A program made the position numbers and the translations under genes. From the IMG/VR virus record IMGVR_UViG_3300042198_000097, positions 1 through 26,905 of that record: 26,905 nt of DNA, one strand, 5' to 3'. This document shows positions 1 to 26,905 of the stretch, one piece after another. The stretch is from a virus. The notes beneath the pieces are model-generated. The model saw nothing but the letters and a program-made list of their open reading frames with translations. It was not told the DNA's origin and searched no databases. How positions within the stretch are numbered: position 1 is the stretch's first letter; the number at the start of each line of letters is the position of its first letter.

Positions 1-29
1 ACTGTATCAACTAGTTTCAGGATTGTCAA
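1..29 (-). promoter_or_regulatory. Promoter candidate reading off the left edge
   Basis: On the minus strand there is a TTGACA box (29-24), a 17-bp spacer and TACAGT (6-1), a good sigma70-type promoter directed to the left out of the window. The surrounding sequence resembles the stretch at 895-923 (TTGACAA, then CCT.AAACTAG and TGATA in the same order), so the two are copies of one regulatory module. The gene it would drive lies outside the window. Confidence 0.45.
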
Positions 30-131
30 GGGGTTTTAGAAGAAATTTGTGAATCAAAAAAGTCAAAAATCTAGTCCAATAAGGATATAATTAGAATAGT
101 TTCCTGCTTAAATTGATTATTAAATCAAGTT

Positions 132-159
132 AAATCCCCCATAAATTTATGGGGGATTT
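132..159. terminator. Perfect 14-bp palindrome, bidirectional terminator candidate
   Basis: AAATCCCCCATAAA is followed at once by its exact reverse complement, giving a perfect 28-bp palindrome with a GC-rich core. It lies 23 bp beyond the stop of the minus-strand gene at 183-905. Only short T runs follow on either strand, so it may be a weak terminator or an operator rather than a classical strong terminator. Confidence 0.5.
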
Positions 160-182
160 GTTTAGGTATTTAAAACCACGCT

Positions 183-905
183 TTATGCTGCCAATGCAGA
201 TATAATATTCTTAGTAGGCATATAACATCTATCTTGATTAAACTCAAAAGTTCCGGGTGATTTCCAGCCCCAATGAATTATGAGCTGGTTGTCTCTTATA
301 GCGTTGTTTTGGCTAAAAAATTTAATTGGAACTGGTTTGTTTAGGAAATACTTCTTATTACTCTTGCTGCCAGAACTACGCCATAAATGCCAGTCATAAT
401 CCACTTCCGTTACTTTCCACTCTAATACCGGTGAATAAGTGTTAGTCCTTACTTTACCTATGTAGCTTATTCTGTTTAGTAAGTCACATAGCCCGTCCGT
501 ATGCGCTACAACAAACCAAGTTATCTTTTTGGTAATACGTTCTGGGTAAAAATCTCTAGTGTCCCAATAACCCCGGTATGCCTGCTTGTCCTCCATGGTT
601 AGTTTAACGCATGGGCTACTACACTGCCAGTACCAGTCTTTCTCGTTCTTATTGTTTAGCCAACCGGTTTTAAGTGGCATATATTGCCTAATGTAGTTTA
701 CACTTCTTTGCGCCTGTTGCAGGTCAGGCTTATATTGTAATAGCGCGTTTTCTAGCATTAGCTTTCTAACCAAGATGGATTCCAGGGTGGGTGACCACTG
801 GTCTAATAACGCTATAGGGCGTTCCAATATTACTGAAACAACTATTGATTTGTAACCAAACGCCAAGTTATTTCCATAAGAATAGTCGGTTTTCATATCT
901 ATCAT
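183..905 (-). CDS. Orphan Cas5/Csf3-like RAMP protein (candidate)
   Basis: This 240-residue protein has the layout I know from type IV CRISPR Csf3 (Cas5-like) proteins and their phage relatives. An N-terminal beta strand of the type VVSVILERPIALLDQ (about 22-36) is followed by a helical segment with SILVRKLMLENAL. A central W-rich part with WYWQCSSP (91-98) comes next, then a strand ITWFVVAHTDGLCDLL (128-143), the turn YIGKVRTN (148-155) and LEWKVTEVDYDWHLW (161-175). A PVPI motif (191-194) and a C-terminal region rich in W and C follow. In Csf3-type proteins the IGK turn belongs to the RAMP fold that grips the crRNA 5' handle. No other cas gene or CRISPR array is present here. The start at 905 is uncertain, because ATG 896 is in frame and neither has a clear Shine-Dalgarno sequence. 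The family call rests on pattern recognition only. Confidence 0.5.
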   Translation of the reverse strand: MIDMKTDYSYGNNLAFGYKSIVVSVILERPIALLDQWSPTLESILVRKLMLENALLQYKPDLQQAQRSVNYIRQYMPLKTGWLNNKNEKDWYWQCSSPCVKLTMEDKQAYRGYWDTRDFYPERITKKITWFVVAHTDGLCDLLNRISYIGKVRTNTYSPVLEWKVTEVDYDWHLWRSSGSKSNKKYFLNKPVPIKFFSQNNAIRDNQLIIHWGWKSPGTFEFNQDRCYMPTKNIISALAA

Positions 906-923
906 CTAGTTTTAGGTTGTCAA
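895..923 (-). promoter_or_regulatory. TTGACA module overlapping the start of the Csf3-like gene
   Basis: TTGACA (923-918) is followed after 16 bp by TAGATA (901-896) on the minus strand. This would be a fair promoter, but transcription would then begin downstream of the ATG at 905 and even of ATG 896. Either the -10 is elsewhere, the gene starts later, or the motif acts as an operator. It is a near copy of the module at 1-29. Confidence 0.3.
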
Positions 924-960
924 GGGGGTTGAGGAAAGGTAAATTTGCACACATACCAAA

Positions 961-1119
961 ATCTGCGCTACAATGATTGTGTACCGCAGTTCGGGCGGGA
1001 CTGTCTGAACACCAGACAGAAAGACTTATCCTGGCAAGGGAAAGTAAGCAGAAAGGTGACAATCTGCATAGATGTGCCGGAAAATTAAATGGCGCACCAT
1101 TGGGTAAGCCAATGGGAAC
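961..1119 (+). ncRNA. Structured RNA element, copy 1 (full length), HEARO/omega-RNA-like
   Basis: This is the most complete of four related elements. In order it shows: a basal stem CTGCG (963-967)/CGCAG (985-989); TTCGGGCGGGA; hairpin TGTCTG (1002-1007)/CAGACA (1013-1018) followed by GAAAGAC; a variable hairpin GCAGA/TCTGC around GGTGAC (1048-1067); TGTGCC (1073-1078)/GGCGCA (1091-1096) enclosing GGAAAAT.AAAT; and a terminal hairpin CCATTGG (1097-1103)/CCAATGG (1109-1115) closing on GTAAG and ending in GGGAAC. Stems change in a compensated way relative to copy 2 (GGCGCA against GGCACA, both pairing TGTGCC). The 3' segment TAAGCCA..GGGAAC resembles the 3' end of published HEARO/IscB omega RNAs as I remember them. 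A TACAAT box lies at its 5' end. It runs antisense to both flanking genes and has no downstream gene. Confidence 0.55.
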
Positions 1120-1127
1120 GCGTGTAA

Positions 1128-1565
1128 TCAAGAGACTACAAAATTAAACCCGCATGCACCGATTACCTTTGCGTCTGGAGTGTTGTAGCGTACTACCTTA
1201 TATGGTGTTACCAGCCACTTCATAAACTGGCTGGCTTTTCCTGTATTTGCTGCATGGTTGGCAAAAGTTAGGGAAACTATAAAGATAGTCGCGCTATCTA
1301 ACTTATCTTCCGGAAAAACTATTTCCCCATACTTACTTGTAACCGTAGGCACGCTAACTTCATCGTCTAGAAGTATAGTTGGGCCGACAGTGGATTTTAC
1401 GTCCACTCTGGCTACAATACCAGATACAGGGACAGTGAGAATAGGCTCTCCATATACTTGGTCTGCCTTCCAAATGCTAGTATTGGTTTTATCCTGCTTT
1501 AATCCCACAAACTGGGATTCTTTGTACAAGTAAAACGGGTGTGGGCATAAATTCATTATTTTCAT
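1128..1565 (-). CDS. Conserved phage protein of unknown function
   Basis: From ATG 1565 the protein has 145 residues. That start has AGGAAA about 7 bases upstream; an ORF start at 1598 is in frame but has no ribosome site. The protein starts MKIMNLCPHPFYLY and continues with SGIVARVDVK, a segment with PTVTSKYGEIVFPE, TIFIVSL and a C-terminal KVIGACGF. This pattern recurs in small phage and actinobacterial proteins of the form NLTPH...SG.VARV...V.T.FGEVE..P....TIYIVS...V..A and VIG..GF. No function is established that I know of. The predicted fold is mostly beta. No signal peptide or membrane segment is seen. Confidence 0.6.
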   Translation of the reverse strand: MKIMNLCPHPFYLYKESQFVGLKQDKTNTSIWKADQVYGEPILTVPVSGIVARVDVKSTVGPTILLDDEVSVPTVTSKYGEIVFPEDKLDSATIFIVSLTFANHAANTGKASQFMKWLVTPYKVVRYNTPDAKVIGACGFNFVVS

Positions 1566-1591
1566 GGTTTTCCTGGTTTCCTGATTTGGGG

Positions 1592-1620
1592 TTGTCAATT
1601 TGCATTTAGCCTGCTATCTT
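1592..1620 (+). promoter_or_regulatory. Promoter of the initiator gene
   Basis: TTGTCA (1592-1597), a 17-bp spacer and TATCTT (1615-1620) form a sigma70-type promoter that would start transcription near 1627, ahead of the plus-strand replication gene. Confidence 0.55.
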
Positions 1621-1650
1621 TTATTATATTACAAAACCTGCATAAAGTCA

Positions 1651-3639
1651 ATGAATATGTCTAATTCTATTAATTTTGCTAATTCCTTATCTGCTAATAT
1701 TGACTCAAACATACTTAATGCGCTACAAAGCCTACTTAATTTGTTAGGTGTCAATAATTTTAACTTGAACAACTTGACAAATAATACGTCTCCGGTTTAC
1801 GATAGTGTGGTAAACCAAAAAAATCCCCCAAAAGTTCGGGGGAAAGGAGAACGTATGATAGCAAGTGCTATCCCCTTCTTATTATCATATCGTGGGCTAG
1901 ATTGTCAAGAGTTCGCGGTATTTTTCCACATATTAGCTAGGGCAGGTAATGGCAACGGTTGCTTTGAGTCCATGCCCAATATGTCCGCAAGACTGAAACT
2001 AGGCATAAAATCTCTCAGGGCAGTAATCCAACGACTACAGGAATATCGTCTCATCTACAAGTCGGAAGACCGTCCTGGCTATAGCCACGTTTATGAGGTC
2101 TATGACGAATCCCAGTGGATGTCTGAGGAGGAAATAGAACAAAAGCGGAATCAACTAAAACGCAAGAAATCTACTAAGCCAGCCAAAGAGGCTAAGTCAG
2201 TTAATGCAGATATACCAGTCACTCCAGTCATCAATAACCGGAATGTTGCCAATGTGGAAAAGATTAGGCTCTCTATAGAGAATAAAGTTAAACAACAACT
2301 GGCTAGTCAAGGCTTGGACGCAGCTATGTTTAATACTCCAAGTACAGTATCCACCCTATCTACACTAGATACTATACAAGACTCAGCGCAGGGAGTAGAG
2401 TCTATCAAATGCTTAGACGTGTACCCCGGCACAATTGATAAAAAAGTCGAAAATGACCGGGGTGGTACGGTCGAAATTGACAGGGGTATATTAAATATTG
2501 AAAATACAAATACAAAAAAAATATTAAAGAGAGAAGAGAAGAAAGCAGACCCTCTCTCTGAAAAAACTAGTTTAAGCGGGACTGAGATGGCAAAAGACAA
2601 AGACCAAAACCAAAAGACAGAAGACCTATTTGTAGATGCTCCAGTTGGCAAAAAGAAATCGGAATTATCGACTGAACAAATCAGCTATCTAGAAAAGTGG
2701 TTTTCTTCCGGGGCGCTTAAAAAAGTTTTTACAATTCGCGACGAGGATTTAGCTGCCCTTGAGGAAAAAGAACGTAAGCAAGCTGAAAAGAGACAGCAAC
2801 GCATAGAGGAACAAGCGAAAGCATCCGAGGAGGGGTCTAGTAGGGTGTTTGGGTATCTTGGATGTGACGAGTATGGCAATAAGAAGACTGCTCAAGAGTC
2901 CAGAAAGCCCGTAAAAATGTGGTACGCACCTACAGGAGAACAATTCCCGGAAGCCAAACCGGAAGCCAAACCGGAAGCCAAACCGGAAGTTAAACCAGTC
3001 GTAAATCCTGTTTTAGATGCCGTAGTTGACCAAAATGTCCAGAAGTTCATTGAGCAGGAATCGGACGTGCTAGAGGCTCAAATAGTGGCAATTGAGAAAA
3101 TAGAAGTACAGACCAATCCTGTTAATCCAGTTGCAGCTATATTGGCAAAACCGGTAAAACCTATATTGGCTAACAAGCTAGGTGCTAATGACCAGAGATT
3201 AGTAGATAGGGTTGAAACTTATCGGAACGCCTTTGACCAAGGCAAAACTAACTTTACTCCACTGCAATTACAAGAATGGGCAGTTGTAGATGGCATGGAA
3301 GATATCATCAAGGCGTATAGGAAATCTGGTAGAATCCTGCATTCAGCACCTAACGACGTTAATTTTGAGTTTATCTGTTGGCTAAATAACCAGCATAGTC
3401 GTGGCTCTAACCAGAAAGACGACGGCTATGCGCTTAATTACATTAAGAAAATGGAGAGAACTCCAAGTGACTGGTCTACTCTTATGGCGTTAGTAGCGCA
3501 ATGGCAAGGAGTTAAGCAGTCTGGTAATAGCCTGTTTCGTATATCTAAATTTGCGGAAGTAGAGCAGCAAAACCGTGACTACCAAGAGGTTAAGGAGATT
3601 ATGAATCGCACTGAGCTGAACTGGACAGATGAAAAATAA
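1651..3639 (+). CDS. Winged-helix replication initiator (lambda O-like by position)
   Basis: Read from ATG 1651 the product has 662 residues. The first 68 are Asn-rich and low in complexity. Next comes a compact helix-turn-helix domain: LLSYRGLDCQEFAVFFHILA, then MPNMSARLKLGIKSLRAVI and LIYKSEDRPGYSHVYEVYD, the wing of a winged helix as in phage O proteins and plasmid initiators. The middle is a long charged, probably disordered linker with a coiled-coil stretch (EEKERKQAEKRQQRIEEQ) and four KPEA/KPEV repeats. The C-terminal 140 residues are helical. A lambda P-like gene follows. An internal ATG at 1855 carries a perfect AAAGGAG five bases upstream and starts exactly at the folded domain, so the true or a second product may begin there (594 residues). 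The initiator role is inferred from fold and neighbourhood. Confidence 0.6.
   Translation: MNMSNSINFANSLSANIDSNILNALQSLLNLLGVNNFNLNNLTNNTSPVYDSVVNQKNPPKVRGKGERMIASAIPFLLSYRGLDCQEFAVFFHILARAGNGNGCFESMPNMSARLKLGIKSLRAVIQRLQEYRLIYKSEDRPGYSHVYEVYDESQWMSEEEIEQKRNQLKRKKSTKPAKEAKSVNADIPVTPVINNRNVANVEKIRLSIENKVKQQLASQGLDAAMFNTPSTVSTLSTLDTIQDSAQGVESIKCLDVYPGTIDKKVENDRGGTVEIDRGILNIENTNTKKILKREEKKADPLSEKTSLSGTEMAKDKDQNQKTEDLFVDAPVGKKKSELSTEQISYLEKWFSSGALKKVFTIRDEDLAALEEKERKQAEKRQQRIEEQAKASEEGSSRVFGYLGCDEYGNKKTAQESRKPVKMWYAPTGEQFPEAKPEAKPEAKPEVKPVVNPVLDAVVDQNVQKFIEQESDVLEAQIVAIEKIEVQTNPVNPVAAILAKPVKPILANKLGANDQRLVDRVETYRNAFDQGKTNFTPLQLQEWAVVDGMEDIIKAYRKSGRILHSAPNDVNFEFICWLNNQHSRGSNQKDDGYALNYIKKMERTPSDWSTLMALVAQWQGVKQSGNSLFRISKFAEVEQQNRDYQEVKEIMNRTELNWTDEK
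1824..1857 (+). promoter_or_regulatory. Internal hairpin and strong ribosome site inside the initiator gene
   Basis: A CCCCC (1825-1829)/GGGGG (1838-1842) hairpin lies immediately before AAAGGAG (1843-1849) and the in-frame ATG 1855. This is the best Shine-Dalgarno match in the gene, whereas ATG 1651 has none. It supports translation of a shorter product that lacks the Asn-rich leader. Confidence 0.5.
2947..2994 (+). repeat. Four tandem 12-bp repeats inside the initiator gene
   Basis: CCGGAAGCCAAA occurs three times in tandem, followed by the variant CCGGAAGTTAAA. The repeats encode PEAK/PEVK. In lambda the replication origin consists of iterons inside gene O, so these may be origin iterons, or merely a low-complexity linker. 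An A/T-rich stretch lies 430 bp upstream (about 2487-2530). Confidence 0.7.
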
Positions 3640-3640
3640 A

Positions 3641-3693
3641 TTACTCAAACTACTTGACACTCTAATTGACTTGGAGTATAGTAGTTTGAGTAA
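3641..3693. repeat. Perfect 14-bp inverted repeat around a promoter
   Basis: TTACTCAAACTACT (3641-3654) recurs as its exact reverse complement at 3680-3693. The left arm touches the -35 box and the right arm the -10 box of the promoter at 3654-3682. The arrangement suits paired operator sites. A hairpin terminating the preceding gene, whose stop ends at 3639, is the alternative. Confidence 0.75.
3654..3682 (+). promoter_or_regulatory. Strong promoter of the P-like gene
   Basis: TTGACA (3654-3659), a 17-bp spacer and TATAGT (3677-3682) are near consensus. The expected start at about 3689 gives a 20-base leader to ATG 3710. Confidence 0.75.
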
Positions 3694-3709
3694 CAAAACA
3701 AGAGATACC

Positions 3710-4336
3710 ATGTTTACCAGTAATATTATAACATCTTCTGCCTCTTCTGCCATTAATCCCGTTGAGTCTGGTTCTAATCCACCAGTTATTAAGGACGCTG
3801 TTAGACGCGTCTTAGAGAACTTTGAGATTCTTTATAAGACTAAGTTTGCGGACTTGGTACTAGTTTCCTGGGTTGATATATTAAATAAAATACCAGATGC
3901 AGATTTGATAGCCACTGGTATAAGGGTTGCGCAAACCCACAAATACCTGCCCACCCCTAACGAGTTCTTAGAAGTCTATAGGGAAGGATTGCGTGTTAAG
4001 CGCGATGCCGAGAGAATGGCTGCAAGGCAAGAGATTCTAGGCAATGGCGATGGTGTTGTAAAACCATTACTTAAGACGGAAGAATCGGAAAAGGAATACT
4101 ACATCTTTAGGCTTGCTATAGCGCTTGAGTATTGTAACCAACTTGGTGATGACGGCAAAAAGGTTCATTGGAAAGATTATGATATGGAGCGGCTAGAGAT
4201 AGAAAGTAAGGCTTTCTATGCTTCTATGCGTAATATGCCATTAGCTGAGCTAATGGATTTAAATATGCAAGTCCGTATGCCAGACAAGAAGGGTTTAGTG
4301 AACAACATATCTCACTTACTTAATAGAGATTTGTAG
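3710..4336 (+). CDS. Helicase-loader candidate (lambda P-like N-terminus)
   Basis: From ATG 3710 the protein has 208 residues. An in-frame ATG at 3629 is ruled out if transcription begins at the promoter 3654-3682. After a Ser/Asn-rich leader, residues about 26-90 (VIKDAVRRVLENF..., then LVSWVDILNKIPDADLIATGIRVAQ, then YLPTPNEFLEVYREG) follow the lambda P/DnaT-like pattern W...L..lp...i..gi..a....ylPtp.EF. In those proteins this part serves primosome assembly or DnaB loading. The C-terminal half is helical and charged. Its place directly behind a winged-helix initiator mirrors the lambda O-P order, though it has its own promoter here. No Walker motif is present, so it is not a DnaC-type ATPase loader. 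Confidence 0.5.
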   Translation: MFTSNIITSSASSAINPVESGSNPPVIKDAVRRVLENFEILYKTKFADLVLVSWVDILNKIPDADLIATGIRVAQTHKYLPTPNEFLEVYREGLRVKRDAERMAARQEILGNGDGVVKPLLKTEESEKEYYIFRLAIALEYCNQLGDDGKKVHWKDYDMERLEIESKAFYASMRNMPLAELMDLNMQVRMPDKKGLVNNISHLLNRDL

Positions 4337-4348
4337 AGATTTCCCGTA

Positions 4349-4377
4349 TTGACTTAAACACTCTCGTGGGGTAGAAT
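4349..4377 (+). promoter_or_regulatory. Promoter of the small membrane protein gene
   Basis: TTGACT (4349-4354), 17 bp and TAGAAT (4372-4377). The expected start near 4384 leaves a leader of about 40 bases with AGGAG at 4409-4413 before ATG 4423. Confidence 0.65.
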
Positions 4378-4422
4378 CAACAGAAATTGTTTTGGTTCTT
4401 TACAAACTAGGAGTGTTTAAGT
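4352..4422. repeat. Perfect 12-bp inverted repeat around promoter and ribosome site
   Basis: ACTTAAACACTC (4352-4363) overlaps the -35 box. Its exact reverse complement GAGTGTTTAAGT (4411-4422) overlaps the Shine-Dalgarno sequence and abuts the start codon. The left arm is upstream of the transcription start, so the pair cannot form a hairpin in the mRNA of this gene. DNA-level operators are more likely. The arms share ACTyAAAC with those at 3641-3693. Confidence 0.7.
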
Positions 4423-4785
4423 ATGTTTCCATATATGTCAATATTTCAAGTTGGAGATATGGTAGAGTTAAAAACCTACCGCCATTATCTAGATGACGGG
4501 TTGATTTCTGGAGATAAAGGCATTATAGAATCCTTCATAGAGCATGATAACCAAGTAGTAGGCTATGTAGTCCGCTTTAGCAATGGATTAGATGATATTT
4601 ACGTCAATGCTAGTTTATCCGACTTAAAGTTAATTACGAGCCATACTTTAGCTAGAACTGGTTTAGTGGTTGGCAGTTTATTGATTGTAGCTACTGCAAT
4701 TTTGGGGCTAATTTCCATTGGAGTAGTTTCAGAAGTTGTTGGGTTAATTTCTTTCGGAATTCTTTGCCTGTTTTTAATAAATTGA
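4423..4785 (+). CDS. Small two-pass membrane protein with SH3-like N-terminus
   Basis: This 120-residue protein is not a family I recognise. Residues 8-72 look like a small beta barrel of the KOW/SH3 type (VGDMVELK..., GDKGIIESFIE, VVGYVVRFSNGLDDIYV). Two hydrophobic helices follow at about 80-98 and 100-119, ending almost at the C-terminus. It has its own promoter, a good ribosome site (AGGAG nine bases before the ATG) and a strong terminator, so it is an independent unit expressed alongside the replication genes. A role in anchoring a replication complex to the membrane is conceivable but unsupported. Confidence 0.65.
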   Translation: MFPYMSIFQVGDMVELKTYRHYLDDGLISGDKGIIESFIEHDNQVVGYVVRFSNGLDDIYVNASLSDLKLITSHTLARTGLVVGSLLIVATAILGLISIGVVSEVVGLISFGILCLFLIN

Positions 4786-4831
4786 GAAATTTGTGTTATT
4801 GTAAAACTGGGTTTGATTTATATACAGCTTC

Positions 4832-4876
4832 ACCGTCACCTTTGGCTCCGAGTTTGGAAATGGGTGACGGTTTTTT
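4832..4876 (+). terminator. Rho-independent terminator
   Basis: CCGTCACC (4833-4840) pairs perfectly with GGTGACGG (4863-4870) and is followed by six T. It lies 47 bp after the membrane-protein gene and closes the plus-strand replication region. Confidence 0.85.
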
Positions 4877-5004
4877 ATTATTAATATTTTACTGGTATAA
4901 AATATATCTATATCTTTAAATTTGGTAAAACTTGTACTTAGATTTTATATAGCCTGTTTGCATGGTAAGTATTGGATAGCTACTAGGTTAATGCCGGTAT
5001 TAAC

Positions 5005-5040
5005 ACAAAAATAACCTAGTATTTTTGTAATACTAGGTTA
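5005..5040 (-). terminator. Terminator of the FtsK operon
   Basis: TAACCTAGTATT (5012-5023) and AATACTAGGTTA (5029-5040) form a perfect 12-bp hairpin with a 5-base loop, followed on the minus strand by ATTTTTGTGTT. A further copy of TACTAGGTTA at 4981-4990 could pair with the left arm instead, so an alternative fold exists. Confidence 0.7.
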
Positions 5041-5069
5041 GTCGTCTTCCGATACTATTAAAATTTGTG

Positions 5070-7148
5070 TTAACCAAAACCCCACTCATTTAGAGCGGAA
5101 TAACCACGACTTTCCAGCATAGATTTCATCTGCTCAAAACATTCGGCGTAAGGCTTGTAACGGTCATGGTGTTTACCTCCGGACTTGACACCCCATAGGA
5201 GTTGAATTGCGCTTTCTTTGCCCATGTTTTTGTACAAAATATATCGCAACAGGTGAAGCTTCTCTTCTACGCTAAGCCCGTGTTCCGTATCGCATAGAGG
5301 CTTCACCTGGTCGTCAAACAATCTGGAGCCGAGAAGTTTCACCAAAAAGTTAGAGCGTTCCACCGTAATCTCTATACTACTTGGGCTATTTACTGTGCTT
5401 ACGTTTTGGTCTTTAGGCGGTTCTAGGATATCTAGTTTATCTGGTTCAGGCGAGGCTTCACCAAAACCTTCTCCCATTTGCCCGTATTTTGGGCTAGGGT
5501 TCACCGCAGGATTAGGTGAAGCCTGATTTGTTATTACCTTCTTTTCTGGCTTTCCTAATAGTTGATAAACGTCTTCTACCCAAAGTCCTTGTAGTCGCTG
5601 GTCTGTTCCAGTGCAACTATAATACAAGTCGCCTTTACCAAGTAGAGAATGGCTCGGACAATCATTACCAATTATGATTTTACCATCTTGGAATGATTTA
5701 GTCTTTAACGCCACTCTTACAGGACAGTTAGAACGTATAAGCGGAGATACCACACTAGCATCTGGTCTCTGTGTTCCTAAAATGAAGTGTAAACCAGCAC
5801 CACGACCTTGGGCTAAGAGTTGACGTAGTTGGGCGGTAAAGTCTGAGCTATATTCGTCATCCATGAAAGCAGCAAACTCGTCAAAAAATACGACTACTCT
5901 ACAAAGTTTTTGGACAGATGGCAGTTTATTATATGCGTTAATATCCATAACTTCATGTTTTTTAAGTAGGCTATAACGACGACGCATCTCTGCATTAAGA
6001 ACGGTAAGTTGTTCTAGTGCTTCCTCTTGGGAATCTATAATTCTAACGTGTGGATAGTTTTGAAATTTAGCAAACCCAACTTGTTTTGGGTCTATTAAAT
6101 AGATCTGGCACATTGCCGGGCTAAACCTGGCAATAAGACTGCTTATGGCTGCTACCATCCACTCGGTTTTTCCAGAACCTGTTATGCCACCTACTAATAC
6201 GTGTGGCGAATCTGCATTAGCTAACGACGCTTGTACTAACTGATTGTTAATGTTTACTCCAATTGGAATGGTAAACGCTTCAACATTCTTGTTTAAGTAA
6301 TTAGCGTATTGATAGTAGGGACAAAATTCTCTATCTTGACGTGGGAAGTCAATAGCCACACCACCCGCTTGTGCAGTAATGAAAGGCTCAGAATCAAGTC
6401 CACAATGTATCTGCAAATCTGCACCTAACTTCTTGAATTTATCAAAACCTACGCCCATAGGAGGTTTAACTTTAACTCTAAGAAACGCAGGTGCTTTGAT
6501 AGTTTCTACTATTTCTGCACCACGTATTCCCGCACGAGATAAGGTTTTAAGTAAGTCTTGGGATAGGTCTTGGGTATCTTGTGAGTTACCTAAGTCATTT
6601 AGTAAGTTAATACCAGATTTAGTAAAATCATCTAACTCGTTTAACTGGTCTTCTGATTCGTCATAGCTAAAATATCTGGGCGCTTGACTGTTACTAGAAC
6701 CATCAAAATCATTACTATAACCATTTGCTTCAATACCGGATAGAACTGGTACAGGCTTTTTAGCTGCAAACGGTTGCAAGATTCTGTTAAATGAGAATGG
6801 TTTTTGCTGCTTCTGTTGTAATTGTTGTAGTTTTTGTTGTCTTTCCAGTCTTTTTCTTTGCTGCTCATTTTGAATGTCCTCCTCTGCTTGTGTCTTAAAT
6901 AGGTCTATACTTGCATTATGATATGCAGTTTTGTAGTTATCCTCTTCTATGGCTAACAACTCTGCTTCCCACGCATTTTCCCTGGTCTTATTGTTTAGTA
7001 TTAACGCGTAACATAAAGACATTAAACTAGTTATTGTCCTGACTTCTTTAAACCGTTGCCAAGGTAAGGTAGCAGGTATTAATGTCATTAAAGTTATTAG
7101 TGCTAAATGTGGTAGAACTGGCGTTTGTGTGTTAAATTGTCTTTTCAC
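5070..7148 (-). CDS. FtsK/SpoIIIE-type membrane-anchored DNA translocase
   Basis: The protein has 692 residues. Two hydrophobic stretches near the N-terminus (about 12-29 and 38-51) suggest a membrane hairpin. A Q/K-rich coiled coil follows (90-118), then a disordered linker to 200 and the FtsK beta domain. The motor core has Walker A GGITGSGKT (320-328), LIDPKQ (351-356), Walker B VVVFFDEF (418-425), and QGRGAGLHFILGTQRPDA. These are the signature positions of FtsK/SpoIIIE ATPases, which pump double-stranded DNA. There is no recognisable gamma domain at the C-terminus; instead a charged helical tail (about 600-692) is specific to this protein. It is the last gene of an operon of small membrane proteins, which should be its partners. 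Phage or plasmid DNA transfer, segregation and packaging are all possible roles. Confidence 0.85.
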   Translation of the reverse strand: MKRQFNTQTPVLPHLALITLMTLIPATLPWQRFKEVRTITSLMSLCYALILNNKTRENAWEAELLAIEEDNYKTAYHNASIDLFKTQAEEDIQNEQQRKRLERQQKLQQLQQKQQKPFSFNRILQPFAAKKPVPVLSGIEANGYSNDFDGSSNSQAPRYFSYDESEDQLNELDDFTKSGINLLNDLGNSQDTQDLSQDLLKTLSRAGIRGAEIVETIKAPAFLRVKVKPPMGVGFDKFKKLGADLQIHCGLDSEPFITAQAGGVAIDFPRQDREFCPYYQYANYLNKNVEAFTIPIGVNINNQLVQASLANADSPHVLVGGITGSGKTEWMVAAISSLIARFSPAMCQIYLIDPKQVGFAKFQNYPHVRIIDSQEEALEQLTVLNAEMRRRYSLLKKHEVMDINAYNKLPSVQKLCRVVVFFDEFAAFMDDEYSSDFTAQLRQLLAQGRGAGLHFILGTQRPDASVVSPLIRSNCPVRVALKTKSFQDGKIIIGNDCPSHSLLGKGDLYYSCTGTDQRLQGLWVEDVYQLLGKPEKKVITNQASPNPAVNPSPKYGQMGEGFGEASPEPDKLDILEPPKDQNVSTVNSPSSIEITVERSNFLVKLLGSRLFDDQVKPLCDTEHGLSVEEKLHLLRYILYKNMGKESAIQLLWGVKSGGKHHDRYKPYAECFEQMKSMLESRGYSALNEWGFG

Positions 7149-7174
7149 TATATACCTCCATAAACTAATTAACT

Positions 7175-7423
7175 CTAATTAACCCAACCTAAAATAAAAC
7201 CTGCGCCAAAGCCTAATCCAACGATTGTGAAAAATTTTCTTGTGCCAGGAAACAAAATACTAAACACCACCGCAAACGCTACAATAGTTCCTAGAACTTG
7301 TAGTATATTGGGATACCATCGGCTTAAATATCCTGTTACTGCGCCACAACCTACTAAAATTAACCCTTGATTTATCACTGAACCTGCTTTAGCGGACTGT
7401 ACTAATGGTGATTCGTCGCTCAT
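7175..7423 (-). CDS. Small membrane protein of the FtsK operon
   Basis: An 82-residue protein dominated by hydrophobic segments: about 15-33 (INQGLILVGCGAVTGYLSR), 39-57 (ILQVLGTIVAFAVVFSILF) and 63-81 (FFTIVGLGFGAGFILGWV). It is therefore probably a three-pass inner-membrane protein. I do not recognise the family. The start overlaps the end of the upstream gene by four bases (ATGA), which implies translational coupling, and the FtsK gene follows 26 bp later. Confidence 0.65.
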   Translation of the reverse strand: MSDESPLVQSAKAGSVINQGLILVGCGAVTGYLSRWYPNILQVLGTIVAFAVVFSILFPGTRKFFTIVGLGFGAGFILGWVN

Positions 7424-7836
7424 ACAAAACCTCCTAAAATATGTCTGGGTGAACTACCTGAAATTGCCTTCTTGCCAACACCTCTGTAACTGGACGGTAG
7501 TGCTTTAAACTCACGTCTTTTAGGTATTAACTTTTCGTTGGTACGGTGCATCTGCATTGCCAAATCTATGGTTTTCCCTTCTAATTGGGCATTTGATTCA
7601 TAGATGGTTCTAACTGCGTTTACTTTCATTTGTCCAGCTTGACAATATGCTTGAACTCTTTCTGCACGTTCTGTAAGTTCCTCGGCTTCTTTGACCATCT
7701 GGTCTAGCTGGTCTTCCGAAACATCCATGGTGTACTTATAGATTGGCTTGTGGTTCTGTTGCACTAAATCCAGTAGCTGTGTACTGCTTTTGGATACGTT
7801 GGCATTTAACTTGCCAAAAAACGCAAATATACTCAC
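7420..7836 (-). CDS. Coiled-coil protein of the FtsK operon
   Basis: A 138-residue soluble protein, not recognised. Residues 40-100 form a long helix with heptad character (DQLDQMVKEAEELTERAERVQAY..., ESNAQLEGKTIDLAMQMHR), which suggests oligomerisation or a structural scaffold. The C-terminus is basic and glycine-rich (SSYRGVGKKAISGSSPRH). It overlaps the genes on both sides by four bases, so it is tightly coupled to two membrane proteins. Confidence 0.6.
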   Translation of the reverse strand: MSIFAFFGKLNANVSKSSTQLLDLVQQNHKPIYKYTMDVSEDQLDQMVKEAEELTERAERVQAYCQAGQMKVNAVRTIYESNAQLEGKTIDLAMQMHRTNEKLIPKRREFKALPSSYRGVGKKAISGSSPRHILGGFV

Positions 7837-8078
7837 TTTTTGACGTTCCTAATTACGCATGTTTGTTCTGTATTTCCAGCATCGGTAAAACCTGTTACAA
7901 CGTTGCCTATGATTGTTGTAGTGGTTGTAATTGCCCATGCTATACCAGCAACTGTTAACCCAGAAACTAGTATGGTTGGCACTTGACTGGGTTCGTAGTG
8001 ACGCTCTATATGCGTTTCAGTGTCTTCATATTTTTGTATTGACACTTCTTTGACTAACCTTAATTTTTTGGTATCCAT
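7833..8078 (-). CDS. Single-pass membrane protein of the FtsK operon
   Basis: An 81-residue protein with a charged N-terminal half (KKLRLVKEVSIQKYEDTETHIERHYE) and one hydrophobic helix at about 34-62 (TILVSGLTVAGIAWAI..., then IIGNVVTGF). A short tail with one Cys follows. The family is not recognised. The ATG has AAGGAG nearby (gAGTAATT precedes, AAGGAGTAATT at about 8083-8093), a good ribosome site. It overlaps the next gene by four bases. Confidence 0.6.
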   Translation of the reverse strand: MDTKKLRLVKEVSIQKYEDTETHIERHYEPSQVPTILVSGLTVAGIAWAITTTTTIIGNVVTGFTDAGNTEQTCVIRNVKK

Positions 8079-8129
8079 AATTACTCCTTAATTCTCCTTG
8101 CTGATTCTTGGCTTAAAGTATTATCGGTT

Positions 8130-8558
8130 TTATCGGTTCTTAGCTAGTTCGTCTAAGAACGTTACTGCACCCCATAAAAATGCAACTGCACCTATGGCAA
8201 TTGGTATAACTGGAAGTGCTACACTAACCGCAGCACCTGCATAACCTACTGTGGCTGCAATACCAGTGATAGATCCAACTCCTAAAATGTTTTCGATTAG
8301 CATACGCACCTTTTTGTTTTGTAATAACTGTTGAAAGATTCTGATTTCAGTAGCTGTCTGTGCCATTTCTATTTGAGATTCTTGGATTGCAGACAGCTTT
8401 ATCAATTGTTCCCGGATATCACTGGCTTGGAGTAATTGAGACAACTCCTGTGCCAGTTCTGGTGTTAAGTTTAACTCGTCTAAAGCTGCTTCAATTACTT
8501 GTAATCTGGTAGCATTGACTTGAGTTGTTCTAACAGTTGATTCCGGGTTTGAGTCAAC
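8130..8558 (-). CDS. Frame -1 extension carrying two membrane helices
   Basis: This frame is open from the slippery site at 8558-8564 to the stop at 8130. It encodes 142 residues: a helical part (VNATRLQVIEAALDELNL, TPELAQELSQLLQ), a helix with IEMAQTATEIRIFQQLLQ, and two hydrophobic helices (ILGVGSITGIAATVGYAGAAVSVA, VIPIAIGAVAFLWGAVTF). No ATG, GTG or TTG lies in its first 38 codons. The only candidate, TTG 8444, is inside the helical region and lacks good context apart from GGAG directly adjacent. I therefore read it as the -1 frameshift extension of the upstream gene, giving a 338-residue fusion. Separate translation from TTG 8444 (104 residues) remains the alternative. Confidence 0.55.
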   Translation of the reverse strand, partial: VDSNPESTVRTTQVNATRLQVIEAALDELNLTPELAQELSQLLQASDIREQLIKLSAIQESQIEMAQTATEIRIFQQLLQNKKVRMLIENILGVGSITGIAATVGYAGAAVSVALPVIPIAIGAVAFLWGAVTFLDELAKNR

Positions 8559-9145
8559 TTTTTTTGCTTAGCATACACTTCGGTTAGGTTAGATTGAATA
8601 CTCTTAGAAGTGTTACCTAGGTTTTGGTGTAGCGTTCCAATTTGTTCTGTTAACGCTTGTTGCTTGGCTGACAAAAAAGAATCGTATACCGTACTTTGTC
8701 CTTTGGTGTACGCTTCTAAGGACGATAAAGCAGCATTAACACCGGTTACACCAGCAGTTATGGTGTCAGCTACCGCCATGGTATTTAAAGTTTCCGTAGC
8801 AATAGTGTTTTGGATTGCCAAGATATTGGTAGTGTTAGCTTCAACTTGCTGTCCAGTAGTTAACTCACCTCCTGCAACTTGATGTGTTTCAGGTATTTCT
8901 TGCGCAACTTGTGTGTTGTGTGCTATATCTGCCCAGTTATCTTCTGACTCTTGCGCTTTAGACTGTTTTGCTAAAGCGGTTAACTTTTGTCCTAGTACGC
9001 TATCAGGTGCTATGTTAGGCAACAAAGAATCTACCTTAATCTGCATTTCTGGATATTGTTGTTTAATCTCGCGTAGGAGGTCAAAAGGAGCCATGCCAAT
9101 AGCGTTAGCAAATTCTTTGATAGTTGTGTTGTTAGTTGAGTTCAT
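8495..9145 (-). CDS. IF2N-like/coiled-coil protein with terminal slippery site
   Basis: The zero-frame product has 216 residues. The N-terminus (TIKEFANAIGMAPFDLLREIKQ..., KVDSLLPNI) resembles the small helical IF2-N type domain. The middle is Ala/Thr-rich, and the C-terminal part is coiled coil (SAKQQALTEQIGTLHQNLGNTSKSIQ...). No function is recognised. Codons 194-196 read CAA AAA AAG, so the canonical A AAA AAG slippery heptamer falls 20 codons before the stop. The -1 frame opens immediately before it, after a TAA, and continues for 142 codons into membrane helices. The likely outcome is a soluble short form and a membrane-anchored long form. It overlaps the upstream gene by 14 bp. Confidence 0.65.
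   Translation of the reverse strand: MNSTNNTTIKEFANAIGMAPFDLLREIKQQYPEMQIKVDSLLPNIAPDSVLGQKLTALAKQSKAQESEDNWADIAHNTQVAQEIPETHQVAGGELTTGQQVEANTTNILAIQNTIATETLNTMAVADTITAGVTGVNAALSSLEAYTKGQSTVYDSFLSAKQQALTEQIGTLHQNLGNTSKSIQSNLTEVYAKQKKLTQTRNQLLEQLKSMLPDYK
8558..8564 (-). promoter_or_regulatory. dnaX-type -1 frameshift heptamer
   Basis: On the minus strand the sequence is a run of seven A then G. In the reading frame of the 8495-9145 gene it parses as A AAA AAG, the heptamer used for -1 frameshifting in E. coli dnaX. The -1 frame is closed by TAA just upstream (TAA GCA AAA AAA GTT) and open for 142 codons downstream. A possible stimulatory stem is GTTGACT directly after the heptamer with AGTCAAT about 35 bases on. 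Confidence 0.6.
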
Positions 9146-9509
9146 AATTACCTCGTAAGATTTGGTCGTTTAAAATTTGCAATTTTTCTTGAATAATTTG
9201 AGCCTTGTTCTTAGTCCGACGATATCTATTAGTTAACTCTTGGATAGTTCTAAGTAGTTCTAAATGTTGTTCATTTTCAAGTGGTCTACCGTTCAAAGAA
9301 CCAGTGTTTGGGTCTACATAGATTTTTAGCGGGTCTAAGAAAGTTGCGCCGGTCAACAATAGGGTTTGTACTGAGCGTACTGTGTTATAGCCTAGTAAAC
9401 GGGCAACTTCTGTGCGGGTCATGTCCGGTAGTAAAGTATGGACTTTACTGGGTTTGGACTGGTGTTTTCTCCCGACTATTTTTGTTGGGTAAAACGTTAT
9501 CTCTGACAT
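9132..9509 (-). CDS. Helix-turn-helix protein, first gene of the FtsK operon
   Basis: A 125-residue protein. Residues 29-50 (MTRTEVARLLGYNTVRSVQTLL) form a helix-turn-helix of the MerR/excisionase or RHH-free type that reads as DNA-binding. The following GRPLENEQHLELLRTIQELTNRYRRTKNKAQIIQEKLQILN is a long helix suited to dimerisation. It is basic overall at the N-terminus (KIVGRKHQSKPSK). Its position at the head of the operon suggests it either regulates the operon or marks the DNA on which the FtsK motor acts. No exact family is assigned. Its promoter is not obvious in 9510-9600. Confidence 0.6.
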   Translation of the reverse strand: MSEITFYPTKIVGRKHQSKPSKVHTLLPDMTRTEVARLLGYNTVRSVQTLLLTGATFLDPLKIYVDPNTGSLNGRPLENEQHLELLRTIQELTNRYRRTKNKAQIIQEKLQILNDQILRGNYELN

Positions 9510-9600
9510 GGCAATCTAGTCTTAATCTGGTCTTAGTCTATCTTTCAGCTTTTTTGGTATCAGTCCGTTGCTGGCGTACTGCCGTCTTGCTGCTGATTAA

Positions 9601-9629
9601 AAGATAAAACAAAAGCCTATTGCTAGGCT
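9601..9629 (-). terminator. Terminator of the small regulator gene
   Basis: AGCCTA (9614-9619) pairs with TAGGCT (9624-9629), with a 4-base loop. On the minus strand it is followed by TTTTGTTTTATC. It separates the regulator gene at 9714-9962 from the FtsK operon. Confidence 0.65.
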
Positions 9630-9713
9630 AGTGTTGTGTGCTATCAATTTGTGTAGCGCATAAGAGACTATAAAATAAGTCTCATGAGTGAGCTTTGTTA
9701 GAGTAGAATTGGG

Positions 9714-9962
9714 TTAGCTATAATCGTCAAATGCAAAAAAAGTTACGCGTTTCCCAGTCGCAGTCCAAAACTTATCCACAGTCTTTAACTGTACTAATAC
9801 GCTGGGAGGTGGTACGCGACGGTTTTTAGAACTTTCATGGAAACAATAAGATTTAACCGTCTGTTCTGATTTGCCAAGTGCTACAGCTAACTCAGCATAA
9901 GTCAAATTATATTTTTCTTTGAACCCAAGGATGGCTTGCGCTGATGTTTTTATTGCCGGCAT
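9714..9962 (-). CDS. Small helix-turn-helix regulator
   Basis: An 82-residue protein. Residues 8-34 (AQAILGFKEKYNLTYAELAVALGKSEQTVKSYCF) match the XRE/LuxR-like helix-turn-helix pattern, with the recognition helix at SEQTVKSYC. The remainder (PPSVLVQLKTVDKFWTATGKRVTFFAF) is probably a small dimer interface. The ATG at 9962 has CAGGAG seven to twelve bases upstream. It has its own promoter (TTGGAA-17-TAGATA) and terminator, and is divergent from a ribbon-helix-helix gene. A repressor or autoregulator role is inferred from this arrangement. Confidence 0.65.
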   Translation of the reverse strand: MPAIKTSAQAILGFKEKYNLTYAELAVALGKSEQTVKSYCFHESSKNRRVPPPSVLVQLKTVDKFWTATGKRVTFFAFDDYS

Positions 9963-9985
9963 GATATCATTCTCCTGCTGTCAAG

Positions 9986-10014
9986 TATCTAGAGTATATT
10001 GCTATTATTTCCAA
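9986..10014 (-). promoter_or_regulatory. Promoter of the helix-turn-helix regulator
   Basis: Minus strand: TTGGAA (10014-10009), a 17-bp spacer and TAGATA (9991-9986). It overlaps the divergent promoter at 9999-10027, so the two cannot easily be occupied together. Confidence 0.5.
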
Positions 10015-10027
10015 GATACCTTATATT
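9999..10027 (+). promoter_or_regulatory. Promoter of the ribbon-helix-helix gene
   Basis: TTGCTA (9999-10004), 17 bp and TATATT (10022-10027). It lies inside the territory of the opposing promoter. AAGGAG precedes the ATG at 10091. Confidence 0.5.
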
Positions 10028-10090
10028 TAATCCACTAGCAAGAGTAAAAACAACTTATTTGCAAAAACCCACAAAAAAGGAGCAAAAATT

Positions 10091-10321
10091 ATGCAGATTT
10101 CTATCACATTACCAGACTATTATAATGCGCTTATTGAAGCTATAGCGGAGGAAACAGGACAATCTAAAAGCAGTATTGTGGCTGACTGCGTTAAAAATGG
10201 TATTAATGGTGTATTGGAAACGTTAAATAGAGCGCACGTTTACCAAAAAACATTTCCAGAGATGTCTTTAAAAGAGCGTGTAGAGCAAATTAAACAGATT
10301 AAAAAAGATAAAGTGGAATGA
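10091..10321 (+). CDS. Ribbon-helix-helix (CopG/Arc-type) regulator
   Basis: A 76-residue protein starting MQISITLPDYYNALIEAIAEETGQSKSSIVADCVKNGI, the classical strand-helix-helix layout of CopG/MetJ/Arc proteins: beta strand 1-7, helix 9-20, turn GQSKS, helix 25-37. The tail (EMSLKERVEQIKQIKKDK) is a basic helix. Such proteins bind DNA as dimers and often act as plasmid copy-control or antitoxin regulators. No toxin gene follows; the next gene is convergent tail gene L. The ribosome site AAGGAG is good. It may form a regulatory pair with the divergent helix-turn-helix gene. Confidence 0.75.
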   Translation: MQISITLPDYYNALIEAIAEETGQSKSSIVADCVKNGINGVLETLNRAHVYQKTFPEMSLKERVEQIKQIKKDKVE

Positions 10322-10343
10322 CAGAAAAATACGCATAAACACA

Positions 10344-11090
10344 CTAGGAATAAGTGTTAAGCCCTGGAAATCCACCAAATGGTAACGTGCTAAATTTCCC
10401 AAATCTTATTTCACATGCTTTAAGTGTTTTAGCGCATATATCCTCATTTTCGTTGTTAGTTTGTTGATTGTTTATGGTATACCATAGTTTTTTTGTTGGA
10501 TCATTTGGATCTGTCTTAGGAATATGTCCACATTCTCCACCGCGATATATCCAGGGACAGCTACGGCTCATTATCCTGGCAGGTAGAGTAATTCCGTCTG
10601 TATCGAAAGGTGTAGTTAGCTTAAATTTTACCGTTTGGTAATTTTCTTCTTGTAGTTGCTCAATTACGTATACCTGGAAAGGTAGCTCTTTTATGCTATC
10701 TCCAGCGTTAGATTCTCCGTCTAGAAATCGTTTTTGAGTAACACGACGCTTAACGTAAGTGCCTTCTAATCTGTAATTAGGGTTAATACGTGTTTCTCTA
10801 AGCCAACTAGTTAAAATGCCACCAACGTTACTTACGGTTATTGTTGGAGTTGGTATAGCACCTTGTCCTATTAGATCAAACCCTTCTCCTTGTATACCTA
10901 GAGCATAGTATAAATTACCTTCAAAAGATAGCCCAGGTATGCTATTATCTTCTTTAACAAAGTTACATATTCTAATAACTGTATCGTCAGCCCATTTGTT
11001 AGTTCCGGGTTTGCTTGTATCCCAATAAAATTTATAGAACTCGTATAGTTCAATAAAGCTGTCTGGATTTAAACTAAGTAGATTAATCAT
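10344..11090 (-). CDS. Minor tail protein L (iron-sulfur tail tip protein)
   Basis: From ATG 11090 the protein has 248 residues; an ORF start at 11150 would run through the RNA element upstream and is rejected. The C-terminal half carries four cysteines, C178, C187, C219 and C226. Their 9 and 7 residue spacings equal those I recall for the [4Fe-4S] cluster of lambda gpL (C173, C182, C205, C212). The motif SRSCPWIYRGGECGH is typical of the family. gpL caps the tail tube and joins gpJ at the tip. The N-terminal half is the beta-rich DUF1833-like part common to L proteins. Its leader is element copy 2, whose terminal GGGAAC lies a few bases before the start codon and may stand in for a Shine-Dalgarno sequence. 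Confidence 0.85.
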   Translation of the reverse strand: MINLLSLNPDSFIELYEFYKFYWDTSKPGTNKWADDTVIRICNFVKEDNSIPGLSFEGNLYYALGIQGEGFDLIGQGAIPTPTITVSNVGGILTSWLRETRINPNYRLEGTYVKRRVTQKRFLDGESNAGDSIKELPFQVYVIEQLQEENYQTVKFKLTTPFDTDGITLPARIMSRSCPWIYRGGECGHIPKTDPNDPTKKLWYTINNQQTNNENEDICAKTLKACEIRFGKFSTLPFGGFPGLNTYS

Positions 11091-11094
11091 ATAT

Positions 11095-11243
11095 GTTCCC
11101 ATTGATTGGTGTGCCATTTGATTTTCCGGCACATCTGCGTACAGCGTCACCGCTTGTACTTACTCCCATTTCGGAGAGTCTTTCTGCCTGGATGCCAGAC
11201 AATCCCGCCCGAACTGCGGTACTCTTGCAGTATAACGCAGGTT
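11095..11243 (-). ncRNA. Structured RNA element, copy 2 (full length)
   Basis: On the minus strand it repeats the order of copy 1: CTGCG...CGCAG stem, TTCGGGCGGGA, hairpin TGTCTGG/CCAGGCA followed by GAAAGAC, hairpin CTCC/GGAG, a long hairpin GTAC.AGCG/CGCTGTAC around GTGA, then TGTGCC/GGCACA around GGAAAATCAAAT, and GGGAAC at the end. Several helices differ in sequence from copy 1 but keep pairing, which is strong evidence for a folded RNA. It ends five bases before the start codon of gene L, in sense orientation. Confidence 0.6.
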
Positions 11244-11278
11244 TTTTATTTGTGTGGCAGGTGAAACGAATATATCAT

Positions 11279-11307
11279 ATAAATACCAGGTTAATTCCGG
11301 TATTTAT
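11279..11307. repeat. Inverted repeat after the acidic tail gene
   Basis: ATAAATACC (11279-11287) and GGTATTTAT (11299-11307) pair perfectly. The repeat lies just past the stop of the minus-strand gene at 11309. It lacks a T run, so it is a weak terminator or mRNA 3'-end stabiliser. A relative with the same GGTTAAT.CCGGTATT core occurs at 4986-5002. Confidence 0.5.
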
Positions 11308-11308
11308 A

Positions 11309-11839
11309 TTATAACTGCTGTAGTATACCTATTATTTCTGTAATGAGGCTAAATAAATGCTGCAAAATAGATATTAAAATAAGATTAAGTTTATGTTTGG
11401 GTTGGTCTTCAATGGATTCCGATGCTTCCGATGCTTCCGATGTTCTGGGTGGTTTAGGTATCTTAAATCTGTTAAGTTTAGCTGCGTCCGTATCATTTGC
11501 ATCTTCTGCGCCTTCCGTACCTGCTATTATATTATTCTCAAGTTCTTCTAATTCTTTTAATTCTTCCTCGTCAAGTTCTGTATAATTAACTTTAAAAGAT
11601 TCTATCCACTCGTCTTCTGTTGTGGACAAAACAACTACTATCTTGGTAAATTCATAGTTTTCCAGAATTGCGTCTATCAATAATTCGTGGTTTTGTCCAA
11701 GTATTTTACAATCTTTGGTGGCGCAACTTATAATAACGTCTTGCACTTCAAAATCGTCTTTACAGTCTGGGTCGTTATAAGCGTAAGAACTTATGCTGCA
11801 TCTGTCCAATGTGTCTAAAATAGTCTCCAGATTTACCAT
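11309..11839 (-). CDS. Acidic tail-module protein, unknown function
   Basis: The start is ATG 11839, preceded by AAGGAG eight bases upstream. Upstream in-frame starts lie inside gene K without a ribosome site. The product has 176 residues. The N-terminal half (VNLETILDTLDRCSISSYAY..., VVLSTTEDEWIESF) looks folded. The middle is very acidic (TELDEEELKELEELENN), followed by a repeated SEASEASES segment and a hydrophobic C-terminal helix (LNLILISILQHLFSLITEIIGILQQL), perhaps a membrane anchor. It overlaps K by 65 bp. It sits where lambda-like phages sometimes carry an accessory tail-tip gene, but no family is recognised. Confidence 0.6.
   Translation of the reverse strand: MVNLETILDTLDRCSISSYAYNDPDCKDDFEVQDVIISCATKDCKILGQNHELLIDAILENYEFTKIVVVLSTTEDEWIESFKVNYTELDEEELKELEELENNIIAGTEGAEDANDTDAAKLNRFKIPKPPRTSEASEASESIEDQPKHKLNLILISILQHLFSLITEIIGILQQL
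11415..11442 (+). repeat. Short 9-bp tandem repeat
   Basis: GATGCTTCC occurs twice in tandem, flanked by partial copies. On the coding (minus) strand it gives Ser-Glu-Ala repeats in the acidic protein. Length variation by slippage is possible. Confidence 0.6.
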
Positions 11840-12650
11840 TTTCTGACTCCTTATCAACCTCAAGCTGCTTATGTCTGCATACGTAGCGCGTTACAGATTT
11901 CCAATACTCACCTTGGTAGACAAACAATTCGCTAAGTCGCTTACCTCCTATTGTGTGTAAAGATGTACTGGTTTTGCTATTTACCATTATAGCAACATGA
12001 TGAGTTTGAGTACCTTGTAAATTCATTAAAATTGCGTCATTATTCTGTATTGGTTCGTCGTATTCTAGTTTCCTAAATCCAGCTTTACTAAAGTTATTTT
12101 CAAATAAATCCCAGTCTGGTGACAATGTTTCCTCCACTGCTACACCTCTTACAAATTCTGGTATCTCTATACCTAAATAATAGCCATAATAAGCCCTAAA
12201 CAAAGAGTAGCAATCTGACCGGTTATACGCAAAAGGCCACTTTAAGTAGTAGTCTAAATCTTTTGGACTGTATTTATTTGGCACTAACGGAAAAGGATAT
12301 AAATTATTAGGGTCAAACCCGTCCCATTCATCAAACTTAGTGTGATATAGCAAATAAGCTGTTTTAGATGCTTTACTATTGGCAAGGTCTATAGCACCTA
12401 ATATACTAGGTTGTGTATCGCTCCAATGTGAATGATAAACCGCTTTAATGGTTGCATCTTCGTGTGTATCTAAAATAGAGTCTACTTCGTCTGGGCTAAT
12501 AACAAAACTTTCGGTAGGATTTTCGGCAGCGTTTAAGCATGGTATAACTAATTCTTGTTCATTGTATAGCAGCACTAATCCACAAGACTCTTGTTTGGGA
12601 GTTTTCTGACATTCCGTTTTTATGGTTTCTTTGGTTTCTATAGCAATCAT
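11775..12650 (-). CDS. Tail assembly protein K: JAB protease plus NlpC/P60 peptidase
   Basis: The protein has 291 residues. The N-terminal domain is JAB/MPN: E21 in ESCGLVLL, then HSH (73-75), followed by PS at 81-82 and D88, the metal-binding set (spacing after the Ser is longer than in classical JAMM). The second domain is NlpC/P60: RSDCYSLFRAYY with catalytic Cys147, HHVAIMV with His217/218 and a later His232. This double-domain architecture is that of lambda-like gpK, which acts at the tail tip and may open peptidoglycan on infection. Its start overlaps the preceding gene by four bases (ATGA). The C-terminal 50 residues are polar and overlap the acidic gene. Confidence 0.88.
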   Translation of the reverse strand: MIAIETKETIKTECQKTPKQESCGLVLLYNEQELVIPCLNAAENPTESFVISPDEVDSILDTHEDATIKAVYHSHWSDTQPSILGAIDLANSKASKTAYLLYHTKFDEWDGFDPNNLYPFPLVPNKYSPKDLDYYLKWPFAYNRSDCYSLFRAYYGYYLGIEIPEFVRGVAVEETLSPDWDLFENNFSKAGFRKLEYDEPIQNNDAILMNLQGTQTHHVAIMVNSKTSTSLHTIGGKRLSELFVYQGEYWKSVTRYVCRHKQLEVDKESENGKSGDYFRHIGQMQHKFLRL

Positions 12651-13408
12651 ATAAACAATATAGGTAGTGACGGATTTACGTTATTATAAATGCTTAGCTC
12701 AAATGCTTTTTTGCTAAGTGTAGCTGTTGGGTCTGTGAAAATAGTTTTGTCACCTACTAATGCAATTTTTATGGCATCAAATAATGTAGTTTGACCTTGC
12801 GGAAAATTGATAAATCCACTTGGAAACACATTACCCTGGAAATCACTAGCAACTGCTTTTGTAGCCCCGTTAATTTGACTTCCAGTAACAAACCATGGAA
12901 TTAATCGTTGAGGAAACGTATTCCCGTATCTAATGACATAAAATACGCATGTAGTCGTATTTGCAATACTAGAAAAATACGCAGACTGAAACCATACTGT
13001 TAAATCAGTATTTTGAGAAACGTCTGTCCGTGGTACTGCCAAATTATTTCTAATCTTGCTAGTAACAATTTTATTAGATACAGACGAATATACCTGCCCG
13101 TTAAACACACCGCTAGGCGTAACAGTCCAATCACTTACTAAAGAGCATTGTTTTAAATTTTGTCCAGTAGGTGACCACAGGAAATTGGTATTAACGTAAT
13201 TACGTAAGTTAATTAATAAAGTGTCTAACTGACTTTTAGGCATTACTGGGCTGTTAACGTCCCATTCCGATATTGGCTCCAACCCTTTGTTTTGAACTTG
13301 AGTGTAGTTATCTCCTAATTGTGTGGTCAGTCTAGGTAAAAATGTGCGCTGACTGACATTCCAAAGCGGACTTAATTCTAATGTTGGTAGCCAATATGAT
13401 TGTGTCAT
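12647..13408 (-). CDS. Tail tip protein with gpM-like N-terminal domain
   Basis: A 253-residue protein. Its first 105 residues (LPRLTTQLGDNYTQVQNKGLEP..., EWDV, QLDTLLINLRNYVNTNFLWSP, LVSDWTV) follow the layout of minor tail protein M domains: a GD.Y.Q turn, a helix, F.W(S/T)P, then a strand with W. The C-terminal half (DLTVWFQSAYFSSIANTTTCVFYVIRYG, PQRLIPWFVTGSQINGA) is beta-rich, unrecognised, and may be a receptor-facing or shaft domain. Stop and start overlap with the upstream gene (TAATG), and it overlaps K by four bases. A second gpM-like gene lies at 17756. Confidence 0.5.
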   Translation of the reverse strand: MTQSYWLPTLELSPLWNVSQRTFLPRLTTQLGDNYTQVQNKGLEPISEWDVNSPVMPKSQLDTLLINLRNYVNTNFLWSPTGQNLKQCSLVSDWTVTPSGVFNGQVYSSVSNKIVTSKIRNNLAVPRTDVSQNTDLTVWFQSAYFSSIANTTTCVFYVIRYGNTFPQRLIPWFVTGSQINGATKAVASDFQGNVFPSGFINFPQGQTTLFDAIKIALVGDKTIFTDPTATLSKKAFELSIYNNVNPSLPILFI

Positions 13409-13944
13409 TATACTGCTCCCGTATAGTATCCGACTGAATATACTATAGCATTAGCGGTTGTAGCTTGTAGATTAAAGGCTGTGTTAGCAGTTAATGCTAA
13501 CTCTCGTCTTTCTGGAAAAGTTACGCTATAAACGCTGTTTTGCGGTAACACAATACTTAATAGTGTAGTAGTTCCAGACCTAACGTTTATAGTAGTTGTA
13601 GTAGCGTTAATATTTTGAAAGATTAAATGCGTTATATATACAGTGTTTGACGCTCCTGGCGCAACTACAATATCTGTTCCAGTAGTATTGGCTAAAGTTG
13701 CATTGCTGTAAACTATAGCTGGTCTAGTAAAAGCATTTAAAAACCGTTTAAACAAAGATATAAGACTGAAAGAGCCAGTATTACTAGTGGCTGCGGTATC
13801 TGCTTTTAGTCCAACAGCACTCAATTCTGTATTGACTACAGAAACTGTAAAAACATCTGGATTAGCTGTTGTGCCTGCACCACCGTCTACTATATCTCTT
13901 TGCCTAACGCTACCAGTTCCGTCTACATAAGCGATTGAAGCCAT
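13408..13944 (-). CDS. Virion tail tip or fibre protein
   Basis: From ATG 13944 (MASIAYVDGTGSVRQRDIVDGG) the product has 178 residues. An ORF reading from 14037 would cross the shortened RNA element. The sequence is Thr/Ala/Asn-rich and beta-dominated, with TIVVAPGASNTVYITHLIFQNINATTTTINVRSGTTTLLSIVLPQNSVYSVTF. This pattern is seen in phage proteins of the tail-tip or head-decoration type. No enzyme motif is present. It lies between the FN3-like gene and the gpM-like gene, so a distal tail role is inferred. The leader is element copy 4, with AGGGAAC five bases before the ATG. Confidence 0.55.
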   Translation of the reverse strand: MASIAYVDGTGSVRQRDIVDGGAGTTANPDVFTVSVVNTELSAVGLKADTAATSNTGSFSLISLFKRFLNAFTRPAIVYSNATLANTTGTDIVVAPGASNTVYITHLIFQNINATTTTINVRSGTTTLLSIVLPQNSVYSVTFPERRELALTANTAFNLQATTANAIVYSVGYYTGAV

Positions 13945-13947
13945 ATT

Positions 13948-14012
13948 GTTCCCTATTTGATGGTAGTAATCCCGCCCGAACTGCGGTACATTTTTATTGT
14001 AGCACAGATTTC
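13948..14012 (-). ncRNA. Structured RNA element, copy 4 (internally deleted)
   Basis: On the minus strand it has the 5' part of the element (AATCTGTGCTACAAT, then GTACCGCAGTTCGGGCGGGA) joined directly to the 3' end (ACCATCAAATAGGGAAC). The 90-base middle is missing. It forms the leader of the following tail gene, three bases before the start codon. Confidence 0.55.
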
Positions 14013-14037
14013 TGGTTTCGGAAATCCTTTCAAACAC

Positions 14038-14484
14038 CTAAAAATCTATAGCAAATATCAACGAATTACTTCTATCAGAAAATACTAATGCACCTGAAAC
14101 ACCTTGTGCAAAAGACTCAACCCAGTCAGAGGTAGTACCACCAAATACAACCGTTCTTATGCGTACAAAATAAGTTGAAAAAGCGATATTAGGAAAAGTC
14201 ATAAAAGTATCTTTTACTCTTGTGCGTAAATTCCACTCTTGATTCTCTCCACTTTTGACTTCTACATCATAACCGATAGTCCATGGGCTTTTGGTGGTAA
14301 TTCCGTCTTGTGTAATAGTTGGAGCATCCCAATTTACATCTAAATTATATAACTTAACTGAATTTTGCGCAACAGCTGCGGTAAGTGTAGGTATATACCT
14401 ACGCGAAGTTTTTATGTTTGTAACTCCTAGACCTGGTATTGGTGCGGCTATTCTTTCTGGTAGTGGATCAAATTCCCATGCCAT
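14038..14484 (-). CDS. FN3-like tail tip protein following J
   Basis: A 148-residue protein. The portion VKLYNLDVNWDAPTITQ..., then WTIGYDVEVKSGENQEWNLRTRVKDTFMTFPNIAFSTYFVRIRTV.... has the strand order and W/Y spacing of a fibronectin type III domain (YDVEVK...YFVRIRTV). In lambda-like phages such domains extend the C-terminus of J; here one is on a separate gene whose start overlaps the J stop (TAATG). It may therefore be a split part of J, presenting the host-binding end. Confidence 0.6.
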   Translation of the reverse strand: MAWEFDPLPERIAAPIPGLGVTNIKTSRRYIPTLTAAVAQNSVKLYNLDVNWDAPTITQDGITTKSPWTIGYDVEVKSGENQEWNLRTRVKDTFMTFPNIAFSTYFVRIRTVVFGGTTSDWVESFAQGVSGALVFSDRSNSLIFAIDF

Positions 14485-17159
14485 TATAATAAACTCATTC
14501 CATCGATTAAACTATACTTGCTACTATTATACTCTACCGCTAGTATTTCGTGCATACCTTCTATAGAATCTTGCACTGGAGACCGGTTAATCACTCTATA
14601 AATTGTATTAGACAATGTGCCACCTTGAATTATCCAATTAGACTCTGGTGGCGGAACATCAGCACCAAAGCCTGGAGATTGTAAGTTTAGCACAGTTAAA
14701 TTATTACCAGTGCTAGTAATAGTTGCTTCTTTAACCTCAAATCTTAATTTCTGTTCTTGTACGGGGTCATTCTCTAACACAGCTGCATCAACTCCATTAG
14801 GAACTGGCGGCACTAGTTTACTAGTTGTTACTGTAATTTTATAAGTTGTACCAGTTGCTAAATCTACTGGACTATCTAGTGTTACTGAAGTTGCAGTTGC
14901 AGATTTAATAATGCCCGCATATCTAGCAGCTGTTCTTTTAGAATCGTATATGCGTATTAAGTCACCTGGTTTTACGTAGGCTGCAAAGGCTCTAGCTTTA
15001 AAAGTTACAGATTCTTGTTCCATTCTATTAGTTAAAAGTGCTGCAACACCTGCTCGTCTAGCTTGTCCTCTAGAACTACATGCTATAGCGTCTATTTCTA
15101 ATTCCCTGACACCCCATTTAGCTATTCCAATTGGGTCTTCTACCACCTCTACAGCTTTTTTGTAAAAATCTAAAGGATTAAGATAACTTACTACTGCTAC
15201 AGTTTTCCTAGACTTTAATCCACTTCTACTATACGTAAAAGAACCCTCCTCTATGTCTGCTTGTGTAAACTGATGCACCACACTACCACTAGCATCTGCC
15301 GCAAAAGACACTACTCCAGCTTGCCAGTAAGCAAAGCCTCTAAATATTGATACTAAGTTTTGTATAACCTGATACGCTTCTACTTTGCCTTCTAGCTTAA
15401 CATTGCAGCTAAATCGTGGCTCAGATTTACCGCTACCATCTGACACCAATTCGTTGCAATATTTACTAATTTCGTATAAACCCCATTTATCTATCTGACT
15501 AGTATCAATATAATTACCTAATCCGTATCTAGTGTTTGTTAATAAATCGTACAATATCCATGCTGGGTCACTACATGCGGTTGGTTCTTGATCCTCGTTT
15601 TTACCAGGGATAAAGTTTCCATTCCAGTTGCCATTAAAAGTTAAATATCTTGTTTGAGGGTTATTTGATTGTCCTAAAGAATTGTAGGTATGTATCGTAG
15701 CGTTAGATGGTATTTGGATTATTCTGCCGGCTAGTTTAATAGCAACTGATGGAATTTGTTGAAAATATTCAGTATTAAATTTAAACCCAGCTATAGCAGT
15801 ATTAGGATAGTTTAAAGTGGTAAACGTGACCTGTGTATAACTTACCCACGTTATTTCTTGCTGAGTATTTGGGTTATTAGCTTCTGGTGTATCTTTATAA
15901 ACTCTAATCTGAAAAGTATTGTTATTTGAATTTGGCGCTGTTGAAACAGGTATTAAAAAATCTACTTCTGTAGGACTAGGATATCTTCCTTCAAAAAAAC
16001 TATTTACTTTGTTAACAAATCCATTACCGCGCTCATTAACGTCAATTCTAAAATTTACTCTTTCTCCATAAGTGTTACCTTGGTCATCAAAGCGTTGTAA
16101 CGTAAATGCAAGTTTAACTTTTATAGATTTTACAGTTTCACTTGTAAATTGCCTGGTAATTTCTAAGTTGTTTTTTACTGCTACTTGTACTGGTGTTTCT
16201 AGGGATACTTGTTTATTAAATCCAACACTAGTTCCCCAATATTTATTTAAATTAAGATTTACTTGAAAGTATTTGCCGTTGCTAAGATTATTTAATACTA
16301 TTATTTCTGCATTGTACCCATCCTCTATTAACGGAAGTGGCTGATATAAATAGTAATCATAAAGAGGATATCCGTAGTCATAAGCAGTTCCTCTAAACGT
16401 TTCTATACCTCTAATCTCGCCTCCCAATGACAGTTTTTCTATTTTAATTTTTACAAATGTTTTTGGAGTGCTAAAACTTATTTCCGGAGTACGTTTAGTA
16501 GACGATGATGTTAAATAGTATGCTATTGCAGTTATACTACCGCCATCGCTAGTGACTCCCACCTCAACGCTTGTTACGTTGATAGAACTTGCAAAATCGT
16601 TTCCTCCAACAACCTCTTCATAATATGGAGTCCAACCGGAGTCATCTTGATTAAAAGTGTAGCTAAGCCTAAATTTTATTCCAGGAAAAACCAGACGATT
16701 AGCATTGCCAACTATAATATAAAAAGAACTGCTTGGAACAAATGCCTCTAAAATTACTTCAAAAAATAAACGAGTTATACCGATATCTGGATTATTATAA
16801 GTAAAAACTTGTGGAACATCATTGTAGTTAGGTAGCCCAGTTGCAGTTGGCGCAAAATCTCTTTGTCCTGTATTAAAATCTATGACGTTTTGTATTTGAG
16901 ATCCAGGTCTAAAGTGAAATTCATAGTCTTTAAAGTTGTAGCTGTCATTAGCATTTTGGATTGGAACTTCATCTAAATAGACACCTTTTACCCCGCCAAT
17001 TGAGCCTTCAATTTCTCCTTCACATAAAGCACCTAAAATATAAGCAGTAGAAGTAGACCGTCCGCTAACTGGGGTTTGAGTTCTACTAGCAGCATTTTTA
17101 GCACCTCCAAAACTACCAGAAAACCCTTTAGACTTTTCTCTATTTATTTTTTTGGACAT
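14484..17159 (-). CDS. Tail tip / host specificity protein J
   Basis: The protein has 891 residues, at the short end for gpJ (lambda has 1,132). The N-terminus begins with basic KKINREKSKGFSGSFGGAKNAASRT and STAYILGALCEGEIEGSIGGVKGVYLDEVPI, the hub-forming segment typical of J. The centre carries the phage-tail baseplate-hub fold with PAWILYDLLTNTRYGLGNYID, followed by SKYCNELVSDGSGKSEPRFSCNVKLEGKVEAYQVIQNLVSIFRGFAYWQAGVVSF. The latter is the diagnostic gp27-like region of J. It continues to YSRSGLKSRKTVAVVSYLNP and FKARAFAAYVKPGDLIRIYD. The C-terminal fibre repeats of lambda J are absent; an FN3-like gene follows instead. Directly upstream is gene I, in the order I-J known from lambda. Confidence 0.9.
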   Translation of the reverse strand: MSKKINREKSKGFSGSFGGAKNAASRTQTPVSGRSTSTAYILGALCEGEIEGSIGGVKGVYLDEVPIQNANDSYNFKDYEFHFRPGSQIQNVIDFNTGQRDFAPTATGLPNYNDVPQVFTYNNPDIGITRLFFEVILEAFVPSSSFYIIVGNANRLVFPGIKFRLSYTFNQDDSGWTPYYEEVVGGNDFASSINVTSVEVGVTSDGGSITAIAYYLTSSSTKRTPEISFSTPKTFVKIKIEKLSLGGEIRGIETFRGTAYDYGYPLYDYYLYQPLPLIEDGYNAEIIVLNNLSNGKYFQVNLNLNKYWGTSVGFNKQVSLETPVQVAVKNNLEITRQFTSETVKSIKVKLAFTLQRFDDQGNTYGERVNFRIDVNERGNGFVNKVNSFFEGRYPSPTEVDFLIPVSTAPNSNNNTFQIRVYKDTPEANNPNTQQEITWVSYTQVTFTTLNYPNTAIAGFKFNTEYFQQIPSVAIKLAGRIIQIPSNATIHTYNSLGQSNNPQTRYLTFNGNWNGNFIPGKNEDQEPTACSDPAWILYDLLTNTRYGLGNYIDTSQIDKWGLYEISKYCNELVSDGSGKSEPRFSCNVKLEGKVEAYQVIQNLVSIFRGFAYWQAGVVSFAADASGSVVHQFTQADIEEGSFTYSRSGLKSRKTVAVVSYLNPLDFYKKAVEVVEDPIGIAKWGVRELEIDAIACSSRGQARRAGVAALLTNRMEQESVTFKARAFAAYVKPGDLIRIYDSKRTAARYAGIIKSATATSVTLDSPVDLATGTTYKITVTTSKLVPPVPNGVDAAVLENDPVQEQKLRFEVKEATITSTGNNLTVLNLQSPGFGADVPPPESNWIIQGGTLSNTIYRVINRSPVQDSIEGMHEILAVEYNSSKYSLIDGMSLL

Positions 17160-17165
17160 ACTTAA

Positions 17166-17753
17166 CTACCTAACAATATTGGAGTCTAATTTAACAGATA
17201 TTGGTACTATACCAACCATCATTATACCATACACTACTGGCACACGCCCACCTTCTCCAGCATTTTCTAATGGACTAAAACTATTAGACTGCTTTTCTTC
17301 TTTGTCTGGCTCTTTTTTAGGCTGAAAAATTGATAAAATACCACTTAATAACAAATAGCTACCTACTGTCGCAAGTTGTGACGCAGTAAATAGTGTATTA
17401 CCTAATTTAATTCCTATCGCTGGTAAAACAAAGGCAGCAGCAATGAGACCTACACCAGCTAATATTTGCCACCACTGAGTACCCTCTCCACCTGCACCCA
17501 TAAATATTGGCACAATTCTAATAGATTTAACTTTTTTAGCTATTGGGCAAATTAACTCTGGTTCTCCCACTTGCTGATGTCCGACGTATACTTTATAATA
17601 TACACCACGACTACTAGATTTTTGTAAGTAATCAAAGAACCCGTCGAAGTTAGCCTTTAATGCGCGTATAGCCTCTCCTACAGTAGATACAGCTAAGTCA
17701 ATAGTATCTATAAATAAATCTGCTAATTCACCTTCTAGCCTAATTGTCATCAT
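17166..17753 (-). CDS. Tail assembly protein I
   Basis: The protein has 195 residues, close to lambda gpI (223). It starts MTIRLEGELADLF with a ubiquitin-like strand-helix (VSTVGEAIRALKANF), then PIAKKVKSIRIVPIFMGAGG. A hydrophobic central segment follows (WWQILAGVGLIAAAFVLPAIGIKLGNTLF), as in I proteins, with a C-terminal GEGGRVPVVYGIMMVGIVPISVKLDS. It is needed for tail tip assembly and is not retained in the mature virion in lambda. AAAGGA lies seven bases before the ATG. The start codon is only two bases from the start of the divergent M-like gene, so its promoter must lie within that gene. Confidence 0.85.
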   Translation of the reverse strand: MMTIRLEGELADLFIDTIDLAVSTVGEAIRALKANFDGFFDYLQKSSSRGVYYKVYVGHQQVGEPELICPIAKKVKSIRIVPIFMGAGGEGTQWWQILAGVGLIAAAFVLPAIGIKLGNTLFTASQLATVGSYLLLSGILSIFQPKKEPDKEEKQSNSFSPLENAGEGGRVPVVYGIMMVGIVPISVKLDSNIVR

Positions 17754-17755
17754 AT

Positions 17756-18121
17756 ATGGTTTTTCCTTTAATTCCGCTTATACCTAATTGGGATAATTCT
17801 ATCACAGAAGTTCCTGCATTAAATATATCCAAGTTTGGAGATAATGGTGTAGAGGGTCGCTCTAGTAAGTATACCATAAATCCTACCACATCTTCTTGGA
17901 GTATATCAGTTAATCTACCCAATAACAAAGCGTTAGCAGTAGATGCTTTTTTAAAAGAAAGAAATGGCAGAGCATTTAGATTGTCGTTAGACAGTTTGGA
18001 TGGCACTACAGATGATGGTAATTTATATGCGTGCAGCGAATGGTCTGTACAAATACTAAATGATACTACTTCTGGATTTACAGCAACTTTTGAGCAGGTT
18101 AGGAGATTTTTGGATATTTAA
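17756..18121 (+). CDS. Minor tail protein M-like, on the opposite strand
   Basis: From ATG 17756 the protein has 121 residues (lambda gpM has 109). It shows the family pattern: a leading FPLIPLIPNWDN, then ISKFGDNGVEGRS, YTINPTTSSWSISVNLPNNKALAVDAFLKERNGRAFRLS, YACSEWSVQIL and ATFEQVRRF. The TTG at 17744 is an alternative start, but neither start has a Shine-Dalgarno sequence. In lambda-like phages M sits between tape measure and L on the same strand. Here it stands alone, divergent from gene I and convergent with the helicase three bases away. The minus-strand ORF lying over it is a shadow. Confidence 0.75.
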   Translation: MVFPLIPLIPNWDNSITEVPALNISKFGDNGVEGRSSKYTINPTTSSWSISVNLPNNKALAVDAFLKERNGRAFRLSLDSLDGTTDDGNLYACSEWSVQILNDTTSGFTATFEQVRRFLDI

Positions 18122-18123
18122 TG

Positions 18124-19857
18124 CTAAGCACTTTTGATATTCTTGATACGGAAAAACTCGGTGGCTTCGTCTATTGCAAAATTAAGTAGTGCTGCTTCCT
18201 GTGGGGAGTTGACTTCTAGTATTTTACGTCCATAGCTAAACGCTATCTCACTCCAGTTACCGCATAGTTTTGGAACTTCTAGAATATCCCACCAGTTAAT
18301 CTCCTCTAGCTGTCTGTAGTATCTATCCCCAAACTCCCGTCTTAAATGCGTATGTATCCATCCATCCGGTGCAGCTGGTTTAAGTTTCTTTAGATATCGC
18401 AAGTATTCTTGTTTGTTTGCTTCTACAAGATTGGGATGAGGATTTTTAGGCATTCTAAATATGCAGTTGTAATAGTATCGGTCTTTGGGGCTATGTCCGT
18501 ACCGTTCTGCAAATAACCAAAATACTCGTGGTACACTGCGTTTAGCATTGTAGGCTTTTTTGACTTGCGCCCGTAAGTAACCAATTTTCTCCTTTTCCTC
18601 ATCGCTTAGAATCTCGCCAAAAACCACGTCTTCTCCAGATTGGTCTTCCATATCCTTTTCAAATATATGCCCACATTCTGGACAGATTTTAGCAAAACTA
18701 GGAACCTTTGCCTGACAATTTGGGCAAGTTTTCATTGGCATCTCGCCTTCTTGTGGTTCTCTGGAGGCACATAGTGGAGTTTTGTGTTTAGCGGTTGATA
18801 ATTTTAATCGCTGACAGTTTTCCCCAAAGTCTAATATAAACGCGTCTGTCTTGCCTTCAAACAGCCTTAGAGCGCGTCCTGCCATCTGCACCCATAAGGC
18901 TCTAGATTTTGTAGGGCGTGCCACTATAGTACAGTCACAAGACGGTTCGTCAAATCCTTCGGTTAATACCGCTACAGAAGTTATGATTTGTGTTACGCCT
19001 TGCTTAAATCTTTTATAGATTCCATTCCGGGTTACTTCCGGTAAGTCGCCAGAAATGACTTCACTTGGTATATTAGCGCTATTAAATTGTTCCGCCAAGT
19101 TCTGTGCCTGCTTAACACCAGCACAAAATGCTATGGCTTTACGTGTGGGACAAATATTCAGGAACTCTTTGACCACTGACTCGTTCAATTCCTCACCGCA
19201 AACCAACTCTAAGCTAGATTGCGTAAACTCACCGTCTTTAGACTCTAGTTGGCTGTAGTCAATTAGCCCGTTATAACCAAAATGACGTGCCTCCACTAAG
19301 TGTCCCTGGTCTATAAGTTGTTGTGGATATGGTGCGCGCACTATCCCCTGAAAGAACGTACAAAAACCCTCTGTCTTCTTGGTACGCCATGGAGTGGCAC
19401 TAAGTCCCAAAAACATGCAACTAGATAAAAATGTTAACCCGTTACTGTAATATTCTTGTATACGCCTAAATGTAGAGTAATAGGCGGTGGTATGTGCCTC
19501 GTCTAATATTACTAGTCCTATTTCTTGTGGTAAATGCTTACGTTTAGCAATTGTCTGTAGCATAGCTATTTGTATTGGGCATCCATAGCTAGGCTCGTAA
19601 TTTGGTGCTATAACACCTATTTGGTCTAATTTAATGCCATAAGCTTTAACTAGCGTGTTTACCGTCTGTTCTATCAATTTGGTACGGTGAACCAAAAATA
19701 GTACCCTACGCCCCTTCGTAAGTGCGTCTGCAATAATCTTAGACGAGATATGCGTCTTGCCTGCTCCCGTGGGCGCATACACTAACACAGACCGTAAGCC
19801 ACTACGGTACATTGCATAGACCTCACTTACCACTTTTTGCTGGTATTCTCTTAACAT
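18124..19857 (-). CDS. SF2 DNA/RNA helicase with zinc ribbon
   Basis: The protein has 577 residues. Helicase motifs in order: LREYQQKVV (Q motif region), Walker A APTGAGKT (28-35), Walker B LDEAH (117-121), SAT (152-154) and, in the second RecA domain, VAVLTEGFDEP and motif VI QMAGRALR (323-330). A zinc ribbon CPNC...CPEC follows (377-394). A C-terminal extension of about 170 residues contains KIGYLRAQVKKAYN and DRYYYNCIFRMPK. This architecture matches the phage and restriction-like superfamily 2 helicases of the RAD25/UvrB-like class often encoded with replication genes. The promoter at 19888-19916 and AAGGTAGTT before the ATG support the start. It is intercalated in the tail region, so probably an early gene inserted there. 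Confidence 0.85.
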   Translation of the reverse strand: MLREYQQKVVSEVYAMYRSGLRSVLVYAPTGAGKTHISSKIIADALTKGRRVLFLVHRTKLIEQTVNTLVKAYGIKLDQIGVIAPNYEPSYGCPIQIAMLQTIAKRKHLPQEIGLVILDEAHTTAYYSTFRRIQEYYSNGLTFLSSCMFLGLSATPWRTKKTEGFCTFFQGIVRAPYPQQLIDQGHLVEARHFGYNGLIDYSQLESKDGEFTQSSLELVCGEELNESVVKEFLNICPTRKAIAFCAGVKQAQNLAEQFNSANIPSEVISGDLPEVTRNGIYKRFKQGVTQIITSVAVLTEGFDEPSCDCTIVARPTKSRALWVQMAGRALRLFEGKTDAFILDFGENCQRLKLSTAKHKTPLCASREPQEGEMPMKTCPNCQAKVPSFAKICPECGHIFEKDMEDQSGEDVVFGEILSDEEKEKIGYLRAQVKKAYNAKRSVPRVFWLFAERYGHSPKDRYYYNCIFRMPKNPHPNLVEANKQEYLRYLKKLKPAAPDGWIHTHLRREFGDRYYRQLEEINWWDILEVPKLCGNWSEIAFSYGRKILEVNSPQEAALLNFAIDEATEFFRIKNIKSA

Positions 19858-19887
19858 AACTACCTTTTCCTGCTTTCTGTGCTTATT

Positions 19888-19916
19888 ATTCTATTTAGTT
19901 TTCCCGTGTTTGTCAA
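19888..19916 (-). promoter_or_regulatory. Promoter of the helicase gene
   Basis: Minus strand: TTGACA (19916-19911), a 17-bp spacer and TAGAAT (19893-19888), near-consensus sigma70. It predicts a 24-base leader ahead of ATG 19857. Confidence 0.75.
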
Positions 19917-19990
19917 GTAGTTTTAGTAAAGATTTTTTGATATTATGACCATAAAACAGAAAAAACAGGAATAAACGAGGTAAAACAGAA

Positions 19991-20890
19991 ATGGCTAAAC
20001 CCATTAAAAAATTGCAAAATCTGTTAAATCAGATACAGGTTGGAAATTCTTGGACTACGGGAGAAACCGCATTAGATAAAACGGAAGACCAAATCCGTAA
20101 TATTATTTTTGGGTGCCATCATGTTCCAGATACCGTTTGGGACGTTTGGGATTACAGTCCACCTAGTGCTTTGACTTATGCCCTAGATATCAATAACTCT
20201 AGGAAATATGCCTATAAAATAATAGAGATGCTTAAACGCTATGAAGATATGCCGTATAAGCAGATACATTATAAAAGTATATGTAAATTAGTGTGGTCTA
20301 TATTTCAGTATGATCCAGAAAGTGCGTGCAGATATCTAGCCACGATGCAACAAAGACAAGGTTTTGTACCAAGTTACTACGATGAATTGGTGCATCAACA
20401 TAAGAAGTTTGATGAAAAAGCCGGACTTAACAGTTTTTTCTCTTACAATGCAGATTTAGAGGAGGTAGGATTAGATGAAAGAGCTTTAATATTAGGCTTT
20501 TCTGACCTTAATACGCTAAATATTTTAAATGGTAAAAAAACCATAGAGCTACGTAAAAATAAACCACGGTTTTTGGATTTTGTGCTTATTTATAACCGTG
20601 AAACTAAACATATTGTAGGGAGCTTCAACGGGTCTTTGATTTGCAAAAAATCTATTAAAGACTGGGAGGAACTACAGACTGAGCTAAATATGTCTACTAT
20701 AGAAATAAGCAGCTACTTAAATGTTTACATGGGTTACGGGATTACAATTAAAAACGTTAAGAAGTTTGTAAAACCGATTCCCCATAGTGCTATACCGGGA
20801 TTTAATACTACTGCTGCCAACAAAGAGTTTCGCTATCTAAGTTCTAGTCAGATCAATTCCTGTCGTTCCTATCAAAGTTTTCTTGAATAG
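19991..20890 (+). CDS. ASCH-domain (PUA-like) protein
   Basis: The protein has 299 residues. The C-terminal half is an ASCH domain, a PUA-like beta barrel: LNTLNILNGKKTIELRKNKP (174-192) with the signature GxKxxExR, then FVLIYNRETKHIVGSFNGSLI, and YMGYGITIKNVKKFVKPIPHSAI near the end. ASCH proteins are thought to bind RNA or modified bases. The N-terminal 160 residues are helical and unrecognised (ALDINNSRKYAYKIIEML..., SACRYLATMQQRQGF). The start has GAGG eleven bases upstream. The neighbouring HNH gene lies in the same direction; the last codon overlaps the RNA element copy 3. It could regulate RNA or protect modified DNA, but this is open. Confidence 0.65.
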   Translation: MAKPIKKLQNLLNQIQVGNSWTTGETALDKTEDQIRNIIFGCHHVPDTVWDVWDYSPPSALTYALDINNSRKYAYKIIEMLKRYEDMPYKQIHYKSICKLVWSIFQYDPESACRYLATMQQRQGFVPSYYDELVHQHKKFDEKAGLNSFFSYNADLEEVGLDERALILGFSDLNTLNILNGKKTIELRKNKPRFLDFVLIYNRETKHIVGSFNGSLICKKSIKDWEELQTELNMSTIEISSYLNVYMGYGITIKNVKKFVKPIPHSAIPGFNTTAANKEFRYLSSSQINSCRSYQSFLE

Positions 20891-20955
20891 TGCGCCATTT
20901 AATCTTCCGGGTAATCTTACCAGAACTGCGGTACTCTCTTGTTGTAGCACAGATT
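20888..20955 (-). ncRNA. Structured RNA element, copy 3 (shortened)
   Basis: On the minus strand: AATCTGTGCTACAAC, then GTACCGCAGTTCTGGTAAGATTACC and GGAAGATTAAATGGCGCAC. The TGTCTG hairpin and the variable hairpins are missing, and a new small stem GGTAA/TTACC replaces them. It overlaps the stop of the ASCH gene and runs antisense to both the ASCH and HNH genes. The decay pattern differs from copy 4, indicating independent deletions. Confidence 0.5.
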
Positions 20956-20981
20956 TATTATCGTTGATCCAGGAGCTAAAC

Positions 20982-21311
20982 ATGACACAAAGTAACTACA
21001 ATGCCAGATACGGAAACCTGAAAAAGTATAAAAAACGCGTACACAAAGCGCATTTAAAGACTGGTGGACGCTGCTGCTGTTGCGGAATTAATCCTTCTGA
21101 AGAAATCCACCATACTAGTTACCGCAAGTCTGGAGATAAATATGGTATCAATATTTTCCCGGTTTGCAAACATTGTCATACCAAGATATGCCATTCTAGC
21201 GAGAACTGGATAAAGTCTAAGTCGGATCCAGTCTGGGGAAACCATAATACCAAGGATTTTACGGATTTACTGAAACTAAAATATAAGTTTTTGTACAAAA
21301 AAACCGGATAA
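20982..21311 (+). CDS. HNH endonuclease
   Basis: From ATG 20982, preceded by AGGAG seven bases upstream, the protein has 109 residues; a start at 20883 would read through the RNA element. It has the zinc-supported HNH core: CCCCG, EEIHHTSY with the general-base His pair, KYGINIFPVCKHCHTKICH. The Cys pairs flank the motif as in standalone HNH homing-type nucleases. The N-terminus is basic. Small HNH genes in phages often act in intron or gene mobility, or near terminase in packaging; here it sits between ASCH and the tail operon terminator. It is not an IscB protein, since no RuvC parts are present. Confidence 0.8.
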   Translation: MTQSNYNARYGNLKKYKKRVHKAHLKTGGRCCCCGINPSEEIHHTSYRKSGDKYGINIFPVCKHCHTKICHSSENWIKSKSDPVWGNHNTKDFTDLLKLKYKFLYKKTG

Positions 21312-21321
21312 ATCTCCGGTT
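21297..21321 (-). terminator. Terminator of the proximal tail operon
   Basis: AACCGG (21302-21307) pairs with CCGGTT (21316-21321). On the minus strand the stem is followed by seven T. It overlaps the end of the T frame and implies that no tape-measure gene is co-transcribed beyond this point. Confidence 0.75.
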
Positions 21322-21727
21322 AAGCATCTAATAGCATTGCTAAAGAGGTTAGTGTAGCGGTAGGTAGCTCTCGTTTACGTATAGCCTCTTTAATTATTTG
21401 TTTAGTTTTCTCACTTAACTTACTTCTAGAAGTTGTATTAACTTTATCAGGATAAGGTAGTAATTCCGCAAAGTTAATAGCTGGGTCATCTTTCCCTTTA
21501 AATCCATTAAATAAACCAGCCCACCCAATAGCGTGTATACGGGCTTCTGTATTGGCTTTTTCCATATAGATAGATTCCATTTCGGTTATACATTGGAACA
21601 CTATGTAGTCTGGTTGTTGCAAGAAAGTATCCCAATCTTTAAAACGTCTATCTTGTATTCTGTAGGATTGTATACGCCAATACAGCTTATCCCAATCTAT
21701 TTCGCCGCTGGTAGACTCAATTCCTCC
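21320..21727 (-). CDS. Tail chaperone T-like extension, reached by -1 frameshift
   Basis: This frame is open from a TAA in the G-like gene to a stop at 21320 and encodes 135 residues when joined. It begins in the frame as GGIESTSGEIDWDKLYWRIQ and continues with RRFKDWDTFLQQPDYIVFQ. No ATG, GTG or TTG lies within the overlap; the first TTG is 35 codons in (21622). IDWDKLYWRI...DFK/FKDW resembles the T parts of tail assembly chaperones. The arrangement - overlap of 31 bases with the G-like gene, and a run GAGGGGGAGG at the frame change - fits production of a G-T fusion of 390 residues. Slippage at GGGGG is inferred, not a textbook heptamer. Confidence 0.6.
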   Translation of the reverse strand, partial: GGIESTSGEIDWDKLYWRIQSYRIQDRRFKDWDTFLQQPDYIVFQCITEMESIYMEKANTEARIHAIGWAGLFNGFKGKDDPAINFAELLPYPDKVNTTSRSKLSEKTKQIIKEAIRKRELPTATLTSLAMLLDA

Positions 21728-22491
21728 CCCTCGGCGTTAGAATTGTCTTCTACAACTGGTAATTCCTGCCAACGACTGGACTCATTGCGGTAGAACTCAT
21801 AGATTTTCTCTACTAGTGCTTCGCTTAGTTTATACGTGTCTTCTAAAGTCCATTCTGGATAACCAAGTAGGTAAGATTTATTAGTACCCAAAAATCCAAC
21901 TGCACCAATCTCTAAAGTGCCTCCAGCGGGCGCTATTCTAATGGTTTCTGTATCGGGAGGGTAATTGCCATCTACTACTAGTTTTGTGTGTCCAAATCGG
22001 ATTACTTGACGAGAATTAAGCACTGGTTCGGATGGTTCAATGACTGCTTTCTTATCATTAATTACAACTTTATCTGCTAATACAATAGGATAAGCTGCTC
22101 TAGTTTGTATCAAAGCGGTAGTAGCAGCTGCGCCAATTTCGTTTTCAGAATAGCCAGATAGTAGATTTAGCTCGGTAAACGAATCTGCGTACTGTAGTAG
22201 TAAATCACCATTGTCTACTTCCGTACTACCAGCTGTTCTAGGAGATAAGATTCTGGTAACTTCGTCAATCGTTAAACCCTTTTCTTGAGCAATTCTTTGA
22301 ATGAGTTTAGTAGCAATACCTTGTGCTTGTGCGCGTGATTTTTCTGCTTCAAAAGTAAACTTACGTTCAATTACTTTAATATGTCCATATTTAGCTAAAT
22401 ATAAGCCTTCTACTGGATTGCCATCATTGTCAGATACGCCAACCCATACGATTTCAGGTAACTTTTTACCAATAACAAGATTAAAATTCAT
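21697..22491 (-). CDS. Tail assembly chaperone G-like
   Basis: The protein has 264 residues. It starts MNFNLVIGKKLPEIVWVGVSDNDGNPVEGLYLAKYGHIKVIERKF and has a long middle region with ATKLIQRIAQEKGLTIDEVTRILSP. It lies immediately after the major tail proteins, the usual position of gpG. The stop at 21697 overlaps the T-like frame; codons 254-256 are GAG GGG GAG. It is longer than lambda gpG (140), so extra domains may have been added: the middle (SEPVLNSRQVIRFGHTKLVVDGNYPPDTETIRIAPAGG) is beta-like. It overlaps the upstream 78-residue gene by four bases. The role is to bind tape measure protein during assembly. Confidence 0.65.
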   Translation of the reverse strand: MNFNLVIGKKLPEIVWVGVSDNDGNPVEGLYLAKYGHIKVIERKFTFEAEKSRAQAQGIATKLIQRIAQEKGLTIDEVTRILSPRTAGSTEVDNGDLLLQYADSFTELNLLSGYSENEIGAAATTALIQTRAAYPIVLADKVVINDKKAVIEPSEPVLNSRQVIRFGHTKLVVDGNYPPDTETIRIAPAGGTLEIGAVGFLGTNKSYLLGYPEWTLEDTYKLSEALVEKIYEFYRNESSRWQELPVVEDNSNAEGEELSLPAAK

Positions 22492-22724
22492 ACTAAGTCA
22501 AACTCCAATAGTTCTTGTAAATCTGCATAAACTTCTCTAGTAGCGGATCTTGCCACAGAATCTGGTATTTTAATCGTAAAAGTGTTAGATTCATTGCTTA
22601 CCACAATTGTACCAGATAATCCACCACGAAACATAGCAGCACCGCATCTAAGTACATTGCGTTCTTTGCGGCAATTAATTAATACTGCTAAACTTTTAGT
22701 GCTATCCGCCAAAATATCTAACAT
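22488..22724 (-). CDS. Small protein of the tail operon, unknown
   Basis: A 78-residue protein with a mixed alpha/beta profile: LAVLINCRKERNVLRCGAAMFRGGLSGTIVVS, then NTFTIKIPDSVARSATREVYADLQELLEF. The family is unknown to me. It lies between the last major-tail-protein paralogue and the G-like gene, overlapping the latter by four bases, so a role in tail assembly is likely. No membrane segment is visible. Confidence 0.6.
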   Translation of the reverse strand: MLDILADSTKSLAVLINCRKERNVLRCGAAMFRGGLSGTIVVSNESNTFTIKIPDSVARSATREVYADLQELLEFDLV

Positions 22725-22729
22725 TTTTA

Positions 22730-23473
22730 TTAGCTAAAATCATCAAAGCAGAACGGTGGATACCACTCAAAATAGTCACCTTGGAACAGCAAGTTAAACG
22801 AAAATCTTTTAACTTCGTTTTGGTTAGCCGGTAGAGCCAAGTTACTTATTTTAGCTATCCCTGCAAAACGTTCACCGTCTGGCATTGTTACAGCTGCATA
22901 AATATCTCTACCATAAAGTAGATTGGAAAATATACCAACTGGTTTTATTATAGTCTCTAATGCCTTATCTCCAGTTAGTGCTATGCCACTAACGGTACAA
23001 CTTTTTGTCTGTCTAATAAAAGTATTTTTAACACCACGTCTAGTCCTAAAATCCGTAGTCTCTACCTGCACTTCTTGGGACGATAAATCTATAGCTTGTA
23101 CGCCATTCAACGGTATTACACCTTCTACTACTTCCGCTAAATCGCCTTCGTTTATTATGTGTAATAACGGGTATACTTCTACTTGTGTTTGTATGTTATC
23201 TATTGTTGTGTCATTAACTAAAATAGCTTGTTTCCTATACCCTGGCACGTACCCAAAGTTTGGGTCTCCAAAAGATAGGCATGTACCAGCTTTAAGTTCA
23301 ACATCAAAGAAACTGGAAAGAGTTAAATAGTTATATCCAATAGTAGAAGTAGCATTACAAAGTACCTCAAACTTCGGTATATCACTACTCGTCTCTCCAG
23401 TTACTTCGTTTACTGGTAGTAGTTTGACCTCTAAACAGCAACCGTTTAGAGGTTGAGGGTTTAACCAGTCCAC
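22730..23473 (-). CDS. Third major-tail-protein paralogue
   Basis: From GTG 23473, with AGGAGGG upstream, the protein has 247 residues. It aligns with the two upstream paralogues: KAGTCLSFGDPNF, PLNGVQAIDLSSQEVQVETTDFRTRRGVKNTFIRQTKSCTVSGIALTGDKALETIIKPVGIFSNLLYGRDIYAAVTMPDGERFAGIAKISNLALPANQNEVKRFSFNLLFQGD. It is the most divergent of the three: it lacks the common MPLATASQILQDYSLE N-terminus and carries extra Cys near its ends. Possibly a specialised tail subunit. Confidence 0.7.
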   Translation of the reverse strand: MDWLNPQPLNGCCLEVKLLPVNEVTGETSSDIPKFEVLCNATSTIGYNYLTLSSFFDVELKAGTCLSFGDPNFGYVPGYRKQAILVNDTTIDNIQTQVEVYPLLHIINEGDLAEVVEGVIPLNGVQAIDLSSQEVQVETTDFRTRRGVKNTFIRQTKSCTVSGIALTGDKALETIIKPVGIFSNLLYGRDIYAAVTMPDGERFAGIAKISNLALPANQNEVKRFSFNLLFQGDYFEWYPPFCFDDFS

Positions 23474-23490
23474 ATTAATGCCCTCCTGTT

Positions 23491-24585
23491 TTAAGCGGTT
23501 CTAAATGTCCAAGAATTATCATCTATGCCAGCAAACCCAACTACAGCAGTAGGACTGATTAACACATAATAATCTGTATTACCAGTTAAGTTTGAGGTGG
23601 GGTCAATAGTTAGTGTGTCGTTAGCAACAGTTGTTGTGGTACGAGTCAAAGCAGTAGTTATAGTTGTTGCTGGATTGCTTGCTAATACTATAGTTGCAGT
23701 TCCAGCGCCAAGTGTGATAGCTTGGTTAAACTGTGCAGTTAAATTAGCACTTACCACAAATCCAGTGCCATTCACGTCTGGTGTTAAGTCAATAATGAAT
23801 GGACTACTGTAGTCGTAGGGCGTATACCAGGCAAAAGTCCTACCTTGATAAGTAAGCGTAAAACTATACTTTTTAACTTCGTTTTGGTTAGCAGGAAAGT
23901 TAAGGGCAGTAATTTTAGCAAACCCTTCAAAACGCTCACCGTCTGGCATGGTAGCAACTGCAAAAACTTCACGTCCAAACAAATATCCATCAAAAGCACC
24001 AACTCGTTTGACTATAGTTTCAAGTCCTTCGTCACCCGCCAAAGCAACGCCAGAAATAGAGAAACTTTTAGCAGTGCGCACTATTGCTGTTTCTGTACCA
24101 GCTCCAGAACCAAAGTGAGTTGTATCTACCATGGTTTCTTGGTTAGCCATATCCATTGTCTGAATACCACTTAAAGGTATTAACCCTACAATAAAATCAG
24201 CTATAGCGCCAGCTTGTATAGGTCTAGACAAAGGGCTTATAGTAATAGAGCTTGTACTAGAATCAGTTAAAGTAACGTCGTTTAAGACAATAGCTTGTTG
24301 ACGAATTTTAGCAAACACCAATGAAGGAATTTGTGTTGGTGCGTCAGACGAAAAAGATAATGCGGTTCCAGCTTTGATAACGGTATTACCAGTAATTGTG
24401 CCACCTGTATTAGTGTTAGCACGTACTGTAAGCGTACTAGCTCCAACTGGATTACTAGTAGAAGTGACGGTAATAATGCGTCTAGTTACAGAACGACTAG
24501 TTGTACCAAAAGTCGCATTTATACCAGGTAGGGCTAACTCCAGGCTGTAATCCTGGAGTATTTGTGATGCGGTAGCTAAAGGCAT
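23491..24585 (-). CDS. Major tail protein paralogue with C-terminal Ig-like domain
   Basis: The protein has 364 residues. Its first 250 match the gene at 24615 closely (MPLATASQILQDYSLE start; LSGIQTMDMANQETMVDTTHFGSGAGTETAIVRTAKSFSISGVALAGDEGLETIVKRVG; FPANQNEVKKYSFTLTYQGR). The last 110 residues (IIDLTPDVNGTGFVVSANLTAQFNQAITLGAGTATIVL..., NLTGNTDYYVLISPTAVVGFAGIDDNSWTFRT) are a bacterial Ig-like (Big_5/SbsA-type) domain. Such domains decorate tail tubes and are thought to touch the host surface. GGAG precedes the ATG. It forms a tandem duplication with the gene upstream. Confidence 0.8.
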   Translation of the reverse strand: MPLATASQILQDYSLELALPGINATFGTTSRSVTRRIITVTSTSNPVGASTLTVRANTNTGGTITGNTVIKAGTALSFSSDAPTQIPSLVFAKIRQQAIVLNDVTLTDSSTSSITISPLSRPIQAGAIADFIVGLIPLSGIQTMDMANQETMVDTTHFGSGAGTETAIVRTAKSFSISGVALAGDEGLETIVKRVGAFDGYLFGREVFAVATMPDGERFEGFAKITALNFPANQNEVKKYSFTLTYQGRTFAWYTPYDYSSPFIIDLTPDVNGTGFVVSANLTAQFNQAITLGAGTATIVLASNPATTITTALTRTTTTVANDTLTIDPTSNLTGNTDYYVLISPTAVVGFAGIDDNSWTFRTA

Positions 24586-24614
24586 ATTAAACTCCTAAAC
24601 TCCTATAAACTTAA

Positions 24615-25364
24615 TTAGGCAAAAGCTGTATAGGGTTGAGTCCAAGTAAATTGTCTACCTTGGAATGCAAGCGTGAAACTATACTTTTTAACTTCGTTTT
24701 GGTTGGCAGGGAAGTTTAACGCATATATTTTAGCTACGCCTTCCAGCCTTTCTCCATCAGAAAAAGTAGCAGCAGCATAAATTTCACGGTTAAACAAGTT
24801 GCCAGCTAAAGCACCAACGGGTTTAATGACTGTTTCAAGTGCTTCGTCAGCCGCTAAGGCTACACCAGATACGGAGTAGTTGCGGTTTACTCGTACTAAA
24901 GCGGTTTCAGTACCAGCTCCGGATAGGAAGTGTGTAGTATCTACCTGAGTTTCTTGGTTGTTTAAGTCAAGAGTTTGGATACCAGTTAAAGGCAGAAGTC
25001 CAGGAATAAAACTAGCTGTAGCAGCTGCTGTAGCGCTATTATCTCCACTAATAGAAATTCTACGAGACAAAGGTGCTATATTGACAGAAGTTGCGGTAGT
25101 GGCTATCGACTTGTCTTCTAGGATTACCACTTGAGTTCTAAAAGCTTGTCCAGTTGCTTTAAATGATAATACGTTTCCAGCTTTTAAGTTAGTAGCTGTA
25201 CTTGCGGTAATAGAAATACTAGTAGCTCCTACATCAGCATTAGCTGTAACAGTAAAAGTAACGGAAGTAGTAGTTCTGTTAGAAACACCAAGTGTATTTA
25301 AAGGTAATAATAAAACTTCTAAACTGTAATCTTGTAAAATTTGAGATGCGGTAGCTAATGGCAT
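24615..25364 (-). CDS. Major tail protein (tube)
   Basis: The 249-residue protein has the same layout as the next two genes and is the basic form, without an Ig domain. The centre LTGIQTLDLNNQETQVDTTHFLSGAGTETALVRVNRNYSVSGVALAADEALETVIKPVGAL and the C-terminus FPANQNEVKKYSFTLAFQGRQFTW are shared. These fit the beta-barrel major tail proteins of siphophages that stack into the tube. It has its own promoter (25388-25416), so it can be highly expressed, as expected of a tube subunit. GGTGAAAT lies before the ATG. Confidence 0.75.
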   Translation of the reverse strand: MPLATASQILQDYSLEVLLLPLNTLGVSNRTTTSVTFTVTANADVGATSISITASTATNLKAGNVLSFKATGQAFRTQVVILEDKSIATTATSVNIAPLSRRISISGDNSATAAATASFIPGLLPLTGIQTLDLNNQETQVDTTHFLSGAGTETALVRVNRNYSVSGVALAADEALETVIKPVGALAGNLFNREIYAAATFSDGERLEGVAKIYALNFPANQNEVKKYSFTLAFQGRQFTWTQPYTAFA

Positions 25365-25387
25365 ATTTCACCTATTTTTTGCGATTA

Positions 25388-25416
25388 TATCTATTTCTAA
25401 AGTTGCCATTTTGCAA
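25388..25416 (-). promoter_or_regulatory. Promoter of the major tail protein gene
   Basis: Minus strand: TTGCAA (25416-25411), 17 bp and TAGATA (25393-25388), with TATAAT just beyond (25389-25384). It lies in the 78-bp gap upstream of the major tail protein, the widest gap in the proximal tail operon. Confidence 0.5.
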
Positions 25417-25442
25417 ACATAGCTTATTATAAAAATAAGTTG

Positions 25443-25820
25443 TTAAATTCTTGTAAAAACGACTGGATCTTTGATTAAAATCCGAGCCTGCTCAATGGTT
25501 TCGTTAGTAAATGGAAAATGCGTAATTTGCGCTATAACAAAATTTTTCTCTATCTTAGAAATAGCTTGTACCAACTTTGAATCACGTTTATAGTTTTTAA
25601 GTACCACTTCCCATTTCTGGTCTTTATATTTTTGACCTGCACTAGAGTTTTTTGCGTATCCTATAGGGTTTTGAGTGATTAAGCACTCTAATCCAGAACT
25701 GATGGAAGGTGGTGCAGAACTAGACCCATAAACCCATATACTAGGTGTATTATTGTTATACACACCTAATTCAGTTGATAATATCTGTCTTAATCTGTTA
25801 TTGAGTTCTGCTGCTGTCAT
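25443..25820 (-). CDS. Small tail protein, possible tail terminator or completion protein
   Basis: A 125-residue protein with a helix at the start (TAAELNNRLRQILSTELG), then strands (SIWVYGSS, GLECLITQNPIG, QKWEVVLKNYKRDSKLVQAISKIEKNFVIAQITHF). The size, position between a gp10-like gene and the major tail protein, and the alpha/beta layout match siphophage tail-terminator (gpU-type) proteins. No decisive motif is visible. It starts four bases after the stop of the upstream gene. Confidence 0.5.
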   Translation of the reverse strand: MTAAELNNRLRQILSTELGVYNNNTPSIWVYGSSSAPPSISSGLECLITQNPIGYAKNSSAGQKYKDQKWEVVLKNYKRDSKLVQAISKIEKNFVIAQITHFPFTNETIEQARILIKDPVVFTRI

Positions 25821-25823
25821 AAT

Positions 25824-26210
25824 TTAATTGTGTTCTATATTATAAGAGTTATACAGTTCTTTGGTATCAACAATATCACGTGGGCTAGTAACAGTTTCTC
25901 CGTTAGAACGTCTAGTTGGTCTATCCCAATTCCAAATATCTGCTTCTATATTTTCTTGGCAAGATTCTCCAAAACTTTCAGCCATAGCCTCAAAAGCGTC
26001 TCCAATTGAGTTGGACTTTGCTAACTCGTTTTGTAATTCTTCTATAAATCCAAATTCTTCTATAGTTGCGTTAACCCACGGTCTAGCAGGTGCGGCAGCC
26101 CCATCACTCCTAGTATATCCTTCATGAACATAGGCTGCGTATCTAGTATTCCAAGATAAAGTTGTACGTTTATTCCTAGGTATGTTTAAATTATTCCATT
26201 TAATGTCCAT
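25824..26210 (-). CDS. HK97 gp10-like tail component
   Basis: From ATG 26210 (MDIKWNNLNIPRNK) the protein has 128 residues; an in-frame GTG at 26234 would add eight. It has the core motif of gp10-like minor tail (lambda Z-type) proteins: TRYAAYVHEGYTRSDG, then ARPWVNATIEE, a helix with NELAKSN and EAMAESFGESCQENIEADI, and a C-terminal VDTKELYNSYNIE. These proteins join head and tail. It is the first gene of the proximal tail operon, with the divergent sigma gene starting 27 bp away. Confidence 0.7.
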   Translation of the reverse strand: MDIKWNNLNIPRNKRTTLSWNTRYAAYVHEGYTRSDGAAAPARPWVNATIEEFGFIEELQNELAKSNSIGDAFEAMAESFGESCQENIEADIWNWDRPTRRSNGETVTSPRDIVDTKELYNSYNIEHN

Positions 26211-26237
26211 ATATTTATAGTTCCATATAAGCACTTT

Positions 26238-26905
26238 ATGTTAGAAGACATTCAATTTGATGATAATGAAGCGCTATTACTAGAGTATTGTACTACTAAA
26301 AGTATTGCCCTACGCAACAAAATAGTAGAACTTAACCTAGGGCTAGTTTATTCTGTTGCCCACCGGATTAAAGATAACTGCTCAGTCCCACTAGAAGACT
26401 TAATCCAGGTTGGTAGTATAGGCTTGATTAAAGCTATTGAACGTTATGACCCTTCGCGCTCTAAAAAGCTGTCTTCTTATGCCTTACCAAGCATCAATGG
26501 TTCTATATTAATGTTTTTGCGGGATAAATCTCGTATCATTAAAGCACCACGTAAATTACAAGATATTTATCAGCGTATTAAAAAATATTCTAAAAAACAT
26601 TCTGTATCTCAAGATACTGCTATCTATATGCTAGGTATTCCGGTACATTTAGCATACGAGTCTAAGGCTGCTTATTTAGAGAACTACCAAGAAATAGAGC
26701 GTATTACAGAAATACAGTTAGAAGAACCAGTAGACTGGGATGAAGTTCTTTGTCTGTTACCTCTAGAACATGCACGGATAATACAATTACTACATTTACA
26801 AGGATACAAATGTCATGAAATACGCAAAATGTTGAATATATCAAATATACAAATTAGAATATTAGAATCAGAAGCTATAAATATGCTTAAACAAATCATG
26901 ATAGA
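26238..26905 (+). CDS. Sigma-70 family factor, cut by the window edge
   Basis: The first 222 residues are visible and the frame is open at the window end. Region 2 is clear: LRNKIVELNLGLVYSVAHRIKDN, then PLEDLIQVGSIGLIKAIERYDPSRSKKLSSYALPSINGSILMFLRDK (51-97). The tail IKAPRKLQDIYQRIKKYSKK is typical of cyanobacterial group 3 (SigF/J-like) factors, which have RxPR in this place. Region 4 (LEHARIIQLLHLQGYKCHEIRKMLNISNIQIRILESEAINML) is a recognisable but degenerate helix-turn-helix. A full region 3 is not apparent. Start ATG 26238 lies 27 bp from the divergent tail gene, so the two genes share a short gap. A late-gene sigma factor for tail genes is inferred. Confidence 0.8.
   Translation, partial: MLEDIQFDDNEALLLEYCTTKSIALRNKIVELNLGLVYSVAHRIKDNCSVPLEDLIQVGSIGLIKAIERYDPSRSKKLSSYALPSINGSILMFLRDKSRIIKAPRKLQDIYQRIKKYSKKHSVSQDTAIYMLGIPVHLAYESKAAYLENYQEIERITEIQLEEPVDWDEVLCLLPLEHARIIQLLHLQGYKCHEIRKMLNISNIQIRILESEAINMLKQIMI

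Follow-up and report, generated by a model that had tools for sequence, protein, structure and literature searches.

A solitary Csf3 homologue in Raphidiopsis raciborskii cyanophages, a candidate decoy of type IV CRISPR complexes

What can a phage do with a single Cas5-type subunit when the rest of the CRISPR complex is missing? The question is raised by an open reading frame in a 26.9-kb virus record (the window, meaning the whole stretch of DNA that was analysed), for which an original prediction had proposed an orphan Csf3/Cas5-like protein in a phage, possibly partnered by a structured RNA encoded upstream of it. The features of the locus are collected in Table 1.

Table 1. Features of the csf3 locus in the window (residue numbers refer to the 240-codon frame)
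Feature	Position	Strand	Basis or description
csf3/cas5-like orphan gene	183..905	-	open reading frame, 240 codons
Segment-loss junction, residues 122/123	537..542	-	alignment of orphans with other sequences
Altered loop, residues 150-160	426..458	-	GKKRSxGxGQV replaced by GKVRTNTYSPV, conserved glycines lost
Orphan-specific short insertion SSGSKSNKKYF, residues 177-187	345..377	-	alignment; precedes PVPI
Terminator-like hairpin	132..159	-	3' of csf3, 12 pairs
Conserved neighbour gene (CrV_gp057 homologue)	1128..1565	-	adjoins csf3 in all three orphan phages
Structured guide-RNA-like scaffold	981..1119	+	end CAATGGGAAC
-10-like element of the scaffold	969-974		TACAAT
Guide-like flank	1120..1143	+	GCGTGTAATCAAGAGACTACAAAA; extends into the 3' end of the neighbour gene

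The window covers part of the genome, roughly 100 kb long, of a cyanophage of Raphidiopsis raciborskii. Its Csf3-like protein shares 99.6% identity with hypothetical proteins encoded by CrV-01T (MH636380, 104 kb) and Cr-LKS4 (OQ625504, 101 kb), two complete and near-identical isolates whose host is Cylindrospermopsis/Raphidiopsis raciborskii, a bloom-forming cyanobacterium. The open reading frame is a real gene. Its homologue was called in both sequenced phages (CrV_gp058 and CrLKS4_g60). A search of a viral structure library returned one significant match, to an entry of 240 residues whose sequence is the same as that of the window protein (100% identity). Translation probably begins at Met4 (window 896), since Cr-LKS4 is annotated from that residue (window ~896) and the homologue on contig L057 starts at its equivalent. 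Orphan csf3 genes are known in three phages, namely those of the window and of contigs L001 and L057, and the proteins of the latter two are 69-70% identical to that of the window.

The predicted kinship with Csf3/Cas5 is borne out by sequence profiles as well as by structure. PADLOC typeIV_Cas5 models match the window protein with E=3.6e-14, 1.8e-11 and 3.1e-11, mainly over residues 116-232, and Pfam and NCBIfam give zero matches to it. A family profile matches the solved Csf3 chains 7xfz_B (1.9e-7) and 8rc3_F (5.7e-6); the profile was needed because a single-protein sequence search of solved structures gave chance matches only. With canonical phage Csf3 as the tblastn query, only CrV-01T and Cr-LKS4 matched among 50,697 phage records (E=6e-28). 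The AlphaFold2 model used here was built from 25 sequences (pLDDT 78.7, pTM 0.80) and replaces an earlier shallow model from 10 sequences (pLDDT 59). Its three best Foldseek matches are all Csf3 (5e-8 to 1e-6), and VIA-align superposes it over 177-180 residues on 8rc3_F, 8rc2_F and 7xg1_B at an rmsd of 3.3-3.6 and Z scores of 15.8-16.4, the next row falling to Z 6.7. The modelled protein has the ferredoxin-like fold of a Csf3-type RAMP, including the core whose absence had been proposed in advance as the refuting outcome, and the motifs IGKVRTN, LEWKVTEVDYDW and PVPI, on which the prediction had relied, occur in the protein and coincide with conserved Csf3 positions in the alignment. Descent from Csf3 is indicated by significant matches both to models of the family and to Csf3 sequences of known structure, and the protein is a genuine, near full-length homologue of Csf3, the Cas5 of type IV systems.

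The gene is an orphan, since both complete isolates carry csf3 without Csf2, CysH or Cas11. Queries with Csf2, the PAPS reductase CysH and Cas11 found no match in the whole CrV-01T and Cr-LKS4 genomes, and the same searches were positive in every canonical record tested; the solitary phage gene had thus been read correctly, and the isolate phages do not encode it together with any of these three partners. The more general statement that neither cas neighbours nor an array are visible is true of the window and, where Csf2, CysH and Cas11 are concerned, can be widened to the whole isolate genomes; it does not extend to CRISPR arrays and a Cas12u2-like gene, which these genomes carry outside the window region.

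Other phage contigs and a Gloeobacter plasmid carry type IV systems that are complete and related. Relatives of the orphan at 25-35% identity occur on IMG/VR contigs L011-L055 and on the Gloeobacter plasmid pGMOR1. The closest, where inspected, lie within complete, phage-borne Cas11-Csf2-Csf3-CysH-Csf1 operons, and the complete type IV operon of pGMOR1 additionally contains Cas6. On one complete-operon contig, the terminase matches include PaV-LD and CL131 (35-37% identity) as well as phages of other hosts. A single type IV locus on one phage contig (L013:1699-8665) holds three csf3 paralogues, two cysH and two csf1-like genes. Two scans of genome contigs found no cellular relative, which is weak evidence of absence because exact peptide patterns were used, and comparison of the phage array spacers with the canonical type IV contigs yielded no convincing match. 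Viral csf3 genes have been described in the 'Fuxiviridae', where csf3 and cysH belong to a type IV-B effector module with a mini-array (PMC10848311); csf3 likewise sits in a viral genome here, but alone.

Compared with Csf3 of the CysH-associated, IV-B-like loci on phages and pGMOR1, the orphan shares near full-length homology, the RAMP fold and the conserved W/P/G positions at about 27-35% identity, but differs in several features. One of them, a deletion specific to the orphans, had escaped the original prediction, as had the complete phage-borne operons, the arrays and the Cas12-like gene. A segment of 24-26 residues (WGKRKAKxxTSEGAEKxYDLP), present in 24/24 other sequences, is absent from 3/3 orphans. 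HMMER aligns it to residues 105-120 of P. oleovorans Csf3; in K. pneumoniae, interference by type IV-A3 requires the Cas5 thumb arginines 102-110, through which PAM DNA is recruited (PMC11519345). From this alignment position and the type IV-A3 data, the lost segment probably corresponds to the DNA-engaging thumb of Csf3. A working Csf3 would be expected to carry the thumb-aligned segment ahead of its second ferredoxin-like half, and none of the three orphans does. The loop GKKRSxGxGQV, with its conserved glycines, is replaced by GKVRTNTYSPV, GKVKTNTYSPV or GKPKTNSYSLI, and the orphan has gained a short insertion and bears an N-terminal extension. In the phylogenetic tree the orphans group together with 100/100 support, and the stem of this single clade measures 2.18 changes per column, so their shared features count as one evolutionary event and not as three. 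Between the csf3 genes of the window and L001, pN is 0.18 and pS 0.78 (saturated); as pN lies far below pS, the orphan gene is, judged from its sequences, under purifying selection.

The explanation that best accommodates these observations, to which a probability of about 0.5 is attached, is that the orphan acts as a dominant-negative Csf3 decoy that jams rival type IV complexes. According to this explanation, a solitary phage descendant of the Csf3 (Cas5) of CysH-type, IV-B-like systems would have shed the probable DNA-engaging thumb and retained the RAMP core. It would be incorporated into a competitor's type IV complex, be it that of another phage, of a plasmid or of the host, displacing the true Csf3, and a complex containing it would be unable to recruit target DNA. 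The observations in its favour are the homology, the fold, the solitary state, the loss of a segment and the gain of an insertion, the long-stem clade and the selection on the gene, to which is added the existence of complete related systems on other phage contigs and a cyanobacterial plasmid. From these we infer who the rival is, that the orphan enters its complex and that the inhibition is dominant-negative. Of the roles that the original prediction had offered, interference with host CRISPR complexes would agree best with the data. At about 27-35% identity to canonical Csf3, the orphan may be too distant to be exchanged into canonical complexes, and the repeat or guide-RNA elements that all three phages have close to the locus would also allow a function together with RNAs of the phage itself.

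The closest precedent for such a mechanism is AcrIB3, a Cascade-poisoning phage Cas5 mimic (Katz et al. 2024, reviewed in PMC13131331) that replaces Cas5 in the complex, lacks an 18-residue hook and possesses a new loop. Both proteins are solitary phage Cas5 homologues in which a segment is gone and a short loop is new; AcrIB3 belongs to type I-B, the orphan to type IV, and different segments were lost. A common origin of the two would be hypothetical, and inhibition by the orphan is putative. A solitary phage cas5 homologue under selection, as expected of a Cas5-mimic anti-CRISPR, is what these phages contain.

The neighbour gene of csf3 is 78-84% conserved among the three orphan phages, and its product gives a weak match (E 0.007-0.04) to PADLOC Unk_01, described as a 'small protein, sometimes fused to CARF'. 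A distant homologue of this neighbour gene lies at L032:111-533 (+), on a contig that also has a canonical type IV csf3 (E=3e-9).

The structured RNA noticed upstream of csf3 is real and part of a larger family. About ten copies of the scaffold are dispersed in each phage, and twelve copies share a common structure of 31 pairs, with compensatory changes in 10; Rfam gives zero matches to this RNA. The copies terminate in GGGAAC, after which the sequence varies from copy to copy, and some of these flanks are present at element-free sites of a sister phage, once after TTTT. Scaffold copies lie beside phage CRISPR arrays with the repeat GTTGGGAACGGGTGGAGAAGTTAGGTCAATGGGAAC, and the genome encodes a Cas12u2/TnpB-like protein of 667 residues with the RuvC motifs GIDPG, WEE and ADVNAARN, which is why the scaffold probably serves the phage's type V-U2-like system as a natural single-guide or tracr-type RNA, the Cas12-like protein being its presumed user. 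Cyanophage CL131 similarly has a V-U2 system with an array and a Cas12/TnpB-like protein, for which no tracrRNA is reported (PMC6293099); the dispersed structured scaffold beside arrays sets the phage of the window apart, and csf3 is no part of the CL131 system. The specific pairing of csf3 with this RNA, also proposed originally, finds no support in that form: the RNA is one of many dispersed type V guide-like copies, and its adjacency to csf3 is not conserved. In the window the scaffold is divergent from csf3 and 5' of it, in L001 it is 5' of csf3 on the same strand, and in the 70%-identical L057 it lies beyond the neighbour gene, not adjacent to csf3. Relative position and strand thus differ in all three phages, and the scaffold RNA, which belongs to a separate system, is not a fixed or obligate partner of csf3.

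Several further observations concern the elements themselves. In the window, additional full, truncated or degenerate scaffold copies are located near gene starts at 11095-11222 (-), 13948-13989 (-) and about 20886-20934 (-). The flank of the copy at 11220 recurs at an element-free site of CrV-01T (L003:9511), and an HNH protein with a weak match to an IscB model is encoded at 20883-21311 (+), its start overlapping a degenerate scaffold on the other strand. A scaffold with a mini-array occupies L021:12260-12534 (-), where CrV-01T and Cr-LKS4 are element-free with TTTT preceding, an arrangement that looks like guided homing. At about 2950-3180 (-) of L057, a scaffold is directly followed by a two-repeat mini-array whose last 'spacer' enters the start of the next gene, and repeat remnants are also found 3' of csf3. 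One array spacer (L007:9549-9585, L009:9122-9158) is antisense to the scaffold, matching the L001 copy at 34/35 and one CrV copy at 32/33 positions; guide-RNA genes may be targets or pairing partners of the phage CRISPR.

In another reading, Csf3 serves the phage's own CRISPR by binding or processing the array transcript or the dispersed guide-like RNAs of the type V-U2-like Cas12 system, replacing a missing Cas6. The isolate genomes combine arrays and a Cas12u2-like protein with no annotated Cas6, and a guide-RNA element or CRISPR repeat adjoins the pair of neighbour gene and csf3 in 3/3 phages, where a rough estimate from 13 element clusters among about 124 genes predicts about 0.3 per phage, so that a link between csf3 and RNA is conceivable. 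Such a role is unlikely all the same, given the shifting strand and position of the RNA relative to csf3 and the loss of the glycines from the loop after GKxR in the orphan; moreover, the phage search yielded no match to csf3 (E<=1) in CL131, which has a V-U2 system with an array (PMC6293099). A bolder version, in which a Class 1 subunit has been adopted by a Class 2-like phage system and handles single-guide RNAs and array transcripts for the type V-U2-like Cas12 in phage-phage competition, appears distinctly improbable. Exaptation as an RNA-binding protein for an unrelated phage function, for example regulation together with the conserved neighbour protein, would fit the constant adjacency and conservation of the neighbour gene and the very long stem branch. 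It has no positive evidence for any particular function and the sole match of the neighbour protein, weak as it is, points to a CRISPR-linked small protein, which leaves it rather unlikely.

Two simpler readings fare worse. A functionless vestige left by the decay of a type IV operon would explain why csf3 is solitary and why conserved elements are missing, but three phage lineages, about 70% identical, have kept the frame intact; this reading was set aside as very improbable because pN is far below pS. The window spans just 27 kb of a genome of roughly 100 kb, and its protein could in principle belong to a complete type IV system whose other genes lie outside this stretch. That is barely credible when Csf2, CysH and Cas11 find no counterpart in either whole isolate genome by searches that succeed in canonical records.

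The decoy reading lends itself to experiment, since two isolated phages carry the gene, one of them (Cr-LKS4) with a named host strain, R. raciborskii KLL07. Phage mimics of Cas proteins are already established for type I, with AcrIB3, and to our knowledge no candidate inhibitor of the CysH-type type IV family has been put forward before. If the orphan is indeed a decoy, it would be the first such candidate, and phage-borne type IV systems would act strongly enough between competing elements to select a counter-measure.

Follow-up and report, generated by a model that had tools for sequence, protein, structure and literature searches.

Which protein does the structured RNA that recurs in this viral DNA work with, and what might it do for the phage? 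The window, by which we mean the whole stretch of 26,905 nucleotides analysed here (IMG/VR record IMGVR_UViG_3300042198_000097), is a viral contig, and an earlier note had read its positions 961 to 1,119 as an RNA resembling the HEARO/omega RNAs of the IscB family. Our results point to a different partner: the element is very probably a tracr-type guide RNA of the nuclease Cas12p, with a fused single-guide layout.

Copies, fold and covariation of the RNA

Inspection of the sequence and blastn showed that one structured RNA occurs four times in the window, twice in near-complete and twice in decayed form; with copy 1 as the query, blastn found copy 2 at E 1e-21 and copy 3 at E 1e-10. The copies and their parts are as follows.

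945-974, plus strand: sigma70-like promoter of copy 1, predicted from the sequence, with TTGCAC (945-950), an 18-nt spacer and TACAAT (969-974)
982-1119, plus strand: copy 1; the RNA proper begins near 981
982-1096, plus strand: predicted tracrRNA core of copy 1, with hairpins at 984-998, 1001-1019, 1024-1045, 1048-1067 and 1073-1096
1097-1119, plus strand: fused anti-repeat/repeat stub of copy 1, with CCATTGG (1097-1103), loop GTAAG (1104-1108), CCAATGG (1109-1115) and GAAC
1120-1145, plus strand: putative guide of copy 1, running antisense to the ORF at 1128-1598 at that ORF's 3' end
11095-11221, minus strand: copy 2, a compact sgRNA-like form with its GGGAAC end at 11095
From 11094 downward, minus strand: putative guide of copy 2, spanning the start codon of the gene for tail protein L
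About 13948-13988, minus strand: copy 3, internally deleted, a weak match to covariance model R1 (E 0.09)
About 20886-20956, minus strand: copy 4, with an internal deletion that joins the promoter and first hairpin to the last hairpin

The range 961-1119 comprises the promoter-like -10 (TACAAT, 969-974) and the RNA. The upstream region is kept in most copies, the best promoter-like form (TTGACA-N17-TATAAT) being found at other copies, and the RNA would be transcribed from this promoter of its own during infection. At the site of copy 3, contigs L007 and L009 have an intact counterpart, upstream of a gene beginning ATGGCTTCAATC. Since two of the four copies in the window are decayed, selection is not acting on all of them.

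A small HNH endonuclease ORF (20883-21311, plus strand) has a listed TTG start that reads into the remnant of copy 4, which makes the ATG of MTQSNYNARYG the probable true start; being a short generic HNH, it was rejected as a partner of the RNA. Elsewhere in the window, at 22752-25029 on the minus strand, diverged direct repeats (63-73% identity) run over three adjacent tail-protein-like genes.

For copy 1 the folding energy is -48.7 kcal/mol (z -5.16), a value reached by none of 200 shuffled sequences, and z for copy 2 was -3.0. Among 37 distinct copies and relatives, aligned by fitting to the model, which favours pairing, 97.0% of the paired cells did pair against 76.7% after shuffling, two-sided changes occurred at 21 of 30 pairs, and the covariation score was 0.439, far above the shuffled (0.143) and slid (at most 0.071) controls. 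The structure of the RNA scaffold is supported by this covariation, and model R1, of which copy 1 is itself a part, scored that copy at 125.4 bits (E 2e-27). The compensatory stems pointed out in the earlier note, TGTCTG/CAGACA against TGTCTGG/CCAGGCA and GTGCC with GGCGCAC or GGCACAC, are thus real, and its view of a conserved multi-copy structured RNA, on the plus strand for copy 1, holds on the copy number, the fold z and the covariation alike.

The probable Cas12p partner and its CRISPR loci

The window is 99.8% identical to the Cylindrospermopsis phage Cr-LKS4 over 25.4 kb and 96-99% identical, in blocks, to phage CrV-01T. Each of these two complete phages carries about a dozen dispersed copies of the RNA, decayed and long variant ones counted, and each encodes a homologue of Cas12p (PDB 9JFS), g64 in Cr-LKS4 and gp061 in CrV-01T, the latter annotated as a 'transposase'. 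This 668-aa Cas12p-like protein of the sister phages is 48% identical to Cas12p of PDB 9JFS; the phmmer match of gp061 to it has an E of 2.6e-157 over residues 1-634, and the RuvC residues D387, E503 and D608 are kept in every homologue compared. Nuclease and RNA are therefore encoded in the same phage type, with the gene lying not inside the window itself but just outside its edge (in CrV-01T about 4 kb from copy 1, past the left edge). The earlier expectation that the copies depend on a protein encoded elsewhere is in this sense confirmed, that protein being an RNA-guided nuclease. With an alignment of the two proteins as the query, we found Cas12p in 13 viral contigs and in two cyanobacterial genomes, those of Sphaerospermopsis kisseleviana NIES-73 and Nostoc paludosum FACHB-159; among 218 genomes from the host's family, few encode it.

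Model R1, whose training set consisted of CrV-clade copies only, matched directly 3' of cas12p in 13 of 13 Cas12p loci outside the clade (L029-L041, E 7e-14 to 8e-7), some of these contigs being near-identical to one another. A CRISPR array starts a few hundred nucleotides past cas12p in L030-L041, and the sequence of L029 ends before that point. In the RNA next to cas12p, exemplified by TACCGCAGTTTGGGCGGG...GGCGACAACCCCCAAAGACCAGCCGGAACTATGGCTGGCA, the stems are altered yet still pair. The last hairpin is followed by an anti-repeat that pairs with the repeat of its own locus, at -44.3 kcal/mol in L034, -33.8 kcal/mol in L035 and -26.9 kcal/mol in CrV87922 (0 of 200 shuffles in each case); 1 of 200 shuffles did as well for L041 and 2 of 200 for L036 and for CrV6856, while by the same test the pairing was weak or missing, and not significant, in L030, L032 and L040. 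The matches beside cas12p, the covariation and the anti-repeat pairing together argue that the element is the Cas12p tracrRNA. On this comparative evidence we conclude that the repeated RNA is the multi-copy tracrRNA of the phage's own Cas12p, to which its scaffold would bind. Eight pattern matches (L006, L010, L012, L014 and L016-L019) were rejected as unrelated chance matches.

Variants of the element also occur in the sister phages. Four long stretches of CrV-01T (L022:7305-6675 and 24945-24171 on the minus strand, 38458-38890 and 40561-41060 on the plus strand) carry the tracr 5' domain, mostly with a different last hairpin, and extend 400-770 nt to the next gene or element. In CrV-01T as in Cr-LKS4, one such stretch immediately precedes cas12p and is possibly an autoregulatory leader. 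In Cr-LKS4 (L026:7623-8512), the gp062 gene is partially duplicated and a single-guide-like element stands between the two parts.

The fused layout, its alleles and the rival readings

The CRISPR repeat of the CrV arrays, GTTGGGAACGGGTGGAGAAGTTAGGTCAATGGGAAC, has a 3' end in common with copy 1 (...GGTCAATGGGAAC in the repeat, ...GCCAATGGGAAC in copy 1). Copy 1 ends in CCATTGG-GTAAG-CCAATGGGAAC, where the distal anti-repeat is joined to the distal repeat by a 5-nt loop; the stub folds into a perfect 7-bp stem, keeps only the distal 7 nt of the anti-repeat, and is equivalent to the distal stem of tracr and crRNA and to the 3' end of the repeat in the phage CRISPR arrays. The segment TAAGCCA..GGGAAC, taken earlier as HEARO-like, is this repeat end fused to the anti-repeat stub. 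Flanking DNA begins straight after the GGGAAC of copy 1, at the place where the arrays have spacers. Scaffold and repeat end are joined in one RNA, with a guide position, in copies 1 and 2 and at the nine sites in the clade where the fused form is compact and GGGAAC is intact; these measure 119-138 nt from their start to GGGAAC, with a short or imperfect closing stem in some cases.

We propose that the element is a shortened tracrRNA copy to which the 3' end of a CRISPR repeat has been attached, hence a natural single-guide RNA, that the RNA folds into the scaffold and binds Cas12p, that the 20-odd nucleotides past GGGAAC act as the guide, and that the complex would recognise DNA identical to the downstream flank. 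Related phages without the element at that site would then be open to binding or cutting, and the phage's own copy may be spared because the element parts the flank from any PAM. This working function of the flank is put forward tentatively, from the layout of the RNA, as a possibility that we would stop short of calling probable. The putative guide of copy 1 has its cis site as the sole match in CrV-01T and Cr-LKS4, and for the putative guides as a whole no trans target was found, the matches being confined to the cis flank and to the allelic empty sites of sister phages. Other copies (CrV6856, CrV87922, L011b, L020 and L027a) have a longer anti-repeat and a mini array, which they would serve in the ordinary two-RNA way.

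These last copies fit the reading that competes best with ours, namely that all of the elements are ordinary tracrRNA copies that provide an extra dose for the mini arrays, the fused GGGAAC being what is left of a vanished array and the flank never serving as a guide. The decay of spare copies such as 3 and 4 would also be expected if so. Against it stand the nine sites where the compact fused form has kept GGGAAC intact, and the stub of copy 1, whose perfect stem and short loop make it no obvious relic; we regard this alternative as rather unlikely.

The insertions are polymorphic. Copy 2 is absent from CrV-01T (39506-39510) and from contig L009, and in the filled allele the switch to the flank falls exactly after GGGAAC. 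The element of contig L070 is missing at the allelic site of Cr-LKS4, where GTCATTTT adjoins AGTCAGATTCTACC cleanly, without target duplication. At this empty site the guide-matching flank is preceded by TTTT, which is like a type V PAM, whereas AACGC, which is not PAM-like, precedes the flank at the empty site of copy 2, and for this reason homing of the RNA elements is rated as possible but not supported. In its fullest form, homing would make the solo RNAs selfish elements mobilised in trans by Cas12p and placed between a T-rich PAM and the DNA named by the guide: Cas12p would cut the element-free alleles of co-infecting sister phages and repair would copy the element in, a CRISPR-derived gene drive among the phages of a population. 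We consider this clearly unlikely.

Two further candidates for empty sites were set aside: L027a against L028/L072, preceded by TTT, where the alignment shows a decayed copy, and the right junction of L011 (TTTT before it in CrV-01T), which was not counted as its left side is rearranged. In L011 (12284-13230), two tracr elements enclose a gp024-like gene in inverted orientation, and the CRISPR-repeat ends there are inverted as well (GTTCCCAT...ATGGGAAC); a cassette has apparently been turned round.

What do the spacers of the arrays match? One spacer common to CrV-01T (L022:40448-40484) and Cr-LKS4 (L026:39521-39557) is antisense to the tracr element; its best match, at 35 of 37 positions and with GGTT before it, is in contig L020; in CrV-01T and Cr-LKS4 themselves, the copies differ at more positions or lack that flank. 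A spacer of L030 (5398-5433) matches cas12p of related phages, with TTTG or CTTG before the match, and also its own cas12p with one mismatch. Three cases, TTTT at the empty site of Cr-LKS4 and TTTG and GGTT here, would hint at TTN as a common PAM. Spacers directed against the tracr elements and cas12p of relatives would fit a conflict between related phages. Otherwise, searches for spacer targets gave low-complexity matches or none in the phage collection, in the 218 host-family genomes, where no host target was found, and in two exact scans of viral contigs. The arrays differ between CrV-01T and Cr-LKS4 and therefore turn over.

Another reading is that of a decoy in the manner of the Racr-like RNA anti-CRISPRs: the solo RNA would occupy and block Cas12p, whether of rival phages, of prophages or of the host. 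Solitary CRISPR-repeat RNAs are known as anti-CRISPRs in phages, according to work cited in PMC11656645, and Cas12p is present in other cyanophages and in two cyanobacterial genomes. The RNA keeps a full scaffold and a guide position, though, and because the same phages encode the nuclease a decoy would block their own system, which makes this explanation very unlikely. A slightly smaller chance is left to a purely cis-acting element, a mobile promoter or leader that acts on neighbouring phage genes and has no part in Cas12p function: there is a promoter-like stretch at each copy, and start codons lie no more than about 15 nt from the ends of copies 2 and 3, but no sense gene lies directly downstream of copies 1 and 4, and the covariation and the homology to the RNA at cas12p loci would be left unexplained.

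There is practically no chance that the element is a HEARO/omega RNA of an IscB/IsrB system, a reading based on a superficial resemblance, since in the window, CrV-01T and Cr-LKS4 the model RF02033 had no match, neither by cmscan (E<=5 and E<=10) nor by a direct search (E<=10), and RRXRR (PF14239), the domain of IscB/IsrB, was found in 0 of 3 records at E<=1, the RNA standing instead at loci of the type V effector Cas12p. The window does lack an IscB/IsrB gene, as had been stated, and the wider search suggested at the time found none in either complete sister phage; the phage of the window itself is known as a fragment, for which the 99.8% identical Cr-LKS4 stands in. No other Rfam family rose above its gathering score in CrV-01T, and otherwise there were only weak chance matches.

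Relation to known systems and meaning for the phages

Single-guide RNAs for Cas nucleases are usually seen as engineered, the tracr-L of Cas9 being a natural case. Tracr-L is a natural single-guide RNA of Streptococcus pyogenes Cas9 (PMC11417352), and the phage RNA resembles it as a tracr-derived RNA with a built-in guide. It differs from this type II RNA in being type V, multi-copy and dispersed, in having its guide position in the 3' flank, and in that no promoter target was found for it. With the Cas12p CRISPR systems (PDB 9JFS/9JG3) it shares the effector family (48% identity) and the tracr scaffold; in the systems of other phages and two cyanobacteria the tracr lies beside cas12p and the array, unlike the clade of CrV-01T and Cr-LKS4, with its dozen or so dispersed copies, several of them fused single guides.

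A type V effector and an array are also carried by the cyanophage vB_AphaS-CL131, whose array was described as type V-U2 (C2c8), with no tracrRNA reported (PMC6293099). The CL131 effector is a true C2c8, at 450.8 bits against the NCBIfam cut-off of 350, whereas gp061 stays below it at 172.4 bits, and the system described here is therefore not the V-U2 system of that paper; in the part of the CL131 genome that was scanned (L024), R1 had no match. The layout, one RNA with a guide position provided by the DNA flanking the element, is that of the omega RNAs of TnpB and IscB, from which the phage RNA differs by its homology to CRISPR tracrRNA and the lack of IscB. Virus-borne mini-CRISPR arrays have been linked to interviral conflict (PMC6858448, as cited in PMC11656645). 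As in that account, the arrays are short and reside in viruses, here with spacers that match tracr elements and cas12p of relatives; in difference to what is related there, the phage also carries the effector and the tracrRNA.

The structure of Cas12p is already known; what appears to be new is the variant with dispersed, natural single-guide copies. No description of them was found in a literature search that covered a minority of subscription journals and did not extend to the genome paper of CrV-01T (Environ Microbiol 2019;21:1942-56, cited in PMC10811720). If our reading is right, about a dozen dispersed, promoter-bearing tracr and single-guide copies within a single phage clade would represent a type V counterpart of such guides that occurs in nature, and would explain how a virus could work with several guides while lacking a long array. 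Tests are feasible, since phages (CrV-01T and Cr-LKS4) have been isolated for the host, a cyanobacterium that forms blooms, and these elements would allow a direct test of whether CRISPR guide RNAs spread as mobile elements, like the RNAs of TnpB and IscB.

Follow-up and report, generated by a model that had tools for sequence, protein, structure and literature searches.

How is a coding frame translated when it opens inside another gene and offers no conventional start codon for 38 codons? This question is raised by two overlapping reading frames, ORF A and ORF B, in a stretch of 26,905 nucleotides taken from IMG/VR virus record IMGVR_UViG_3300042198_000097 (hereafter the window, meaning the whole stretch). 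Since the FtsK protein encoded in the window is 99.9% identical to that of phage Cr-LKS4 (OQ625504) and 96.0% identical to that of CrV-01T (MH636380), we assigned the window to a fragment of a siphophage of the bloom-forming cyanobacterium Cylindrospermopsis (Raphidiopsis) raciborskii. A C. raciborskii strain, named KLL07 in the GenBank record, served for both the isolation and the propagation of Cr-LKS4, according to the available text of its description (PMC10811720). In the stretches of the phage that were scanned, no tRNA gene was found. A gene resembling that for minor tail protein M (positions 17744-18121, plus strand; gp036 in CrV-01T) is oriented against the tail genes around it, and in MH636380 many small genes from 79 kb to the end recur in reverse order, an arrangement that looks like a long inverted repeat.

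The two frames belong to an operon on the minus strand with the order p125 - A - B - p81 - p138 - p82 - ftsK. Its first gene encodes a 125-residue protein without a significant family match (p125; 9132-9509) and is followed by ORF A (216 residues; 8495-9145), which starts with ATG behind a GAGG Shine-Dalgarno motif and corresponds to gp048 in CrV-01T and g50 in Cr-LKS4. Downstream of ORF B lie p81 (81 residues; 7833-8078), with one predicted membrane segment, p138 (138 residues; 7420-7836), soluble and probably coiled-coil, and p82 (82 residues; 7175-7423), with two predicted membrane segments. The last gene encodes an FtsK/SpoIIIE-type DNA translocase of 692 residues (5070-7148; PF01580, E = 1.2e-23; phrog_1358, E = 9.1e-68) with one N-terminal hydrophobic segment. 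The placement of the A/B pair in an operon with FtsK, proposed from the sequence alone, was confirmed, and the gene order from p125 to ftsK is identical in all seven loci compared, with two contigs ending early (L006 before ftsK and L007 inside it).

Codons 194-196 of ORF A read CAA AAA AAG (Gln-Lys-Lys) and contain the slippery heptamer A_AAA_AAG in phase, at codons 195-196 (8564-8558, minus strand). The -1 frame opens directly after a TAA located just upstream of the heptamer and runs to position 8130; counted from this TAA, ORF B comprises 145 codons (8130-8567, minus strand). Its first ATG, GTG, or TTG is a TTG at 8444, 38 codons past the shift. A ribosome slipping at the heptamer would retain residues 1-196 of A and exchange the last 20 residues of A for 142 residues of the -1 frame, giving a predicted fusion of 338 residues with Lys-Lys-Val-Asp-Ser at the junction. 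The phase of the heptamer, the opening of the -1 frame after TAA without a conventional start for 38 codons, and the length of the fusion are therefore all as the sequence-only reading had described them.

That reading had suggested examining the heptamer and the overlap in homologues, and we compared the window with eight other records, namely the two isolates CrV-01T and Cr-LKS4 and six IMG/VR contigs. The string CAAAAAAAGTTG is present exactly once in each of the eight, and both the heptamer and the overlap are kept in every one of them. By identity of ORF A, the records form about three lineages: the window with CrV-01T, Cr-LKS4, and contig L002 (94-100%), contig L003 (81%), and the near-identical contigs L004-L007 (75%); the most distant relatives share 75% identity in A and 73% in B. 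The distance from the heptamer to the ORF A stop, i.e. the dual-frame overlap (8498-8557 in the window, minus strand), is 60 nt in all six sequences measured, and the stop is held at the same place, either as TAA or as TAG. The family is narrow, so that the conservation of the heptamer and the overlap is partly due to shared descent.

Homopolymer runs are prone to errors in sequencing and assembly, and such an error in the A run, or a frameshift mutation that arose there recently, could have split a single ORF in two. This explanation is already contradicted by the conservation across records: the same run and both frames occur in the genomes of two isolates and, counting the window, in seven metagenome contigs, the ORF A stop stays in position as TAA or TAG, and none of the records compared carries a fused A+B ORF. 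We regard it as extremely improbable.

A second possibility is that B is a separate protein, initiated internally at the TTG, at a CTG four codons earlier or at lineage-specific starts, or made by ribosomes that terminate ORF A and then reinitiate, with the heptamer being a coincidence of the Gln-Lys-Lys sequence. Indeed, both isolate records in GenBank list B as an independent protein of 104 residues that begins at the TTG equivalent to 8444 (8130-8444 in the window, minus strand; gp049 in CrV-01T, g51 in Cr-LKS4). This start is not conserved, however, since TTA replaces TTG in L003, where the first ATG, GTG, or TTG lies 63 codons past the shift and lacks a Shine-Dalgarno sequence. We scored Shine-Dalgarno sequences in three lineages (the window, L003, and L004). 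The TTG of B in the window scores only -1.5, its GGAG directly abutting the TTG, and the L004 lineage keeps the TTG with a score of -3.9, whereas Shine-Dalgarno sequences of -4.2 to -12.2 kcal/mol precede five of the six other operon genes (A, p81, p138, p82, and ftsK). Because p125 also lacks one, the missing Shine-Dalgarno sequence at B is weak evidence when taken alone. The CTG is conserved, which would suit internal initiation, but it too has no good Shine-Dalgarno sequence. The L004 lineage also has an ATG within B, at 49 codons past the shift, whose Shine-Dalgarno-like sequence is strong (-10.3); the other lineages lack this combination, which could yield an additional short B product in L004. 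No homologue combined a clear start codon for B with loss of the heptamer, the combination that would speak against frameshifting: the heptamer is kept in all eight other records, and the annotated start is not conserved.

The substitution patterns of the -1 frame also bear on internal initiation. In three divergent pairs, the segment from the ORF A stop to the first L003 start gave a pS of 0.41-0.64 vs a pN of 0.18-0.24, and codons 38-63 gave 0.39-0.68 and 0.10-0.18, respectively; the near pair, the window and L002, has too few changes for a reading of pN/pS. From the ORF A stop as far as the TTG, constraint is only weak, as in a linker (divergent pairs, pN/pS about 0.6-0.7). Length changes after the ORF A stop amount to 3 and 9 nt and keep the frame. 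Judged by these ratios, the -1 frame upstream of any L003 start is under purifying selection, and this constraint, like the frame-preserving gaps, argues against a B that is only made separately. Of the two frames in the overlap, the 0 frame is the better conserved, so both products appear to matter. Codon conservation is raised in this part of ORF A: among codons whose amino acid is conserved in the three lineages, 11 of 19 are invariant in the heptamer and overlap vs 38 of 127 upstream (Fisher p = 0.018), and pairwise synonymous tests of the overlap were not significant (p = 0.11-0.14).

The heptamer would arise by chance from codon usage with a probability of 12% given the peptide, a value that leaves room for a coincidence, and a -1 frame open throughout the overlap would arise with a probability of 4-12% per lineage. 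The case for frameshifting combines these estimates, and the counts in the window and in CrV-01T given below, with the lack of a conserved start and with the selection acting ahead of any start. Taking all of this into account, we consider a separate B unlikely.

Besides the conservation in all eight other records, two counts speak against a chance occurrence. No other pair of ORFs overlapping in the -1 frame carries a canonical X_XXY_YYZ site, either in the window or in 99,999 of the 104,363 bases of CrV-01T, within the ORF length limits of the script used. The CrV-01T genes checked for the heptamer (92 of the 124 annotated features of the record, 25,747 codons) contain two in-phase copies of A_AAA_AAG, namely this one and another within the tape-measure gene. 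The two copies compare with 5.8 expected from synonymous shuffling (30 of 500 shuffles were as low), and A_AAA_AAA is also under-represented; avoidance of A_AAA_AAG elsewhere in this genome is suggestive only.

The same fusion would result from transcriptional slippage, if RNA polymerase added an A in the run of seven and the edited mRNA were then translated. The run CAAAAAAAG, with its seven A, is identical in all records, and an extra A would lead into the same frame. Against this, seven A are an automatic consequence of CAA AAA AAG, and the available text of a survey links transcriptional realignment to A runs exceeding seven and classes A_AAA_AAG among the ribosomal sites (PMC3711429). We therefore regard polymerase slippage as quite improbable here. 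Programmed -1 ribosomal frameshifting remains the best reading of the A/B pair, and we would give it a probability of about 80% on the sequence comparisons presented here.

With regard to stimulatory elements, we found no Shine-Dalgarno stimulator upstream of the heptamer and, among pseudoknot-free folds, no downstream structure stabler than shuffled sequences across all lineages (z-scores from +1.3 to -2.8, inconsistent between them). None of 21 downstream base pairs showed compensatory changes, and no Rfam frameshift element matched above its gathering score. As no stimulator was found, a modest rate of slippage, with more A than fusion, would be expected.

The predicted structure of ORF A (mean pLDDT 68) consists of short N-terminal helices, a linker, and a long helix spanning residues 97-211, which we read as a probable coiled coil; the frameshift position is near the end of this helix. 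The model, which can be relied on for the coiled coil only, had no match in the PDB at an E-value of 0.001 or better. A weak coiled-coil match to the baseplate family phrog_2258 (E = 1.8e-4) was the sole hint of a virion protein. The IF2N-like domain that had been proposed for ORF A was not significant: IF2_N (PF04760) scored 11.6 bits (E = 0.24) vs a cut-off of 25.3. For ORF B, the model is unusable (mean pLDDT 38), and the hydropathy profile shows a single strong membrane segment (residues 113-131; mean 2.38, limit 1.6). It is preceded by a glycine-rich hydrophobic stretch that stays below the limit, and no other segment exceeds it; hence, of the two membrane helices initially suggested, one is clear and the second is marginal. 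Hydrophobic segments also occur in p81, p82, and FtsK.

The following mechanism can be proposed from these features. Most ribosomes would complete ORF A and make a soluble protein of 216 residues with a long coiled coil. A fraction would slip back one base at A_AAA_AAG, with tRNA-Lys re-pairing on AAA AAA, and would read on into ORF B, yielding the 338-residue protein that ends in a membrane anchor. This anchored minority could recruit soluble A through the coiled coil, close to FtsK, so that the element may serve to keep part of the coiled-coil protein membrane-bound next to the translocase of the operon. More tentatively, frameshifting could act as a dosage switch setting the membrane-bound fraction of a coiled-coil adaptor, with the anchored form and the small membrane proteins of the operon docking the phage FtsK at the host membrane or septum and thereby moving or positioning phage DNA in the filamentous cyanobacterium; we consider this extended role doubtful at present.

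The element appears to have a narrow distribution. In the phage collection, no homologue of ORF A or B was found beyond CrV-01T and Cr-LKS4. Plasmids yielded no homologue of ORF B, and genome contigs none of ORF B or p125. Scans of viral contigs recovered only the same six contigs, plus three with a more distant FtsK. Within the collections searched, A/B was thus found solely in these phages. Literature searches on cyanophage frameshifting, on cyanophage FtsK, and on frameshifting more broadly returned no title on the A/B element, judging by titles, and neither 'frameshift' nor 'FtsK' turned up when PMC7156551 and PMC10811720 were searched for these words.

Among known systems, the gene surroundings recall other FtsK/SpoIIIE operons of cyanobacterial phages and plasmids, in which small membrane proteins likewise precede FtsK. 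One virus contig (L034) encodes an FtsK 42% identical to that of the window, preceded by a similar run of small ORFs. This record yielded no ORF B homologue, and in its operon no plausible genes form a -1 pair with a heptamer in phase. The region at 3337-6978 of L034 includes a 200-residue protein with a C-terminal hydrophobic segment, possibly an analogue made without frameshifting.

With respect to the site, the closest known system is dnaX of E. coli, which has the same A_AAA_AAG heptamer and the same -1 direction. According to the available text of a review on recoding, this heptamer is very shift-prone in bacteria, far more so than related heptamers (PMC5009743). The shifted product of dnaX is the shorter one (PMC5009743, in part), and its stimulators are a Shine-Dalgarno-like element and a hairpin, as described in the available portions of PMC5009743 and PMC3711429. 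For A/B, by contrast, the predicted shifted product exceeds ORF A in length, and our searches revealed no stimulator. In addition, dnaX encodes a clamp-loader subunit of DNA polymerase III, whereas neither ORF A nor ORF B matched a Pfam family above its cut-off. The sequence-only reading, a dnaX-type frameshift creating a membrane-anchored isoform, thus probably holds in its core: the programmed -1 shift is favoured by the heptamer and overlap kept in all eight other records and by the unconserved annotated start. The dnaX comparison does not extend past the heptamer, given the missing Shine-Dalgarno element, the lack of a stable or covarying structure, and the longer shifted product, and the IF2N-like part is likewise dropped.

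In lambda-like phages, the -1 frameshift of G/GT serves tail assembly (PMC5009743, available text). A/B resembles this system in having a -1 shift near the end of the first ORF and a C-terminal domain supplied by an overlapping -1 ORF. G/GT, however, lies between the tail tube and tape-measure genes, whereas A/B lies in an FtsK operon distant from the tape measure (41-42 kb vs 57-70 kb in CrV-01T). The tape-measure gene itself (MH636380, 57277-70527) has 4,417 codons, which fits a very long tail. A better match to G/GT than A/B is a pair located behind the tail genes at 21320-22491 of the window (minus strand), in which an ORF at 22491-21697 ends inside a -1 ORF running to 21320. The overlap contains GAGGGGGAGGAA, which does not form a canonical heptamer, and the second part is annotated as a separate ORF, gp033, in the GenBank record of CrV-01T. 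With a candidate slip near 21732, this pair probably represents a second frameshift in the -1 direction, akin to that of lambda G/GT.

Frameshifted C-terminal extensions, often Ig-like, are described for virion proteins of other phages (the T7/T3 coat, A2, A118, and PSA; PMC5009743, available text). These resemble A/B in that one gene gives two products with different C termini, but they are capsid or tail proteins, whereas the extension in A/B is a predicted membrane anchor in an FtsK operon. More generally, the phage frameshift cases covered in the available text of that review affect virion proteins, tail-assembly proteins or, in one case, a repressor gene (PMC5009743). If our reading is correct, two isolate annotations should be corrected, as they give B a TTG start that a relative (L003) lacks, and a membrane anchor added by a conserved frameshift in an FtsK operon would extend phage recoding to protein localisation. 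The mechanism of A/B belongs to a known class, within which the addition of a membrane anchor in an FtsK operon is probably new.
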